Assembly (NCBI RefSeq): GCF_030823375.1 | Contig: NZ_JAUSXB010000001.1 | Coordinates: 62,001 to 126,000, forward strand | Source of the DNA: Pseudarthrobacter siccitolerans | Lineage (GTDB): Bacteria > Actinomycetota > Actinomycetes > Actinomycetales > Micrococcaceae | Direction: 5' to 3' | Length of the DNA stretch: 64,000 nt | Shown here: piece after piece, positions 1 through 64,000 of the stretch | Numbering within the stretch: position 1 is the first letter of the stretch | Layout of the letters: every line of letters starts with the position of its first letter | Notes under the pieces: generated by a model | Seen by the model: the letters and a program-made list of their open reading frames with translations, nothing else | Told to the model about the DNA's origin: nothing | The model's database searches: none | Made by a program: the position numbers and the translations under genes

Positions 1-1701
1 GGCGGGAAACTCTTCCTGGTCCAGGGGCTCGACGTCGGGGGAATGGCCGAAGCGGCCCTCAACAGCAGGATGAAGCAGACTGTGCTTCCCGCCGAGCGGG
101 GCAGCATCGTGGACTCCACCGGCACGGTCCTGGCCAACAGTGTGATCCGCTACAACGTTGTGGTGGACCAGCGGGTCAACACCAAAACCGAGACGTTCAA
201 GCGCCTGGAGACGGTGGACGGCAAGGAGAAACTGGTGGACGTCAGCCGGGACCAGGGGCTGACAGAGCTCGGCGCGGCGCTCGGCATGCAGAAGGATGCC
301 ATCCGCGATGCCGTCACCGGCAAGCAACCCTATTACATTGTGGCCAAGGATGTGAAGCCCGACGTTGAGGACCGCATCTCCAAGCTCCAGATCCCGGGCA
401 TCGTCACCGAAGGTGTCAGCAAGCGGGTCTATCCCAACGGTTCCGTGGCGGGCGGCATCATCGGCTTCCTGCAGGACGGCACCACCGGCCTGGCAGGCAT
501 CGAGCAGACCCAGGACGGACAGCTGAAGGGCACGGACGGCAAACGCCTGTTCGAGATCGGTGCCGACGGCCTGCGGATCCCGGTGGGCATGGATGAGCTG
601 ACGCCGCCGGCGGACGGCAAGGACGTCAAGCTCACCATCAATTCGGACCTGCAGTATTTCGCCCAACAGGCCATCCAAAGCCAGTCAGACAAGCTGGGTG
701 CGGAATGGGGGGTCATCATCGTGATGGACGTCAAAACCGGGAACCTGGTGGCCATGGCCGATACCAATGCTCCCGATCCCAACGATCCCGGCCGCGTGGC
801 CGCCAAGGACCGCGGCGTCCGCGCCATCACCGCTGCCTATGAGCCCGGTTCGGTTGAAAAAATGATCACGGCGGCCGCGCTGATCGATGAGGGGAAGGCC
901 ACGCCCCTGGATACCTTTACCCTTCCGCCGTCCTACACAGTGGACGGTCAAACGTTCAGCGATTCATTTGCCCATGGGACCGAGGAGCGCACGCTGGCGG
1001 GCATCCTTGGCTACTCCATGAACACCGGTACTGTGATGGCCGGGCAGCGCCTCAGCAAGGAACAACGGTACAACTGGCTCCAGAAGTTCGGCATCGGCGA
1101 CGCTCCGGACATTGGACTCCCCGCCCCGGCGTCCGGCATCCTCACGCCGTGGGAGCAGTGGGACGGGCGGCAGGAATACACCGTGCTGTTCGGGCAGGGC
1201 GTCTCCCAGTCCACCCTCCAGACGGTGCGGGCGTTCCAGTCCATTGCCAACAACGGCGTCATGCTCCAGCCGCGGCTTATCGACTCCTATATTTCCGCCG
1301 ACGGAACAGAGGAGAAGGTACCCGCCGCCGAGGCACGGCAGATTGTCTCGGAGAACACGGCCCAGCAGGTCCAGGACATCCTGGAAAGCGCGGTAACCGA
1401 AGGCCAGATCAAGGACGCCGGAATCGACGGCTACCGGGTCGGGGCAAAGACGGGCACCTCGGAATCGCCCTGCGACGACGGCAAGTCCGGTTTCTGCGGG
1501 TACACCGCCTCCATGGTGGGGATGGCACCGATGGATGATCCGCGGTTTATTGTGGAGGTGGTACTCCAGCGGCCCAAGGGCAGCATCTACGGGATTACCA
1601 ACGGGCCGGTCTTCCGGTCGGTCATGAGCCAGGCGCTGCGGACGTACAACGTCCAGCCGTCCACGGGTGAACCGGCCCGGCTGCCCCAGTTCGCCAAGTA
1701 G
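1..1701 (+). CDS. ftsI: FtsI / PBP3-type septal peptidoglycan transpeptidase (5' end outside window)
   Basis: Class B penicillin-binding protein that cross-links septal peptidoglycan with FtsW. The reading frame is open from base 1, so the cytoplasmic N-terminus, membrane anchor and start lie upstream; 566 residues are present. An N-terminal non-catalytic (dimerisation) domain beginning with the AERGSIVDSTG motif is followed by the transpeptidase domain. All three catalytic motifs are visible: SVEK (SxxK, bases 850-861), SMN (SxN, 1015-1023) and KTGT (1447-1458). It heads the dcw cluster, 71 bp before murE. Family and position agree, so the call is secure; only the start is unknown. Confidence 0.96.
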   Translation, partial: GGKLFLVQGLDVGGMAEAALNSRMKQTVLPAERGSIVDSTGTVLANSVIRYNVVVDQRVNTKTETFKRLETVDGKEKLVDVSRDQGLTELGAALGMQKDAIRDAVTGKQPYYIVAKDVKPDVEDRISKLQIPGIVTEGVSKRVYPNGSVAGGIIGFLQDGTTGLAGIEQTQDGQLKGTDGKRLFEIGADGLRIPVGMDELTPPADGKDVKLTINSDLQYFAQQAIQSQSDKLGAEWGVIIVMDVKTGNLVAMADTNAPDPNDPGRVAAKDRGVRAITAAYEPGSVEKMITAAALIDEGKATPLDTFTLPPSYTVDGQTFSDSFAHGTEERTLAGILGYSMNTGTVMAGQRLSKEQRYNWLQKFGIGDAPDIGLPAPASGILTPWEQWDGRQEYTVLFGQGVSQSTLQTVRAFQSIANNGVMLQPRLIDSYISADGTEEKVPAAEARQIVSENTAQQVQDILESAVTEGQIKDAGIDGYRVGAKTGTSESPCDDGKSGFCGYTASMVGMAPMDDPRFIVEVVLQRPKGSIYGITNGPVFRSVMSQALRTYNVQPSTGEPARLPQFAK

Positions 1702-1772
1702 CAGTCCCGCCCAGAGCATCACCACCGGCCCACCCATGCCGGGCATGATCCACTAGCACCATCGGAGATTCC

Positions 1773-3404
1773 TTGTCAGAGATCAACTCGCCGGATAACC
1801 GCGCCGTCCCGGAGGGACCCGCCGGCCAGGGGCGCTTCCGCCCCTCAAACGTCGAACCGGTGCGGCTGGCAAGCATCGGCGAAGCCATGGACGTTGCGGT
1901 GCCCGGCCCCGCAGCTGAAGTGGAAGTCACCGGGATTTCATTGAACTCGCGGACCGTGGAGCCGGGGGACCTGTACGTCGCACTGCCCGGAGCCAGCCGG
2001 CACGGGGCCGATTTCGTGCCGCAGGCCATCGAAGCAGGAGCCGTTGCGGTTCTCACCGACGAAGCCGGTGCCAGGCTGCTGGCGTTGTCCGCTGACACGC
2101 CCGTACCCGTGGTGATCGTGGAGTCGCCACGGAACGTGGTGGGCCCGCTGTCCGCGGTGATCTATCGCAGCCAGCCGGGTTCCGGCCAGCCGCAGTTATT
2201 CGGCGTCACGGGCACCAACGGGAAGACCACCACCACCTACTTCATCAACTCCCTGCTGCGCGCCCTCGGCCGCAGTACCGGCCTGATCGGCACCATCGAG
2301 ATCCACGCCGGCGGGGACCCGATTCCCAGCCTCCTCACCACCCCGGAATCCACCGATGTGCACGCACTGCTCGCCCTCATGCGCGAAAGGGGGCTGGCGG
2401 CCGCTGCGATGGAAGTTTCCTCCCACGCCATCTCCTTCCAGCGGGTGGACGGGGTGCTGTTCGATGTTGCCGGCTTCACCAACCTCACCCAGGACCATCT
2501 GGACCTGCACCTCACCATGGAGGACTACTTCGACACCAAAGCTGAGCTTTTTACTCCGCGCCGCGCCCGCGCGGCAGTGGTAACGGTCGACGACGAATGG
2601 GGCCGGCGGCTTGCCGGCAGCGCCACCGTGCCGGTCACCACCCTCAGCACCGCCGGAGCGGCAGCCGACTGGACCGTCACGGGAACGGCTCCCCGCGGGC
2701 TCGGGACGGAGTTCACCCTGAGCGGACCGGACGGGACGCAGCTTAACGTGCACACCGGGCTGCCGGGCAGCTTCAACGTGGCCAACGCGGCGCTTGCGGC
2801 AGTCATGGTGGCCGCGGCAGGAGTGGACTGCGCGACGCTGCAGGCGGCTCTTGATGAGTCCGATCCCTTCACCGTGGCGGTCCCAGGACGCATGCAGCTG
2901 GTGTCCACGGAACCTGCCGCCATCGTTGACTTTGCCCACAACACCGACGCCTTGGCCAGGGCCTTGGAGGCCGTACGGTCCCCGGCGGACGACGCCAACC
3001 TAATCGTGGTGTTTGGCGCCACAGGCCAGCGTGACCAGGGGAAACGCCCGGCCATGGGTGCCATCGCCGCCCGCCTCGCCGACACCGTCATCATCACCGA
3101 TGACGACCCCCACGACGAAGATCCGGCCGCAATTCGTGCCGATGTCCTCGCCGGAGCCCGGGAAGCGCAGGAAAAGGACTCCCTGCCCTGCCAGGTCCTG
3201 GAGGTCTTCCCGCGCGCTGACGCCATCCGCCGCGCCGTGGAACTGGCCCGCCGGCAGGACACCATCCTGGTGGCCGGCCGCGGCCATGAGGTGTGGCAGG
3301 AAGTGAAAGGCGTCAACCTTGCCCTGGACGACAGGGTGGAGCTGCGCAGCGCCTTGACAGCCAGGGGATTCAACGTTCTCCAAGACGACCGGATAGAGTC
3401 CTAG
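1773..3404 (+). CDS. murE: MurE, UDP-MurNAc-tripeptide synthetase (probably L-lysine-adding)
   Basis: Cytoplasmic Mur ligase adding the third residue to UDP-MurNAc-L-Ala-D-Glu. A TTG start is chosen because GGAG (1764-1767) lies 5 nt upstream. The 543-aa protein has the ATP-binding loop GTNGKTTT (residues 147-154), then the central and C-terminal Mur ligase domains. Meso-diaminopimelate-adding enzymes carry DNPR in the amino-acid-binding loop; here it reads DDDPHDED (residues 443-450, bases 3099-3122), so Asn and Arg are both missing. Arthrobacter-type cell walls contain L-lysine, so I infer lysine specificity. Followed after 6 bp by murF. Confidence 0.95.
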   Translation: MSEINSPDNRAVPEGPAGQGRFRPSNVEPVRLASIGEAMDVAVPGPAAEVEVTGISLNSRTVEPGDLYVALPGASRHGADFVPQAIEAGAVAVLTDEAGARLLALSADTPVPVVIVESPRNVVGPLSAVIYRSQPGSGQPQLFGVTGTNGKTTTTYFINSLLRALGRSTGLIGTIEIHAGGDPIPSLLTTPESTDVHALLALMRERGLAAAAMEVSSHAISFQRVDGVLFDVAGFTNLTQDHLDLHLTMEDYFDTKAELFTPRRARAAVVTVDDEWGRRLAGSATVPVTTLSTAGAAADWTVTGTAPRGLGTEFTLSGPDGTQLNVHTGLPGSFNVANAALAAVMVAAAGVDCATLQAALDESDPFTVAVPGRMQLVSTEPAAIVDFAHNTDALARALEAVRSPADDANLIVVFGATGQRDQGKRPAMGAIAARLADTVIITDDDPHDEDPAAIRADVLAGAREAQEKDSLPCQVLEVFPRADAIRRAVELARRQDTILVAGRGHEVWQEVKGVNLALDDRVELRSALTARGFNVLQDDRIES

Positions 3405-3410
3405 ACCGAG

Positions 3411-4877
3411 ATGATTGCTTTTACTGCGGCGGAGATCGCCGAAATCACTAACGGGCGCCTGGACGCCGATCCCGGGATCACGCCTCTGTCGGTGGTGACG
3501 GACTCCCGCGACGTCACCCCCGGTTCGCTCTACGTCGCAAAGCCCGGCGAGTACGCTGACGGCCACGATTTTGTGGCCGCCGCGTTTTCAGCCGGTGCAA
3601 GCCTCGCCCTGGTGGAGCGGCCTGTCCCCGCCGCGGACGGGACAAGCTACCCCTCCGTCCTGGTTCCGGATGCCGTGCTGGCGATGGGGGCCCTGGCTCT
3701 AGAGGCTGTGCGCCGGATCCGTAAGGCCCGCGCCGGCCAGGGCAGCGAACTGACGGTAGTGGGAATCACCGGCTCGGCGGGAAAAACCACCACCAAGGAC
3801 CTCCTCGCCGGAATCCTGTCCACGCAGGGAAACACCGTGGCGCCGCAGGGTTCCTACAACGGCGAAATCGGAGTTCCGCTCACCGTCTTCCGGGCGGGCA
3901 CCGATACGCGTTATCTCGTGATTGAGATGGGCGCCACCGGAATCGGGCACATCCGTTACCTGGCAGACATGGTCAAACCGGACATCGGGGTGGTCCTGGC
4001 CGTGGGAACCGCGCATGCCGGCGAGTTCGGGGGAGTGGAGAACATCGCCCTGGCAAAGGGTGAGCTGGTCGAAGCGATTGCTCCTGCCGGCACTGCCATC
4101 CTCAACCTCGACGACGACCGCGTGGCGGCCATGCGCACACGCACCCGGGCCAAGGTACTCGGGTTCTCTGCAGAGGGCCGCGCCGATGCCGCGGTGCAGG
4201 CACTAAACGCCGACACCAACGCGGAGGGCAACCCGGAATTCGATCTCCAGCTTCCCGATGGCGAAAGCGGCCTGCACGTCAGTAGCCGCCTCATCGGCGC
4301 GCACCATACGGGCAACCTGCTGGCCGCCGCCGCAGCCGCCTGGGCCGCCGGCGTCCCGGGGCAGGACATCGCGTCCTCCCTCAGCAGCCAGACCGCCGTC
4401 AGCCGGTGGCGGATGGAGCGGACCGAACGGGCAGACGGCGTCACCATTATCAATGACGCCTACAACGCCAATCCCGAATCCATGCGCGCCGCCCTCCGCA
4501 CGCTGGCGGACCTGGGACGCGGACGCCGCACCTGGGCGGTGCTGGGCGCCATGCTCGAACTCGGCAGTGACTCCATCCGGGAACACACCACGGTTGGAAC
4601 CCAGGTGGTCCGGCTCAACATTTCCCGCCTGCTGGTGGTGGGCCGGGAGGCCCGTGCCCTCTATGTCTCCGCCGTCCAGGAAGGCTCCTGGGGCGATGAA
4701 TGCCTCTTCGCGGAAACCGTGGATGAGGCCTACGACGTACTGAACACCGAACTCGAACCCGGGGACCTGGTCCTGTTCAAGTCCTCCAACAGCGTGGGAC
4801 TTCGCCATCTGGGCGATCGGATAGCATTACCCCCACAAACCCCTCAACCGGCCGACGAAAGGAGCACTCTGCTGTGA
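3411..4877 (+). CDS. murF: MurF, UDP-MurNAc-tripeptide:D-Ala-D-Ala ligase
   Basis: Adds D-Ala-D-Ala to UDP-MurNAc-tripeptide, the last cytoplasmic step of the pentapeptide. 488 aa, usual for the family. The N-terminal substrate domain has [14 protein letters not shown], the P-loop is [11 protein letters not shown] (K125), and [11 protein letters not shown] marks the central domain. ATG start with GAG a few bases before it. The stop codon overlaps the GTG start of mraY (GTGA), indicating translational coupling. Confidence 0.96.
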
Positions 4878-5983
4878 TTGCACTTTTGATCGGCGCCGGC
4901 CTGGCTCTCTTATTCGCCCTGGTGGGGACTCCGCTCTTCATCCGGCTCCTGGTCCGCCGGGGCTATGGCCAGTTCATCAGGGACGACGGACCCACCTCGC
5001 ACCACACCAAGCGCGGAACACCCACCATGGGCGGGACTGTAGTGGTGGCAGCCGTACTGCTGAGCTACGGACTCACCCACCTCATCATGCTGATGGTGAA
5101 TCCTGCTTCTCCGGGCCCCTCCGCCTCCGCCCTGATCCTGCTGTTCCTGATGGTGGGGATGGGGCTGGTGGGCTTCCTTGATGACTTCATCAAGATCTCC
5201 AGGCAGCGCAGCCTCGGGCTCAACGCCAAGGCCAAGCTGATCCTGCAGGCCGCAGTTGGCATCATCTTCGCCGTGCTTGCCCTGAACTTTCCCAACGGGG
5301 CCGGAGCAACGCCGGCCTCCACCAAGATTTCCCTGGTGCGTGACCTGCCCTGGCTGGACCTTGCCTTCGGCGGGACGGTGCTGGGAACCATTCTTTTTGT
5401 GGTGTGGTCCAACCTGATCGTTACGGCGGCCACGAACGGCGTCAACCTGACGGACGGCCTCGATGGCCTGGCTGCGGGCGCCTCGATCATGGTCTTCGGC
5501 GCCTATACCCTGATGGGAATCTGGCAAAGCAACCAGGCGTGCGGATCGCCGCGGGAAGCGGGCAGCGGCTGCTACTCCGTCCGTGACCCCCTGGACCTTG
5601 CCTTGCTGGCAGCCATCATGAGCGCGGCACTGGTGGGCTTCCTGTGGTGGAACACCTCGCCGGCCAAGCTCTTTATGGGTGACACCGGATCGCTGGCTAT
5701 TGGCGGCGCCATCGCAGGCTTCGCCATCCTGTCCCGGACCGAACTGCTGCTGGGCATCATCGGCGGACTGTTCGTGCTGATCACCCTGTCCGTGATCATC
5801 CAGGTGGGTTACTTCAAGGCCACCGGCGGTAAGCGCGTCTTCAAGATGGCACCGCTGCAGCACCACTTCGAACTGCAGGGGTGGGCCGAAGTAACAGTGG
5901 TGGTCCGCTTCTGGATCCTCGGCGGGCTTTTTGTGGCCGTGGGACTGGGAATTTTCTACGCCGAATGGGTGGTGCTGCTGTGA
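4874..5983 (+). CDS. mraY: MraY, phospho-MurNAc-pentapeptide translocase
   Basis: Integral membrane enzyme transferring phospho-MurNAc-pentapeptide to undecaprenyl phosphate, giving lipid I. 369 aa with about ten hydrophobic segments. Family motifs are visible: GTPTMGG near the N-terminus, VGFLDDFIK (acidic catalytic loop), [13 protein letters not shown] and FMGDTGSLA, then a C-terminal HHFE. GTG start overlaps the murF stop by 4 bp; its own stop overlaps the GTG start of murD in the same way. Confidence 0.97.
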
Positions 5984-7536
5984 CCGTTTCCTCCCGCCTC
6001 CAGGACCTTGTCAGCTGGGACTCAGACTGGTCCGGGCTCCGGGTTGTGGTGACCGGCATCGGCGTTTCCGGCTTTGCGGCCGCCGATACCCTCATCGAAC
6101 TCGGCGCCCGGGTGGTGGTGGTTGATGCCGCCACGAGCGGCACGGCGAAAGCCCATGCTGAAACCTTGAAGATCGTCGGCGCGGCAGATGTCCTGCTGGG
6201 GGAGGATGCGGTGGCCCGCATCCCGAAGATCGACGGCGAACTGCCCGAACTGATTGTGACCTCGCCGGGTTGGCGTCCGGACCAGGCGCTCCTCGCCGCC
6301 GCCGCACGGGCCCACATCCCGGTATGGGGCGATGTGGAACTCGCCTGGCGGGTGCGGGTCCGCGAGGGCCGCAAGACGGCCGACTGGCTCGCGATCACCG
6401 GAACGAACGGCAAGACCACCACCGTTGGGCTCACCGAGTCCATGCTTCGGGCGGCCGGCCTGAAGGCCATCGCAGTGGGTAATGTGGGCACACCCATCCT
6501 TGACGCCCTCCGCGACCCTGTGGAGTACGACGTGTTCGCCGTCGAGCTCTCCAGCTTCCAGCTGCACTGGGCGCAATCCCTGTCGCCGGTAGCCAGCGTG
6601 TGCCTGAATGTGGCCGAGGACCATGTCGACTGGCACGGCTCGTACGATTCCTACCTTGCGGACAAGGCCAAGGTCTATGAGCAGACGCAGAAGGCCTGCA
6701 TCTACAACGCCGAACAGATCGAAACCGAGCGGATGGTGGAAAACGCCGACGTCGTGGAAGGCTGCCGCGCCGTCGGTTTCACCACCGTCACTCCTGCCAT
6801 CAGCATGCTGGGCGTGGTGGAGGGTCTCCTCGTGGACCGGGCGTTCATCACTGAGCGCAAGGACAGCGCCGCGGAACTCGCCTCCATGAGCGACCTCGGC
6901 GCCTTCGCACCCCGCCACATGGTGGCCAACGCCCTGGCAGCCGCAGGTCTGGTGCGCGCCTACGGCGTGGACGCAGCAGCGGTTCGCAGGGGAATCCAGG
7001 ACTACATCCCCGGCGACCACCGGATCCAGCCGGTAGCCCGCCACAACGGCGTGCTGTGGGTCAACGATTCCAAGGCCACCAACCCGCATGCGGCGTCCGC
7101 CTCCCTGGCCACCTTCAGCAATGTCGTCTGGATTGCCGGAGGCCTCTCCAAGGGAGTCACCTACGACGAACTGATCCGTGAGCACGTCCGACGCCTCAAA
7201 GCCGTGGTGCTCATTGGAAGCGACACTTCTGCCCTCAGCAAGGCCCTCCAGCGACACGCGCCGGATGTCCCGGTGATCATCCCGGGCACGGGCGAAACTG
7301 AACAGGTGCAGACTGCCGCAGCGGCTGGTGCCGTCCACGCCGGTTCCTCCGGTGAAACGGTGATGGCCAGTGCCGTTGCGTCAGCAGCACAGCTCGCTGA
7401 ATCCGGCGATACTGTGCTGATGGCCCCGGCAGCTGCTTCCATGGATCAGTTCTCTTCCTATGCTCACCGTGGCGACACTTTCATCGAAGCTGTCCGCGAG
7501 CTGGTGGAAGGGCAGGCCCAGACCGGCGAGGAGTAA
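5980..7536 (+). CDS. murD: MurD, UDP-MurNAc-L-alanine:D-glutamate ligase
   Basis: Cytoplasmic ligase adding D-glutamate to UDP-MurNAc-L-Ala. I place the start at GTG 5980, in GTGA overlap with the mraY stop, rather than at an in-frame GTG 99 bases upstream that lies inside mraY; this gives 518 aa. An N-terminal Rossmann-like domain ([17 protein letters not shown]) precedes the P-loop TGTNGKTTT (K145) and the C-terminal domain with [11 protein letters not shown]. The next gene, ftsW, starts 2 bp after the stop. Confidence 0.95.
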
Positions 7537-7538
7537 CA

Positions 7539-8882
7539 ATGGTCAGCACGCCCACCCGGCCCCAGCCAGATAAACAGCAGGCGGGCAAGCCGCGCCCAGG
7601 CTCTTCGGCAGCACCGGCGCAGCGTCTGGTTTCCGCCCCCCTCCGGGTAAAAGCCGCCTACCGGAAATTCTGGTCGGCACTGGAAGGAACAGGGACCTCC
7701 AAGAACGGCTCCACGTACTACCTCATCCTGGGTTCAACCCTGGCGCTGACCGCGATCGGGATCATGATGGTCCTCTCCGCCTCCAGTGTGGAGTCCATTG
7801 CCGCGGGGAAGTCTCCCTACGGGGATGCGCTGAAGCAGGGCGTGTTCGCCGCGATCGGCATCTTCACCATGTTTGTCCTGTCCCGCATCAACGTGGTGTG
7901 GCTCAAGCGGCTCGCGTGGCTGGCAATCATCGCCGCAGTGGTCCTCCTGGGCCTGGTGCAGATTGTGGGCGCGGAGGTCAACGGCAACAAAAACTGGATC
8001 GACCTCGGCGGCATTACATTCCAGCCGTCGGAAGCGTCCAAGCTGGCACTCGCGCTCTGGATGGCCACTGTCCTGGCCAGGAAGGGCCGGCTGCTTAGCC
8101 GCTGGCAGCACGTGGCCATTCCTGCTGTCCCGATGGCCATCATCATTGTTGGCCTGGTCCTGGTGGGAAACGACCTCGGAACGGCCATGATCATCATGAT
8201 GATCACGGCAGCCGCACTGTTCTTTGCCGGGGCACCCCTTTATCTGTTCGGCATCGCAGGCCTGGTGGCCGCGGCCGGAACAGCCGTTATGGCTGTGACC
8301 AGTTCAAACCGCATGTGCCGCATCACCTCCTGGTGGACGGGGGAGTCCTGCGCCGACGGCATTGACGCCAACTACCAGGCCACCAACGGCCTGTACGGGC
8401 TCGCCTCGGGAGGCTGGTTCGGGGTAGGGCTGGGGCAAAGCCGGCAGAAGTACAGCTGGATCCCCGAAGCCCACAACGACTTCATCTTCGCCATCATCGG
8501 CGAGGAGCTCGGCCTGGTGGGAACCGTCGTCGTCCTGATCCTTTTCGCCATTCTGGGAGCCGCCATCTACCGTGTGGTGGTGGCGCAGGAGGACATGTTC
8601 CACCGCGTGCTGGCCGGCACCATCATGGTGTGGCTCCTGGGCCAGGCAACGGTCAACATGTCCGTGGTGACTGGCCTGATGCCCGTGATCGGCGTGCCCC
8701 TGCCGTTCATTTCCTATGGCGGCTCCGCCCTGCTGATGTCGCTCTGCGCCATCGGGGTGGTGCTCTCCCTGGCCCGGGAGCAAATGGCCCCGGCCATCCG
8801 GCCCAAACGGATGCTGAAGTTCAAGGCCAGACCGGCTCGGGCCTCCGCCGCCACACAAAAGACTGCAAGAAAGCGTGCCTGA
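7539..8882 (+). CDS. ftsW: FtsW, SEDS-family septal peptidoglycan polymerase
   Basis: Multi-pass SEDS glycosyltransferase that polymerises lipid II at the septum with the class B PBP encoded at the window's left end. 447 aa: a cytoplasmic N-terminal tail of about 60 residues rich in Pro, Gln and Lys, about ten membrane segments, and a basic C-terminal tail. Family motifs include WIDLGGITFQPSE, the loop with EAHNDFIFAIIGEELG, and GVPLPFISYGGS near the end. It lies between murD and murG, the usual position. Confidence 0.96.
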   Translation: MVSTPTRPQPDKQQAGKPRPGSSAAPAQRLVSAPLRVKAAYRKFWSALEGTGTSKNGSTYYLILGSTLALTAIGIMMVLSASSVESIAAGKSPYGDALKQGVFAAIGIFTMFVLSRINVVWLKRLAWLAIIAAVVLLGLVQIVGAEVNGNKNWIDLGGITFQPSEASKLALALWMATVLARKGRLLSRWQHVAIPAVPMAIIIVGLVLVGNDLGTAMIIMMITAAALFFAGAPLYLFGIAGLVAAAGTAVMAVTSSNRMCRITSWWTGESCADGIDANYQATNGLYGLASGGWFGVGLGQSRQKYSWIPEAHNDFIFAIIGEELGLVGTVVVLILFAILGAAIYRVVVAQEDMFHRVLAGTIMVWLLGQATVNMSVVTGLMPVIGVPLPFISYGGSALLMSLCAIGVVLSLAREQMAPAIRPKRMLKFKARPARASAATQKTARKRA

Positions 8883-8888
8883 CCCGAG

Positions 8889-9989
8889 ATGAACCCGCAA
8901 AACCCATCAATCGTCCTGGCGGGCGGCGGAACCGCCGGCCACATCAGCCCGCTCCTGGCCATTGCGGCAGCCATCCGCAATGCCGCCCCCGGCGCCGCCC
9001 TCCTCGCCGTCGGTACTCCGTCGGGAATGGAAACCCGGCTGGTTCCCGCTGCCGGCGTTGAACTGGCCACGATCGACCGCGTGCCCTTCCCCCGGAAGCC
9101 TTCCGCCGACCTCCTCCGCCTGCCGGGGCGCCTTTCCGGCGCCGTGCGGCAGGCCGGCGCCATCCTGGACAACGCCGCCGCGGATGTCCTGGTGGGCGTG
9201 GGCGGGTACGTGTGCACACCCATGTACCTGGCCGCCAGGAAGCGCGGCATTCCGATCGTGATCCATGAGGCCAACGCCCGTCCCGGCCTGGCCAACAGGG
9301 TGGGCGCGATGTTCACCCGGCGCGTGGCCGTGGCCTTCGACACCACCCCGCTGCGCGGTGCCGTGCACGTGGGCATGCCCATGCGCACCGAAATCTCGCA
9401 CCTTGACCGGGGCGCGGCCCGCGCGTCCGCCCGCGAAACCCTGGGACTGGACCCCGCCAAACCCACCCTGATCGTCACCGGCGGGTCATCAGGGGCACAG
9501 AGCATCAACCGGACCATAGCCGCCGCCCTCGGGCAGTTGGCCGGCGCCGGGATCCAGACCCTGCACGTCACCGGCCGCGGCAAATCACTCCTGGACGACG
9601 GCGGCAGGCCGCTGGTTGCCGATGGTTACCGGCAGGTGGAATACATCGACGGCATGGAACTGGCATACGCAGCGGCGGATGTCCTGCTGGCCCGCTCCGG
9701 CGCTGCCACCGTCTGCGAGGTTGCCGCCGCCGGCGTGCCCGCCGTCCTGGTGCCGCTGCCCATCGGCAACGGCGAACAGGCGCTGAACGCTGCCGGACTG
9801 GTGGCCGCCGGGGGCGGCATGCTGGTGTCTGACCGCGACTTCACGCCCGAGTGGGTGGGCCGGGAGCTCATCCCGCTTGTCACCGATGAGTCCCGGCTCG
9901 CCACCATGGCAGCCAATTCCTACCGGCTCGGAATTCGAAACGCCGACCGGCGCATGGCTGGTCTTGTCCTGGAAGCGGTACCCGCATGA
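8889..9989 (+). CDS. murG: MurG, lipid II synthase (UDP-GlcNAc transferase)
   Basis: Peripheral GT28 glycosyltransferase that adds GlcNAc to lipid I on the inner face of the membrane. 366 aa. The N-terminal glycine loop [10 protein letters not shown] (residues 12-21) binds the lipid-linked acceptor. The C-terminal half has [12 protein letters not shown] and the UDP-GlcNAc site [21 protein letters not shown], then [11 protein letters not shown] start 6 bp after the ftsW stop. The stop overlaps the murC ATG (ATGA). Confidence 0.96.
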
Positions 9990-11362
9990 GTCCTGTCAGC
10001 ACCCCCACCCTGGCCTCGCTGGGGAAGGTCCACTTTGTTGGGATCGGCGGCGTGGGCATGTCCGCCGTCGCCAGGATCATGGTGGCGCGTGGCGTTCCCG
10101 TCAGCGGCTCTGATGCCAAGGACCTGCCCGTGATGGCGGACCTCGCCGCGGCGGGTGCGCGGATCGCCGTCGGATATAACGCTGCCAACCTGGCAGATGC
10201 CCAGACCGTGGTGGCCGGTTCCGCTATCCGCGCCGACAACCCGGAGCTGGCGGCAGCCAGGGAAGCAGGCCTGCCGGTGCTGCACCGCTCCCAGGCCCTC
10301 GCGGCCACGATGGGGGAGGACCTGGTGGTTACCGTAGCCGGAACCCACGGCAAGTCCACCACCACCTCCATGGTGGCTGTCCTGCTGCAGGGCGCCGGCC
10401 TCGATCCCTCCTTTGCTATCGGCGCCAACGTCCCGGCGCTGGGCGTCAACGCCGCCCACGGCACGTCCGGGATTTTTGTGGCCGAGGCGGACGAATCCGA
10501 CGGGTCCTTCCTGAACTACCGGCCCAACATCGCGGTAGTCACCAATGTGGAGCCCGACCACCTGGACTACTACGGCACCGCGGAGGCCGTCTACGAATCC
10601 TTTGACCGCTTCACCCGCCTGCTGCCTGCCGACGGCGTGCTGATTGCCTGTGCGGACGACCCCGGCGCCCTGGCGTTGGCGCGTCGGACGCGGGAGCGCG
10701 GCAATACCCGCGTGGTCCTCTACGGAACGGGCGAAGAGGCCGGGCTGGTGCTGCACGACGGCGGCGCGGGCGACGTGGCGGTGGCCACCCCGGACGGCCG
10801 GTTCCCGCTTGAGCTGCAGGTGCCGGGCCGGCATAACGCCCTGAACGCGGCTGCCGCTTTTGCCGTGGCACGTGAGCTGGGAGTGGAGCCGGCCGTGGCG
10901 GCCGGGGCCCTGGCGCAGTTCTCCGGGGCCGCGCGGCGCTTCGAACTGAAAGGGCAGGCACGGGGCGTGCGCGTCTTCGACGACTACGCCCACCATCCCA
11001 CCGAAGTCCGGGCGGCCCTTGCCGCGGCCCGGTCGGTGGCCGGAGACAACAAGGTCCATGTGCTCTTCCAGCCGCACCTGTTTTCGCGCACGCGGGAATT
11101 CGCCAGGGAGTTCGCCGAGGCGCTTAACCTTGCCGATACTGCCTGGGTGCTGGATATTTATCCCGCGCGCGAGGATCCGATTCCCGGCGTCACGAGCCAG
11201 CTCATCGCAGACCACCTGTCCGACGGCGGGCGGCTGGTCCCCGCCTCCGACGCCGTGGCGGCACTCGCCGGCGCCGCTGCCGAGGGTGACATCATCCTCA
11301 CCGCCGGCGCGGGCGACGTCACCGCCTACGGGCCGCAGATCGTAGAGGCCCTGCGTGGCTAG
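9986..11362 (+). CDS. murC: MurC, UDP-MurNAc:L-alanine ligase
   Basis: First Mur ligase of the pathway, attaching L-alanine to UDP-MurNAc. 458 aa. It has an N-terminal Rossmann domain ([17 protein letters not shown]), the P-loop [11 protein letters not shown] (residues 119-129), [10 protein letters not shown] in the central domain and [12 protein letters not shown] leading into the C-terminal domain. The order murG-murC-ftsQ is normal for actinobacteria. Its stop lies 8 bp inside ftsQ. Confidence 0.96.
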
Positions 11363-12353
11363 TTCCCGCCGCCCCACCTACACGTCCCATGGGCGGCGGC
11401 CGGGGAACCCCGAGGCCTGGCCCGGACAGGCGGGCCCAGATGCCGGCGGCAGCCAGGACGTGATCTCGGCCTCGCGGTCCGCGCCGGAGCCCGCCCCGCA
11501 GCCGGCCCGAAAAGCCCGCAAAGCCACCTTCGCCGGACTGACAAAGGACGGACTGAAGAAAGATGGGCCAAAGAATGGCGGGCCCGCCAAGGAAAACCCG
11601 GGCGGGACCACGCAGGGGTCCGACAGTGCCGGGAAGGTCCTGGCCTTCCCCGAGCCCAAAGGGAAGCGCCAGAAGAGGAACATCCTGGCGGTGGCCCTCA
11701 CGCTGGTTGCCATCGTGGCCGGGCTCCTTGCCGTTGCGGTCTTTTCCCCTGCCTTGGCCGTACGAACCATCTCGGTGTCCGGAACGCACCTGCTGACACC
11801 TGCCCAGGTGGAGGCCGCGCTGGAACCGCTGCGCAACAGACCTCTGCCGCAGATCACCGACGAGGAGGTAGGGCGCCTCCTCGAGCCGCTGGTCCAGGTG
11901 AAGTCCGTGTCCGCAGAGGCACGTCCGCCGTCGGGCCTGGCGGTTGCCGTCCGGGAACGCGTGCCGGTGGCGCTGGTCAAACAGGGGGAGCAGTATCAGC
12001 TGGTTGACGTGGACGGCATCCAGCTGGCGTCAACAGCCGATCCCGCATCCGTCTCATTGCCAGTCATCGACGGCGGTGCCGGTACCATCGGTAAGGACCT
12101 CTTCCGGGCCACGGCCGAGGTGCTGGGCGCCTTGCCGCCGGATGTGCTGGCCAAGCTTTCCAATGCGTCGGCCCAGTCCGTGGATGCGGTGGAACTCAAG
12201 CTGGTTGACGGCCAGACCATCATCTGGGGCAACGCCGGCGAGAAGGAACTCAAGGCCAAAGTGCTGGCCGCCCTGCTCAAGGTTCCGATGGATCCGAAGA
12301 ACCCGGTCAAGGTGTACGACGTAAGTGTGCCCCGGCATCCGGTGACCCGCTGA
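11355..12353 (+). CDS. ftsQ: FtsQ, POTRA-domain division protein
   Basis: Bitopic divisome protein linking early and late division proteins. 332 aa from a GTG start overlapping the murC end by 8 bp. It has a basic, Pro/Lys-rich cytoplasmic region of about 110 residues, one membrane segment (LAVALTLVAIVAGLLAVAVF), then an extracytoplasmic POTRA domain beginning AVRTISVSGTHLLTP and the FtsQ beta domain with VAVRERVPVALV. The long N-terminal tail is typical of actinobacterial homologues. Confidence 0.93.
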   Translation: MASSRRPTYTSHGRRPGNPEAWPGQAGPDAGGSQDVISASRSAPEPAPQPARKARKATFAGLTKDGLKKDGPKNGGPAKENPGGTTQGSDSAGKVLAFPEPKGKRQKRNILAVALTLVAIVAGLLAVAVFSPALAVRTISVSGTHLLTPAQVEAALEPLRNRPLPQITDEEVGRLLEPLVQVKSVSAEARPPSGLAVAVRERVPVALVKQGEQYQLVDVDGIQLASTADPASVSLPVIDGGAGTIGKDLFRATAEVLGALPPDVLAKLSNASAQSVDAVELKLVDGQTIIWGNAGEKELKAKVLAALLKVPMDPKNPVKVYDVSVPRHPVTR

Positions 12354-12441
12354 CATGCTTTCTTTCCGGTATTAATCCGACACGCGGAGCCGGTTATTGA
12401 ATGTGTGAACCAGAGGAAATACCGTCACAGACATGAGTTAC

Positions 12442-12473
12442 TTGACATAACTATAACCTTCAACTCGAAGGTT
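12442..12473 (+). promoter_or_regulatory. ftsZ upstream element: TTGACA box and 19-bp inverted repeat
   Basis: TTGACA at 12442-12447 is followed by a perfect inverted repeat, AACCTTC (12455-12461), five-base spacer, GAAGGTT (12467-12473). The region is AT-rich against its neighbours and lies 65-96 bases before the ftsZ start. This suggests a dedicated ftsZ promoter, with the repeat as operator or start-site element. I cannot fix the -10: TAACCT (12454-12459) overlaps the repeat but is too close to TTGACA to be its partner. Confidence 0.5.
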
Positions 12474-12537
12474 AAGGTTGCAGGCATTAAGCTCTTCATC
12501 AGATTTAGCAATAAGACACGAACAAGGGACACGTAAC

Positions 12538-13776
12538 GTGGCAGCTCCGCAGAATTACTTGGCCGTCATCAAAGTCGTCGGCATCGGCGGCGGTGGCGTG
12601 AACGCAGTCAACCGCATGATCGAGGTCGGCCTCCGAGGTGTTGAATTCATCGCCATCAACACCGACGCCCAGGCCCTGCTGATGAGCGACGCCGACGTCA
12701 AGCTTGACGTGGGACGCGAACTGACCCGTGGCTTGGGGGCGGGTGCGAATCCCGAGGTGGGCAAGCAGGCTGCCGAAGACCACGCGGACGAGATCGAGGA
12801 AGTCCTGCGCGGCGCGGACATGGTGTTCGTCACCGCCGGTGAAGGCGGCGGAACCGGCACCGGCGGCGCTCCCGTGGTCGCCCGCATCGCACGTTCCCTT
12901 GGCGCCCTGACCATCGGTGTTGTCACGCGCCCGTTCACCTTTGAAGGCCGCCGCCGTGCCGGTTCCGCCGAAGCCGGCATCGACGCGCTACGCGACGAGG
13001 TGGACACCCTCATCGTGATCCCCAACGACCGCCTCCTGTCCATCAGCGACCGCAACGTCTCGGTACTGGATGCCTTCCGTTCCGCTGACCAGGTGCTGCT
13101 CTCCGGCGTCCAAGGCATTACGGACCTCATCACCACCCCCGGCCTGATCAACCTTGACTTCGCGGACGTCAAGTCGGTTATGCAGGGCGCCGGTTCCGCG
13201 CTGATGGGTATCGGCTCCGCCCGTGGCGAAGACCGTGCCGTCAAGGCCGCCGAGCTCGCCATTGCTTCGCCGCTGCTGGAAGCTTCCATTGATGGTGCGC
13301 ACGGCGTGCTGCTGTCCATCCAGGGTGGTTCAGACCTTGGCCTGTTCGAGATCAACGAAGCTGCGCGTCTGGTCCAGGAGGTGGCGCACCCGGAGGCCAA
13401 CATCATCTTCGGTGCCGTCATCGACGACGCCCTCGGCGACGAAGCCCGGGTGACCGTCATTGCCGCCGGGTTCGACGACGTCAAGGCCACCTCGCCCTCG
13501 ATGGACCAGTCCCAGCCCGCAGCGGCCCCGCAGCGCCCGGCGGCGCCCGCCAACGCTCCGGCGCCTGCCCAGGCACCGTCCGCAGGCAGCCACCAGGCCA
13601 GCGTCCAGCCCATCCACGCCGGCGTTGGCGCCGCAGGGCTCAGCAACTGGGGCCAGCAGCGGCCGTCTGCGGTCCCGGCCGACTCGGGCTTCGACGTCGA
13701 CCTCCCCTCCGTAGTGGAGCCGGACCTCACCGGCAGCCACTCGGATGACCTGGATGTCCCCGACTTCCTGAAGTAG
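12538..13776 (+). CDS. ftsZ: FtsZ, tubulin-like division GTPase
   Basis: GTP-dependent polymer forming the division ring. I choose GTG 12538 (412 aa), which has AAGGGA 8 nt upstream and gives the usual [20 protein letters not shown]-terminus; an in-frame TTG 60 bases upstream lacks support. The tubulin signature GGGTGTG is at residues 103-109, and the T7 loop region contains [11 protein letters not shown]. After an Ala/Pro/Gln-rich linker of about 100 residues the protein ends [10 protein letters not shown], the C-terminal peptide expected to bind SepF, since no ftsA is present. Confidence 0.97.
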
Positions 13777-13784
13777 GCTCCGGC

Positions 13785-14474
13785 TTGTTCCACTGGCGCG
13801 CCCGCATCCAGCCTGGCATATCTGTCGCCTTCACTGACGTGGAGGCCGGAAACCTGGCCCTGCACGTGGGTGACGATCCCGACGAGGTAGGCCGGCGCCG
13901 CGCGGACCTGGAACGGGCCATTGGCGTCGCGCCGCAGGGCCTGCGGTTCATGAACCAGGTGCACGGCAACGCCGTGGCGGTCATGGGCCAGGACAGCCGG
14001 GCTCCCGAGGCCGACGCCATGGTCTCCCGCGGCGTCCCGCTTGCCGTGATGGTGGCGGACTGCATCCCCGTGGTGCTCGCCGGCGAGTCGCCGGACGGGC
14101 CTGTTCTGGCGGCCGTGCATGCGGGCCGTCCCGGCATTGCCAACGGGGTTATTCCGGCCGCCGTGGACAGCATGAAGGCCCTCGGCGCCGGCGGCATCCG
14201 CGCGTGGCTGGGTCCTTCCATCTGCGGCAGCTGTTACGAGGTACCTGCCGGGCTGCAGGCCGAGGTGGCCGCCGCCGTTCCGGCGTCACGAACCACCACC
14301 TCGTGGGGCACCCCCGGGCTGGACCTCCCGGCCGGCGCCCGCAGCCAACTGGCAGAGGCAGGTGTCACCGTGGAATACAGCGGGCCCTGCACCCTGGAAA
14401 CGCCATCCCTCTTTTCGTACCGGCGCAACAGCGACACCGGGCGCTTCGCCGGCCTGGTGTGGTGCCATGACTGA
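13785..14474 (+). CDS. pgeF: PgeF/YfiH family protein (peptidoglycan editing factor, multicopper oxidase-like fold)
   Basis: 229 aa from a TTG start 8 bp after the ftsZ stop. Members of this DUF152/YfiH family remove wrongly incorporated residues from peptidoglycan precursors or act as purine nucleosidases or phenol oxidases. Family landmarks are FMNQVHGNAV, MVADCIPVVL, AVHAGRPG and SICGSCYEV, which supply the conserved His and Cys metal ligands. Family members usually read VHAGWRG; here Trp is lost (VHAGRPG). It overlaps the next gene by 8 bp and sits in the position usual for actinobacteria. Confidence 0.88.
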   Translation: MFHWRARIQPGISVAFTDVEAGNLALHVGDDPDEVGRRRADLERAIGVAPQGLRFMNQVHGNAVAVMGQDSRAPEADAMVSRGVPLAVMVADCIPVVLAGESPDGPVLAAVHAGRPGIANGVIPAAVDSMKALGAGGIRAWLGPSICGSCYEVPAGLQAEVAAAVPASRTTTSWGTPGLDLPAGARSQLAEAGVTVEYSGPCTLETPSLFSYRRNSDTGRFAGLVWCHD

Positions 14475-15204
14475 GGCCGCCCCCGGCGGTGACGCGCGCT
14501 CCCTGGAACTGGCACAACGGCTGGCCGCCGTCCGGCAGCGCATCGCCACGGCGGCAGGCGCGGCAGGCCGCGAAGGAAACCTGCCCACCCTGATAGTGGT
14601 GACCAAGTTCCACCCCGCAGAGGACATCAAACGGCTCGCAACGCTGGGTGTCACCGATGTCGGGGAGAACCGCGACCAGGAGGCATCAGCGAAGGCACTC
14701 GAGCTGGCGGACTGTGGCCTGACCTGGCACTTTGTGGGCCAGCTGCAAAGCAAAAAGGCCAAATCCGTACTCCGGTACGCCGCCGCCGTGCACTCCGTTG
14801 ACCGGCCCCAGCTCGTGGACGCGCTGGCCAAAGCCGCGCAGGCCGAGCGAGACAACACTGGGCGGGCGCCGCTGGACTGCTTCATCCAGGTCAGCCTGGA
14901 GGACGACGCCGGAGCGCACCGCGGCGGCGTGGTCCCCGAAGAAGTGCTGCCCCTTGCTGAACGGATAGCAACCTCGGCCGGCCTGGAGCTGGCAGGGGTG
15001 ATGGCAGTGGCCCCACTGGGCGCCCCGCCGGAAGCCGCTTTTGAAAAACTCGCCCGGGTCTCGGCCGGGCTGGTGGCGGAGCATCCTGGCGCCATGGCGA
15101 TTTCCGCCGGAATGAGCCAGGACCTGGAAGCGGCCGTCGCGTTCGGAGCGACACACCTGCGAATCGGCTCCGATATTCTCGGATCGCGTCCCGCCGTGGG
15201 GTAG
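14467..15204 (+). CDS. YggS/PLPBP family pyridoxal-phosphate homeostasis protein
   Basis: Single-domain PLP-binding TIM-barrel protein involved in vitamin B6 and amino acid balance. ATG 14467 gives 245 aa and an 8-bp overlap with pgeF. The expected PLP lysine lies in LIVVTKFHP. Other family motifs are DVGENRDQEA (usually GENYVQE), WHFVGQLQSKK, HSVDRP, and GMSQDLEAAVAFGATHLRIGSDILG at the phosphate-binding end. The position between pgeF and sepF is conserved in Gram-positives. Confidence 0.92.
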   Translation: MTEAAPGGDARSLELAQRLAAVRQRIATAAGAAGREGNLPTLIVVTKFHPAEDIKRLATLGVTDVGENRDQEASAKALELADCGLTWHFVGQLQSKKAKSVLRYAAAVHSVDRPQLVDALAKAAQAERDNTGRAPLDCFIQVSLEDDAGAHRGGVVPEEVLPLAERIATSAGLELAGVMAVAPLGAPPEAAFEKLARVSAGLVAEHPGAMAISAGMSQDLEAAVAFGATHLRIGSDILGSRPAVG

Positions 15205-15294
15205 CGTCGGTGCTATTGGAAGTGATGGGCGGGGGACTCCAGTGCTGTCAAGTCATTGGGCGGCCCGCTTAACGGACACGATTAGGAGTCGACC

Positions 15295-15825
15295 ATGGCC
15301 GGCGCTCTGCGCAAGACAATGATCTATCTTGGGCTCGCCGACGGCGATGAACACTACGAGTCCGAGCAACAGACCGCACGTAAGGATGAGGACGAAACGA
15401 TGGAAGCTGACCGCGAGGAGCGCCGTGCCCCTGCACCCGTCCGCGAGGTCAGCCGTGAATCGTCCTACACCCCCGAAGAGGAATACCGCGCTCCAGTGAC
15501 CCCCATCAAGCGCGCGGCCTCGAGCCGCGAGGAGGCCACCGGTCTCCGCCAGATCACCACTATCCACCCGCGTTCGTACAACGATGCCAAACTCATCGGC
15601 GAGAGCTTCCGTGACGGCATCCCCGTCATCATGAACGTTACGGACATGGGTGAGGCCGACGCCAAACGCCTGGTTGATTTCTCTGCCGGCTTGGTTTTTG
15701 GCCTCCGCGGCAGCATTGAGCGGGTGACCAACAAGGTTTTCCTGCTCTCGCCGTCATACGTGGAGGTCATCGGCGATGACAAAAAGGCCAGTGAAACCCA
15801 AGCCAGCTTCTTCAACCAAAGCTGA
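15295..15825 (+). CDS. sepF: SepF, FtsZ membrane anchor and assembly protein
   Basis: Tethers FtsZ filaments to the membrane in bacteria without FtsA. 176 aa, ATG preceded by AGGAG. The N-terminal amphipathic stretch [14 protein letters not shown] is followed by an acidic, charged linker of about 70 residues and the SepF domain ([17 protein letters not shown] ... [19 protein letters not shown] ... [11 protein letters not shown]). A strong hairpin follows the gene. Confidence 0.95.
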
Positions 15826-15839
15826 GCAGCAGGCTGAAG

Positions 15840-15875
15840 CAGATGCCAGGCAGGGACACACCTGCCTGGCATCTG
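15840..15875 (+). terminator. Hairpin after sepF
   Basis: Perfect 15-bp inverted repeat (15840-15854 with 15861-15875) around a six-base loop, 15 bases after the sepF stop. There is no U-run behind it, so it could be a terminator or an mRNA-stabilising 3' end. Confidence 0.6.
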
Positions 15876-15948
15876 TGCTGAAATAGACAAGACACATCGC
15901 AAGGGACGCCGCGGTATCCACAAGGGACATGGAGATATGAAGTAAGTC

Positions 15949-16236
15949 ATGGGAATTGTTTTCGGGCTTGTCTATCTCGCGCTTTTGTTGTTCTTTGTCG
16001 CACTGATAATTCGCCTGGTCTTCGACTGGGTCCAGATGTTTGCCCGGGAATGGCGCCCCCGCGGCGCAGCCCTGGTGGTGGCGCACACCGTGTACTCCAT
16101 CACGGATCCGCCGCTGAACGGACTGCGGCGGCTGATCCCGCCGCTGCGCCTTGGCGGCATTTCCCTGGATCTGGGCTTCCTGGTCCTGTTCATTGGCGTG
16201 AGCATCGCCATGGGGATCACCAGGGGCCTCGCCTGA
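15949..16236 (+). CDS. YggT family membrane protein
   Basis: Small integral membrane protein of 95 aa. Two hydrophobic segments (about residues 3-22 and 72-92) flank a loop with YSITDPPLNGLRRLIPP, the family signature (TDP-PLNP-R--IPP). YggT proteins sit between sepF and divIVA in many Gram-positives and have been linked to division or osmotic tolerance; the biochemical role is unknown. Confidence 0.9.
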   Translation: MGIVFGLVYLALLLFFVALIIRLVFDWVQMFAREWRPRGAALVVAHTVYSITDPPLNGLRRLIPPLRLGGISLDLGFLVLFIGVSIAMGITRGLA

Positions 16237-16413
16237 TTTATCCGCTAGACCAGCAGTGCAGGGATGGGACCCGCCGGGAACCACGAATGTCATGCGAAGA
16301 AAAACTCGTGTTTGACACCGCAGTGTTGAATTAGAGGAACAAGACCAAATTTAGGTACCGTAGTTTTGACGGCCGGAAGGCCTACTGACTAACCAGACCA
16401 GTGAGGTGACCAG

Positions 16414-17103
16414 ATGGCTTTGACGCCAGAAGACGTTGTCAACAAGCGCTTTCAGCCGACCAAGTTCCGCGAAGGCTACGACCAGGACGAGGTTGATGAC
16501 TTCCTGGACGAGATCGTCGTCGAGCTCCGCCGCCTGAACCAGGAAAACGACGAACTTCGCAAGAAGCTCGCCGAAGCCGGTTCCAGCGTTCCGGCAAGCA
16601 CCGTTGCCGCGCCCGTAGTTGAAAAGGTCCCCGCGCCCGTCAAGTCCGACAAAGACGAAGCCCGCGAGAAGGCCGAAGCGGAAGCCAAGGCGGCCGAAGA
16701 GCGCAAGAAGAAGGACGCCCAGCAGGCTGCCCCGGCAGCTGCCGCTCCGGCTGCTGCCGCGCCTGCCGCCGCTACCGCTTCAGCCGAGTCGGCTGCCGGC
16801 CTGCTCGCCATGGCCCAGCAGATGCACGACCGGCACGTCGCTGACGGACAGGCACAGAAGGACAAGATCATCGCCGAGGCGCAGATCGAAGCCAGCAGCC
16901 TGGTCAACGACGCTCAGGAGAAGTCCCGCAAGATCCTTGGTGCCCTCGAGCAGCAGCGTTCGGTGCTCGAGCGCAAGGTGGAGCAGCTGCGTGGCTTCGA
17001 GCGTGACTACCGTTCACGCCTGAAGGCTTACATCGAAGGCCAGCTGCGCGACCTTGATGCCCGCGGTTCAGTGGCTACGCCGGAAGTCAGCGAAGCCAAC
17101 TAG
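16414..17103 (+). CDS. divIVA: DivIVA / Wag31 polar growth and septum protein
   Basis: Coiled-coil scaffold that marks curved membrane and directs polar or septal wall growth. 229 aa. The N-terminal DivIVA domain (MALTPEDVVNKRFQPTKFRE then GYDQDEVDDFLDEI) contains the membrane-binding loop. An Ala/Lys/Glu-rich insert of about 80 residues containing long alanine runs separates it from a C-terminal coiled coil (about residues 130-215). Start preceded by GTGAGGTGACC. Ends the dcw cluster and is followed by a terminator. Confidence 0.95.
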   Translation: MALTPEDVVNKRFQPTKFREGYDQDEVDDFLDEIVVELRRLNQENDELRKKLAEAGSSVPASTVAAPVVEKVPAPVKSDKDEAREKAEAEAKAAEERKKKDAQQAAPAAAAPAAAAPAAATASAESAAGLLAMAQQMHDRHVADGQAQKDKIIAEAQIEASSLVNDAQEKSRKILGALEQQRSVLERKVEQLRGFERDYRSRLKAYIEGQLRDLDARGSVATPEVSEAN

Positions 17104-17126
17104 CCTGTCAAGCACGTATTCTGAAA

Positions 17127-17161
17127 GCCGGTGGCTGAGGATTCCTCGGCCACCGGCTTTT
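17127..17161 (+). terminator. Terminator after divIVA
   Basis: Inverted repeat with 14-bp arms (one mismatch) at 17127-17140 and 17144-17157, followed by TTTT, 24 bases after the divIVA stop. Marks the end of the dcw transcript. Confidence 0.8.
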
Positions 17162-17194
17162 GGCATTGACACCGGTTTTACGAATGAAAGCACC

Positions 17195-17767
17195 ATGACT
17201 GACGAACTTGCCGCCGACGCCGCACGCCCTGTCCCGCCCTCGCCGCGCCCCCGCCGCGCCGTGCTGCTGTCCCTCTTTGCCGGGTTCGCAGTCTTCGCCT
17301 ACGTCCTCGACCAGCTGACCAAGGTCTGGGTCACATCCAGCATGGTGGAAGGGGAGCGGATCCCCGTACTGCCGCCTGTACTGCACTGGTACTTCATCCG
17401 GAACTCGGGAGCGGCGTTCTCTATCGGGGAAAACGTCACGTGGGTGTTCTCCATCATCATGGCCGCCGTGGCCGTCGCCATCCTGTTCCAGGTCCGGAAA
17501 CTCGGCTCGCTCTGGTGGGCCCTGGCGCTGGGCCTGCTGCTGGGCGGTGCGCTGGGCAACCTGACGGACCGGCTCTTTAGGGAACCGTCCTTTGGCATGG
17601 GCCACGTGGTGGACTTCATCCAACTGCCCAACTTCGCGATCTTCAACATCGCCGACTCGGCCGTAGTGTCCGCCGTCGCGATCATCTGCATCCTGACGCT
17701 GCGGGGCATTTCCATGGACGGAACCCGGCTGACGGCGGCGCGCAAGGAAAAGCCCGGCGATGCTTGA
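17195..17767 (+). CDS. lspA: LspA, prolipoprotein signal peptidase II
   Basis: Membrane aspartyl protease that cleaves lipoprotein signal peptides before the lipidated Cys. ATG 17195 gives 190 aa with a short Pro/Arg-rich cytoplasmic lead and four membrane segments. Catalytic aspartates are visible in GNLTDRLF (D125) and FNIADSAV (D154); RNSGAAFS and VVDFIQLP are also family motifs. Overlaps the next gene by 8 bp. Confidence 0.95.
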
Positions 17768-18686
17768 GCGCCTCGTCGTCGCCGAACAGTTTGCCGGGTC
17801 CCGTGCCGATGCGGGCATCGCCGGGCTCCTGGGGATATCGCGTTCCCTGGCGGCAACCCTGATTGCCGAGGGCCATGTCCTCAGCAAAGGAAAAGCATTG
17901 GGCAAGTCGGCCAGGCTGGTGGCCGGAGATGTCCTCCAGGTGAGCCTGCCGGAACGGCGTGACCCCCTGGAAGTGGTGGAGGAAGTTGTGGAAGGCCTGA
18001 AGATCCTGTTGGACGATGACGATTTCGTCGTCGTCGATAAACCCGTGGGTGTGGCCGCGCACCCCTCCCCGGGATGGGTGGGGCCCACTGTTGTGGGCGG
18101 CCTCGCCGGGGCCGGCTACCGCATTTCCACCTCAGGTTCCCCCGAGCGCGCCGGCATTGTCCACCGGCTCGACGTCGGCACCTCAGGGGCGATGGTCGTG
18201 GCCAAGTCCGAACGCGCTTACACCGCCCTCAAACGCGCTTTCAAGGAGCGCACCGTGGACAAGGTCTACCACGCAGTGGTGCAGGGCCTGCCCGACCCCC
18301 TGGTGGGCACCATCGACGCACCCATCGGCCGGCACCCCGGCCATGACTGGCGGTTCGCCGTCATCGAGGACGGCCGGCCGTCCGTCACGCACTATGAAGT
18401 GGTGGAAGCCTTCGGCAAGGCAAGCCTGGTGGAAGTACACCTGGAGACTGGACGCACCCATCAGATCAGGGTGCATTTCTCCGCGCTGCGCCACCCCTGC
18501 GCCGGCGACCTCACCTATGGGGCCGATCCCCGGCTCGCCGCCACCCTGGGCCTGACCCGCCAGTGGCTGCACGCCCGTGAACTCGGCTTTGAGCACCCGG
18601 TCACGGGGGAGCCCGTGCGTGTTGTCAGCGACTACCCGCAGGACCTTGCGTTTGCCCTGGAAGTGCTGGAGTCAGGGCGGGCCTGA
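17760..18686 (+). CDS. rluD: RluD-type 23S rRNA pseudouridine synthase
   Basis: RluA/RluD family enzyme converting uridine to pseudouridine in structured RNA. 308 aa. An S4 RNA-binding domain (about residues 15-75) precedes the catalytic domain, with the active-site Asp in HRLDVGTSG (D138) and the late motif [14 protein letters not shown] inside the lspA end, a common actinobacterial pair. The exact rRNA target cannot be read from sequence. Confidence 0.92.
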
Positions 18687-18709
18687 CCGGCCCCCGCCGG
18701 GCCAGCGAT

Positions 18710-18721
18710 TAGAATAGTCCG
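18710..18721 (+). promoter_or_regulatory. dnaE -10 box, predicted leaderless start
   Basis: TAGAAT (18710-18715) ends 6 nt before the GTG start of dnaE, with no Shine-Dalgarno sequence. Transcription would begin at or next to the start codon. Confidence 0.6.
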
Positions 18722-21700
18722 GTGACTTCCAGCAACGACTCGTTTGTCCATCTCCACAACCACACCGAGTATTCGATGCTGGACGGCGCTGCCAGGCTTG
18801 GCGAACTGTTCGACGAAACCGAGCGGCTGGGGATGCCCGCCCTCGCCACCACCGACCACGGCTATCTCTTCGGTGCCTTCGACTTCTGGAAGAAGGCCAC
18901 CGACAAGGGAATCAAGCCGATCATCGGCGTCGAAGCCTATGTGACTCCCGGAACGGCCCGCGGCGATAAAAGCAGGGTCCGCTGGGGTGAGGAGCACCAG
19001 CGCAAGGACGACATCTCCGGTGGTGGTTCCTATACCCACATGACGCTGCTCAGCTACAACAACGCGGGCATGCGGAACCTTTTCCGGGCGTCCTCCATCG
19101 CATCCCTGGACGCGGTGTTCGGCAAATGGCCGCGGCTGGACCGGGAGCTTCTGAACACCTACTCCGAGGGGCTCATCGCCACCACAGGGTGCCCGTCCGG
19201 GGAGATCCAGACCCGTCTGCGGCTGGGCCAGTACCGCGAGGCGCTGGAGGCCGCCTCCGAGTTCCGCGACATTTTCGGAGCCGAGAACTACTTCTGCGAA
19301 CTGATGGACCACGGGCTGGACATCGAACGCCGCGTCACCGGGGACCTGATCCGGCTCGCCAAGGAGCTGAACCTTCCCCTCGTTGCCACCAACGACCTCC
19401 ATTACACGCACGAGCACGACGCCAAGGCCCACGAGGCACTGCTGGCCATCCAGTCCGGCTCAACCCTCCTGGAACCCACGTACGACAACGGCGGTTCCCG
19501 CTTCGCCTTCTCCGGCAGCGGCTACTACCTGAAGTCGCCGCAGGAGATGCGGGAGCTGTTCCGGGACCACCCCGACGCCTGCGACAACACGCTGCTGATC
19601 GCGGAGCGTTGCGAGGTCTCCTTCAACACCGGCGCCAACTACATGCCCCGGTTCCCCTGCCCTCCGGGGGAGGACGAGACGTCCTGGCTGGTCAAGGAAG
19701 TGGCCACGGGACTCGACTACCGCTACCCCGGCGGCGTCCCGGACGAGGTCCGGGCGCAGGCGGACTACGAGCTCGGTGTCATCACCTCCATGGGTTTCCC
19801 CGGCTACTTCCTGGTGGTGGCGGACTTCATCAACTGGGCCAAGAACAACGGCATCCGGGTCGGTCCCGGCCGTGGTTCGGGTGCCGGCTCCATGGTGGCC
19901 TACGCGATGCGCATCACCGACCTGGACCCGCTGCGGCACGGACTCATCTTCGAACGGTTCCTGAACCCGGACCGTGTTTCCATGCCCGACTTCGACGTGG
20001 ACTTCGATGACCGGCGCCGCTCCGAAGTGATCGACTACGTGACCCGCAAGTACGGTGACGAGCGCGTAGCCATGATCGTCACCTATGGCACCATTAAGAC
20101 CAAGCAGGCGCTGAAGGATTCTTCGCGTGTGCTTGGCTACCCGTTCAGCATGGGTGAAACGCTCACCAAGGCACTTCCCCCGGCCGTGATGGCCAAGGAC
20201 ATCCCGCTGGCGGACATCCAGAACCCGGAGGCCAAGCGTTACGGCGAGGCCGGCGACTTCCGCCAACTGATCAGTACCGATCCGGAAGCTGCCAAGGTCT
20301 TCGAAACCGCGCTGGGCATCGAGGGGCTGAAGCGCCAGTGGGGCGTGCACGCGGCCGGCGTGATTATGTCCTCGGATCCCATCATCGACGTCATCCCCAT
20401 CATGCGCCGGATCCAGGACGGCCAGGTGATCACGCAATTCGATTACCCCACCTGTGAAGGCCTTGGCCTGATCAAGATGGACTTCCTGGGCCTGCGGAAC
20501 CTGACGATCATTTCCGACGCCCTGGAAAACATTAAGATGAACCGCGGCGTGGACCTGGACCTTGAGGCCTTGGAACTCGACGACGCGCCGTCCTACGAAC
20601 TGCTGGCCCGCGGCGACACCCTGGGCGTCTTCCAGCTCGACGGCGGCCCCATGCGGTCCCTGCTCAAACTGATGAAGCCGGACAACTTCGAAGACATCTC
20701 GGCTGTCCTGGCGCTGTACCGGCCAGGCCCCATGGGCGCCAACGCGCACACCGACTACGCGCTGCGGAAAAACGGGATCCAGGAAGTCATCCCCATCCAC
20801 CCCGAACTCAAGGAACCGCTGGCGGAAATCCTCGGCGGAACCTACGGCCTGATTGTGTACCAGGAACAGGTTATGGCCGTGGCGCAGAAGCTGGCCGGCT
20901 ACTCGCTGGGCCAGGCAGACATCCTCCGCCGCGCCATGGGCAAAAAGAAGAAATCCGAACTGGACAAGCAGTTCGCCGGCTTCTCCCAGGGCATGCAGGA
21001 CAACGGCTACTCCATGGAGGCCGTAAAAACCCTGTGGGACATCCTGCTGCCCTTCTCCGACTACGCCTTCAACAAAGCCCACTCGGCTGCCTACGGCGTG
21101 ATCTCCTACTGGACCGCCTATCTCAAGGCGCACTATGCCCCCGAGTACATGGCCGCGCTGCTCACCTCCGTGGGTGACGACAAGGACAAGTCCGCCATCT
21201 ACCTGAACGAATGCCGGCGCATGGGCATCACCGTGCTCCCGCCGGACGTCAATGAGTCCGCCCTGAACTTCACTCCGGTGGGCAACGACATCCGCTTCGG
21301 CATGGGCGCGATCCGCAACGTCGGCGTCAACGTGGTGGAGGCCATGGTGGCCGCGCGCGAGAGCGAGGGCGCGTTTACGTCCTTCAAGGACTACCTGATG
21401 AAGGTCCCGGCCGTGGTCTGCAACAAGCGGACCATCGAGTCACTGATCAAGTCGGGCGCCTTCGACTCGCTGGGCCACCACCGCCGCGCCCTGGCGATGA
21501 TCCACGAAGAAGCCATCGACTCGGTCATCACGCTCAAGCGGAACGAAGCGATCGGGCAGTTCGACCTCTTTGCCGGCTTCGAGGAAGCCGAATCGGAGTC
21601 GTCGCTGAGCATCGACATCCCCGACCTGCCGGAATGGGAGAAGAAGGACAAACTCTCCTTCGAGCGGGACATGCTGGGCCTGTACGTCTCGGACCACCCC

Positions 21701-22279
21701 CTGCAGGGCCTCGAAGGGGTGTTGAGCCAGCACGCGGAAATGAGCATCACATCCGTCCTGGGTGAAGACGGGCCGCAGGACGGTGCGATTATCACCATCG
21801 CCGGCATGATCACCTCGCTGAGCCGGCGCATTGCGAAGGCCAGCGGAAACGCCTACGCCCGGGCGGAGGTGGAGGACCTCGGCGGTTCGATGGAAGTCAT
21901 GTTCTTCGGCCAGGTTTACGGACCTATCGCCTCGGTACTGGCCGAGGACCTGATCGTGGTGGTCAAGGGGCGCCTGCAGAAGCGCGACGACGGTGCGATC
22001 ACCCTCAACTGCATGGAGCTTTCCGTTCCGGACCTGAGCGAAGGCCTGGGCGGCCCGCTGGTAATCACCATGCCCACGCACAAGGCCACCGAAGCCGTGG
22101 TTACGGAGCTTGGCGATGTGCTCCGCACGCACCGGGGCAACTCCGAGGTGCGCCTGCACCTGCAGGGTGACACCCGCACGGAAATTATGGGCCTGCCGGT
22201 CCACCTCCGCGTGAACCCGAGCCCCTCACTGTTTGGCGACCTGAAGGTCCTGCTGGGCCCGGCCTGCCTGGACGCCTGA
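18722..22279 (+). CDS. dnaE1: DnaE1, replicative DNA polymerase III alpha subunit
   Basis: Main chromosomal replicative polymerase. 1185 aa, GTG start. The N-terminal PHP domain appears intact, with metal-binding motifs HLHNH (residues 10-14), TTDHG, GVEAYV and NDLHYTHEHD. In mycobacterial DnaE1 this domain is the proofreading exonuclease, so the same is likely here. Polymerase aspartates lie in PDFDVDFDD (D423, D425) and KMDFLGLRN (D587). Beta-clamp and OB-fold regions follow (AIITIAGMITSLSRR onward). The stop lies inside a short tandem repeat. Confidence 0.97.
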   Translation: MTSSNDSFVHLHNHTEYSMLDGAARLGELFDETERLGMPALATTDHGYLFGAFDFWKKATDKGIKPIIGVEAYVTPGTARGDKSRVRWGEEHQRKDDISGGGSYTHMTLLSYNNAGMRNLFRASSIASLDAVFGKWPRLDRELLNTYSEGLIATTGCPSGEIQTRLRLGQYREALEAASEFRDIFGAENYFCELMDHGLDIERRVTGDLIRLAKELNLPLVATNDLHYTHEHDAKAHEALLAIQSGSTLLEPTYDNGGSRFAFSGSGYYLKSPQEMRELFRDHPDACDNTLLIAERCEVSFNTGANYMPRFPCPPGEDETSWLVKEVATGLDYRYPGGVPDEVRAQADYELGVITSMGFPGYFLVVADFINWAKNNGIRVGPGRGSGAGSMVAYAMRITDLDPLRHGLIFERFLNPDRVSMPDFDVDFDDRRRSEVIDYVTRKYGDERVAMIVTYGTIKTKQALKDSSRVLGYPFSMGETLTKALPPAVMAKDIPLADIQNPEAKRYGEAGDFRQLISTDPEAAKVFETALGIEGLKRQWGVHAAGVIMSSDPIIDVIPIMRRIQDGQVITQFDYPTCEGLGLIKMDFLGLRNLTIISDALENIKMNRGVDLDLEALELDDAPSYELLARGDTLGVFQLDGGPMRSLLKLMKPDNFEDISAVLALYRPGPMGANAHTDYALRKNGIQEVIPIHPELKEPLAEILGGTYGLIVYQEQVMAVAQKLAGYSLGQADILRRAMGKKKKSELDKQFAGFSQGMQDNGYSMEAVKTLWDILLPFSDYAFNKAHSAAYGVISYWTAYLKAHYAPEYMAALLTSVGDDKDKSAIYLNECRRMGITVLPPDVNESALNFTPVGNDIRFGMGAIRNVGVNVVEAMVAARESEGAFTSFKDYLMKVPAVVCNKRTIESLIKSGAFDSLGHHRRALAMIHEEAIDSVITLKRNEAIGQFDLFAGFEEAESESSLSIDIPDLPEWEKKDKLSFERDMLGLYVSDHPLQGLEGVLSQHAEMSITSVLGEDGPQDGAIITIAGMITSLSRRIAKASGNAYARAEVEDLGGSMEVMFFGQVYGPIASVLAEDLIVVVKGRLQKRDDGAITLNCMELSVPDLSEGLGGPLVITMPTHKATEAVVTELGDVLRTHRGNSEVRLHLQGDTRTEIMGLPVHLRVNPSPSLFGDLKVLLGPACLDA

Positions 22280-22326
22280 CAGGGGCTGGACGCCTGAAAA
22301 GGCTGGACGCCTGAAAAGGCTGGACG
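22268..22326 (+). repeat. 17-bp tandem repeat spanning the dnaE stop codon
   Basis: The unit CTGGACGCCTGAAAAGG occurs twice exactly (22286-22302, 22303-22319), preceded by an 18-bp variant holding the real dnaE stop (22268-22285) and followed by a 7-bp partial copy. Each unit carries a TGA, so the gene's last codons and stop appear to have been duplicated downstream, probably by replication slippage. Confidence 0.85.
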
Positions 22327-22355
22327 ACGGCGGGCGCCAAGTGCCGCCGTCGTCC
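22322..22355. terminator. Hairpin between convergent dnaE and flavin reductase genes
   Basis: Perfect 12-bp inverted repeat (22322-22333 with 22344-22355) around a 10-base loop, lying between two convergent genes. It could end transcription from both sides; neither side has a clear U-run. Confidence 0.6.
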
Positions 22356-22370
22356 GCCGGTTGGGGGAAG

Positions 22371-22871
22371 CTAGATTTCGTAGTCCAGCGGCACAGGCTG
22401 GCCGTACGCGCCGCCGTGGTATAGGAGCGGCGAGCCTTCCCCGCCCACCTGGCCGTCAACCACCTGTACCACCACCACTGCGTTGTTCTCGAACGAGAGG
22501 CGCATCTGCACCTCGCCGATCAGCCAGCCGGCCACGTCCTTCAGCACCGGTACGCCGTGCGGCCCCACCTCCCAGTGGTCACCCTCGAAGCGGTTGGTGC
22601 CGCGGGCAAAACGGTCGGCCAGCGCCTGGTTCTCGAGGCCGAGCATGTGGACCCCGATGTAGGTGGTGTTGGCCACGGCCGGCCAGGACCCGGAGCTGCG
22701 TGCCATGTTGAAAGTGAAGCGCGGCGGCTGCGCGGACAGGGATGCCACGGACGTGGCGGTAAACCCGAACGGGCGGTCCTGGTAGTTGACCGTGATGATG
22801 GCGACGCCGGCCGCATGGCGCCGGAACATTTCCTTGAACGTCCGTTCGAAGGGCGCCTCGTTTTCGGTCAC
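22371..22871 (-). CDS. Flavin reductase-like (FMN-binding split barrel) protein
   Basis: 166 aa from GTG 22871, chosen because CAGGAG lies 7 nt upstream on the minus strand. The fold is that of NAD(P)H:flavin oxidoreductases supplying reduced FMN to two-component monooxygenases: FRRHAAGVAIITV, GFTATSVASLSAQPPRFTFN, then residues matching the flavin-binding N/S loop and NAVVVVQVVDG. No monooxygenase partner is nearby, so the physiological acceptor is unknown. Convergent with dnaE. Confidence 0.82.
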   Translation of the reverse strand: MTENEAPFERTFKEMFRRHAAGVAIITVNYQDRPFGFTATSVASLSAQPPRFTFNMARSSGSWPAVANTTYIGVHMLGLENQALADRFARGTNRFEGDHWEVGPHGVPVLKDVAGWLIGEVQMRLSFENNAVVVVQVVDGQVGGEGSPLLYHGGAYGQPVPLDYEI

Positions 22872-22988
22872 GTCAAACTCCTGATAGTGGATGGCTGTGT
22901 GTTCTCCTTCAACTGTATGGGTCCCGCCGGGCCGGCGGGGAATCTCTTGAAGCCCCACGTCAGGGAGTTAAGCTGCCGGAACAACTGT

Positions 22989-23001
22989 TAAGGTTTGTTG
23001 C
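22989..23001 (+). promoter_or_regulatory. Candidate leaderless -10 of the 23002 membrane-protein gene
   Basis: TAAGGT (22989-22994) ends 7 nt before the ATG, with no Shine-Dalgarno sequence. Confidence 0.4.
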
Positions 23002-23532
23002 ATGACAGATCCGACCGCGCGCGCACGCCCGCGCCTGCCCTGGGCCATGTTCGTGCTGCCGGCGGCGGCCGGCGTGCCGGCAGGGATTCTCTGGTGGCTG
23101 CTGGCACCGGGAGGCCTCAACCTCATCACCCGGGACCCCGCACTCGGCGATGGCGCCCACCCGCAGGTCTGGCTGCCCAGGGACTTGACGCTGGCCGGGC
23201 TCCTGGTCTTCGCAGGGTGCCTGCTGGCAGTGTTCCTGACGGACAAAAAGCGCCAGGATCCGCAGTTAAGCCTCCTAATGGGCCTCGCCGGCGGGCTGTG
23301 CGGCGCACTCCTGGCGTGGCAGGCGGGCGTGTTGACCGCCCGGCTGTTTGGGCCGGCCGTCGATGCCACCGCCAATGCGAGTATCGCTTTTTCGTTGCGG
23401 GCTTTGCCGGTGCTGCTGCTGTGGCCAGCCGCCACCGCGATGTCCGTTTTTGTGCTGGAGTTGATGCACCTCCTGGGCAAGAAGGACGACGGCGGCGCGG
23501 AGGGGCGCGGCACGCTGCGGCTGGGCCCGTAA
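23002..23532 (+). CDS. Uncharacterised four-helix membrane protein
   Basis: 176 aa, not recognised. It has four hydrophobic segments at about residues 14-34, 62-80, 88-110 and 128-152. Basic residues at the N-terminus (ARARPRLPW) suggest a cytoplasmic start, and the C-terminus is a charged cytoplasmic tail. No catalytic motif is visible. It lies 9 bp before hisD, but hisD appears to have its own promoter, so the pairing may be positional only. Confidence 0.75.
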   Translation: MTDPTARARPRLPWAMFVLPAAAGVPAGILWWLLAPGGLNLITRDPALGDGAHPQVWLPRDLTLAGLLVFAGCLLAVFLTDKKRQDPQLSLLMGLAGGLCGALLAWQAGVLTARLFGPAVDATANASIAFSLRALPVLLLWPAATAMSVFVLELMHLLGKKDDGGAEGRGTLRLGP

Positions 23533-23541
23533 AATAGTGCG
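23530..23541 (+). promoter_or_regulatory. hisD -10 box, predicted leaderless start
   Basis: TAAAAT (23530-23535) ends 6 nt before the GTG start of hisD and overlaps the stop of the preceding gene. The stretch TARAATAGTSCGGTGAC is shared with the dnaE start. Confidence 0.55.
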
Positions 23542-24939
23542 GTGACCATTTCTTCGGAGTTTCCCGCCACCCCTGCCGCTGCCGCCGTGAGCTTCCGCAC
23601 CGTTGACCTCCGGGGCCGGAACCTGACCCTCGCGGGGCTCCGGGCCGCCGTGCCCCGCGCCCAGGGACAGACTGTGGCCGACGCTGAAGAAAAGGTCCTC
23701 GACATCATTTCGGCTGTCCGGCAGCGTGGCTTCGATGCCCTGGCCGAGCTGGCCCTGCGCTTTGACGGCGCCGAACAGGACCACCCGCTGGTCCCGCAGG
23801 AGGCCCTCGCGGATGCCCTGGGGCAGCTGGACCCGGCCGTTCGGCGGGCGCTGGAAGAATCCATCAGCCGGGCACGCCGTTTTGCGGACGGCCAGCGTCC
23901 CCGCAACATTGACGTACAACTCGGCGACGGCGCCCTGGTCAGCCAGAACTGGGTGCCGGTGGCCAGGGTAGGTCTCTACGTTCCCGGCGGCCTGGCCGTC
24001 TACCCCTCGTCCGTGATCATGAACGTGGTGCCGGCCCTGGCCGCCGGGGTGCAGTCCATCGCCCTGGCCTCACCTCCGCAGAAGGAGTTCGGCGGGCTTC
24101 CGCACCCCACCATCCTTGCCGCCGCAGCACTGCTCGGCATTACCGAGGTGTACGCCATTGGCGGAGCGCAGGCGATCGCCGCGTTCGCCTACGGGGTGCC
24201 CTCAACGGAAGCCGGTCCTGCGCTGGAGCCCGTGGACGTGGTCACCGGACCGGGCAACATCTTCGTGGCCACCGCCAAACGCCTGGTGAAGGGCGTGGTG
24301 GGAATCGACTCCGAGGCAGGGACCACGGAGATCGCCATTTTGGCCGACTCCTCCGCCCAGCCTGCGCTGGTGGCGGCCGACCTCATCAGCCAGGCAGAGC
24401 ATGATCCCAAGGCAGCATCGGTGCTGATTACCGACTCGGAGGACCTTGCCGGAGCCGTGCGCGCTGAGCTGGAGCTTCAAGCGGCGGCCACCAAGCACTC
24501 GACCCGGGTCCGCGAAGCCCTCTCCGGCCCCCAGTCAGGGGTTGTCCTGGTGGAGGATTTGGACCAGGGCATCGCAGCCTGCGACGCGTACGCTGCTGAG
24601 CACCTGGAGATCATGACCCGGGATGCAGCCGCCGTGGCCGCGAGGATCCGAAACGCCGGGGCCATTTTTGTTGGCGACTACAGTCCGGTGAGCCTGGGGG
24701 ACTACTGCGCGGGGTCCAACCACGTGCTGCCCACCAGCGGTACAGCAGCCTTTTCTTCCGGACTGAACGTCACCACCTTCCTGCGCGCAATCCAGGTGGT
24801 GAACTACAGCCGTGAGGCGCTGGCGGAGGTCAGCCGGCACATCGTGAGCCTGTCCGGCGCGGAAGACCTGCCCGCGCACGGGGAAGCTGTCACGGCCCGC
24901 TTCGCTGGCCGGCCTGTCGGCGGGCCTGACGATATCTAG
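23542..24939 (+). CDS. hisD: HisD, histidinol dehydrogenase
   Basis: Zinc enzyme oxidising L-histidinol to L-histidine in two NAD-dependent steps. 465 aa, about 30 longer than usual because of an N-terminal extension. Motifs: [46 protein letters not shown] (zinc ligands) and AAEHLEIM with the catalytic Glu-His pair (E353, H354). The other his genes are not adjacent in this window. Confidence 0.96.
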
Positions 24940-24948
24940 TACTGCCCA

Positions 24949-24964
24949 CCACAAGATGTAGTAG
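24949..24964 (+). promoter_or_regulatory. NrdR-box-like sequence upstream of nrdR
   Basis: CCACAAGATGTAGTAG matches the NrdR box consensus ACACWATATATWGTGT at 12 of 16 positions and lies about 135 bases before nrdR. A possible weak second site follows nearby. It suggests autoregulation. Confidence 0.4.
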
Positions 24965-25097
24965 TTACACGCTTGTTATTAGCGTATGCCGGGACATAGA
25001 ATTGAAGGCGCAGCAGGGCCTCTGTGGGCCCCGGGACCTGCCACTTCATACTGCACGCTGCAACCTGACACTGTCACGGAGCCAAAGAAGGGACGCC

Positions 25098-25604
25098 ATG
25101 TACTGTCCGTTCTGCCGCAACCCCGATTCCCGGGTCGTGGACAGCCGCATGGCGGACGATGGCTCGGCCATTCGCCGCCGCCGCCAGTGCCCTGAGTGCG
25201 GGCGCAGGTTCACCACTGTGGAAACCACCAGCCTGTCGGTGATCAAGCGATCCGGCGTGGGGGAGCCCTTCAGCCGGAGCAAGGTGATCAACGGCGTCCG
25301 CAAGGCCTGCCAGGGGCGGCCGGTCAGCGAAGACGATCTCGCCCTGCTGGCCCAGGAAGTCGAAGAGCAGATCCGCTCCTCCGGTGCGGCCGAAATCGAC
25401 GCCCACGAGGTGGGCCTGGTGATCCTCGGGCCGCTGCAGAAGCTGGACAAAGTGGCCTATCTCCGGTTCGCCAGCGTGTACCAGGCCTTTGAATCCCTTG
25501 AAGACTTTGAAACGGCCATTGCCCTGCTCCGCCAGGAAGCCGAAGACGACGCCAAGGGCATCACCGCCAAGGGCACCAAAACCTCGGAAAAAAGCCCTCT
25601 GTAG
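25098..25604 (+). CDS. nrdR: NrdR, repressor of ribonucleotide reductase genes
   Basis: Zinc-ribbon/ATP-cone repressor that senses ATP and dATP and represses nrd operons. ATG 25098 (168 aa) starts directly with the zinc ribbon MYCPFC...CPEC (C3, C6, C31, C34), as family members do; GAAGGGACGCC precedes it. The ATP-cone follows from [17 protein letters not shown] to about residue 140. The C-terminal tail is Lys/Thr-rich. No ribonucleotide reductase gene is in this window. Confidence 0.95.
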
Positions 25605-25620
25605 GGCGCACCCTGATCTC

Positions 25621-25658
25621 CGGTGGTGGCAGCGGAGGGGAAGCCGCAGCCACCACCG
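25621..25658 (+). terminator. First hairpin after nrdR
   Basis: Inverted repeat CGGTGGTGGC (25621-25630) with GCCACCACCG (25649-25658), 16 bases after the nrdR stop. No U-run. Confidence 0.45.
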
Positions 25659-25676
25659 GCACACACTGCATCCAAA

Positions 25677-25706
25677 GAATGCCCCTTCCGAACGGAAGGG
25701 GCATTC
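25677..25706. terminator. Bidirectional terminator between nrdR and ppgK
   Basis: Perfect 14-bp inverted repeat GAATGCCCCTTCCG (25677-25690) with its complement at 25693-25706. The genes on either side converge on it. Confidence 0.75.
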
Positions 25707-25725
25707 TGCTTCTACTGGACGTCCT

Positions 25726-26529
25726 CTATTTGGCGAGCTTGTGCTTCAGGGCGATCTCGATGGCGGCGCCCACGATGCCGGCCTCGTTGCGAAGAACCGC
25801 CGGGACGATTGGCGTGCGGAGCTTGAGGTTGGGCAGATATTCGTCGGCCCGCTTGGAGATGCCGCCGCCCACGATGAACAGTTCGGGGGAGAACAGGAAC
25901 TCGACGTGGGAGAAGTAGCGCTGCAGCAGGACGCTGTATTCGTCCCAGGACAGGCCGTCGCGTTCTCGGGCCACAGCGGAGGCCTTGGTCTCGGCGTCGT
26001 GGCCGTCGATCTCCAGGTGGCCCAGTTCGGCGTTCGGCACCAGCTTGCCGTCGAAGATGAAGGCCGAGCCGATGCCGGTGCCCAGCGTGATCACCAGGAC
26101 CGTGCCCGCCACCCCTGCGCCCGCGCCGTACCGTGCTTCGGCGAGCCCGGCGGCGTCGGCGTCGTTGATGACCTCTACCGGCCGGCCCAGGCGCGCGGTC
26201 AGGAGGGCATCGATGTCCGTGTTAAGCCAGCTTTTGTCAACGTTGGCGGCGGAGTGCACCACGCCGTGCTGGATGATGCCCGGGAAGGTCACACCCACGG
26301 GGGAGCCCGCGGCGGGTGCTTCCGGACGGGCGGAGAGCTCGGAAACCACCAGCGCCACGGCCTCGGCCACTGCCTCGGGGGTGGCGGGCTGCGGCGTGGG
26401 TACGCGGAACCGGTCGCCGAGGAGCTTGCCCTTCTTCAGGTCGACAATGCCGCCCTTGATTCCCGTGCCTCCGATATCGATGCCGATCAGCGGGGCTTTT
26501 TTGTGCGACTTCTCGTCCTTGTTGGCCAA
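25726..26529 (-). CDS. ppgK: PpgK, polyphosphate glucokinase
   Basis: ROK-family kinase phosphorylating glucose with inorganic polyphosphate (and usually ATP), a characteristic actinobacterial enzyme; Arthrobacter has a well-known polyphosphate/ATP glucomannokinase. 267 aa from a TTG start. Motifs: LIGIDIGGTGIKGGIVD (phosphate 1 loop), VGVTFPGII, NDADAAGLAEARYGAG (catalytic Asp region), LGTGIGSA and ELGHLEIDG. The N-terminus is Lys-rich. Converges on nrdR through a shared terminator. Confidence 0.9.
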   Translation of the reverse strand: MANKDEKSHKKAPLIGIDIGGTGIKGGIVDLKKGKLLGDRFRVPTPQPATPEAVAEAVALVVSELSARPEAPAAGSPVGVTFPGIIQHGVVHSAANVDKSWLNTDIDALLTARLGRPVEVINDADAAGLAEARYGAGAGVAGTVLVITLGTGIGSAFIFDGKLVPNAELGHLEIDGHDAETKASAVARERDGLSWDEYSVLLQRYFSHVEFLFSPELFIVGGGISKRADEYLPNLKLRTPIVPAVLRNEAGIVGAAIEIALKHKLAK

Positions 26530-26695
26530 TGGGTTTCCGTTCGTGGCAGGGGCGGGCAGGGAAGGGGCGGCGGGCAGCCGGCCCCGGTGTTGCTAAGTCA
26601 GCGGTGGCTGCTGATCCAGCAGCGGGTGGTTGAGTCTGTCAGCGGCAGACGCAGCGGCAGCAAAGCAAGGGCCGGCCGCCGGGTGGTGCAGCCGG

Positions 26696-27574
26696 TCAGG
26701 GCAGGGTGAGGATTTCTGCGCCTGTATCCGTGACCAGCAGGGTGTGCTCAAACTGCGCGGTGCGCTTGCGGTCCCGGGTCACAACGGTCCAGTCATCGGC
26801 CCACATCTCCCACTCCACTGTTCCCAGGGTGAGCATCGGTTCAATGGTGAACACCATGCCGGCCTCAATCACCGTGTTGTAGGCGGGGGCGGCATCGTAG
26901 TGCGGGATGATCAGCCCGGTGTGGAACGCTTCGCCAACGCCGTGCCCGGTGAAGTCCCGGACCACGCCGTAGCCGAACCGCTTGGCGTAGGACTGGATGG
27001 CGCGCCCGATCACGTTGATTTCGCGGCCGGGCGCAACGGCCTTGATGGCCCGGTTCAGGGATTCCTGCGTCCGTTCCACCAGGAGTCGTGATTCCTCGTC
27101 AACATCGCCCACGGTGAAGGTGTAGTTGGTGTCGCCGTGGACGCCGCCGATGTAGGCCGTGATGTCGATATTGATGATGTCGCCGTCCTGGACCACCGTT
27201 GTATCCGGGATCCCGTGGCAAATGACCTCGTTCAACGACGAGCACAAGGACTTGGGGAACCCCCGGTACCCCAGCGTGGAGGGGTAGGCGTGGTGGTCAA
27301 GGAGGAATTCGTGGCCCACCTTGTCCAGCTGGTCCGTGGTGACGCCGGGCTCGATGTGTTTGCCCACCTCGACGATGGCCTGCGCGGCGATCCTGGCGGC
27401 AACGCGGATCTTCTCGATCGTTTCGGCGGATTTGACCTCCGAGCCGGTGAACTTGGCAGGTGCCGGCTTGCCGACATACTCCGGACGGGGGATGGACGCC
27501 GGTACTGGACGCTGCGGACCAACGGTTCCCTGGGTGAGGGTGCCGATGGGTGCAGTGGAGGCAAGGGAAGGCAT
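26696..27574 (-). CDS. map: Methionine aminopeptidase, type I
   Basis: Removes N-terminal methionine from new proteins. 292 aa. A Pro-rich N-terminal extension of about 40 residues precedes the pita-bread domain. The five metal ligands are visible in order: DIINIDIT (D), [10 protein letters not shown] (D), GHGVGEAFH (H), TIEPML (E) and AQFEHTLL (E). NEVICHGIP contains the substrate His. The extended form matches the second MetAP of actinobacteria. It seems to be read from a leaderless promoter. Confidence 0.95.
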
Positions 27575-27580
27575 AGATTG

Positions 27581-27586
27581 ATCATA
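27581..27586 (-). promoter_or_regulatory. map -10 box, predicted leaderless start
   Basis: On the minus strand TATGAT ends 6 nt before the map ATG, with no ribosome binding site. The same hexamer and spacing occur at the tricorn gene (43746). Confidence 0.6.
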
Positions 27587-27695
27587 TAAGGCACCACAGA
27601 AGGCCTAACAACCGGGAGCCGCGTCTGTGCCGCGTAAGAGTTTAAGTTACGCGCGTCACGCCGCAGCTTCCCGGCCGGCGGAACGGGGAACAGCG

Positions 27696-27863
27696 ATGAC
27701 TGAGTACTGGTACAACATCAAGACCCACGAGGTTGAGGAGGACCGGCTGTCGGACTGGAGCCAGCTGATCGGCCCGTACAAGACCAGGAAAGAGGCTGAG
27801 CACGCCCTGGAAAAGGTCCGCGCGCGCAATGAGGCGTGGGAAAAGCAGGACGACGACGACTGA
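27696..27863 (+). CDS. Small SPOR-like actinobacterial protein
   Basis: 55 aa, starting MTEYWYNIKTHEVEEDRLSD. It resembles the short SPOR-domain-like proteins widespread in actinobacteria, with a Trp/Tyr-rich first strand, a central IGPYKTRKEAEHALEKVRAR motif like the core of SPOR repeats, and an acidic tail ending in four aspartates. No signal peptide, so it is probably cytoplasmic and not a classical periplasmic SPOR protein. Function unknown. GGGGAA precedes the ATG. Convergent with panB. Confidence 0.75.
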   Translation: MTEYWYNIKTHEVEEDRLSDWSQLIGPYKTRKEAEHALEKVRARNEAWEKQDDDD

Positions 27864-27899
27864 CGGCCGGGTGCCGGCTTCTCTCGGCCGGCTGGTTGT

Positions 27900-28796
27900 T
27901 CAGAAAGTGTGCTCCGGGCCCGGGAACTGGCCTGACCGGACATCCTCACCGTAGGCTGCGGCGGCGTCAAGAAGCGTGGTGCGAAGGTCCGCGTACTGTT
28001 TGACGAACTTGGCCATCCTGCCGCCGCGCAGGCCCGCCATGTCCTGCCACACGAGGACCTGGCCGGTGGTTTCCTTGCCGGCGCCGATGCCGACGGTGGG
28101 AACGCTGACGGCCGCGTCCACCGCGGCCGCTGTCTCCGCGGGGACCATTTCCATCAGCACGCTGAAGGCGCCCGCCTCAGCCAGCGCGACGGCGTCGTCA
28201 ATCAACCTTTGGGCATCGTCGCCGCGGCCCTGGACGCGGTACCCGCCCAGCGCGTGCTCGCTCTGCGGGGTGAAACCGATGTGGGCCATCACGGGGATTC
28301 CGGCCTGAACCATTGCCCGGACAGTGGGAGCGTAGTACTTCCCGCCCTCGATCTTGACCGCGTGCGCCAGGCCCTCCTTCAGGAACCTCACACCCGCGGC
28401 CACCGCCTGCTCAGGCGAGACCTCGTAGCTGCCGAACGGCAGGTCGGCCACCACAAGTGCGCGCTTGGCGGAACGTGCCACGGCCCGGCACAGCGGAAGC
28501 AGTTCGTCCACGGTGACCGGAAGGCTGGTTTCGTTGCCGTAGACATTGTTGGAGGCCGAGTCTCCCACCAGGAGCACCTCGATGCCGGCGGCGTCGAAGA
28601 TTTCTGCGGTGTACTGCTCGTAGGCAGTCAGCATCGCGAACTTGGTGCCGTCATCCTTGGCCTGCTGGAGGTGGTGGACGCGGACTTTTGCGGGCTTTCG
28701 GCCGGAGCCGGCCGGGGCGCCCTGCCCGGGCCCGTTGCCGTACGGGGCGGGAACGTCGGCGGGCACGCTTGAGTCGGAGCTGTTGCTTGTGGCCAT
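27900..28796 (-). CDS. panB: PanB, ketopantoate hydroxymethyltransferase
   Basis: First committed step of pantothenate synthesis: 2-oxoisovalerate plus methylene-tetrahydrofolate gives ketopantoate. I choose ATG 28796 (298 aa). A Ser/Pro/Gly-rich N-terminal extension of about 35 residues precedes the TIM barrel: [33 protein letters not shown] (metal Asp), [29 protein letters not shown] and LMEMVPAE (catalytic Glu region), PTVGIGAG. PanC/PanD are not in the window. Confidence 0.94.
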
Positions 28797-28802
28797 GGCA
28801 TG

Positions 28803-28808
28803 AGCGTA
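28803..28808 (-). promoter_or_regulatory. panB -10 box, predicted leaderless start
   Basis: On the minus strand TACGCT ends 6 nt before the chosen panB ATG; no ribosome binding site is visible. This supports the ATG at 28796 over longer in-frame alternatives. Confidence 0.5.
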
Positions 28809-29062
28809 GTGCCGTATCCACAGTCCTAGCCAGCGGCGGCGACTTCCTTCCGGGTGATTCGCGTCATATGAACGGGGGCGGGGCGGCACGGACCCGGCGC
28901 TGCGGCTGGTGCCCTTCACCGCCCCGGAGTGTTAATGCTGTGTTACACGGCCTGCGGGCTCCAACATCGCCGCCAATTGCTTAGTACAGTGTTGGTGAAC
29001 TGCTTTCCGGCTTCCTCCTCTACGGACCGGGGCATGGACGTTGACCGACAGAAGAGGCCATC

Positions 29063-30403
29063 ATGGACCGCCAGCAAGAGTTTGTCCTGCGCACAATCGA
29101 AGAGCGCGACGTACGTTTCGTGCGCCTGTGGTTCACCGACGTCGTGGGTTCACTCAAGTCCGTGGCCCTGGCGCCCGCCGAAGTTGAGGGCGCCTTCGAG
29201 GAAGGCCTGGGCTTCGATGGTTCAGCCATTGAGGGCCTCGCCCGCGTCTTTGAATCCGACATGCTGGCGCAGCCGGACCCGTCGACCTTCCAGATCCTGC
29301 CGTGGCGCGGCGAAACCGAGCAGACCTCCCGCATGTTCTGCGACATTCTCACTCCGGACGGGGAGCCCTCGGCCGCAGATCCGCGCAACGTCCTCAAGCG
29401 CACCCTCGCCAAAGCTGCGGATATGGGCTTCACCTGCTACACCCACCCGGAGATCGAGTTTTACCTCCTCAAGTCCCAGGAACCGGGCCCGGACGGCGCT
29501 CCGGTCCCCGTGGACGAGGGCGGCTATTTTGACCACGTGCCCGGCGGCGTAGCGCAGGATTTCCGCCGGACCGCTGTGACCATGCTGGAATCGGTGGGAA
29601 TCTCGGTGGAGTTCAGCCACCACGAGGCCGGGCCCGGCCAGAACGAGATTGACCTCCGGTACGCCGATGCGCTGCAGACAGCGGACAACATCATGACGTT
29701 CCGTACCGTCATCAAGGAAGTGGCGCTCCAGCAGGGGACTTACGCCACGTTCATGCCCAAGCCGTTCACCGCACACCCCGGCTCCGGCATGCACACCCAC
29801 TTCTCCCTCTTTGAAGGGGACACCAACGCCTTCTACGAAGCCGGCGCCGAGTTCCAGCTGTCCAAGACTGCCCGCCAGTTCATTGCCGGCATCCTCAAGC
29901 ACGCGCCCGAGTTCACGGCCGTCACCAACCAGTTCGTGAACTCCTACAAGCGACTCTGGGGCGGCGGCGAGGCTCCGAGCTACCTGAGCTGGGGGCACAA
30001 CAACCGCTCCGCGCTGGTCCGCGTCCCGCTGTACAAGCCGGGCAAGGGCCAGTCCGCCCGGATTGAGTACCGCGGCATCGATTCGGCCGCCAACCCGTAC
30101 CTCGCCTACGCTGTCCTGCTGGGCGCCGGGCTCAAGGGCATCGAAGAGGGCTATGACCTGCCTGCGGCGGCCGAGGACGACGTCTGGTCGCTGAGTTCGG
30201 CCGAGCGCCGTGCCATGGGCCACGATCCCCTCCCCGCGAGCCTGCATGACGCCATCCGCTCCATGGAGGATTCCGAACTGATGCCGCAGATCCTGGGCGA
30301 GCAGGTCTTCGAACACTTCCTGCGCAACAAGCGCGCCGAGTGGCAGGACTACCGCCTTCAGGTAACGCCCTACGAGCTGCAGCGCAACCTGGGCATTCTC
30401 TAG
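29063..30403 (+). CDS. glnA2: Type I glutamine synthetase, GlnA2-like
   Basis: Glutamine synthetase family protein of 446 aa, shorter than GlnA1 at 35559-36983. Metal and substrate motifs: THPEIEFYLLK, FSHHEAGPGQNEIDL, KPFTAHPGSGMHTHFS, NSYKRLWGGGEAPSYLSWG, RIEYRGIDSAANPYLA. A tyrosine (Y364, in EGYDLP) sits where the adenylylated Tyr of GlnA1 lies, though the context differs. By position it corresponds to M. tuberculosis GlnA2, next to glnE. ATG preceded by AGAGG. No GlnR box was found upstream. Confidence 0.92.
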   Translation: MDRQQEFVLRTIEERDVRFVRLWFTDVVGSLKSVALAPAEVEGAFEEGLGFDGSAIEGLARVFESDMLAQPDPSTFQILPWRGETEQTSRMFCDILTPDGEPSAADPRNVLKRTLAKAADMGFTCYTHPEIEFYLLKSQEPGPDGAPVPVDEGGYFDHVPGGVAQDFRRTAVTMLESVGISVEFSHHEAGPGQNEIDLRYADALQTADNIMTFRTVIKEVALQQGTYATFMPKPFTAHPGSGMHTHFSLFEGDTNAFYEAGAEFQLSKTARQFIAGILKHAPEFTAVTNQFVNSYKRLWGGGEAPSYLSWGHNNRSALVRVPLYKPGKGQSARIEYRGIDSAANPYLAYAVLLGAGLKGIEEGYDLPAAAEDDVWSLSSAERRAMGHDPLPASLHDAIRSMEDSELMPQILGEQVFEHFLRNKRAEWQDYRLQVTPYELQRNLGIL

Positions 30404-30412
30404 GGAGTGGTG

Positions 30413-33400
30413 GTGAGCCTCGCACGGCGCCTGATTTCCGCCGGTTTCAGCGATCTCGAAAAGGGCGCGCGGTTCCTGGCTGCCCGCGAGCTCGAGGGAC
30501 TGGACGAAGACAGGCTCTTTGCAGGGCTCCAAATGGCGGCCAGCCCGGACACTGCCCTGCAGTCCCTGGTCCGCCTGATCGAAAAGCATCCGGCCCTGCG
30601 GGAGCTGGCGGACGCCGACCCCGAGACCAGCGAACCGCTCTACCGTGTCCTGGGAGCATCGGAGGCGCTGGGGGAGTTCCTCATCCGCCACCCCGAACAC
30701 CTGTCCGCCTTTGAGGTGCGGCCCAGCCCGGAGCCAATGCCGGCAGATCCGCGGGAGCTGCGCGCTTCACTGCTGCAGTCCGTCGGCGCCGATCCGCGCG
30801 CCGCCCGGCCCGTCGCCGCAGCCACAGGGACGGACGCCTACGCAGCCCTGCGCACGGCTTACCGCAGGGGAATCGTGGACCTGGCGGTCAAGGACCTGTG
30901 CGCTGCGGACCCCCTGGACTTTATGCCGGCCGTGGGCGGGGAGCTCGCCGACCTGGCGGGCGCCGCCATCGAGGCTGCCCTCGCCGTCTCGCGCGCCGAG
31001 GCAGCCAGCCAGTTCGGCGCCGGGGACGTGGCCGACGTCGGCCTGGCCGTTATTGGCATGGGCAAATGCGGAGCCCGCGAGCTGAACTACATTTCCGACG
31101 TCGATGTCATCTATGTGGTGGACCCTGGCGGCCTGGACGACGCGCGGGCCGCCACCATCGGCACCGCGCTGGCCAGCGGAATCTCCCGGGCCATCTCATC
31201 GGTAGCCCGGGAACCCGGGCTCTGGGAGGTGGACGCGAACCTCCGGCCTGAGGGCAAGTCCGGGCCGCTGGTCCGCACCCTCGCCTCCCACCAGACGTAC
31301 TACGCGCGCTGGGCCCAGAGCTGGGAGTTCCAGGCGCTGCTGAAGGCCCGTACCATCGCCGGTGACGCAGCCCTCGGCAGGCTGTACGAGGAAGCCATCA
31401 CTCCGCTGATCTGGAGCTCGGCCAGCCGTGACGGGTTTGTTGAATCCGTCCAGGCCATGCGCCGGCGCGTCACCGAACACATTCCGCCCGCGGAGGAGCA
31501 GCGGCAGATCAAGCTGGGCCGCGGGGGACTGCGCGACGTCGAATTCACCGTCCAGCTGCTGCAGCTGGTGCACGGAAAATCCGACGAATCGCTCCGCCGG
31601 CGCGACACCACGTCGGCGATAGCCGCCTTGTCCGCCGGCGGCTACATCGGGCGGGCCGATGCGGCGGCTTTCGACAACGCCTACCGGTACCTGCGGCTCC
31701 TGGAGCACCGCATCCAGCTCTTCCAGCTGCGCAGGACCCACCTCATGCCCGTGGGTGAACCAGCGCTGCGGGCGCTGGCCAAGGGAGTGCTGGGCCCGTT
31801 TTCGAATGAACGCCCGCACGCGGACGCCCTGCTGGCCGCATGGCAGAAGACCAAGCGCTCAGTGCGTGAGCTGCATGAACGGATCTTTTACCGGCCCCTG
31901 CTCAACACGGCAGCCAAGCTCAGCACGGAGGACGCCAAGCTGACGCCCGAAGCCGCCCAGGGCCGGCTCGCCGCCCTCGGCTACCGGGATCCGCAAGGGG
32001 CCATGCGCCACATCGAGGCCCTCACCGCCGGTGTCAGCCGCAGGGCCGCGCTGCAGCGTCAGCTGCTGCCCATCCTGCTGGACTGGCTGGCCGATGGGGT
32101 GGATCCCGACGCCGGACTCCTTGCCTTCCGCCGCGTCAGCGAAGCCCTCGGTACCACGCACTGGTACCTGGGCATGCTCCGGGACTCCAAAGCGGCGGCA
32201 GAACGCTTATGCCACGTGCTCTCCAACTCGCGGCTGATCGCGGACCTGCTGGAAGTCTCCCCGGAATCCGTGGCGTGGCTCGGCCATGACAAGGACCTGG
32301 TGCCGGCCAGCTTCGAGGGTCAGTGGCAGGAGATCACCTCCAAGATGTCCCGCCACGCGGATCCCGAAAGCGCCATGCGGCTGATCCGGCTGATCCGGCG
32401 GCGCGAGACCCTGCGGATCGCCATCGCCGACTCCGCGGGACTGCTGGACCAGGACAAGGTGGGGGCGGCATTGGCGGACACCGACCGGGCAGCCGTCCTG
32501 GGTGCGCTGCGCGTGGCCGAAGGAATCGTGTCGGCCAACGGCCCGTTGAAGACCGCTGTCCTGGTGGTTGCCATGGGCCGGCAGGGCGGCCGCGAAATCG
32601 GCTACGGATCCGACGCCGACGTAATCTACGTCCACCGCTCGCTCCCGGGATTCTCCGAGGGTGAAGCGCAGGAGCAGGCGTCGCGCATTGTTGCCAAGGT
32701 CTCCAGCCTCCTCACCCAGCCGCTGAAGCCGGCCATCATGGCCGAACGGGTCCTGCAGGTGGATGCGGACCTGCGGCCCGAGGGTAAAAACGGGGCGATG
32801 GTGCGCTCCCTGGATTCCTACGCCGAGTACTACCGGCGCTGGTCGCTCGCCTGGGAGGCGCAGGCACTGCTGCGGGCCCGGCCCGTCGCCGGGGACGACA
32901 CCCTGGCTGCGGACTTCGTGGAACTCATCGACCCCATCCGCTACCCGGAATCTGTGTCCGAGCAGGATGTGCGCGAAATCAGGCGGATCAAAGCCCGGGT
33001 GGAGTCCGAACGCCTGCCCCGTGGCGCGGATCCTGCCCGGCACCTCAAGCTGGGCCGCGGCGGCCTCAGCGATGTCGAGTGGCTGGTCCAGCTGCTGCAG
33101 CTCCAGCACGCGGGCAAACACCCGGAGCTGCGGACCACCTCCACAATCGGGGCGCTCGAGGCCGCGACCCAACTGGGCCTGCTCGTGCGGGACGACGCGG
33201 ACCTCCTTGCTGCGGCCTGGCGGCTGGCCAGCCGGATCAGGTCTGCCAACGTCATCTGGAGCGGCAAGGCCTCAGACCTGCTCCCGTCCTCGCGGCGCGA
33301 CCTGGAGGCCGTGGCACGCTGGTGCGGCTATGAACCGGGCCAGGCCGCGGCACTGGAAGAGGACTACCTGCGGGTCAGCCGCCGGGCCCGCGCGGTCTTT

Positions 33401-33424
33401 GAACGGATTTTCTACGGCCAGTAG
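30413..33424 (+). CDS. glnE: GlnE, glutamine synthetase adenylyltransferase/deadenylase
   Basis: Bifunctional enzyme that adds or removes AMP on glutamine synthetase in response to nitrogen. About 1003 aa with two nucleotidyltransferase domains: the N-terminal one contains GARELNYISDVDVIYV and the C-terminal one GGREIGYGSDADVIYV, both with the GS-DxD motif. Each is followed by a helical domain with LGRGGLRDVEF or LGRGGLSDVEW. Three successive GTG codons (30407, 30410, 30413) could start it; I take 30413 because GGGAG (30403-30407) is then 5 nt away. It follows glnA2 by 9 bp, so co-expressed. Confidence 0.95.
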   Translation: MSLARRLISAGFSDLEKGARFLAARELEGLDEDRLFAGLQMAASPDTALQSLVRLIEKHPALRELADADPETSEPLYRVLGASEALGEFLIRHPEHLSAFEVRPSPEPMPADPRELRASLLQSVGADPRAARPVAAATGTDAYAALRTAYRRGIVDLAVKDLCAADPLDFMPAVGGELADLAGAAIEAALAVSRAEAASQFGAGDVADVGLAVIGMGKCGARELNYISDVDVIYVVDPGGLDDARAATIGTALASGISRAISSVAREPGLWEVDANLRPEGKSGPLVRTLASHQTYYARWAQSWEFQALLKARTIAGDAALGRLYEEAITPLIWSSASRDGFVESVQAMRRRVTEHIPPAEEQRQIKLGRGGLRDVEFTVQLLQLVHGKSDESLRRRDTTSAIAALSAGGYIGRADAAAFDNAYRYLRLLEHRIQLFQLRRTHLMPVGEPALRALAKGVLGPFSNERPHADALLAAWQKTKRSVRELHERIFYRPLLNTAAKLSTEDAKLTPEAAQGRLAALGYRDPQGAMRHIEALTAGVSRRAALQRQLLPILLDWLADGVDPDAGLLAFRRVSEALGTTHWYLGMLRDSKAAAERLCHVLSNSRLIADLLEVSPESVAWLGHDKDLVPASFEGQWQEITSKMSRHADPESAMRLIRLIRRRETLRIAIADSAGLLDQDKVGAALADTDRAAVLGALRVAEGIVSANGPLKTAVLVVAMGRQGGREIGYGSDADVIYVHRSLPGFSEGEAQEQASRIVAKVSSLLTQPLKPAIMAERVLQVDADLRPEGKNGAMVRSLDSYAEYYRRWSLAWEAQALLRARPVAGDDTLAADFVELIDPIRYPESVSEQDVREIRRIKARVESERLPRGADPARHLKLGRGGLSDVEWLVQLLQLQHAGKHPELRTTSTIGALEAATQLGLLVRDDADLLAAAWRLASRIRSANVIWSGKASDLLPSSRRDLEAVARWCGYEPGQAAALEEDYLRVSRRARAVFERIFYGQ

Positions 33425-33481
33425 CCGGTCGCATGTCCCGGCAGGGCCGGGGGAGTGGTGCCATCAGTCAGTGCCCGGTGC

Positions 33482-33487
33482 TAGGTT
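33482..33487 (+). promoter_or_regulatory. Leaderless -10 of the VOC gene
   Basis: TAGGTT ends 6 nt before the ATG at 33494; no ribosome binding site is present. Confidence 0.5.
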
Positions 33488-33493
33488 GGGCCG

Positions 33494-33934
33494 ATGGCTA
33501 CCCAACTCTTCCTTAACCTGCCCGTCCAGGACCTGAAACGCTCGGTCGACTTCTTTGCCGCCCTGGGCTTCACCTTCAACCCTGACTTCACGGACGAGAA
33601 TGCCACATGCATGGTCGTTAACGAGAACGCCTATGTGATGCTCCTGGTGGAGGCGTTCTTCAAAACGTTCACCGCCAAGGAAATCGCCGGCACCAAAGGT
33701 ACGACGGAGGCGATCATCGCCTACTCCGTGGACAGCAGGGAAGCCGTGGACGAGGCAGTACGGACTGCGCTGGCAAACGGCGGCTCCGCGTCCCAGGACC
33801 CCCAGGACTACGGCTTTATGTACAACCACAGCTTCCAGGACCCGGACGGACACCTGTGGGAGGTCCTCTGGATGGACCCGGCAGGTCCGCCGGCCGAATC
33901 CGCGGACGAAGGTTCCACCGGCCCGCAGTCCTGA
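33494..33934 (+). CDS. VOC-superfamily (glyoxalase/bleomycin-resistance fold) protein
   Basis: 146 aa. Two beta-alpha-beta-beta-beta modules: FLNLPVQDLKRSVDFFAALGF at the start and a second module ending NHSFQDPDGHLWEVLWMDP, where the conserved E and H positions of VOC metal sites can be recognised. Distant from true glyoxalase I; members act in many reactions or as binding proteins, so no substrate is assigned. It precedes and overlaps a GNAT gene and may be co-translated with it. Confidence 0.85.
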   Translation: MATQLFLNLPVQDLKRSVDFFAALGFTFNPDFTDENATCMVVNENAYVMLLVEAFFKTFTAKEIAGTKGTTEAIIAYSVDSREAVDEAVRTALANGGSASQDPQDYGFMYNHSFQDPDGHLWEVLWMDPAGPPAESADEGSTGPQS

Positions 33935-34473
33935 ACGGCCAGGGCCTGGGTGTCTGGCTCATCCCACTCAAGGACCTTGACGACGATGCCCGCGCCATCC
34001 AGCTGGAGGCAGTGGCCGGACTTGAACTTGGGCCGGGGCAGGACAAGTTTGTTGGCGATCCGCTGCGGATGGTCCTGGCCGGGCTGGCTGAGGAGTCGCG
34101 CCGTCCCTACGTGATTGAATCCAATGGCCAGGCCCTGGGGGTACTCACGCTGCAGGCGGGGGCGGCCCGGCTTGCCGGATGGCCGGACGACGACTCGGCC
34201 TGGCTGCTGCGCGGTTTCCTCATCGACAGGCGCCAGCAGGGCAAAGGCTATGGTCCGCTCGCTGCTGCCGCCGCCGTGGCGGCCGCGGAAAAGCTGAGCC
34301 GCCGGCACGGGACCGGGGAGGCCGGCGTCGTCCTCTCCGTCAATGAAGCCAATCCCGGAGGCCTGGCCGCCTACCGTCGCGCCGGGTTCGAAGACCGGGG
34401 ACAATACGTGGGCGGGGCGGCAGGCCCCCAGCGGACGATGTTCCGGGGGTTTGCTGCGGGTGACCCGCCGTAA
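33931..34473 (+). CDS. GNAT-family N-acetyltransferase (start uncertain)
   Basis: GNAT fold: first strand VWLIPLKDLDDDARAIQL, acetyl-CoA loop RRQQGKGYGPLA (Q/RxxGxG/A) and NEANPGGLAAYRRAGFEDRG near the end. The frame has no ATG, GTG or TTG between GTG 33856, which lies 79 bases inside the VOC gene, and GTG 34012, which would delete the first strand. CTG 33931 overlaps the VOC stop as CTGA, the geometry of coupled starts in this window, so I use it (180 aa), with low certainty about the start. Substrate unknown. Confidence 0.75.
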   Translation: MNGQGLGVWLIPLKDLDDDARAIQLEAVAGLELGPGQDKFVGDPLRMVLAGLAEESRRPYVIESNGQALGVLTLQAGAARLAGWPDDDSAWLLRGFLIDRRQQGKGYGPLAAAAAVAAAEKLSRRHGTGEAGVVLSVNEANPGGLAAYRRAGFEDRGQYVGGAAGPQRTMFRGFAAGDPP

Positions 34474-34594
34474 CCATATGGCGCGGCGTTGCACTCGGTC
34501 GCGGATTGGCAGATCATGTGGATTGGCGGTGTTCTTCAAACCTTGTTGGGGGGAAGGCTACTTTAGTCTTCGTCTCGAGGAACATCCGCCAGGG

Positions 34595-34628
34595 GGTCCG
34601 GCTCCCGGTCTCAGCACGTCTGGAGCCG
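34595..34628 (+). terminator. Hairpin after the GNAT gene
   Basis: TCCGGCTCC (34595-34603) pairs perfectly with GGAGCCGGA (34620-34628). The intergenic stretch 34474-34745 holds no gene and no other clear signal. Confidence 0.4.
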
Positions 34629-34745
34629 GATTCCCACCTTCCGCAGCGGATTGACGGGGGCCAATAACTCCCGGCCATCCAGGCACTTCCGCACTCCGCT
34701 TCCGGCCCTTATGCTGAGGACTACAAATCGTCCTTTGGGGTAACT

Positions 34746-35396
34746 ATGAAGCGGATCAGGATCGCCCTTCCGGCCCTTGCGCTGGTGCTCGCAGCATGTT
34801 CAGCGCCGGCACCCGTGCAAGACGCCCCGACGGCCGGAGCGGCGGGCACAAAGTCCGATTCACCGCCGGGCACGGCAACACCGGCTGCCGTGCCCGGAGG
34901 TCGGTACAAGCTCACAACAGCGTCGGGTGCCGATATTGCTTTCACGCTGCCGACACCCGCGACGGACCCTGCTGTGGCGGCAATCGAGGCCTACAGGGTC
35001 AAAGTCGGTGCGGAGCCCGTTTCATATCTCGTGGCGGACGTGGACAACCGCAAAGGTACGCTACCCGTCAATATGTACATGGTGAGCGCCTTCAGTGAAG
35101 ACGGGCGCCAGTTCACGTTTTCCAGTGTTGCCGATGCCATCCACGGCTGGGCGCCCACGTACAGCTACGACTACAAGTGGTCCATGGATGGCCGGACCTT
35201 GGATGCGGCTGAAGGCGAGGGGCTGAAGGGTGAAGCGGATGCGCTGTACAACGCGGACACAAGCAACGCGGACGTAGCGGAGCGCACCACTATTATCCTC
35301 GCTTCTTCCGAGGCCGGACTGCCAACTGCGTTCGCCAAGGTCGCCGTGCAGCCATCAACTCTGGGCAATGAAGAACTGGCAGAGCCGGCGGGTTGA
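34746..35396 (+). CDS. Putative secreted lipoprotein, unknown function
   Basis: 216 aa. A basic N-terminus (MKRIR), hydrophobic stretch and lipobox LAAC-S (Cys18) mark a type II signal peptide, so the mature protein should be lipid-anchored outside the membrane after LspA cleavage. A Pro/Ala/Thr-rich linker to about residue 50 precedes a globular domain of mixed strands (YKLTTASGADIAFTLP; VGAEPVSYLVADVDNR). No enzymatic motif recognised. A bidirectional terminator separates it from glnA1. Confidence 0.8.
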   Translation: MKRIRIALPALALVLAACSAPAPVQDAPTAGAAGTKSDSPPGTATPAAVPGGRYKLTTASGADIAFTLPTPATDPAVAAIEAYRVKVGAEPVSYLVADVDNRKGTLPVNMYMVSAFSEDGRQFTFSSVADAIHGWAPTYSYDYKWSMDGRTLDAAEGEGLKGEADALYNADTSNADVAERTTIILASSEAGLPTAFAKVAVQPSTLGNEELAEPAG

Positions 35397-35459
35397 CGCC
35401 GCGCAACCCAGGGCCGCTCTTAATCATGCGTTGAATTGGGCAGCCGCTTTATGCAGCAG

Positions 35460-35500
35460 AAAGGCCGGCCTCAAAGGGTTAACTTTTGAGGCCGGCCTTT
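35460..35500. terminator. Bidirectional terminator between lipoprotein gene and glnA1
   Basis: AAAGGCCGGCCTCAAA (35460-35475) pairs perfectly with 35485-35500 around a 9-base loop. The A- and T-rich ends give U-runs in both directions. Confidence 0.85.
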
Positions 35501-35558
35501 CCGTATGAAGATTTGCGGACTGCCCGCGGATCATGCCCGCTTTCGCCGCATGATCCGA

Positions 35559-36983
35559 CTAGACGCCGTAGTAGAGCTCGAACTCGTAGGGGTTCGGGCG
35601 CAGCGACAGCGGGCGGATCTCGTTCTCGTACTTGTACTCGATCCAGGTGTCGATCAGGTCCTGGGTGAAGACGCCGCCGGCCTGCAGGAACTCGTTGTCC
35701 TCGGCCAGGGCCTCCAGGGCTTCCTCAAGCGTGCCCGGAGCCTTGGGGATGTCCTTGGCTTCTTCTGCGGGGAGCTCGTAGAGGTCCTTGTCGATCGGTG
35801 CCGGCGGTTCGATGCGGTTGCGGATGCCGTCGATGCCGGCCATCAGCTGGGCAGCGAAGGCCAGGTACGGGTTGGAGGAGGGGTCCGGTGCGCGGAACTC
35901 GATGCGCTTGGCCTTGGGGTTGGTGCCCGTGATGGGGATACGGATACCGGCGGAGCGGTTGCCCTGCGAGTAGACCATGTTAACCGGGGCTTCGAAGCCC
36001 TTGACCAGGCGGCGGTAGGAGTTCACCGTCGGGTTGGTGAAGGCGAGGACGGCGTCGGCGTGCTTGAGCAGGCCACCGATGTACCAGCGGGCGGTGTCGG
36101 ACAGGCCGGCGTAGCCCTTCTCGTCGTAGAACAGCGGGTCGCCGTTGCTCCACAGCGACTGGTGGCAGTGCATGCCCGAGCCGTTGTCGCCAAAGACCGG
36201 CTTCGGCATGAAGGTGACGGACTTGCCCCAGGCATCTGCGGTGTTCTTGATGACGTACTTGAACTTCTGCAGGTCATCGGCAGCGTGCGTCAGGGTGGTG
36301 AACTTGTAGTTGATCTCGGCCTGGCCGGCGGATCCAACTTCGTGGTGGCTGCGCTCGACCTCGAGGCCGGCTTCGTCCAGGGCAACACACATGGCGTCGC
36401 GCAGGTCAGCCTGCTTGTCAGTGGGGGAAACCGGGAAGTAACCGCCCTTGACGGGGGTCTTGTAGCCGAGGTTTCCGCCCTCTTCCTCGCGGCCGGTGTT
36501 CCAGTGCGCTTCCTCGGAATCGATCTTGTAGAAGCTGCCCTGCGGTGAGGACTGGTACTGGACGTTGTCGAACACGAAGAACTCTGCTTCGGGAGCGAAG
36601 AATGCGGTGTCTGCGATGCCGGTGGAGGCAAGGTACGCTTCGGCCTTCTCAGCCACGCCACGGGGGTCGCGGTGGTACGGGTCGCCCGTGCGGGGGTTGA
36701 CGATGGAGAAGTTCAGCGCAAGGGTCTTTTCCATGCGGAAGGTGTCCAGGAACGCGGTGGTGACGTCCGGGATCAGCTGCATGTCGGACTCGGCGATGCC
36801 TTGGAAGCCGCGGATGGAGGATCCGTCGAAGAGCTGGCCGTTGATGAAGAAGTCAGCGTCAACGCTCTTTGCCGGCACGTTGAAGTGCTGCTGGACACCC
36901 GGGAGATCGGTGAAGCGGATATCGACGAACTTAATATCTTCGTCCTTGATGAACTTGAGGACTTCGTCCGCAGTCTTGAACAT
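35559..36983 (-). CDS. glnA1: GlnA1, type I glutamine synthetase
   Basis: Main ammonium-assimilating glutamine synthetase (dodecamer). 474 aa; start preceded by TAGGAG. Motifs in order: [97 protein letters not shown]. The adenylylation site is [15 protein letters not shown], with Y402 as target of GlnE encoded 2 kb away. A GlnR box lies about 150 bases upstream. It is alone on its transcript, ending at a strong terminator. Confidence 0.97.
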
Positions 36984-37130
36984 CTATGCTCCTAACGCAT
37001 ATGTAAATATCTGGCGTGACAGCCATCTGATCCAACGCAATCCAAAGGCAGGGAGACCAATGGGTTTCCCTGCTGATGTGCACCCTGCCGGGGGATTCGC
37101 TTGAAACTGCTAACAGCCTATGGATGGGGC

Positions 37131-37168
37131 ATTTCCCGTCCGTGTCCGCATTGTTTCGGGCAGGTTAC
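37131..37168 (-). promoter_or_regulatory. GlnR box upstream of glnA1
   Basis: Read on the minus strand the half sites are GTAAC, GAAAC, GACAC and GAAAT, each separated by exactly 6 nt. The actinobacterial GlnR consensus is GTnAC-n6-GaAAC repeated with n6 spacing; the first pair matches fully and the second at 4 of 5 in each half. It lies about 148 bases before the glnA1 start and supports nitrogen control by GlnR. Confidence 0.7.
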
Positions 37169-37200
37169 AGAATGCCCTGTTATGGCAACGCTATCTGCCG

Positions 37201-37234
37201 TCCACACTGTGGTCTAACCGCTTCCACACTGTGG
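37201..37234 (+). promoter_or_regulatory. Two identical TCCACACTGTGG palindromes, 22 bp apart
   Basis: TCCACACTGTGG occurs at 37201-37212 and 37223-37234. Its core CCACA-C-TGTGG is a perfect palindrome. The 22-bp repeat distance puts both on the same DNA face. The second copy ends 15 bases before the candidate -10 of the RDD gene, where a -35 would lie. It looks like a tandem operator; the factor is unknown. Confidence 0.5.
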
Positions 37235-37249
37235 GCGGGTGAACCCGGC

Positions 37250-37255
37250 TAAACT
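37250..37255 (+). promoter_or_regulatory. Leaderless -10 of the RDD gene
   Basis: TAAACT ends 6 nt before the GTG at 37262; no ribosome binding site is present. Confidence 0.5.
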
Positions 37256-37261
37256 TGGACG

Positions 37262-37699
37262 GTGGTAGATCGCAAAGACCTCGGTTCCTGGCTCACCGGC
37301 CCCGACACCTCCGGCATTTCCAAATATCCGGGTGAGCGCCTTGGACTGCCCGAGGCCGGGCCCGGTTCCATCGCCCGGGCAGGCCGCCGGATCCTTGCCA
37401 TCATGATCGACTGGGGCATCGCGCTGCTGATCAGCAACTTCGCGTTCGGCGGCGACGCCTGGGCAACGCTGGCGGTCTTCGCCGTCGAGCAGATCCTCCT
37501 GGTGGGCACGCTCGGCTACAGCATCGGCCACCGTGTCACGGGCATTCATGTGGTGCGGGCCGGGGGCGGAGCGCCGGGACCGCTGGCGGCCCTCGTGAGG
37601 TCGCTGTTGCTCTGCCTGGTGGTCCCCGCCGTCATTTTCGACCCGGACCATCGAGGCCTCCACGACAAGGCGATGGATACGCTGCTGCTGCGCCGGTAG
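37262..37699 (+). CDS. RDD-family membrane protein
   Basis: 145 aa, GTG start. A hydrophilic N-terminus of about 38 residues is followed by the RDD domain. The first helix begins ARAGRRILAIMIDWGIALLI (Arg and Asp of the RDD name), a second segment is AVEQILLVGTLGYSIGHRVTGI, and DPDHRGLHDKAMDT closes the domain. RDD proteins are implicated in ion transport or act as accessory membrane proteins; the role here is unknown. Sits between glnA1 and DUF4191, as in mycobacteria. Confidence 0.88.
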   Translation: MVDRKDLGSWLTGPDTSGISKYPGERLGLPEAGPGSIARAGRRILAIMIDWGIALLISNFAFGGDAWATLAVFAVEQILLVGTLGYSIGHRVTGIHVVRAGGGAPGPLAALVRSLLLCLVVPAVIFDPDHRGLHDKAMDTLLLRR

Positions 37700-37710
37700 G
37701 AACCCGTGCT

Positions 37711-38157
37711 TCAGACCCGGCTGGTTTCCTGGGCAGCTGCGGCCTCGGATGCGGCGGCGGGAAGGTGTCCCCGCTTGCCGGCCCAGCGCTCGAACCAGAG
37801 CGTGGCAAAGGGGAAGACGGCGGAAATTCCGGCGAAGACCGCCACCACGAAGGGCCAGCGCTGGAGCCGCCAGAGCGCCAGCACTGTGATTCCGTAGCCA
37901 ACGAACAAAGCTCCGTGGACGGGCCCGGCCACCTGGACGCCAATTTCCGTGGTGCCCGCAATCCACTTGAAATACATGCCGGCCAGGAGCGCCGCCCAGC
38001 TGAAGGCTTCAGCGACGGCGAGAATCCGGAAGGCCCGGAGCACCAGGGCTTTAACGGCGCCCACGGGCTGGACGGGGGTTGGATTGTCCTCGCCCGTCCG
38101 GTCCCCGTTGACTTGATGAACGTCCGTCTGGTCCTGCGTCAGGTTGTTGTGGTTCAC
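37711..38157 (-). CDS. DUF3817 membrane protein
   Basis: 148 aa from GTG 38157, preceded by AGGAGG at 10 nt. A hydrophilic N-terminal third is followed by three hydrophobic segments: FRILAVAEAFSWAALLAGMY, a stretch with VHGALFVGYGITVLALW, and PFVVAVFAGISAVFPFATLWF. The GPVHGALFV motif is typical of DUF3817. Function unknown. Transcribed away from DUF4191, with a terminator between them. Confidence 0.82.
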   Translation of the reverse strand: MNHNNLTQDQTDVHQVNGDRTGEDNPTPVQPVGAVKALVLRAFRILAVAEAFSWAALLAGMYFKWIAGTTEIGVQVAGPVHGALFVGYGITVLALWRLQRWPFVVAVFAGISAVFPFATLWFERWAGKRGHLPAAASEAAAAQETSRV

Positions 38158-38190
38158 GCTGTCCTGTCCTCCTGGCGGTGTTGGTGCACT

Positions 38191-38229
38191 AAAAAGCCCC
38201 GGTACCGGCAGGTAGCCGGATACCGGGGC
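38191..38229 (-). terminator. Terminator after the DUF4191 gene
   Basis: Inverted repeat 38196-38208 with 38216-38229 (one bulge), followed on the minus strand by TTTTT (38195-38191). A classic intrinsic terminator. Confidence 0.85.
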
Positions 38230-38236
38230 GCTTGGC

Positions 38237-38989
38237 CTAGCGTCCGCGGTTGGGGCGGGCTTTGTAGGGGTCGATGCCTTTGGGAATGGGGAGCCGGTTG
38301 CCCAGCGAAGCGATCCGCTTGGACACGGCATTGACCTCGAGCTTGGTCAGTTCGTTCTTCAGCTTGCCCATCTTCTTGGCCACCTGGCTGATGGGCACCT
38401 GGCCCTCGCCGCGCCCGCTTTCAATCACGTGGACGGTGACGTTGGGCAGGATACGTGCGAGCCGCTTGCGTTCTGCGTCCAGCAGCGGCTTGACGCGGTG
38501 GCTGGGTCCTTCGCTGACAAGCACGATGCCGGGACGGCCGATGGCGCGGAATACGGCGTCCTGCGTGCGGGGGTTGACGGCAACGGGCTGTTCCTCGGTG
38601 ACCCAGCCCCGGCGGAGCGTCCCCAAGGCAGCGCCGGAGGCGCCCGGCTGGTTTTCGATCTGGGCGAAGGCGGCGCGCTCGGCACGGCGCGACAGGATCA
38701 GCGTGGCACCCAGCAGGCCCAGCGGGATGCCGATGATCAGGCCAGTGATCCAGTTCTCCAGCCAGAATCCCACCAGGAAGCTGACAGCCACGACACCGAG
38801 GAAGACCAGCAGCATCAGCCATGGGACCATGGGGTCATGACGGCGGGTCATGTTAAAGACTTCGCCGATCTGCTTGAGCCGGTTGGGCTTCTTGACCTTC
38901 GCTTCTTTCGGCTTGCGGGAGAAGATGCCACGCTTCGGCTCGCCGGAGGCAGCCGGAGTGGAGTTGCTGGAATCAGGGGATTTCGCCAT
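38237..38989 (-). CDS. DUF4191 membrane protein
   Basis: 250 aa. A Lys-rich cytoplasmic N-terminus (GIFSRKPKEAKVKKPNRLKQ) is followed by two adjacent membrane helices (about residues 55-75 and 80-98) and a cytoplasmic domain of about 150 residues containing RRGWVTEEQPVAVNPRTQD and GRPGIVLVSEGPSHRVKPLL. Matches the actinobacterial DUF4191 family (M. tuberculosis Rv2219 type), always found near lipA and glnA1. Function unknown. TAGAAT lies 9 nt before the ATG, with GAGG between. Confidence 0.88.
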   Translation of the reverse strand: MAKSPDSSNSTPAASGEPKRGIFSRKPKEAKVKKPNRLKQIGEVFNMTRRHDPMVPWLMLLVFLGVVAVSFLVGFWLENWITGLIIGIPLGLLGATLILSRRAERAAFAQIENQPGASGAALGTLRRGWVTEEQPVAVNPRTQDAVFRAIGRPGIVLVSEGPSHRVKPLLDAERKRLARILPNVTVHVIESGRGEGQVPISQVAKKMGKLKNELTKLEVNAVSKRIASLGNRLPIPKGIDPYKARPNRGR

Positions 38990-39016
38990 AGTGCCTCAAT
39001 TCTACGTGACCAAAGC

Positions 39017-39056
39017 CGAAGGGCCGGCACCGGAGTTCTCCGGTACCGGCCCTTCG
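39017..39056 (-). terminator. Long hairpin after lipA
   Basis: 19-bp arms with one mismatch (39017-39035 and 39038-39056), starting about 35 bases after the lipA stop and ending before the DUF4191 gene. Only a short T-run follows on the minus strand. Confidence 0.65.
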
Positions 39057-39090
39057 GGGGACAGCCTTTTTGGCGTCAGGGGTGTTTGCG

Positions 39091-40098
39091 TCAGGAATGA
39101 GCGGCGAGCAGTGAGCTGGCTTCCTGGCGGGTGCTGCCGGAGGACTCGATGTGGGCGAGTTCGGCGGGGATCTCCCAGCCTTTCTTCCGCATGGCGGTGG
39201 CCCAGAGCCGGCCGGCGCGGTAGGAGGAACGGACCAGCGGGCCGGACATCACCCCGAGGAAGCCGATCTCGTCCGCTTCCTGCTGCAGGTCCACGAATTC
39301 CTGCGGCTTGACCCACCGGTCCACCGGCAGGTGCCGTTCACTCGGGCGCAGGTACTGGGTGATGGTGATCAGGTCGCACCCGGCCTCGTGCAGGTCTTTG
39401 AGCGCCTCGGAGATCTCTTCGCGGGTTTCGCCCATGCCCAGGATCAGGTTGGACTTGGTCACCATGCCCAGGTTCCGGCCCTGCGTGATTACATCAAGGG
39501 ACCGTTCGTAGCGGAACGCCGGCCGGATCCGCTTGAAAATCCTCGGCACCGTCTCCACGTTGTGGGCGAACACCTCGGGCTTGGAATCGCAGATCGCGGC
39601 GATGTGTTCGGGTTTGCCGGAGAAGTCCGGGATCAGCAGCTCCACCCCGGTGCCGGGGTTCAGTTCGTGGATCTTGCGGACCGTCTCTGCGTACAGCCAC
39701 ACACCCTCGTCCTCGAGGTCGTCCCTGGCCACGCCGGTGACGGTGGCGTAGCGCAGCTGCATGGCCTGCACGGACCTGGCCACCTTGGTGGGTTCGAACC
39801 GGTCCACCGGGGAGGGTTTGCCGGTATCGATCTGGCAGAAATCACAGCGCCGGGTGCATTCGGACCCGCCGATCAGGAAGGTGGCTTCCTTGTCCTCCCA
39901 GCATTCAAAGATGTTGGGGCAGCCGGCCTCCTCACACACGGTGTGCAGGCCTTCCTTCTTCACCAGGTTCTTCAACCCGACGAATTCGGGGCCCATCTGG
40001 ACCTTGGCCTTGATCCAGTCCGGCTTGCGCTCCACCGGGACAGCCGAGTTGCGCTGTTCAACGCGCAAAAGCTTCCGGCCTTCAGGTGCCAATGTCAC
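39091..40098 (-). CDS. lipA: LipA, lipoyl synthase
   Basis: Radical SAM enzyme inserting two sulfurs into octanoyl groups to make lipoyl cofactor. 335 aa. The auxiliary Fe-S cluster motif is [12 protein letters not shown] (C55, C60, C66) and the SAM cluster motif CTRRCDFC (C81, C85, C88); GLVTK-like [14 protein letters not shown] and the C-terminal RSSYRAG are also present. GTG start overlaps the lipB stop by 4 bp (GTGA), so translation is coupled. Its clients include the E2 protein at 48.5-50.3 kb. Confidence 0.97.
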
Positions 40099-40763
40099 AG
40101 TAGAGCTCCTTCGGGGGTAGCGACCAGGGCGTCTTCATTCTTGCGCAGTTCTTCGGTGATCCGGGAAACGAGGTCCGCCGGGGCAACGTCATAACCGGTT
40201 TCCTGGGCGATGGTGGTCACGCCGGCATCTGTGATGCCGCAGGCGATGATCTGGGAATAAGGGGAGAGATCGTTGTTGCAGTTGATGGCAAAGCCGTGCA
40301 TGGTGACACCCTCGTGCACCCGGATGCCGATGGCAGCGATCTTCCTGTCCGGGCCTTTTTCGTCCGCCGTGAGCCATACTCCGGCACGGCCTTTGATCCG
40401 GACGGCCTGGATGCCGTAGTCGGCGAGGACGGTGATGATCACGGATTCGAGGCGTTCCACATAGTCCCGGATGCCCGCGCGGTTCTTCAGCTTGATGATG
40501 GGGTACCCCACCAGCTGGCCCGGGCCGTGCCAGGTGAGCTTGCCGCCGCGGTCCACTGGGACCACGGGAGTGCCGTCGAAAGGCCGTTCGTGGTCCTCGG
40601 TCCGTTTACCGGCCGTGTAGACAGGGGCGTGTTCCAGGAGAAGGACAGTGCTTGGCGCCTTGTCGGCGACGACGTTGTCATGGAGTTCGCTCTGAATGGC
40701 CCAACCGCGGGTGTAGTCCACAAAGTCCGGAGCAAGACCCAGCTGTGAAAACTCAAGAGTCAT
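40095..40763 (-). CDS. lipB: LipB, octanoyl-ACP:protein octanoyltransferase
   Basis: Moves octanoate from acyl carrier protein to lipoyl domains, before LipA. ATG 40763 gives 222 aa. Motifs: [46 protein letters not shown] (catalytic Lys) and [14 protein letters not shown] (catalytic Cys). First gene of lipB-lipA. A TAAGCT box 7 nt upstream suggests a leaderless start. Confidence 0.96.
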
Positions 40764-40770
40764 GGCATCC

Positions 40771-40776
40771 AGCTTA
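40771..40776 (-). promoter_or_regulatory. Candidate leaderless -10 of lipB
   Basis: On the minus strand TAAGCT ends 7 nt before the lipB ATG; no clear ribosome binding site. Confidence 0.4.
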
Positions 40777-40927
40777 GACCTTGGGCGGCTGCACACCCGG
40801 TTTAGTGCTGAAGCTCACCCCGGGCTGTGAGCCAGCCCCTTGAGCCGCGGAAACTCCTGGGGCGGGCCGGGACCAGTGCCTGTGGATAACTTCTGCACGC
40901 TGTTGCGGATTCGGCTAGACATAGGTC

Positions 40928-42757
40928 ATGGAAGAATTGCAGCGCCCAAGGGTCCCCGGCTACGCCGTGGGGCGGTTGCTCGGCCAGGGGGGCAGCTCCT
41001 CGGTCTGGCTGGTCAAGGAGGAACGGACCGGCCGGGAGTTTGCCCTGAAGTGCTTCCGCCGGGCCGCGCGGAGGGCAGCACGCGGGGAAGCAATGACGGA
41101 AGAGGGCATCCGCCGCGAGATCCGCATCTTGTCCGTCCTGGACCATCCCCACCTCATCAAGGCCCAAAGCGCCGTGACCCTGGAAGACGGGGCTGACGGT
41201 AACACCGCCCTGCTCATGGACTACGCGCCCGCCGGTTCGCTCGGTGACCTGGTGGCGGCCAGGGGCAGGCTCAGCGTCGGTGAGACAGTGACAGTATTGA
41301 CTCCCGTCGCCCAGGTGCTCGGATACCTGCACAGCAAGGGGTTCACACATGCTGATGTCTCGCCGGGCAACGTCCTGTTTACCTTTCAGGGGAAGCCGAT
41401 GCTGTCCGACGTCGGCATCGCTCGGATGCTTGGCGATCCTGCTTCCGCCCCGGGGCGGGGCACACCCGGTTTTATGGACCCGGCGCCGGTGGACGCCGTC
41501 CGGGCTGGCCTTCAACCCGAATGCGACGTCTATTCAGCGGCCGCCCTGGGCTGGTTCTGCCTCACCGGGACACCGCCGGAACGATCGGCGGACCGTCCGC
41601 CGCTGACCCTCCTGATTCCCGAGGTCCCCCGGGAGCTCGCCGCTGCCTTGGAGTCCGGGCTCAACGAAGACCGGCGGCTCCGGCCGACGGCAGCAGCCCT
41701 GGGGACGGCCGTATACCGGAGCGCATCACCGTTGCCCCTTGACCTCGCGCCCGCGGTCCACCACACGGTCCTCCCTGAGCTGGTGACGCGCCTGCACGCG
41801 GCCGCACCGCCCAGCGGGCTCCGCGAAAGGCTCGATGGCCTGCACAGGCGCCTGACGACGTCGAAATGGTCCGGCTTGTTCGCCGGCCCGCTGACGGAGC
41901 GATTCCCGACGTCGAACCGCGGCTTGCCCGCAGCGGACGGCGCTGCGGCGGACGACGATTCGATGGACCAGGCCAAGGGGGAGCGGGCATCGGCGAATCA
42001 GGCCCCGCCGGAACGAGCTATGGGGGAACAGGCCAAGGAGGACGACGCCATGGCGGACCGGCCCACGGAAGACAGGCCCATGGCGGACCGGGCCATGGGG
42101 GACCGGGCCGCGGGGGACCAGCGGAAGGGCCGGCACAGCCAGCGGGAACGCGGCGGGCCGGTGCGGCGTCGGGCTTCTGCCGCCGCGGCCATCGCCATAG
42201 CCGCCGCTGCAGCCGCCTGCTGGCTCTCCGGAGCGGTAGTTACAGCGGCAGGACCCGGTTTCCCGCCCGCCAGCCAAAGTCCCGGAACCGGAGCTGCCGG
42301 CGCGGAACCGCATCCTGTAGAGGAACGACAGCAACCAGATCCGGCCGATGCCGCACGGCAGCAGGCAGGATCACCTGATCCCGGCGTGGCCCTCCAGGGC
42401 CTGTCAACACTGAGGTCACTGGCTTTCAGTTCAGGGCGGCTGGAACTGCTGGAAGAGGTGAACCATCCCGGGTCCGGTGCGGCGGCCGCAGACCAGCAAA
42501 TCCGTGAGCGCTTGAAGTTATCGGGTCACACCCTGGCCGGATTTTCCAGCACCCTGTCGCACCTGGCAGCGGAGGAGGGTGGAACAGCAGCCCGCACCGT
42601 GGTTGCGGTGACGTCCTCCTCATCCGCCTACGAGGAGAAGGACGCCCGGGGTGCTGTGGTTGCAACGGGCAACGCCGGCGCGGAACAGCGGCTCCGGGTG
42701 GTCCTCGTGTCAGTTGACGGCAAGTGGCTGGTCAGCGAAATCCTTCCCGGCGCTTGA
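40928..42757 (+). CDS. Atypical membrane Ser/Thr protein kinase
   Basis: 609 aa. Kinase domain about residues 10-270: GQGGSSSVWLV glycine loop, ATP Lys K41 (FALKC), catalytic loop HADVSPGNVLF (H141, D143, N148), where HRDLKPxN is usual, and DVG (161-163) in place of DFG. The three catalytic residues are kept. Residues 346-397 are a low-complexity linker of repeated MADR/MGDR-like units. One membrane helix (about 415-440) leads to an external domain of about 165 residues without PASTA or other known repeats. Divergent from lipB; targets unknown. Confidence 0.85.
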   Translation: MEELQRPRVPGYAVGRLLGQGGSSSVWLVKEERTGREFALKCFRRAARRAARGEAMTEEGIRREIRILSVLDHPHLIKAQSAVTLEDGADGNTALLMDYAPAGSLGDLVAARGRLSVGETVTVLTPVAQVLGYLHSKGFTHADVSPGNVLFTFQGKPMLSDVGIARMLGDPASAPGRGTPGFMDPAPVDAVRAGLQPECDVYSAAALGWFCLTGTPPERSADRPPLTLLIPEVPRELAAALESGLNEDRRLRPTAAALGTAVYRSASPLPLDLAPAVHHTVLPELVTRLHAAAPPSGLRERLDGLHRRLTTSKWSGLFAGPLTERFPTSNRGLPAADGAAADDDSMDQAKGERASANQAPPERAMGEQAKEDDAMADRPTEDRPMADRAMGDRAAGDQRKGRHSQRERGGPVRRRASAAAAIAIAAAAAACWLSGAVVTAAGPGFPPASQSPGTGAAGAEPHPVEERQQPDPADAARQQAGSPDPGVALQGLSTLRSLAFSSGRLELLEEVNHPGSGAAAADQQIRERLKLSGHTLAGFSSTLSHLAAEEGGTAARTVVAVTSSSSAYEEKDARGAVVATGNAGAEQRLRVVLVSVDGKWLVSEILPGA

Positions 42758-42787
42758 CCTGTCCGGTGGCCCCGGACCGGGTGCCCC

Positions 42788-43690
42788 CTACTCCTTGCCA
42801 ACCACCCACTGCACGGCTTGCTCCAGTGTTGGATGCTGCCAGGTGAATCCCGCAGACGACAGCCGGTCGGGTTCCATCCGCTGGCTGGCGAGCAGCAACT
42901 CGTCGGCCAGGTTACGCATGGCAAGCCGCAGCACCGGGGCCGGGACCCGCAGGGCGGCGGGCCGGTGCAGGGCACGGGCCAAGGCGGCCACAAGGGTGTT
43001 GACGTCGGCCTCCTCCGGCGCACAAAGGTTGACCGGCCCGCTCAGATCTGACTGCAGCAGGAACAGGAAGGCCGCCGAAACATCCGGCAGGGTGACCCAG
43101 GGCCAAAATTGACGGCCGTTCCCCAAAGGCCCGCCCACACCCAGCCGTATCAGGGGGAGCAGCCTGCCCAGGGCCCCGCCGGAACGGCTGAGGACCACGG
43201 CTGTCCGCGGATTCACCACCCGCACGCCCGGGGGAGCGGTGGCGGAAGCCGCCTCCCACTCACCACAAATCCGCGCCAGCGTTCCGGTTCCTTGCGGCGC
43301 ATTTTCCCGAAGCACTGTGTTTCCGGCATCGCCGTAGTAGTTGGCGCCGGATTGGCTGACAAATACTTGTGGCGGGGAATCCAGCTGGCCCATTGCCTGG
43401 GTGAGGGTCCGTGTGGCGTCGAGGCGCGACTTGAGAAGCTCCTCAACCCGCCCGCGCGTCCATGGCCTGTCCCCGATGCCGGCGCCGGAAAGATTAACAA
43501 CGGCGTCGGCTCCGGCCAATGCCCTCGGGTCCAGTTCCCCGGCGGCGGGGTTCCAGCGGACTTCCGCCGCTGAGGAGGGCTCGCGCCTGACGAGGGAAAC
43601 GACCTGATGTCCGGCATCGCGGAAAGTTGCGGACATGTGGGTTCCGATCAGCCCGGAGGCCCCGGCGATGACTATGCGCATGGGGTCCAT
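42788..43690 (-). CDS. TIGR01777-family NAD(P)-dependent epimerase/dehydratase (SDR39U1-like)
   Basis: About 300 aa. N-terminal Rossmann fold with IVIAGASGLIGTHM, then AVVNLSGAGIGDRPW (family hallmark), SQSGANYYGD (Ser/Tyr region of the SDR active site), NPRTAVVLSRSGGAL and VTLPDVSAAF. The C-terminal DUF1731 segment contains RVPAPVLRLAMRN. Substrate unknown. Possible starts are GTG 43693, ATG 43690 and ATG 43681; none has a clear ribosome site. Known to sit between lipB and the E2 gene in related genomes. Confidence 0.9.
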   Translation of the reverse strand: MDPMRIVIAGASGLIGTHMSATFRDAGHQVVSLVRREPSSAAEVRWNPAAGELDPRALAGADAVVNLSGAGIGDRPWTRGRVEELLKSRLDATRTLTQAMGQLDSPPQVFVSQSGANYYGDAGNTVLRENAPQGTGTLARICGEWEAASATAPPGVRVVNPRTAVVLSRSGGALGRLLPLIRLGVGGPLGNGRQFWPWVTLPDVSAAFLFLLQSDLSGPVNLCAPEEADVNTLVAALARALHRPAALRVPAPVLRLAMRNLADELLLASQRMEPDRLSSAGFTWQHPTLEQAVQWVVGKE

Positions 43691-43745
43691 CACACCACGG
43701 CTGCCGCGGCGCAGGAACCTCCGGCAGGGCCGCCCGGGGGTTGAC

Positions 43746-43751
43746 TATGAT
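43746..43751 (+). promoter_or_regulatory. Leaderless -10 of the tricorn-like gene
   Basis: TATGAT ends 6 nt before the ATG at 43758; no ribosome binding site. Confidence 0.6.
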
Positions 43752-43757
43752 CGAACG

Positions 43758-46700
43758 ATGACCTCTTCGAGCTACTTCCGTTACCCGCACCTGCACGGCG
43801 ATCTGGTCACCTTCGTGGCCGAGGACGACGTGTGGATTGCGCCCCTGGGCGGCGGCCGCGCCTGGCGTGTCTCCTCGCTCCAGCTGCCTGCCCGCAACCC
43901 CCGCTTCACCCCCGACGGACAGAGGCTCGTGTGGACGGTGGTCCAGGGAACGGCGCCGGAGGTGGTGTCCGCGGCAGTGGACGGCGGCGATTACCGGCAG
44001 CTCACGTACTTTGGCCACAGCACCACCAGGGTCAAAGGCTTCACGGCCAACGGCTCGGTAGTGGTCACCAGCGCCTTCCGCCAGGCCGAAAGCCGGCACA
44101 CGCACGCCTACAGCGTCCCCCTCGACGGCGGCTGGGCGGAAGAACTGCCATTTGGCCCGGTTGAGTCGGTGGCCTTCGGCCCCGAGGTGGGCGACGAGCG
44201 GCCCGTCGTGGTCGGCAGTGTCCTGTCCCGCGAGCCCGCCTGGTGGAAGCGCTACCGCGGCGGCACCGCAGGAAAGCTCTGGATTGATAACGACGGCAAC
44301 GGTGAGTTTGAGCGCCTGCTGCCGGACCTCGATGGCAACCTCGCCGATCCCCTGTGGGTGGACGGCCGCATCGCGTTCCTGTCGGACCACGAGGGCTACG
44401 GCAACCTCTATTCAGTGCTGCCGAACGGAAAGGACCTGCAGCGCCACACGGACCATGAGGATTTCTATGTCCGCCACGCCAGCACCGACGGGAAGCGGAT
44501 CGTTTTCGAGTCCGCCGGCGAACTGTGGATGGTTCCCGGGCTCGGGTCCGAGGCCGTGCGGCTGGACATCACCCTGGGCTCTGCTTCGCAGTCGAGGCGG
44601 TCGGCCCTGCTTAACACAGTCAAACACCTCGCCGAGGTAGCCCCGGACGTAGCCGGCTCGGCCAGCGCGGTGGAGGCCCACGGCACCATCTCCTGGCTCC
44701 GGCACAAGGACGGGCCCGCCCGAATCATCGAAGCAACACCGGGAGTCCGTGCACGCCTGCCCAGGCCGCTGAAGGGCGGGCGGCTGGCCTACGTCGCCGA
44801 TCATGACGGCGTCGAAGCGCTGTTCATCAAGAATGTCGCCGCGCCTGTCCCCGGCACTGGAGCCCCCGCCGCCGCAGGCGCTGCCACAACCGCAGGGCGT
44901 CCGGACGCTGCAGCAGCTGCCCCCGTACCCGGCCGGGACGAGGACCAAGTGCCCTTGCCGCAGCCTGTCCCGGCTGCCGGCGCTGCAGTCCTGGGAGCGG
45001 GCACCTCGATGCCAGCGCCCAGGGATGACCAGCAGGCGGACGTCGCCCCGGAGGGTGGCAACTTGGTTGCCGGGGCAAACGCCGCGATAACGGGGCAGGC
45101 AGGGGAAAACTCGCAGGCCGAAGTGCTGCGCGTCGGCTTTCCCCATCCCACCCGGACCAGCTCGCTGGAGGCAAGCCCGGACGGTGAGTGGCTCGCGCTG
45201 GGCACATCGTTCGGCGAGGTGTACGCGGTCAACACCCGGAGCGGGGAACTGACGCTGGTGGCCAGCATCGGCGAAGGCACCGTTTCTGACCTCGCCTGGT
45301 CCGGGGACTCGCGGTGGCTGGTATGGTCCGAGCCGGTCACCTCCTTCGGGTCTCGCAGCCGGCTCCGCCTCGCAAAGGTGGCGGATCCCGGCGCGGTCCC
45401 GGTGGACGTCACGGATGGCCGGTTCCGGGACACGTCTCCGGCCTTCACTCCGGACGGAAAGTTCCTGTCGTTCCTGTCGAACCGCAGCTTCGACCCCGTC
45501 TATGACGGGCACTCCTTCGACCTCTCCTTCCCCAGCCCCATCAAGCCCTACCTCGTGGCACTGGCTGCCGACACGCCGTCGCCCTTTGGTCCGTCGGTGG
45601 ACCCGGATGCAAGGGAGGAGACCGCGGCTGAAGTGGAGCCGACCCAGGATGATGCGGCCGCTCCGGAGGTCACTGTGGATCCGGAAGGCCTCGCCCACCG
45701 GGTCATCGGGGTCCCCGTGCCCCAAGGCAACTACACATCCCTGAAGGCCGCCGACGGTGCCTTGCTGTGGCTCGACTGGGCCCTCGCCGGCGTGACCGGT
45801 GACGGCAAAGCCAGCCAGGACGAGAAGGACGAACGGCCCAGCCTGTCGCGTTTCGACCTGGTCCGCCGCAAGCAGACCACCTTGGTGGAGGCGGTGGACA
45901 GCTTCCGGCTCTCCGGCGACCGCAGCAAAGTGGTGCTGGTATCCGACAAGAAGGTCACCGTTGTCCCCGCCGACAAAAAGGTGGACGAGGAATCGGGCGA
46001 TCTGGTCAAGGTGGACCTGGGCCGCATCAGAGTGATGATGGAGCCGCTCCGTGTCTGGGGCCAGGCATTCGATGAAGCATGGCGCCTGCAGCGCGACTTC
46101 TTCTGGGCCGAAGACATGGCCGGGCAGGACTGGGAGTCGGTTCACAAGCGCTACCGTCCGCTCGTGGACCGCCTGGGCTCGCACGACGACCTGGTGGACC
46201 TCCTCTGGGAGCTGCACGGCGAACTGGGCACCTCCCACGCCTACGTCCGCCCGGCTGCCGTCACCGAAAACGGCAGCCACGGCCAGGGCAGGCTCGGCGC
46301 GGACCTTTCACTCACCGCCGCCGGTTGGGAAATCACCCGCATCCTTGCCGGCGAGTCCTCGGACCCGCTGGCAACGTCTCCGCTGACAAGGCCCGGCGTG
46401 GGCGCCAGGGCCGGTGACATCCTGCTTGCCATCGACGGCGTTCCGCTGTCCGGGTCGGTCACGCCGGCCATGCAGCTGGTGGGAGCCGCCGGCCGTGCCG
46501 TGGAACTGACGCTGCTCAACGGCGCCGCGCACGGCGAACGGGCCGGCAGGCAGCGGCGGGTCGCCGTCGTTCCGGTGAAGGATGAGGAGCGCCTGCGGTA
46601 CCAGGAATGGGTGGCCTCGAACCGGCGGACGGTGCGTGAGGCGTCCGGCGGCACGTTCGGGTACCTGCACATCCCGGACATGATGGCCAACGGCTGGGCG

Positions 46701-47294
46701 CAGCTCCACCGCGACCTCGATACGGAAACGGCGCTGGACGGCCTCATTGTGGACGTACGGCGCAACCGCGGCGGGCACACCTCCCAGCTGGTGGCCGAGC
46801 TGATCGGCCGCAAGGTCACCGGCTGGAGCATGCCGCGGGGCGAAAAGCCGCGGACCTATCCGCACCACGCCCCGCGCGGGCCGGTCATTATCCTCGCCGA
46901 CGAGTTTGCCGGTTCCGACGGTGACATCATCACCCAGGTGTCCAAGCTGCGCGGCATCGGACCGGTGATCGGAACGCGCACCTGGGGCGGTGTGGTGGGC
47001 ATTGACAACAGGTTCTCCCTGGCCGACGGCACGGGCGTCACGCAGCCGCGGTACGCGAACTGGTTCGGCGGCGGCGTTGGCTGGAGCGTCGAGAACTACG
47101 GCGTGGACCCGGACATTGAAGTGGCCTACCCGCCGCACGCCTACGCCGCGGGGCGGGATCCGCAACTTGAATACGGCATTGGTGCGCTGAAGGAGATGGT
47201 GCAGGAGCTTCCCACTGACCGGCCGCCGGCCCGTGAGGGGTACCGCCGGCTCCGCCCGGCACCGTTGCCGGCGCGCCAGCGGACCGACGCGTAG
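43758..47294 (+). CDS. Tricorn-like protease (S41 family)
   Basis: 1178 aa giant cytosolic peptidase expected to cut oligopeptides, feeding aminopeptidases such as PepA. N-terminal beta-propeller repeats (YPHLHGDLVTFVAEDDVW; IAFLSDHEGYGNLYSV) are interrupted by an Ala/Pro-rich insert (about residues 364-455) before the second propeller. Next come the C1 helical domain, LGTSHAYVRP (H827), a PDZ domain (about 860-950) and the S41 core with nucleophile Ser in AGSDGDII (S1053). ATG 43758 is chosen because the TATGAT box fits. No signal peptide. Confidence 0.93.
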   Translation: MTSSSYFRYPHLHGDLVTFVAEDDVWIAPLGGGRAWRVSSLQLPARNPRFTPDGQRLVWTVVQGTAPEVVSAAVDGGDYRQLTYFGHSTTRVKGFTANGSVVVTSAFRQAESRHTHAYSVPLDGGWAEELPFGPVESVAFGPEVGDERPVVVGSVLSREPAWWKRYRGGTAGKLWIDNDGNGEFERLLPDLDGNLADPLWVDGRIAFLSDHEGYGNLYSVLPNGKDLQRHTDHEDFYVRHASTDGKRIVFESAGELWMVPGLGSEAVRLDITLGSASQSRRSALLNTVKHLAEVAPDVAGSASAVEAHGTISWLRHKDGPARIIEATPGVRARLPRPLKGGRLAYVADHDGVEALFIKNVAAPVPGTGAPAAAGAATTAGRPDAAAAAPVPGRDEDQVPLPQPVPAAGAAVLGAGTSMPAPRDDQQADVAPEGGNLVAGANAAITGQAGENSQAEVLRVGFPHPTRTSSLEASPDGEWLALGTSFGEVYAVNTRSGELTLVASIGEGTVSDLAWSGDSRWLVWSEPVTSFGSRSRLRLAKVADPGAVPVDVTDGRFRDTSPAFTPDGKFLSFLSNRSFDPVYDGHSFDLSFPSPIKPYLVALAADTPSPFGPSVDPDAREETAAEVEPTQDDAAAPEVTVDPEGLAHRVIGVPVPQGNYTSLKAADGALLWLDWALAGVTGDGKASQDEKDERPSLSRFDLVRRKQTTLVEAVDSFRLSGDRSKVVLVSDKKVTVVPADKKVDEESGDLVKVDLGRIRVMMEPLRVWGQAFDEAWRLQRDFFWAEDMAGQDWESVHKRYRPLVDRLGSHDDLVDLLWELHGELGTSHAYVRPAAVTENGSHGQGRLGADLSLTAAGWEITRILAGESSDPLATSPLTRPGVGARAGDILLAIDGVPLSGSVTPAMQLVGAAGRAVELTLLNGAAHGERAGRQRRVAVVPVKDEERLRYQEWVASNRRTVREASGGTFGYLHIPDMMANGWAQLHRDLDTETALDGLIVDVRRNRGGHTSQLVAELIGRKVTGWSMPRGEKPRTYPHHAPRGPVIILADEFAGSDGDIITQVSKLRGIGPVIGTRTWGGVVGIDNRFSLADGTGVTQPRYANWFGGGVGWSVENYGVDPDIEVAYPPHAYAAGRDPQLEYGIGALKEMVQELPTDRPPAREGYRRLRPAPLPARQRTDA

Positions 47295-47302
47295 CCAAAC
47301 CA

Positions 47303-47348
47303 AAAAGGCCCTGCCTGACCGGAACATTCCGGTGAGGCAGGGCCTTTT
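47303..47348. terminator. Bidirectional terminator between tricorn and OsmC genes
   Basis: AAAAGGCCCTGCCT and its complement form a long hairpin (47303-47348) with T-runs on both sides, starting 9 bases after the tricorn stop. Confidence 0.85.
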
Positions 47349-47370
47349 ATTGTTTACTGTCGCGGAGCGA

Positions 47371-47799
47371 TCAGGATTCGAGCGTAGCGTCCAGCGTGAT
47401 GTCGATGCTGGCGAGGGCGCCGGAGACCGGGCAGCCGACCTTGGCGTCCGCTGCGATCTTCTGGAACTCATCCTCGGAAATGCCGGGGACCCGCGCTGAC
47501 ATCGTGAGGTGGCTGCCGGTGATGCCGGTGCCGGGGACGAACGTTACGTCGGCCTTGGTGCGGACTTCCTCGGGTGTGTGGCCTGCGTTTGCGAGCTCAT
47601 TGCTGAAGGCCATGGAGAAGCAGGCGGCGTGGGCCGCGGCGATGAGCTCCTCCGGGCTTGTTTTGCCGTTGGCCGCTTCCGTGCGGGCCTTCCAAGTGAC
47701 GTCAAAAGTGCCAAGGCCTGAGGTGGCCAGGCTGGTGGTACCGGAACCCTCGGTCAGGTTGCCGTTCCATACTGCATTTGCTGAACGTGTTGCTGCCAT
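47371..47799 (-). CDS. OsmC/Ohr family thiol peroxidase-like protein
   Basis: 142 aa from ATG 47799 (GAGGAG at 5 nt; a GTG two codons upstream overlaps that site). The OsmC fold has two redox cysteines, AAAHAACFSMAFS and KVGCPVSGAL, expected to reduce organic hydroperoxides. NGKTSPEELIAAAHAACF is typical of OsmC rather than Ohr. No regulator gene is adjacent. Confidence 0.92.
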   Translation of the reverse strand: MAATRSANAVWNGNLTEGSGTTSLATSGLGTFDVTWKARTEAANGKTSPEELIAAAHAACFSMAFSNELANAGHTPEEVRTKADVTFVPGTGITGSHLTMSARVPGISEDEFQKIAADAKVGCPVSGALASIDITLDATLES

Positions 47800-47929
47800 G
47801 TTCACTCCTCAGATTGATCATTACCGGGGCAGGCTGCTGCCTCACCCCGCCGTTCCCCATCCTAGGGACTTCCACCCGGCGGTGCATCAGCTGTCCGCTG
47901 TCAGAGGATTGTGACCAATGCTTAAAACG

Positions 47930-47968
47930 ACGACGGCGGCGCCCTTTTGAAGGGGGCGCCGCCGTCGT
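47930..47968 (-). terminator. Terminator after the 48340 membrane-protein gene
   Basis: Perfect 15-bp inverted repeat (47930-47944 with 47954-47968). On the minus strand it is followed by CGTTTTAAG, giving a short T-run. Confidence 0.75.
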
Positions 47969-47989
47969 TGTGGCTCCAGTGGAAGCGGG

Positions 47990-48340
47990 TTACTGCCAGA
48001 TGGTGGCAATAGCCACGTTCAGCAGCGCCAGGCCGCCCACGCCGTGAGCCAGGCCCTTGCTGACCGGCTCGTTGTTCTTGTACTTCCGGCGGCCGATAAA
48101 CGCCAGCACGCCAACAACGAGGGCGATGGCGAACTTGATGCCCAGCTTGACGTAGTTGGCGTCAATGTCCAGGGCCGGGATCAGGCCCATCAGGGCGATG
48201 CCGGTGAGGAGCTGGAGCATGGCGCCGTCGAACTGGCGGGGGTGGACGGTGGGATTTTTCATCTGGCCGATCCAGATGCCCACGATCATGGCGGCGCCGA
48301 CGATGTGCAGGAAAACCACGATGTTATAGACGATGTTCAT
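47990..48340 (-). CDS. Small four-helix membrane protein of unknown function
   Basis: 116 aa from ATG 48340. Four hydrophobic segments: NIVYNIVVFLHIVGAAMIVG, MLQLLTGIALMGLIPAL, LGIKFAIALVVGVLAFIG and GVGGLALLNVAIATIW. Helix 1 carries a His (FLHIVG) and the last loop a second (LAHGVGG), a pattern that could bind haem or metal, but this is only a suggestion. TACACT lies 6 nt before the ATG, and a palindrome like those before cydA lies just upstream, hinting at a respiration-linked role. Confidence 0.8.
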   Translation of the reverse strand: MNIVYNIVVFLHIVGAAMIVGIWIGQMKNPTVHPRQFDGAMLQLLTGIALMGLIPALDIDANYVKLGIKFAIALVVGVLAFIGRRKYKNNEPVSKGLAHGVGGLALLNVAIATIWQ

Positions 48341-48346
48341 GGGACC

Positions 48347-48352
48347 AGTGTA
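48347..48352 (-). promoter_or_regulatory. Leaderless -10 of the small membrane-protein gene
   Basis: On the minus strand TACACT ends 6 nt before the ATG at 48340; no ribosome binding site. Confidence 0.5.
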
Positions 48353-48360
48353 ACCAGAGG

Positions 48361-48377
48361 TTCTACAGCTTGTAGTA
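48361..48377 (-). promoter_or_regulatory. BlaI-like operator before the small membrane-protein gene
   Basis: TTCTACAGCTTGTAGTA: a 7-3-7 palindrome with one mismatch, nearly identical to TTCTACACTTTGTAGAA before cydA (63767-63783). It lies 8 bases upstream of the -10, over the position of a -35. Confidence 0.5.
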
Positions 48378-48516
48378 GTTCCGCGGGGGTGGTTCATCCC
48401 TCCGCGGCCGGTTGAGGCCGGCTTGCTGGGCTTCGTGCTGTTAAACGCGACGGCGGTGCAGGACTGGCGCTGGTTTCCCACCGCTGCCTGCACCGCCGTC
48501 GTGCGCTAGTTGGCTG

Positions 48517-50286
48517 CTACAGCCCCAGGTCCGCCTCGAAGGCGCCCTCTTCGAGGCGTGCCTTCAGGGTTTGGAGGAACCGGCCGGCGTCCGCGCCGTC
48601 CACCAGGCGGTGGTCGTACGTCAGCGACAGGTACATCATGGAGCGGATGGCGATCGAGTCGTCACCGTTCTCGTCGGCAACAACCACGGCGCGCTTGACG
48701 ATGGCGCCGGTGCCGAGGATGCCCACCTGCGGCTGGTTGATGATCGGGGTGTCGAACAGGGCTCCGACTGAACCGATGTTGGTGATGCTGAAGGTACCGC
48801 CGGACAGTTCGTCCGGGCCGATCTTACCGCCGCGGGTGCGGCCGGCGACGTCGGCGATCTTGCCGGCCAGCCCGGCAAGGTTCAGGTTGCCGGCGTCGGA
48901 AATGACCGGGACCAGCAGGCCCTTGTCGGTGTCGACGGCGATGGCCAGGTGCTCGGCGTTGTGGTAGGTGATCTCCTGCTTGTCCTCGTCGTAAGCAGCG
49001 TTGAGCTTGGGGTGCTGCTTGAGTGCCTCGGCGACGGCCTTGGCGATGAACGGCAGGAACGTCAGCTTGACGCCGTTCTGGGCCTGGAACGAGTTCTTGG
49101 CGCGGGCGCGGAGCTTGGCCACCTTGGTCATGTCCACTTCATGGACCTGGGTCAGCTGCGTGGAGATTTCGAGGGACTCGCGCATGCGGCGGGCGATGAC
49201 CTGGCGGATGCGTGGTGCCTTCTGCGTGGTGCCGCGCAGCGAGGATACAGCGGCATTGGATGCTGCCGGAGCGGACGCGGCGGGTGCTGCCGACGGGGCT
49301 GCAGCGGGAGCAGCCTTGGCTTCGGCAGCGGCGATGACGTCCTGCTTGCGGATGCGTCCGCCCACGCCGGTGCCGGAGAGCGATGCGATGTCCACGCCGT
49401 GCTGGTTGGCCAGCTTGCGGACCAGGGGAGTGACGTAACCGGAGTCGGAGCCGCCAGTTGCCGGTGCGGACTCAGCAGGCGCGGATGCGGGGGCCGGGGC
49501 CGCTGCGGGTGCCGGTGCTGCTGCAGGTGCGGGTGCCGGTGCTGCCTGCGGGGCGGGTGCTTCGGCCTTCGGCGCTGCAGCTGCGGGGGCTTCCTGGGCC
49601 GGAGCTTCCTGTGCCGGGGCATCGGTGGAGGGTGCTTCGGCGGGAGCAGCTGCGGCTCCGGAACCGATGACGGCCAGGACGGAACCGACCTCTGCGGTTT
49701 CGTCTTCGTTGACGCGGATCTCCTGCAGGGTGCCGGCAACGGGGGACGGGATTTCGGTGTCCACCTTGTCGGTGGATACTTCCAGGAGGGGCTCGTCAAC
49801 TTCGACGGAATCGCCAACGGCCTTCAGCCAGCGGGTGACGGTGCCTTCGGTGACGCTTTCACCCAGGGCCGGGAGGGTGACCTCGTGGCCTTCGCCGCCG
49901 CCGGCTGCCGGTGCCTCTGCCGCGGGTGCTGCAGGTGCAGACTGGGCCGGAGCTTCCTGGGCAGGTGCTTCTTCGGCGGGTGCGGCAGCGGGAGCTTCCT
50001 GTGCCGGAGCTTCTTCGGCGGGTGCAGCCGCGGGGGCACCGCCGCCGGAACCGTCGCCAATGCGGACCAGGGGAGCGCCCACCTCGGCGGTCTCGTCCTC
50101 GGCGACCAGGATTTCCTCAATCACGCCGGCGACAGGAGAGGGGATTTCAGTGTCTACTTTGTCGGTGGAGACCTCGAGCAGCGGCTCGTCCACCTCTACC
50201 CGGTCACCTACCTGCTTGAGCCAGCGGGTGACGGTTCCTTCGGTGACGCTCTCACCGAGGGCGGGCAAGTTAACGGATTCAGACAT
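48517..50286 (-). CDS. sucB: E2 component (dihydrolipoyl acyltransferase) of 2-oxo acid dehydrogenase, two lipoyl domains
   Basis: Core acyltransferase of the 2-oxoglutarate and/or pyruvate dehydrogenase complex. ATG 50286 gives 589 aa. Two lipoyl domains, each with [12 protein letters not shown] (Lys43 and Lys174), are joined by Ala/Pro/Glu-rich linkers; a peripheral-subunit-binding domain ([20 protein letters not shown]) and the catalytic domain with [14 protein letters not shown] (His, Asp) follow. In actinobacteria such an E2 can serve both complexes, so sucB or dlaT are both possible. lpdA lies upstream on the same strand; no E1 gene is present. Confidence 0.93.
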
Positions 50287-50348
50287 GTCGTCCCCGTTCT
50301 CCTTATTGATCTTTAGTGCGGATGATTGCAGCCTTGTTGGCCAGCCTA

Positions 50349-50377
50349 GTGCACCCGGCATTCCGTGCCGGGTGCAC
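50349..50377 (-). terminator. Hairpin between lpdA and sucB
   Basis: Perfect 12-bp inverted repeat GTGCACCCGGCA (50349-50360) with 50366-50377, 26 bases after the lpdA stop. No T-run, so it may attenuate rather than fully end transcription into sucB. Confidence 0.55.
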
Positions 50378-50402
50378 CAGGCCTGTGGTGCTTGGGGGGA
50401 GA

Positions 50403-51785
50403 CTAGCCGTGCAGGGGCTTGCCGGCGAGGGCCAGGTGGGCTTCGCCCAGGGCCTCGTTCTGGGTGGGGTGGGCGTGCACCAGCTGCGCCACATCCTCGG
50501 GGTATGCTTCCCAGTTCACGATCAGCTGGGCCTCGCCCACCTGCTCGCCCATGCGGGCGCCGATCATGTGGACGCCCACTACGGGGCCGTCCTTCTGGCG
50601 GACCAGCTTAACCAGTCCGGAGGTGCCCAGGATGGAGCTCTTGCCGTTGCCGGCCAGGTTGTATTCCTGGGTCTGGACCTGGTCCTCGCCGAACTTCTCC
50701 TTGGCAGCCTTTTCGGTGTAGCCAACGGTGGCGATTTCGGGTTCGGAGTAGGTGACCTTGGGGATGTTGATGTCCTCGACGATCACGGGCTTGAGGCCGG
50801 CGATTTCCTCGGCCACGAAGATGCCCTGCTGGTAGCCGCGGTGGGCCAGCTGGACGCCGGGGACAATGTCGCCGACGGCGTAGATGTTGCCCACGCCGGT
50901 GTGCAGGCGCTCGTTGGTGATGACGAAGCCGCGGTCGATGGTGATGCCGGCTTCCTCGTAGCCCAGGTTGGCGGTGACGGGGCCACGGCCGACGGCAACG
51001 AGGAGCAGGTCCGCTTCGAAGGTCTTGCCGTCCACGAGGGTGACCTTGACGCCGTCGTTGTTCTGCTCAACGCCCTGGAAGAACACGCCGGTGGAGAACT
51101 TGATGCCGCGCTTCTTGAAGGCGCGCTCGAAGTTCTTGACGATGGTGGCGTCCTCGTTGGGGACCAGCGAGGGCAGGCCTTCCACGATGGTGACGTCTGC
51201 CCCGAAGGACTTCCAAACGGACGCGAACTCGACGCCGATCACGCCGCCGCCCAGGATGATGACGCTCTTGGGGATGGAGTCCATGGTCAGGGCCTGGTCC
51301 GAGGTGATGACCTTGCCGCCGATTTCCAGGCCCGGAAGGGTGCGGGAGTAGGAACCGGTGGCCAAAACAATGTTCTTGCCCTTGTAGGCAGTGCCGTTCA
51401 CCACGACGGTGTCGGTGCCCTGGAGCTTGCCCTCACCTTCGATGACGGTGATGCCCTTGGACTTGATGAGGCCCTGCAGACCCTTGTACTTGCCGGCGAT
51501 GATGCCGTCCTTGTACCCGTTGACGGCGGTGATGTCGATGCCGTCGAGGGTGACGTTCACGCCGTACTTGGCGGAGTCACGGGCGTGGTCGGCGAGCTCT
51601 GCAGAGTGCAGCAGCGCCTTGGTGGGGATGCAGCCGTTGTGGAGGCAGGTGCCGCCCAGCTTTGCCTTCTCCACGAGGCCGACGGTAAGGCCAAGCTGTA
51701 CGGCCCGCAGGGCGGCGGCGTACCCGCCGCTGCCTCCACCGAGTACCAGGATGTCGAATTCTTGCGCAGTTGCCTGATCGGCCAC
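50403..51785 (-). CDS. lpdA: Dihydrolipoyl dehydrogenase (E3)
   Basis: FAD/NAD flavoprotein reoxidising dihydrolipoyl groups on E2. 460 aa. FAD motif [16 protein letters not shown], redox disulfide [13 protein letters not shown] (C47, C52), NAD motif [16 protein letters not shown], and the C-terminal dimer-interface pair [14 protein letters not shown] (His-Glu). GTG start with GGGAG upstream. Pairs functionally with sucB next to it and with lipA/lipB 10 kb away. Confidence 0.96.
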
Positions 51786-51977
51786 TTAAACGCTCCCTCG
51801 CGTGAACGATGACGCGGTCCTGCGCATCATCTGGTCTTTGGAACTTGCACTGCCGTGATTATGCCAGCGTGCCTGTTCTCTTGCATTTGTGACTACCGTG
51901 GTTCACCTTAGCGAACCACTTATCCATGCTCCACCTTGGCGCCGCGTTTGTGGAGCGCTTGTGTCGAGTGTCACGCG

Positions 51978-52014
51978 GCCCTGCGGCGCAGGGAACATTC
52001 CCGCGCCGCAGGGC
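51978..52014 (-). terminator. Hairpin after pepA
   Basis: Perfect 12-bp inverted repeat GCCCTGCGGCGC (51978-51989) with 52003-52014, 42 bases after the pepA stop. The rest of the 51786-52056 interval shows no gene. Confidence 0.6.
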
Positions 52015-52056
52015 GTGTGGCTGCCGGCCGCGGCGGGCCGGCATCAGCCGGTGCTG

Positions 52057-53583
52057 TCAGGCAGCTGCTGCCAGGATGTCCTCCACATAGGCCACCAGGG
52101 TCCGGACCGTGCAGCCCGTTCCCTGCTTGTGGGTGTAGCCATAGGGACTTCCGTTGTTGAAGGAAGGCCCGGCGATGTCGATGTGGGCCCAGGGAATCTG
52201 TTCCCCGTCCTTGCCCTTACCCACGAATTCGCGGAGGAAAACCGCTGCGGTCATCATGCCGCCGTGGCGTTCGCCGATGTTGGCCAGGTCCGCAACCTGG
52301 GAGTCGATGCTGGGGCGCAGTTCCTCGGGCAGCGGCATGGGCCAGACGAGTTCTCCGGCGCGGTCCGCCGCCGCCTTCAGCGGGCCTGTCACGCTGTCAG
52401 AGCCCATCACCCCGGCGGTGCGGTTTCCCAGGGCGATCAGCTGTGCACCCGTGAGCGTGGCAACGTCGATGATGGCGTCCGGGTATTCACGGCTGGCGGC
52501 CACGATGCCGTCGGCCATGACCAGCCGGCCCTCGGCATCGGTGTTCAGGACCTCCACGGTCTTTCCGCCGAACATCGTGAGGACGTCCGCCGGGCGGGAC
52601 GCGGCGCCGGAGGGCATGTTTTCGGCAATGCAGAGCCAGGCGGTCGCCTTGACCGGCAGGCCAAGTCCCGCGAGGGCAAGGACAGTGTTAAGGACGACGG
52701 CGGCACCGGCCATGTCGCTCTTCATGTCGCCCATGCCGAGGGCCGGCTTGATGGAGATGCCGCCGGTGTCGAACGTGATGCCTTTGCCAACGAGGGCGAT
52801 CTTCGAAGTTGCCTTGGCAGGGGAGTATTCGACCTTGACCAGGCGGGGCTGGCGGGCAGAGCCCTTGCCGACGCCCATGATGCCGCCGAAGCCTTCCTTT
52901 TCGAGCCGCTTTTCGTCCCAGACGGTGACTTTGACGGGCAGGCCCTTGGCCAGGTCCTTGGCGGCCTCGGCGAACGTTTCGGGGTAGAGGTGGCTCGGCG
53001 GCTGGTTGACCAGCGACCGGGTGGCGTTGACCGCCTTGCCAATCAGCCCGGCGCGCTTCAGCGCGGCATCCAAGCCGTCGTCACCGGCCAGCTCCGTGTA
53101 GATGACGGCGTTCTTCACGGGATCCTTCAGTCCGTCCTTTGAGGAACGGAATTCCGTGAAGGAATAGGCGCCCAGGGCGGCACCTTCGGCCACTGCCGCC
53201 ACATCGGCGACGGACGCCGTCGGAAGCGCCAGCACAACGGTTGCGAGGCCGGCAAGCTGGCGGACAGCGGAACCCGCCGCACGGCGGAGCGCTTCTCCCG
53301 CGAGCGGCTTTCCGGCCGATACGCTGCCGGTGCCGGCGAGGACCAGGATCCCGGCGCCCGTTTCCGGAAGGCCGGGCAGGCGGACGATCTGGTCGGCCGC
53401 GCCGGTGACGCCCAGGGACTTGAGGGAGCCGGCCAGGGCCTCCGCGCTCTTCGCCGTCAGCGGGTTGTCCAGGAGGACAGGACCGTCCGTGCCCTTCCCC
53501 ACACCGATGACCACTGCGTCACTGGGGCTCTTCTTCAGGTCCCTGGCGAGGGTACTAAGGTTGATTTCAGTATTCTTGACCAC
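52057..53583 (-). CDS. pepA: PepA, leucyl aminopeptidase (M17)
   Basis: Two-metal cytosolic aminopeptidase. 508 aa from a GTG start. The N-terminal domain (about 1-170) is followed by the catalytic domain: LVGKGITFDTGGISIKP (metal Lys/Asp), GDMKSDMAGAA, and the family signature NTDAEGRLVMAD. Expected to finish degradation of peptides, perhaps those released by the tricorn-like protease. Alone on its transcript, divergent from the PAC2 gene. Confidence 0.95.
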   Translation of the reverse strand: MVKNTEINLSTLARDLKKSPSDAVVIGVGKGTDGPVLLDNPLTAKSAEALAGSLKSLGVTGAADQIVRLPGLPETGAGILVLAGTGSVSAGKPLAGEALRRAAGSAVRQLAGLATVVLALPTASVADVAAVAEGAALGAYSFTEFRSSKDGLKDPVKNAVIYTELAGDDGLDAALKRAGLIGKAVNATRSLVNQPPSHLYPETFAEAAKDLAKGLPVKVTVWDEKRLEKEGFGGIMGVGKGSARQPRLVKVEYSPAKATSKIALVGKGITFDTGGISIKPALGMGDMKSDMAGAAVVLNTVLALAGLGLPVKATAWLCIAENMPSGAASRPADVLTMFGGKTVEVLNTDAEGRLVMADGIVAASREYPDAIIDVATLTGAQLIALGNRTAGVMGSDSVTGPLKAAADRAGELVWPMPLPEELRPSIDSQVADLANIGERHGGMMTAAVFLREFVGKGKDGEQIPWAHIDIAGPSFNNGSPYGYTHKQGTGCTVRTLVAYVEDILAAAA

Positions 53584-53842
53584 AGGGATCAGTCCTCAAT
53601 TCTCGAGAGATGTTCGTAGCAGGGATGCATGTTCGGCGCTCTGCCATGGAGCCCGGATTGCTGTCGTTCGGGACGCAGCCCGGGTGTCTGCAAGCCCGTC
53701 TGGCAGGCCAGTTCCGATCGTAGCCCGTCCGTGCCTGAGCCGGTGAATTTCCTGAGACGTGCGCCACACCAGCGGCAGGAATGCCCGGCTGTGCTGCGGC
53801 GTTGTAGAGGATGTCCACCCGCACCTATGAAAGGAACATGCC

Positions 53843-54781
53843 GTGCTTGAACGGTTCTCCGGCTCCCTGCTGGACCCCGACGCGCTTTATGCAAGCAACA
53901 TCGAGCTGTTCCACAGCCCGGAGCTTAAGGGGCTGAACCTGGTGATGGGTTTCACCGGATTCGCCGACGCCGGGCAGGTGGTGAAGCAGATCAATGCCGA
54001 GCTGCTGGACTCGCTCGATGCCCAGCCCGTAGCAGTCTTCGACGCCGATCAGCTGATCGATTACCGCTCCCGCAGGCCGCACCTGACGTTCGTCGAGGAC
54101 CACCTGCAGGACTACCAGGAACCCCGCCTCGCCCTCTACCGGCTGGTGGACGGCCTGGGCAGTCCTTTCCTGCTGCTGGCAGGCTTCGAGCCGGATCTGC
54201 AGTGGGAACGGTTTGCCCGCGCAGTGGTGGGCATCGTGGAGAAACTCGACGTCAACCTGGTCACCTGGATCCACTCGATCCCCATGCCCGTTCCGCACAC
54301 GCGTCCGGTGGGTGTCACGGTCCATGGCAACCGGCCGGACCTGATCGAGGGCATCTCGGTGTGGAAGCCCACCGTGGAAGTACCCGCGGCAGTCGGTCAT
54401 ATCCTTGAGCTGCGCCTCGTTGAGGCGGGCCGCAACGTGGCCGGCTACGTTATCCACGTGCCGCACTACCTGGCCGAGGCCGAATACCCCACGGCCGCCG
54501 TCGCAGGCCTGGAATACCTGGGCGCCGCCACCTCGCTGATGCTTCCCTCGGACAGGCTCCGGGAGGCCGGCCGTGAGGTCAGCCGCCAGATCGCCGAGCA
54601 GATCGACGCCTCCGAGGAAGTCCAGCAGGTGGTGTCGCGGCTTGAATCCCGTTATGACGAAAAGGCCGAAGGAACTGTCCGGCGCTCCCTGCTTGCGGAC
54701 GAAAATGACGAGCTGCCCAATGCGGATGTCCTCGGTGCCGCTGTGGAGGCCTACCTCGCCCGCGAAAACCCCGGCCAATAG
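53843..54781 (+). CDS. PAC2 family protein
   Basis: 312 aa, GTG start with AAGGAAC upstream. Contains the PAC2 (proteasome assembly chaperone-like) fold: LVMGFTGFADAGQVVKQI, FDADQLIDYRSRRP, LAGFEPDLQWERF and the loop IPMPVPHTRPVGVTVHGNR. A C-terminal acidic helix region (about 250-305) follows. Common in actinobacteria. The bacterial function is unknown; no proteasome genes are nearby. Confidence 0.9.
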   Translation: MLERFSGSLLDPDALYASNIELFHSPELKGLNLVMGFTGFADAGQVVKQINAELLDSLDAQPVAVFDADQLIDYRSRRPHLTFVEDHLQDYQEPRLALYRLVDGLGSPFLLLAGFEPDLQWERFARAVVGIVEKLDVNLVTWIHSIPMPVPHTRPVGVTVHGNRPDLIEGISVWKPTVEVPAAVGHILELRLVEAGRNVAGYVIHVPHYLAEAEYPTAAVAGLEYLGAATSLMLPSDRLREAGREVSRQIAEQIDASEEVQQVVSRLESRYDEKAEGTVRRSLLADENDELPNADVLGAAVEAYLARENPGQ

Positions 54782-54893
54782 GCAAAAATCAGGGCCATCG
54801 GGACAGGGGCCGGGAGAAGCCCCGGTGGCAGAACTGTTACAGCCCGGCCGGCAGTTGAACGGGCTTCTGAAGGGGCTGGCGCGGGTGTCCGGG

Positions 54894-54899
54894 CATAAT
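54894..54899 (+). promoter_or_regulatory. Candidate leaderless -10 of the MFS gene
   Basis: CATAAT ends 6 nt before the GTG at 54906, the spacing seen at other genes here. Confidence 0.4.
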
Positions 54900-54905
54900 A
54901 ATGGA

Positions 54906-56255
54906 GTGACTGCACCCCGAGCCTGGCTGATCTGGACCATTGGAATCTTCGGGTACCTGGTGGCCGTTTGCCAGCGCACCTCCTTCGGGGTGGTGGGGCT
55001 GGAGGCTACGGACCGTTTCCACGCCAGCGCCTCGGCAATCTCGTTCTTCACCGTCCTCCAGCTGCTCGTTTACGCCGGACTCCAGATCCCGGTGGGGCTG
55101 CTGGTGGACCGTTTCGGGTCCCGCGCCATGATCGCCGGCGGCGCCGTGCTGATGGGCCTTGGCCAGCTCCAGCTGGCGTTCGCGGACAGCATCCCCGGCG
55201 GCGTGGCCGGCCGGGTCCTCGTGGGCGCCGGGGACGCCATGACCTTCATCTCGGTGATCAGGCTGATCCCGCTCTGGTTTGCGCCCGCCCGGGTGCCGCT
55301 GGTGACACAGCTGACAGGCATGTCCGGGCAGCTGGGGCAGCTGTTCAGTGTCCTTCCGTTCGCGTTTATGCTCCACTCTGCGGGCTGGACCCCGGCGTTC
55401 CTGATGCTGGCCGGGATGTCCGGGCTCGCCGTCGTCCTGGTGGTGCTGCTCCTGCAGGACGTTCCGCCGGGCACCGCCCGGCCGCAGGCGCATCAGGGCC
55501 TGAAGGCCACCGGTACCTCGCTGGCCCGCGCCTGGCGCCAGCCCGGCACGAGGCTGGGCATGTGGAGCCACTTCACCATCCAGTTCAGCGGCACCGTCTT
55601 TGCGATGACGTGGGGCTACCCGTTCCTGATTTCCGGCCAGGGCCTGGACGCCGGAACCGTTGCCGGCCTGATGGCGCTGTACGTCGCGGCCGCCATGGCC
55701 GTGGGCCCCTTCATCGGCCGCTTTGTCTCCCGCCATCCGCTGCGGCGCTCCACCATGGTCCTCCTGATCGCGGCCGCCACCGCCGGAGCCTGGGCCGCTG
55801 TCCTGCTGACGCCGGGACGTTCACCGCTGTGGCTCCTGGCCTGCCTCGTGATGGTGCTCGCCATCGGCGGCCCCGGTTCCATGATCGGGTTCGACTTTGC
55901 GCGGACCTTCAACCCCGCACACCGGATCGGCACGGCCACGGGAATCGTTAATGTGGGCGGGTTCATCGCTGCGCTTGTTGCCATCTTCCTCATCGGCCTG
56001 GTGCTGGACGTGCTGTACGCCGGCGGGTTCTCCAACGGAGTGCTGTACGGGCTGGATCCGTTCCGGATTGCCCTGAGCGTCCAGTTCGTGCTGCTTGGTT
56101 TCGGCGCCGTCGCCATGCTGGTCTGCCGGCGGAAGGTGCGGCGGCAGATGGCTGCCCAAGGAGTTGTGGTGCCCCCCCTGCGCAGCGCACTGGCCCGCCA
56201 GCGCCGGGAGAAACTGGCCCGGCGCAGCAAGGCAGCGGCTTCGGAGGACCAGTAA
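54906..56255 (+). CDS. MFS transporter
   Basis: 449 aa from GTG 54906, which starts just before the first helix. About twelve membrane segments in two halves. The loop GLLVDRFGSRAMIAGGAVLMG between helices 2 and 3 carries the MFS motif G-x-x-x-D-R-x-G-x-R. The long central loop has KATGTSLARAWRQPGTR, and the C-terminus is basic. No substrate can be inferred. GTG was preferred because the long upstream extension overlaps the PAC2 gene. Confidence 0.88.
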   Translation: MTAPRAWLIWTIGIFGYLVAVCQRTSFGVVGLEATDRFHASASAISFFTVLQLLVYAGLQIPVGLLVDRFGSRAMIAGGAVLMGLGQLQLAFADSIPGGVAGRVLVGAGDAMTFISVIRLIPLWFAPARVPLVTQLTGMSGQLGQLFSVLPFAFMLHSAGWTPAFLMLAGMSGLAVVLVVLLLQDVPPGTARPQAHQGLKATGTSLARAWRQPGTRLGMWSHFTIQFSGTVFAMTWGYPFLISGQGLDAGTVAGLMALYVAAAMAVGPFIGRFVSRHPLRRSTMVLLIAAATAGAWAAVLLTPGRSPLWLLACLVMVLAIGGPGSMIGFDFARTFNPAHRIGTATGIVNVGGFIAALVAIFLIGLVLDVLYAGGFSNGVLYGLDPFRIALSVQFVLLGFGAVAMLVCRRKVRRQMAAQGVVVPPLRSALARQRREKLARRSKAAASEDQ

Positions 56256-56359
56256 CGGCGCGGGGACGACTAGTCCTGCACAGGCCTGGTTTCCCGGCAA
56301 TTTCCACATAGCCATGGCCCCTGCTGCGGAGGAGTCTGCGGCAGGCGAATGCTGGAGCC

Positions 56360-57664
56360 ATGACATCTCCAGAACGCCTTACAGTCCGCGGCCCGGAAGA
56401 CATCCTCGGCTTTATTCCCCACTCGTTGGGATACTGGCCGGCGAACAGCCTGGTGGCCATGACGATGCAGGGCAAAAGGTTGGGGGCAACCCTCCGGCTG
56501 GATCTTCCCGGGCCGGCCGTGCTGGCTGATCCGTCCGCCTTCGCTGAAACGGTCTCCGGGTACCTGGCGGCAGACGAGCATGCCGACGGCACCCTGCTGG
56601 CCCTCTTCACCAACAACGGCTGGTTGTCCGGTCCGGGCTGTTATGACGGACTGCTGTTCGGCCTTGAATCGGCGCTGGCAGAGGCAGGTATGCCCGTGAA
56701 GGAGGCCTGGTACGTCGGGGACCGCTATTGGCGGGACGCATGGTGCACGGACTCCGCCTGCTGCCCGCTGCCCGGACGCCCCCTGGAACAGATCCGGGAC
56801 AGCCTGCTCAACACGGAAATGGTGTTCCGGGGGAGCAGCGTGGGGCCGCCTCCGGAGGAGCGGCAACCCCGGCCCCTCCCGAGTCTCTATCGCGCGGCGG
56901 TGCTGGAGGCCGAAACTGCATGGTCTGCCCGGCTGGACTGCCGGCGGCAGAGCAGGGCGCAGTTTGATGCAGTGCTGAGCCTGTGGACCGGGTTGCTGGC
57001 GGGCCCGCCTGGGGAACTGGGCCAGCCACTGGTTGACCGTGACGCCTTCCTGCGGGCCACTCTGCTGGTGCCGGCATGGCGCGACGCTGTCCTGGTGATG
57101 GCAGCGGCAGGAAAAGCGGCTGCTGCAGCCGGCGCCGAGGAGTTCGGGATCTTTGATGAGGGGCCGGAGTTGGAGCCTGTTGTCCTGCCGGAGGCCGGGG
57201 CGCCGGACGGCGGAGGTTCGCTGCGCGACGTTCTGCCGCCCGGCGCTGATGAACCCTGGGCTGAAGCGCTGGGCGCTCCGTCATCGCCATTCGCTCACGT
57301 GTCCGCTGACGTTCCGCCGGCGCCAGGAGAACAACCTGGGACGCCGGGTTACGGGGACGTCCTCATGGGGCACCAGCCGGCGGTCCCGCAGTGGCAAACC
57401 ATGGACTCGCTCGAGCTGGTGCTGGCGCAACTGGCCCTCCTGGGTGGTGCGCCGGCCGCGGCTGCTTTAACAGGAAGAGGCTGGATTGCCTGGTGCCGCG
57501 GGCGCGGCTCGTACTCTGCAGCGTATTTCGAGGAGGCCCTGGAGATCGATCCGGGCTACCGGCTCGCGGAACTGCTGCTTGAGCTGGTCCGTCGGGGTAC
57601 TTTGTGCGGGTGGGCGGCGCGGAAGGAGGCCGCCTGGCAGAAATTCGGGCCGGACGCTGCCTGA
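56360..57664 (+). CDS. DUF4192 domain protein
   Basis: 434 aa, GGAG just before the ATG. The N-terminal motif PEDILGFIPHSLGYWPANSLVAM matches DUF4192, an actinobacterial family of unknown function. It contains a Cys-rich loop (GDRYWRDAWCTDSACCPLPG), a variable Pro-rich centre, and a C-terminal helical part (about 350-430) with a TPR-like pattern, RGSYSAAYFEEALEIDPGYRLAELL. No catalytic motif recognised. Confidence 0.85.
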   Translation: MTSPERLTVRGPEDILGFIPHSLGYWPANSLVAMTMQGKRLGATLRLDLPGPAVLADPSAFAETVSGYLAADEHADGTLLALFTNNGWLSGPGCYDGLLFGLESALAEAGMPVKEAWYVGDRYWRDAWCTDSACCPLPGRPLEQIRDSLLNTEMVFRGSSVGPPPEERQPRPLPSLYRAAVLEAETAWSARLDCRRQSRAQFDAVLSLWTGLLAGPPGELGQPLVDRDAFLRATLLVPAWRDAVLVMAAAGKAAAAAGAEEFGIFDEGPELEPVVLPEAGAPDGGGSLRDVLPPGADEPWAEALGAPSSPFAHVSADVPPAPGEQPGTPGYGDVLMGHQPAVPQWQTMDSLELVLAQLALLGGAPAAAALTGRGWIAWCRGRGSYSAAYFEEALEIDPGYRLAELLLELVRRGTLCGWAARKEAAWQKFGPDAA

Positions 57665-57843
57665 AGGTTATGGATCCCGGACCTGAAGGGCCAGGGTGGC
57701 GGGACCATGGGGAGGTCCTATTCGGGGAAACGTGAGACAATAGTTGCCGAGACCCGGTTGGGTCCGTGTACTGAGTGCTTGTAACTGGTCCTTTCGGGGA
57801 ACATATCAGCCGCTCCGGCAGTTGTATTTATTGACTCTGCCGG

Positions 57844-57879
57844 CCGTGGTGGCGCTTGGTTTCCACCACGGACTTGACA
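57844..57879 (+). promoter_or_regulatory. sigA upstream region: hairpin abutting a TTGACA box
   Basis: Perfect 9-bp hairpin CCGTGGTGG (57844-57852) with CCACCACGG (57863-57871), then TTGACA (57874-57879). A possible -10, TATGGT, is at 57901-57906 but with a long 21-bp spacer. An outer repeat CCGGCAG (57815-57821) with CTGCCGG (57837-57843) precedes it. Promoter and upstream terminator are both possible readings. Confidence 0.4.
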
Positions 57880-57938
57880 GGGTCATAGTGGTGTTGCCCG
57901 TATGGTGATTCCACAGACCACCGCTAGAAAGGTTTTCT

Positions 57939-59252
<1,314 letters not shown>

Positions 59253-59303
59253 ACCCCGCTGGACTGGAACCCACTTTACTGGAACCAGTAAGCAATCAAA
59301 GGC

Positions 59304-59355
59304 GGCCCGCTGGCCGCTGCTCCCTGACGGGGTGCAGCAACCGGCGGGCCGTTTT
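59304..59355 (+). terminator. Terminator after sigA
   Basis: GGCCCGC (59304-59310) pairs with GCGGGCC (59344-59350), with inner pairing GCTGC/GCAGC, followed by GTTTTG. Confidence 0.75.
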
Positions 59356-59368
59356 GTTTATCCTCCGC

Positions 59369-59421
59369 TGACGCCCCATCACTTCCTGCCGCGTTTTCGG
59401 TGACGCCCCATCACTTCCTGC
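59369..59421 (+). repeat. Direct repeat of TGACGCCCCATCACTTCCTGC
   Basis: An exact 21-bp sequence at 59369-59389 and again at 59401-59421 (period 32), between two terminators and outside any gene. The flanks are also alike (TTTTCGG and TTCTTCGG). It may belong to an interspersed repeat family; this window shows only these two copies. Confidence 0.8.
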
Positions 59422-59476
59422 AGCTTCTTCGGGAAAACCGCGTCACCTTAAGCCCGGCGAAAGTCCGCCTTAAACG

Positions 59477-59510
59477 AAGTGGGACCCCACCTTCCGGTGA
59501 GGTCCCACTT
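59477..59510 (-). terminator. Terminator after the DUF7455 gene
   Basis: AAGTGGGACCCCACC (59477-59491) pairs with 59496-59510 with one mismatch, just after the minus-strand gene's stop. Confidence 0.75.
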
Positions 59511-59523
59511 GCTTCGGATGCTG

Positions 59524-59745
59524 CTAGTCGATTTCTACGGCAGCCTTCTCGTGAAGCTTCCCCGTCTCATCGTGCCAGTCCGAGCTCAAGGGCTTGAGCG
59601 TCGATTCAACTGCACGGGCGTGGTGGCCGCAGAAAAGCAGCTCACCGCCGGAGGACTCCAGTACAACCCGGACATATGCCTGGGCTCCGCAACGATCGCA
59701 CCGGTCCAGTGCGTTGAGTGTGCGGTCTGCCACTGCTGTTGTCAT
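59524..59745 (-). CDS. DUF7455 small zinc-ribbon-like protein
   Basis: 73 aa, AGGAGG 5 nt before the ATG. CDRCGAQAYVRV and LLFCGHHA supply CxxC and CxHH-like metal ligands. This small protein is almost always next to the principal sigma factor in actinobacteria. Function unknown; a transcription-linked role is only suggested by position. Confidence 0.87.
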   Translation of the reverse strand: MTTAVADRTLNALDRCDRCGAQAYVRVVLESSGGELLFCGHHARAVESTLKPLSSDWHDETGKLHEKAAVEID

Positions 59746-59999
59746 GTCGGCCTCCTTAGTAGATCTGTACGTCTATATAACCAGTATTCGTAACAAAACC
59801 ATCGCAAGGATGGGGCAAGTTCGCTGTCCGCGTATCCGCAAGAGTGCGTCAAGATCAGCGAAGGCCCCGGCAGGAAGTGCCAAGTGGCGTGGGGCACAGG
59901 CTCTGCCAAGTGTGGCAGTCGGCGGTCCGGGGCCCGGCCGACTACCCTAGAAAGAGCGATTCCCAGCCCGCTGCACCATCTTGAAGGAGTTCACCCCCG

Positions 60000-62108
60000 G
60001 TGGCACCAAGTTCTGATTACACTGCCCGGCACCTGTCTGTACTGGAGGGCCTCGAGGCCGTCCGCAAGCGGCCCGGCATGTACATCGGTTCCACCGACTC
60101 CCGCGGGTTGATGCACTGCCTCTGGGAAATCATCGACAACTCCGTTGACGAGGCGTTGGCCGGGTTCGGCCACGACATCAAGATCATCCTCCACGCGGAC
60201 AACTCCGTGGAGATCCACGACGACGGCCGCGGCATCCCCATCGACAAGGAACCAAAAACCGGGCTGAGCGGCGTCGAAGTGGTCTTTACCAAGCTCCATG
60301 CCGGCGGTAAGTTCGGCGGCGGCTCCTACACTGCCTCAGGCGGCCTGCACGGTGTGGGCGCATCCGTTGTCAATGCCCTGTCCTCCCGCCTCGACGTGGA
60401 AGTGGACCGCGGCGGCAAGACCTACAAAATGTCCTTCCGCCGGGGCGAACCCGGGCGCTTCCAGGACACCGGCTCCAGGATCGACCCGGCCGCACCCTTC
60501 ACCCCCTTTGTGGACGACTCCGTCCTGGACGTGGTGGGCAAAGCCAAGCGCGGCGTCACGGGCACCAGGATCCGGTACTGGGCAGACCGGCAGATCTTCA
60601 CCCCGGACGCAAAGTTCTCCTACGACGAACTAGCGGCCCGGGCCCGGCAGACGTCCTTCCTGGTGCCCGGCCTCAAGCTCACGGTGCGCGACGAGAGGAA
60701 GGCCCCGGGAACGCCGGGGGAATCCGGCCCGCACGAGGAGGTCTTCCACCACGACGGCGGCATCTCCGAATTTGTCGAGTTCCTTGCCGCCGATCCCGGT
60801 GTCACCGACGTCTGGCGCCTGCACGGTTCGGGAAAGTTCAAAGAGACCGTTCCCGTGCTGGACGAACGCGGACACAGCCAGCTCGCCGAGGTGGAGCGCG
60901 ACTGTGAGGTCGACGTGGCCCTGCGCTGGGGGATCGGCTACGACAGCACCGTCCGGAGCTTCGTAAACATCATCTCAACGCCCAAGGGCGGTACCCACCA
61001 GTCCGGCTTCGAGCAGGCACTGGTCAAGACCTTCCGGAAAGCCGTGGAAAACAACGCCCGGAAACTGAAGGCCGGCAACGACAAGATCGACAAGGATGAC
61101 ATCTTCGCCGGGCTCACGGCCGTCCTGACGGTTCGCCTGGCGGAGCCGCAGTTCGAAGGCCAGACCAAGGAAATCCTGGGTACCTCAGCTGTGCGGGCCA
61201 TCGTGTCCAGGGTGGTGGAGCGCGAAGTCACCGCGAAGCTCGCGTCCGCCAACAAAAACGACAAGGCGCAGTCCGCTCTGCTCCTGGAAAAAATCGTCAA
61301 CGAGATGAAATCCCGCATCTCGGCCCGCGTGCACAAGGAAACCCAGCGGCGCAAGAATGCGCTGGAAACTTCCTCGATGCCCACCAAGCTGGCTGACTGC
61401 CGCACGGACGACGTCGGACGTTCCGAACTGTTCATCGTGGAAGGCGACTCGGCGCTGGGAACGGCCAAGCTGGCCCGGTCCTCCGACTTCCAGGCCCTGC
61501 TGCCCATCCGCGGCAAAATCCTCAACGTCCAGAAGGCATCAGTGGGGGACATGCTCTCCAACGCCGAATGCGCAGCGCTCATCCAGGTGGTGGGCGCAGG
61601 ATCCGGCCGCAGTTTCGACATCAGTGCCGCCCGCTACGGCAAGGTCATCCTGATGACTGACGCGGACGTGGACGGCGCGCACATCCGCACGCTGCTCCTG
61701 ACGCTCTTCTTCCGCTACATGCGCCCCATGATCGACGAGGGCCGCGTCTTCGCCGCTGTCCCGCCGCTGCACCGCGTGGAGGTCATCAACGCCGGCCAGA
61801 AGGCCAACGAAATGATCTACACCTACTCGGAGGCGGAGCTTCATGTGCTCCTTGCCCGGCTGGCGCAGGAAGGCAAGCGGTACAAGGAGCCCATCCAGCG
61901 CTACAAGGGCCTGGGCGAGATGGACGCCGAGCAGCTGGCCGAGACCACCATGGACCCGCGGCATCGGACACTCCGCAAGGTGGGAATCGAGAACGCCAAG
62001 CAGGCGGAGGAGATTTTTGACCTCCTGATGGGCTCGGACGTGTCGCCGCGCAAGGACTTCATTATCGCCGGCGCCTCCAGCCTGGACAGGGAACGCATCG
62101 ACGCCTGA
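60000..62108 (+). CDS. parE: ParE-type topoisomerase IV subunit B (GyrB-like)
   Basis: ATPase subunit of a type IIA topoisomerase. 702 aa, GTG start with AAGGAG about 10 nt upstream. GHKL ATPase motifs: EIIDNSVDEALAG, DDGRGIPID, GGLHGVGASVVNALS. The TOPRIM domain has FIVEGDSALGTAK and DADVDGAHIRTLLL. No A subunit lies within the window to the right, where parC would often be paired. It could also be called a second gyrB. Confidence 0.9.
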   Translation: MAPSSDYTARHLSVLEGLEAVRKRPGMYIGSTDSRGLMHCLWEIIDNSVDEALAGFGHDIKIILHADNSVEIHDDGRGIPIDKEPKTGLSGVEVVFTKLHAGGKFGGGSYTASGGLHGVGASVVNALSSRLDVEVDRGGKTYKMSFRRGEPGRFQDTGSRIDPAAPFTPFVDDSVLDVVGKAKRGVTGTRIRYWADRQIFTPDAKFSYDELAARARQTSFLVPGLKLTVRDERKAPGTPGESGPHEEVFHHDGGISEFVEFLAADPGVTDVWRLHGSGKFKETVPVLDERGHSQLAEVERDCEVDVALRWGIGYDSTVRSFVNIISTPKGGTHQSGFEQALVKTFRKAVENNARKLKAGNDKIDKDDIFAGLTAVLTVRLAEPQFEGQTKEILGTSAVRAIVSRVVEREVTAKLASANKNDKAQSALLLEKIVNEMKSRISARVHKETQRRKNALETSSMPTKLADCRTDDVGRSELFIVEGDSALGTAKLARSSDFQALLPIRGKILNVQKASVGDMLSNAECAALIQVVGAGSGRSFDISAARYGKVILMTDADVDGAHIRTLLLTLFFRYMRPMIDEGRVFAAVPPLHRVEVINAGQKANEMIYTYSEAELHVLLARLAQEGKRYKEPIQRYKGLGEMDAEQLAETTMDPRHRTLRKVGIENAKQAEEIFDLLMGSDVSPRKDFIIAGASSLDRERIDA

Positions 62109-62175
62109 CCGCATGCGCGCGCAGCGCCGGGCTGCCTGACGGCGCCAGGCGGCACAAGGCGGACGACGGCGGGAC

Positions 62176-63183
62176 TCAGCCGAACAGGCCCGGCGCCATC
62201 AGCAAGGCTGTGGGCAACGCCAGCAGGAGCACGCAGCCGGCGAGCACGAGGCTGCGGACCGGCGCAGGCAGCTGCGGCCGGGGCGAGAGCAGTCGGCTGA
62301 CCCGGGAGGCTGTGGTGCGGGCCGAGTCCGAGCCTGCAGCAGCCGCCGCCGAGTCAAGCCCGGCTAATGACAGTCCGGACGATGACAGCCCGGACGGGGT
62401 GCGTTGAAGTTCGGCCTCGCCCGGCGTCCTGGCGGCTCCGCTGGCCACGATGGCAATGGCCTTGATGAGCGTAGCCTTGCTCTCGGTCCTAAGCGCCACG
62501 TCGTCCGCCAGCATCTCGATCAGGGAGTTGACGGACTCCTGGGCAAGGCGCGTGGTGGGAAGCCAGGGGAGCGCCTGCCGCCAGGCGGCGAAGGCCCAGA
62601 GCAGCAGGTGGTGCCGCTGGCTCAGGTGCGCATTTTCGTGGATCAGCACCGCGCGGAGTTCGGCCGGCTCAAGGGCGGCCATCAGGCCGTCGGACAGCAC
62701 CGTCACGGAGCGCGCGCCGCCGGGAAGGCAGTAGGCCACCGGCGAATCGTGGCTGATGACCAGCGTTCCGGCTCCTTCAGCGGACGGGGAGGCCAGGAGC
62801 GCGAGAAGCTCCCGGTGCCGCCGGCGCTGGCGCTCGATCTTGTAATAGGTCAGCAGCAGGGTGAACACCAGGTGGGCGGTCAGCAGCGCCGCGGCGGACA
62901 ACGCAAAGATGTGCCAGAAACCGAGGTCCGTGGTGGGAGCGTTGAAGAGCACCATGCCCGCAAGCGCCCGCAGGCCGGCGAGCAGGTTATCGCCGATGGG
63001 CTCCAGGCCGTACACCAGCATGGCGCCGATCATCGACAAGCCACCGGCAAGTGCGATGGCCTGCCAGAGCAGCATGGCGGTAAAGGGGGATCGCGCGGGC
63101 CACTGCGCACGCGAGAGAAGGATAGGCACCGGCCACGCCAGGACTATCGCAAGGACCGCCAGCAGGTACGAGGCCCAGAACAT
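62176..63183 (-). CDS. BlaR1/MecR1-like M56 membrane metalloprotease
   Basis: 335 aa. Four to five membrane segments (about 4-24, 34-58, 88-112, and one near the C-terminus). The cytoplasmic zinc protease motif HENAH (H182, E183, H186) lies after SPVAYCLPGG. No penicillin-binding sensor domain follows, so unlike BlaR1 it cannot sense beta-lactams through a transpeptidase-like domain. It follows a BlaI-type repressor by 6 bp and presumably triggers its inactivation. The signal is unknown. Confidence 0.9.
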   Translation of the reverse strand: MFWASYLLAVLAIVLAWPVPILLSRAQWPARSPFTAMLLWQAIALAGGLSMIGAMLVYGLEPIGDNLLAGLRALAGMVLFNAPTTDLGFWHIFALSAAALLTAHLVFTLLLTYYKIERQRRRHRELLALLASPSAEGAGTLVISHDSPVAYCLPGGARSVTVLSDGLMAALEPAELRAVLIHENAHLSQRHHLLLWAFAAWRQALPWLPTTRLAQESVNSLIEMLADDVALRTESKATLIKAIAIVASGAARTPGEAELQRTPSGLSSSGLSLAGLDSAAAAAGSDSARTTASRVSRLLSPRPQLPAPVRSLVLAGCVLLLALPTALLMAPGLFG

Positions 63184-63189
63184 GGTCCG

Positions 63190-63576
63190 CTAGATGTGAC
63201 CAAGCAGTTTGCGCAGGGTCTCGGCTTCACCTTCGGAAACGGAGCCAATGAAGCGTGCCAGCACGGCTTCACGGTCCGGGGCTGAACCCAGTACTTCGTG
63301 CATCAGCTCAGCGGTGTGGTCCTCGCGGCTGGACACCGCCTGGTAGCGGTGCGGACGCATGCCGCGTTCGCGTTCCACCAGGCCCTTCTTCTCAAGCCGG
63401 GACAGGACTGTGAGCACAGTGGTGACGGCCAGTTCCTTGCCTTCGTGGCCTGCGCTGCCATCCTGGCCGGCGGAGGTCTGCGCCAGCCGGTCCCGCAAAG
63501 TGTTCGCGGTGGCTGCTTCATGGCCCGCCCAGAGCAGGTCCATCACTGCCCGTTCCAGTTCACCAAGACTAGCCAT
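63190..63576 (-). CDS. blaI: BlaI/MecI-family transcriptional repressor
   Basis: Dimeric winged-helix repressor. ATG 63576 gives 128 aa starting MASLGELERAVMDLLWAGHE. The helix-turn-helix covers NTLRDRLAQTSAGQD through LAVTTVLTVLSRLEKKGLVERER, and the C-terminal dimer helices run from HTAELMHEVLG to the end. AAAGGA precedes the start. Forms an operon with the M56 protease. Palindromic operator candidates lie in its own promoter region and before the divergent cydA. Confidence 0.92.
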   Translation of the reverse strand: MASLGELERAVMDLLWAGHEAATANTLRDRLAQTSAGQDGSAGHEGKELAVTTVLTVLSRLEKKGLVERERGMRPHRYQAVSSREDHTAELMHEVLGSAPDREAVLARFIGSVSEGEAETLRKLLGHI

Positions 63577-63680
63577 TGCACTTTTCCTTTTGTTTCCCCG
63601 CACCGCTGCCCTGGACAGACGGTGACATGTTGCGTTTCGCTACTTCTACAGAAACCAATTTACCCCGATTCCGCTTCACT

Positions 63681-63697
63681 TTCTACATTGGGTAGAA
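63681..63697. promoter_or_regulatory. BlaI operator candidate 1 (blaI side)
   Basis: TTCTAC-ATTGG-GTAGAA palindrome. On the minus strand it covers the -35 position for a possible blaI -10 TAAATT (63662-63657), so it fits autorepression. Confidence 0.6.
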
Positions 63698-63763
63698 CAC
63701 GGGCGGGTCACGATCCGCGGCAAGCCGCGGGGGCCGCGGAGCGTTTTTACACCACCGCCGCGA

Positions 63764-63791
63764 TTGTTCTACACTTTGTAGAAGTTAGAGT
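63764..63791 (+). promoter_or_regulatory. cydA: Candidate cydA promoter
   Basis: TTGTTC (63764-63769) and TAGAGT (63786-63791) with a 16-bp spacer. Operator 2 lies in the spacer and operator 3 begins at the -10, so repressor binding would block RNA polymerase. Confidence 0.45.
63767..63783. promoter_or_regulatory. BlaI operator candidate 2 (cydA side)
   Basis: TTCTACA-CTT-TGTAGAA, a perfect 7-3-7 palindrome within the candidate cydA promoter. Confidence 0.65.
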
Positions 63792-63809
63792 TTCTACAGA
63801 ACGTAGAAA
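63791..63809. promoter_or_regulatory. BlaI operator candidate 3 (cydA side)
   Basis: TTTCTAC-AGAAC-GTAGAAA, a perfect 7-5-7 palindrome. Its centre is 25 bp from that of operator 2 and 29 bases before the cydA start. Confidence 0.6.
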
Positions 63810-63837
63810 ACCTTCGCCCGGACAGTAGGGACCCGCC

Positions 63838-64000
63838 ATGGACGCTATGGACGCTCTGGAAATCGCACGCTGGCAATTCGGCATCACCACCGTCTATCAC
63901 TTCATGATGGTCCCGCTCACCATCGGCCTGGGCCTGGTGGTGGCCGTGATCCAGACCATCTGGCACCGCACCGGAAAGGCCGAATACCTCCGGATGACCA
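63838..64000 (+). CDS. cydA: CydA, cytochrome bd oxidase subunit I (3' end outside window)
   Basis: First 54 codons of the quinol oxidase subunit that carries the haems and the quinol site; cytochrome bd supports respiration at low oxygen and under stress. AGGGA is 6 nt before ATG 63838; a second in-frame ATG follows at 63847. The segment ALEIARWQFGITTVYHFMMV with PLTIGLGL is the conserved first helix, and the His in VYHF corresponds to the haem b595/d-ligand His of the family (His19 in E. coli CydA). cydB is presumably downstream. Confidence 0.92.
   Translation, partial: MDAMDALEIARWQFGITTVYHFMMVPLTIGLGLVVAVIQTIWHRTGKAEYLRMT

Follow-up and report, generated by a model that had tools for sequence, protein, structure and literature searches.

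Layout of the blaI–cydA region

Near one end of the window analysed here, a 64-kb stretch of the Pseudarthrobacter siccitolerans genome, a repressor gene of the penicillinase type and its partner protease gene lie divergent from cydA, the first gene of a cytochrome bd cluster. This arrangement raises the question of what a BlaI-type repressor controls beside a respiratory oxidase, and what its protease senses. The features of this region are as follows.

Preceding the protease–blaI pair, plus strand: parE-type gyrase-B gene
62176..63183, minus strand: gene for a BlaR-type membrane zinc metalloprotease; 335 aa, without penicillin-binding domain; HENAH at residues 182-186, candidate third ligand E223
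63190..63576, minus strand: blaI, BlaI/MecI-family repressor; 128 aa from the ATG at 63576; PF03965
63681..63697, no strand: putative operator O1, blaI side; exact dyad
63746..63751, plus strand: candidate -35 of cydA, TTTACA; consensus match, partly conserved
63767..63783, no strand: putative operator O2, over the candidate cydA -10; exact dyad
63770..63775, plus strand: candidate -10 of cydA, TACACT, within O2; consensus match and footprint
63792..63808, no strand: putative operator O3, downstream of the inferred cydA start site; exact dyad
63838..64000, plus strand: 5' part of cydA, continuing beyond the window end; PF01654

The blaI product matches the Penicillinase_R profile (PF03965) with 73.7 bits against a curated cut-off of 22.6, and its sole sequence relative in the PDB is 2g9w (E 2.9e-15), which we take to be Mycobacterium tuberculosis BlaI. 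Pfam places cydB (PF02322) downstream of cydA, followed by a 1202-aa CydDC-like double ABC protein recognised by its ABC domains. The blaI–cydA intergenic stretch of 261 bp holds three exact TTCTAC-N5-GTAGAA dyads, as the initial annotation had described them by their common arms TTCTAC/GTAGAA; in the third, one further pair (T..A) matches, giving an extent of 63791-63809. The operator type cited there, TACAnnTGTA, requires correction: the half-sites here read TAC-N5-GTA and are one base wider. In Staphylococcus aureus, the BlaI/MecI operators are dyads with TAC/GTA cores whose half-sites lie one base closer (N4).

Conservation was followed in the best 80 of 102 BlaI relatives (the named loci), which belong to Arthrobacter or Pseudarthrobacter, save one Micrococcaceae MAG. 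In all 80, the 500 bp upstream of blaI contain exact dyads: 68 loci have three, 7 have two and 5 have one. The lack of conservation in relatives that the initial annotation had named as refuting its reading was thus not observed. When spacers from N0 to N12 were tested with these arms in the named loci, up to 400 bp upstream of blaI, N5 alone was found (223/223). Beyond this locus, the dyad is present in 101/101 genus genomes, with a mean of 7.40 per genome versus 1.16 for the reversed control pattern.

These counts, together with shuffled sequence, reject a chance origin. The window holds three exact dyads, all in the blaI–cydA gap, and 12 dyads with up to three mismatches versus a shuffle mean of 5.09. 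The 4.5-Mb home genome holds seven exact dyads versus one for the reversed control, and three dyads in 129 bp have a probability of about 7e-15 at the genus-wide control density. With up to one mismatch, the home genome has 13 dyads versus 9 for the control, i.e. one-mismatch sites number 6 versus 8. Exact sites are thus meaningful alone, whereas one-mismatch sites are not, and the latter were not accepted as evidence in their own right. One of them, directly 3' of a PIG-L (mca-like) gene, found no support in the other genomes compared.

A single cydA promoter match (TTTACA / TACACT) agrees with the consensus at 9 of 12 positions, and its -10 lies inside the second dyad and upstream of the third. 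In a footprint of 44 sequences (the window and 43 of the 80 named loci), the most conserved blocks are the dyad arms; O2 retains most of its spacer too, which contains part of the candidate -10. Among the 68 three-site named loci, O1 lies 95-109 bp from blaI and O2 lies 23-26 bp from O3 in all 68, while the O1–O2 distance ranges from 32 to 236 bp. Given these steady and variable distances, O1 behaves as a blaI operator and O2–O3 as a fixed cydA pair. One BlaI dimer would sit at O1, about 100 bp from the blaI start codon, a second over the cydA -10 at O2, and another about 24 bp downstream at O3. Because O2 lies on the candidate -10, promoter occlusion is the natural reading of how cydA would be repressed. 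A terminator-like hairpin-T match at 63725-63739, upstream of the cydA promoter, is poorly conserved among relatives, and a terminator role was dropped on that ground.

Genes marked by the dyad

Control of cydA by BlaI, as initially proposed, captures part of the picture: cydA is marked by dyads, but it is one of many marked genes. Four exact sites of the home genome lie outside the blaI–cydA region, at hemQ-hemH, at a cytochrome c maturation cluster (a histidine-phosphatase gene, then ResA, CcdA, ResB and CcsA, with a YceI gene opposite), at hmp next to an Rrf2/NsrR-like gene, and at the gene of a 119-aa membrane protein (L006:1069-1428; G000:C1, site at 2624446). The last is among the most constant targets, recurring in 5/5 genus genomes fetched and in G131, G118, G124, G111 and G108. 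A fourth site of the window, with one mismatch, lies before another small membrane protein gene.

47990..48340, minus strand: small membrane protein gene behind the site below; 116 aa
48361..48377, no strand: one-mismatch dyad TTCTACAGCTTGTAGTA

An orthologue of this gene carries an exact dyad in G131 and G118, from two other genera, and in G300, from a second family (f21, below). The longer frame of the 116-aa protein has no Pfam match, the names found in databases are hypothetical or conflicting, and protein searches with the two marked membrane proteins recovered no function. The 116-aa protein is itself a candidate haem or respiration protein.

Targets were then assigned in two samples. 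Within the genus, we took all 20 sites outside blaI–cydA from five of the 11 genomes with listed sites; 19 lie at the four promoters marked in the home genome and one at a pyridoxamine-oxidase-family gene. In other genera, all 44 sites outside blaI–cydA were taken from 16 genomes of 14 genera with listed sites, and 31 lie at orthologues of promoters marked (0-1 mismatch) in the home genome. These are hemQ-hemH (11), hmp (7), the ResA operon (3), the ABC-transporter gene of a CtaA-type operon (3), the 119-aa membrane protein (3), the membrane protein at 48 kb of the window (2), qcrC (1) and sucC (1). The remaining 13 lie at CopC (2), PPK2 (2), pyridoxamine-oxidase-family (1), CRP-like (1) and MarR-like (1) genes, with no gene assigned for six. 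Many sites lie between divergent genes, so that the target is ambiguous; in such cases a haem or respiratory neighbour was counted. The ABC operon includes ctaA in the home genome (Pfam) and in G111 and G108 (tblastn).

Two further genomes, rich in sites and analysed at every site, illustrate the breadth of the set. G111 has 15 sites although it has no cydA match, and hmp is absent from its marked genes. They mark blaI, hemQ-hemH, the small membrane protein, isocitrate lyase, ABC-CtaA, CopD-CtaG, CopC, SURF1, a pyridoxamine-oxidase-family gene, ResA-CcdA-ResB, COX2 (192 bp away), a UbiA-family gene adjoining parE that looks like ctaB, and the membrane subunit of succinate dehydrogenase (243 bp away, with the gene on the other side nearer); two have no clear target. 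The ten sites of G108 comprise three at blaI–cydA and one each at the small membrane protein, hemA|hemE, hemQ-hemH, ABC-CtaA and the ATP synthase operon, with two lacking an assigned gene.

The ATP synthase site of G108 is an exact dyad. In the genus, a one-mismatch site TTCTATCTNNTGTAGAA lies 71-97 bp upstream of atpI in 30/30 loci (31 genomes matched), and in 24/29 loci qcrC has a site with no more than one mismatch, always 70 bp away. The spacer is almost invariant at qcrC and largely so at atp, which makes conservation weaker evidence there. Since one-mismatch sites do not exceed the control in the home genome, the assignments of atp, qcrC, sucC and ctaA rest on conservation or on exact sites elsewhere. 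In one genome (G030:C1:1847132-1847915), qcrC is spread over three reading frames, perhaps through sequencing errors. Exact dyads were also seen at an isocitrate lyase gene (L332) and at two PPK2 genes (L223, L226), and the regulon may, in some genera, reach carbon and polyphosphate metabolism.

Among 197 genomes drawn across the class, the pattern TWCTAC-N5-GTAGWA is commoner than its control chiefly in one family besides the home family, f21, and operators of other groups may thus differ from this pattern. From f21, 20 loci of five genomes were sampled (all sites of G282, G332 and G316, 6/8 of G300 and 1/7 of G406). At three of them the dyad accompanies a gene for subunit I of cytochrome bd, divergent from blaI with its protease (the one checked against PF01654 gave E 3e-128); at locus L232 blaI lies ~760 bp away. 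Four are hemE-like, with or without an opposite DUF3817-type gene, identities that were established by Pfam in L247 and by eye in the remaining loci. Other targets are CopC (2), Rrf2 (1), a ResA-like gene (1, 34% identity) and the 48-kb membrane protein (1); one variant site lies ~0.5 kb before hmp, and 7/20 loci have no clear target. With dyads at blaI/cytochrome bd, hemE and CopC, the f21 BlaI, about 50% identical, appears to have retained, or come back to, this operator and a similar set of targets. At L247, L233 and L239 the dyad adjoins the DUF3817-type gene opposite hemE, an arrangement that ties this membrane family to haem synthesis.

The protease, its possible input and known systems

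That the partner, initially annotated as an M56 protein, lacks a penicillin-binding sensor domain was borne out, as none of its 335 residues fall in such a Pfam match. It scores 21.9 bits against Pfam M56, under the curated cut-off of 31, and 38.2 bits against M48 (cut-off 20.3). The membrane gluzincin signature, HExxH with a distal E, is present in 31/31 aligned protease orthologues. Hydrophobic segments span residues 1-27, 34-61, 87-113 and 304-335, and beyond residue 164 helices are the sole secondary structure of the predicted model. Among solved folds BlaR1 ranks first for this model, though the match is loose (rmsd 6.2, Foldseek E 1.5e-3). Cysteine C152, in an AYC motif, is invariant in 31/31 orthologues, and H104, in a hydrophobic segment, is kept in 28/31; both are possible sensing residues.

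Taken together, we consider it probable that BlaI represses a haem and respiration regulon through the dyads, and that the sensorless BlaR-type protease relieves this repression upon respiratory or haem disturbance. A BlaI dimer would bind TTCTAC-N5-GTAGAA and repress haem synthesis, cytochrome biogenesis and respiration, with cydABDC and blaI itself among its targets. When respiration or haem supply is disturbed, the co-encoded protease, which keeps its catalytic residues, would inactivate BlaI, a step we infer by analogy with BlaR1. The bd oxidase, flavohaemoglobin and the haem/cytochrome assembly line would then be induced together. Bd oxidases are tolerant of NO and cyanide.

Of the steps in this model, the input is the least secure. 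The marked genes combine haem production, haem-using enzymes and oxidase assembly, and they point to impaired cytochrome function or haem status and not to the cell wall; a signal on the respiratory or haem side is therefore likelier than one from the envelope. NO, copper and the redox state of the quinone pool are possible inputs.

A variant that differs in the signal alone accepts control by BlaI but sees its main purpose in the response to NO stress, centred on cyd and hmp. Its appeal lies in the hmp dyad, found in the home genome, in 4/5 further genus genomes and in 7/16 genomes of other genera, in the Rrf2/NsrR-like gene adjoining hmp in 5/5 genus cases and 5/7 cases from other genera, and in the one f21 site at an Rrf2 gene. 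Haem synthesis, cytochrome c maturation, haem A synthesis, SURF1, CtaG, COX2 and ATP synthase are, however, atypical of NO defence, and the 15 sites of G111 with neither a cydA match nor hmp fit it poorly. We regard it as unlikely.

Envelope or beta-lactam stress might instead be the true input, with respiration adjusted secondarily. The family name and classical role suggest as much, and in one study M. tuberculosis exposed to amoxicillin-clavulanate raised its blaI-blaR and cydAB transcripts (PMC5473688). The drop in ATP synthase transcripts reported alongside speaks against the regulon model above, as one repressor shared by both gene sets does not explain opposite responses. Here the protease has no penicillin-binding domain and the marked genes are mostly haem and respiratory. 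The earlier statement that no beta-lactamase gene is present holds beside the sites seen, but not for the genome, which, searched for the Beta-lactamase2 family, has a gene of that family (C1:3816229-3816765); the nearest dyad with 0-1 mismatch lies about 92 kb from it. This account, too, seems improbable.

The haem and respiration regulon has partial precedent. The same study, citing Sala 2009, describes binding of M. tuberculosis BlaI to the cytochrome bd and ATP synthase promoters, and a mycobacterial BlaR without a beta-lactam sensor domain (PMC5473688). Other reports describe an EMSA on the M. tuberculosis Rv1303 (atp) promoter (PMC12565901) and count blaI in the IdeR iron regulon (PMC7924339). 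In a TnSeq study, M. tuberculosis blaR is essential with haem or haemoglobin as iron source and dispensable under the remaining conditions listed in Table 1 of that study (PMC7058343), a haem-dependent need that the marked gene set fits. The M. tuberculosis pair BlaI (Rv1846c)/BlaR (Rv1845c) resembles the present one in its BlaI-family repressor and in a BlaR without extracellular sensor domain. Unlike the reported pair, blaI here adjoins cydA, and beyond the reported targets the dyads mark haem synthesis, cytochrome c maturation, flavohaemoglobin and haem A synthesis. A literature search, in which subscription journals were thinly covered, found no paper on BlaI sites at hemQ-hemH, hemE, cytochrome c maturation or hmp, although such work may be in print.

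The S. aureus BlaI-BlaR1 and MecI-MecR1 systems share the repressor family, and BlaR1 ranks first, if loosely, among solved folds for the protease, but here there is no penicillin-binding domain and the marked genes are respiratory and haem-related. Likeness to the CopY/TcrY copper repressors extends to the dyads that some relatives have at CopC genes; the NCBIfam match of 23.7 bits lies far under the equivalog cut-off of 121.95. CopY-type repressors have a cysteine metal site, and this BlaI has no Cys, so no such site is expected. HrrSA/ChrSA and Rex of other actinobacteria also control haem, cytochrome or cyd genes, but the former are two-component systems and the latter an NADH sensor, neither being a repressor–protease pair.

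The marked haem, cytochrome biogenesis and terminal oxidase genes of two actinobacterial families offer a concrete candidate answer to what such a pair senses, and suggest that respiration can be under the control of a protein classed as a penicillinase repressor. More tentatively, and with less conviction than for the regulon itself, we propose that the actinobacterial BlaI/BlaR-type pair is at root a haem/cytochrome homeostasis system. The protease would read membrane haem or electron-transport status, BlaI would set hemA/hemE/hemQ-hemH, cytochrome c and haem A assembly, oxidases, ATP synthase and NO defence, and beta-lactam sensing would be a later graft of the penicillin-binding domain.

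Co-occurrence of the dyads with BlaI

Attribution of the dyads to BlaI was followed across the home family. At least one exact dyad lies at 30/30 best BlaI loci of the family set, and at 19 of 20 further BlaI loci taken one each from 20 other genera; the exception, L065, has no dyad and a divergent BlaI (35% identity). Of 149 family genomes searched, 131 matched BlaI. A sample of 56 was compared, comprising all 18 genomes without a BlaI match, four genomes of genus g11 whose sole BlaI is divergent, and 34 chosen from those with a clear BlaI. Exact dyads number 2, 4 and 151 in these groups, or 0.04, 0.45 and 1.34 per Mb, against reversed-control densities of 0.07, 0.11 and 0.12 per Mb. The difference in dyad density between BlaI-less and clear-BlaI genomes (Mann-Whitney p 1.4e-8) persists when the clear-BlaI group is restricted to its 17 genomes no larger than 3.1 Mb (p 1.7e-6).

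The same contrast appears within genera. In g6, two BlaI-bearing genomes have one dyad each and five BlaI-less genomes none; in g14, one of the two BlaI-bearing genomes has a single dyad, the other has no exact dyad and carries a one-mismatch site at cydA, and five BlaI-less genomes have none. None of the 11 intact cydA genes in BlaI-less genomes is preceded by a dyad within ~330 bp, their best matches having 3-6 mismatches. Exceptions occur on both sides: two BlaI-less genomes carry one exact dyad each, and among BlaI-bearing genomes G188 has no exact site and G160, G201 and G143 have one each. Shared descent is unlikely to be the sole cause of the conservation, since the arms stay fixed where spacers and distances vary, and since BlaI-less genomes lack the dyads. 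This tracking across genomes supports in silico the original association of the dyads with blaI and with the cydA and blaI promoters, and the three dyads are very probably binding sites of the BlaI-type repressor.

That the dyads belong to another DNA-binding protein merely co-occurring with BlaI would be compatible with BlaI binding being predicted here from sequence, and with a second, weak PF03965 match in the home genome (24.7 bits, profile positions 6-57). It is nonetheless very unlikely, as the dyads lie in blaI's own promoter and are lost together with blaI within g6 and g14, and the dyad recurs next to blaI in a second family. Autoregulation of blaI alone, with the adjacent and divergent cydA a bystander of shared intergenic DNA, is scarcely credible and was rejected, because dyads stay at cydA apart from blaI: in G104 and G134, where the two genes lie on different contigs and are not adjacent, exact dyads are kept at both promoters, and the four g11 genomes each keep one exact dyad at cydA, distant from their divergent BlaI.
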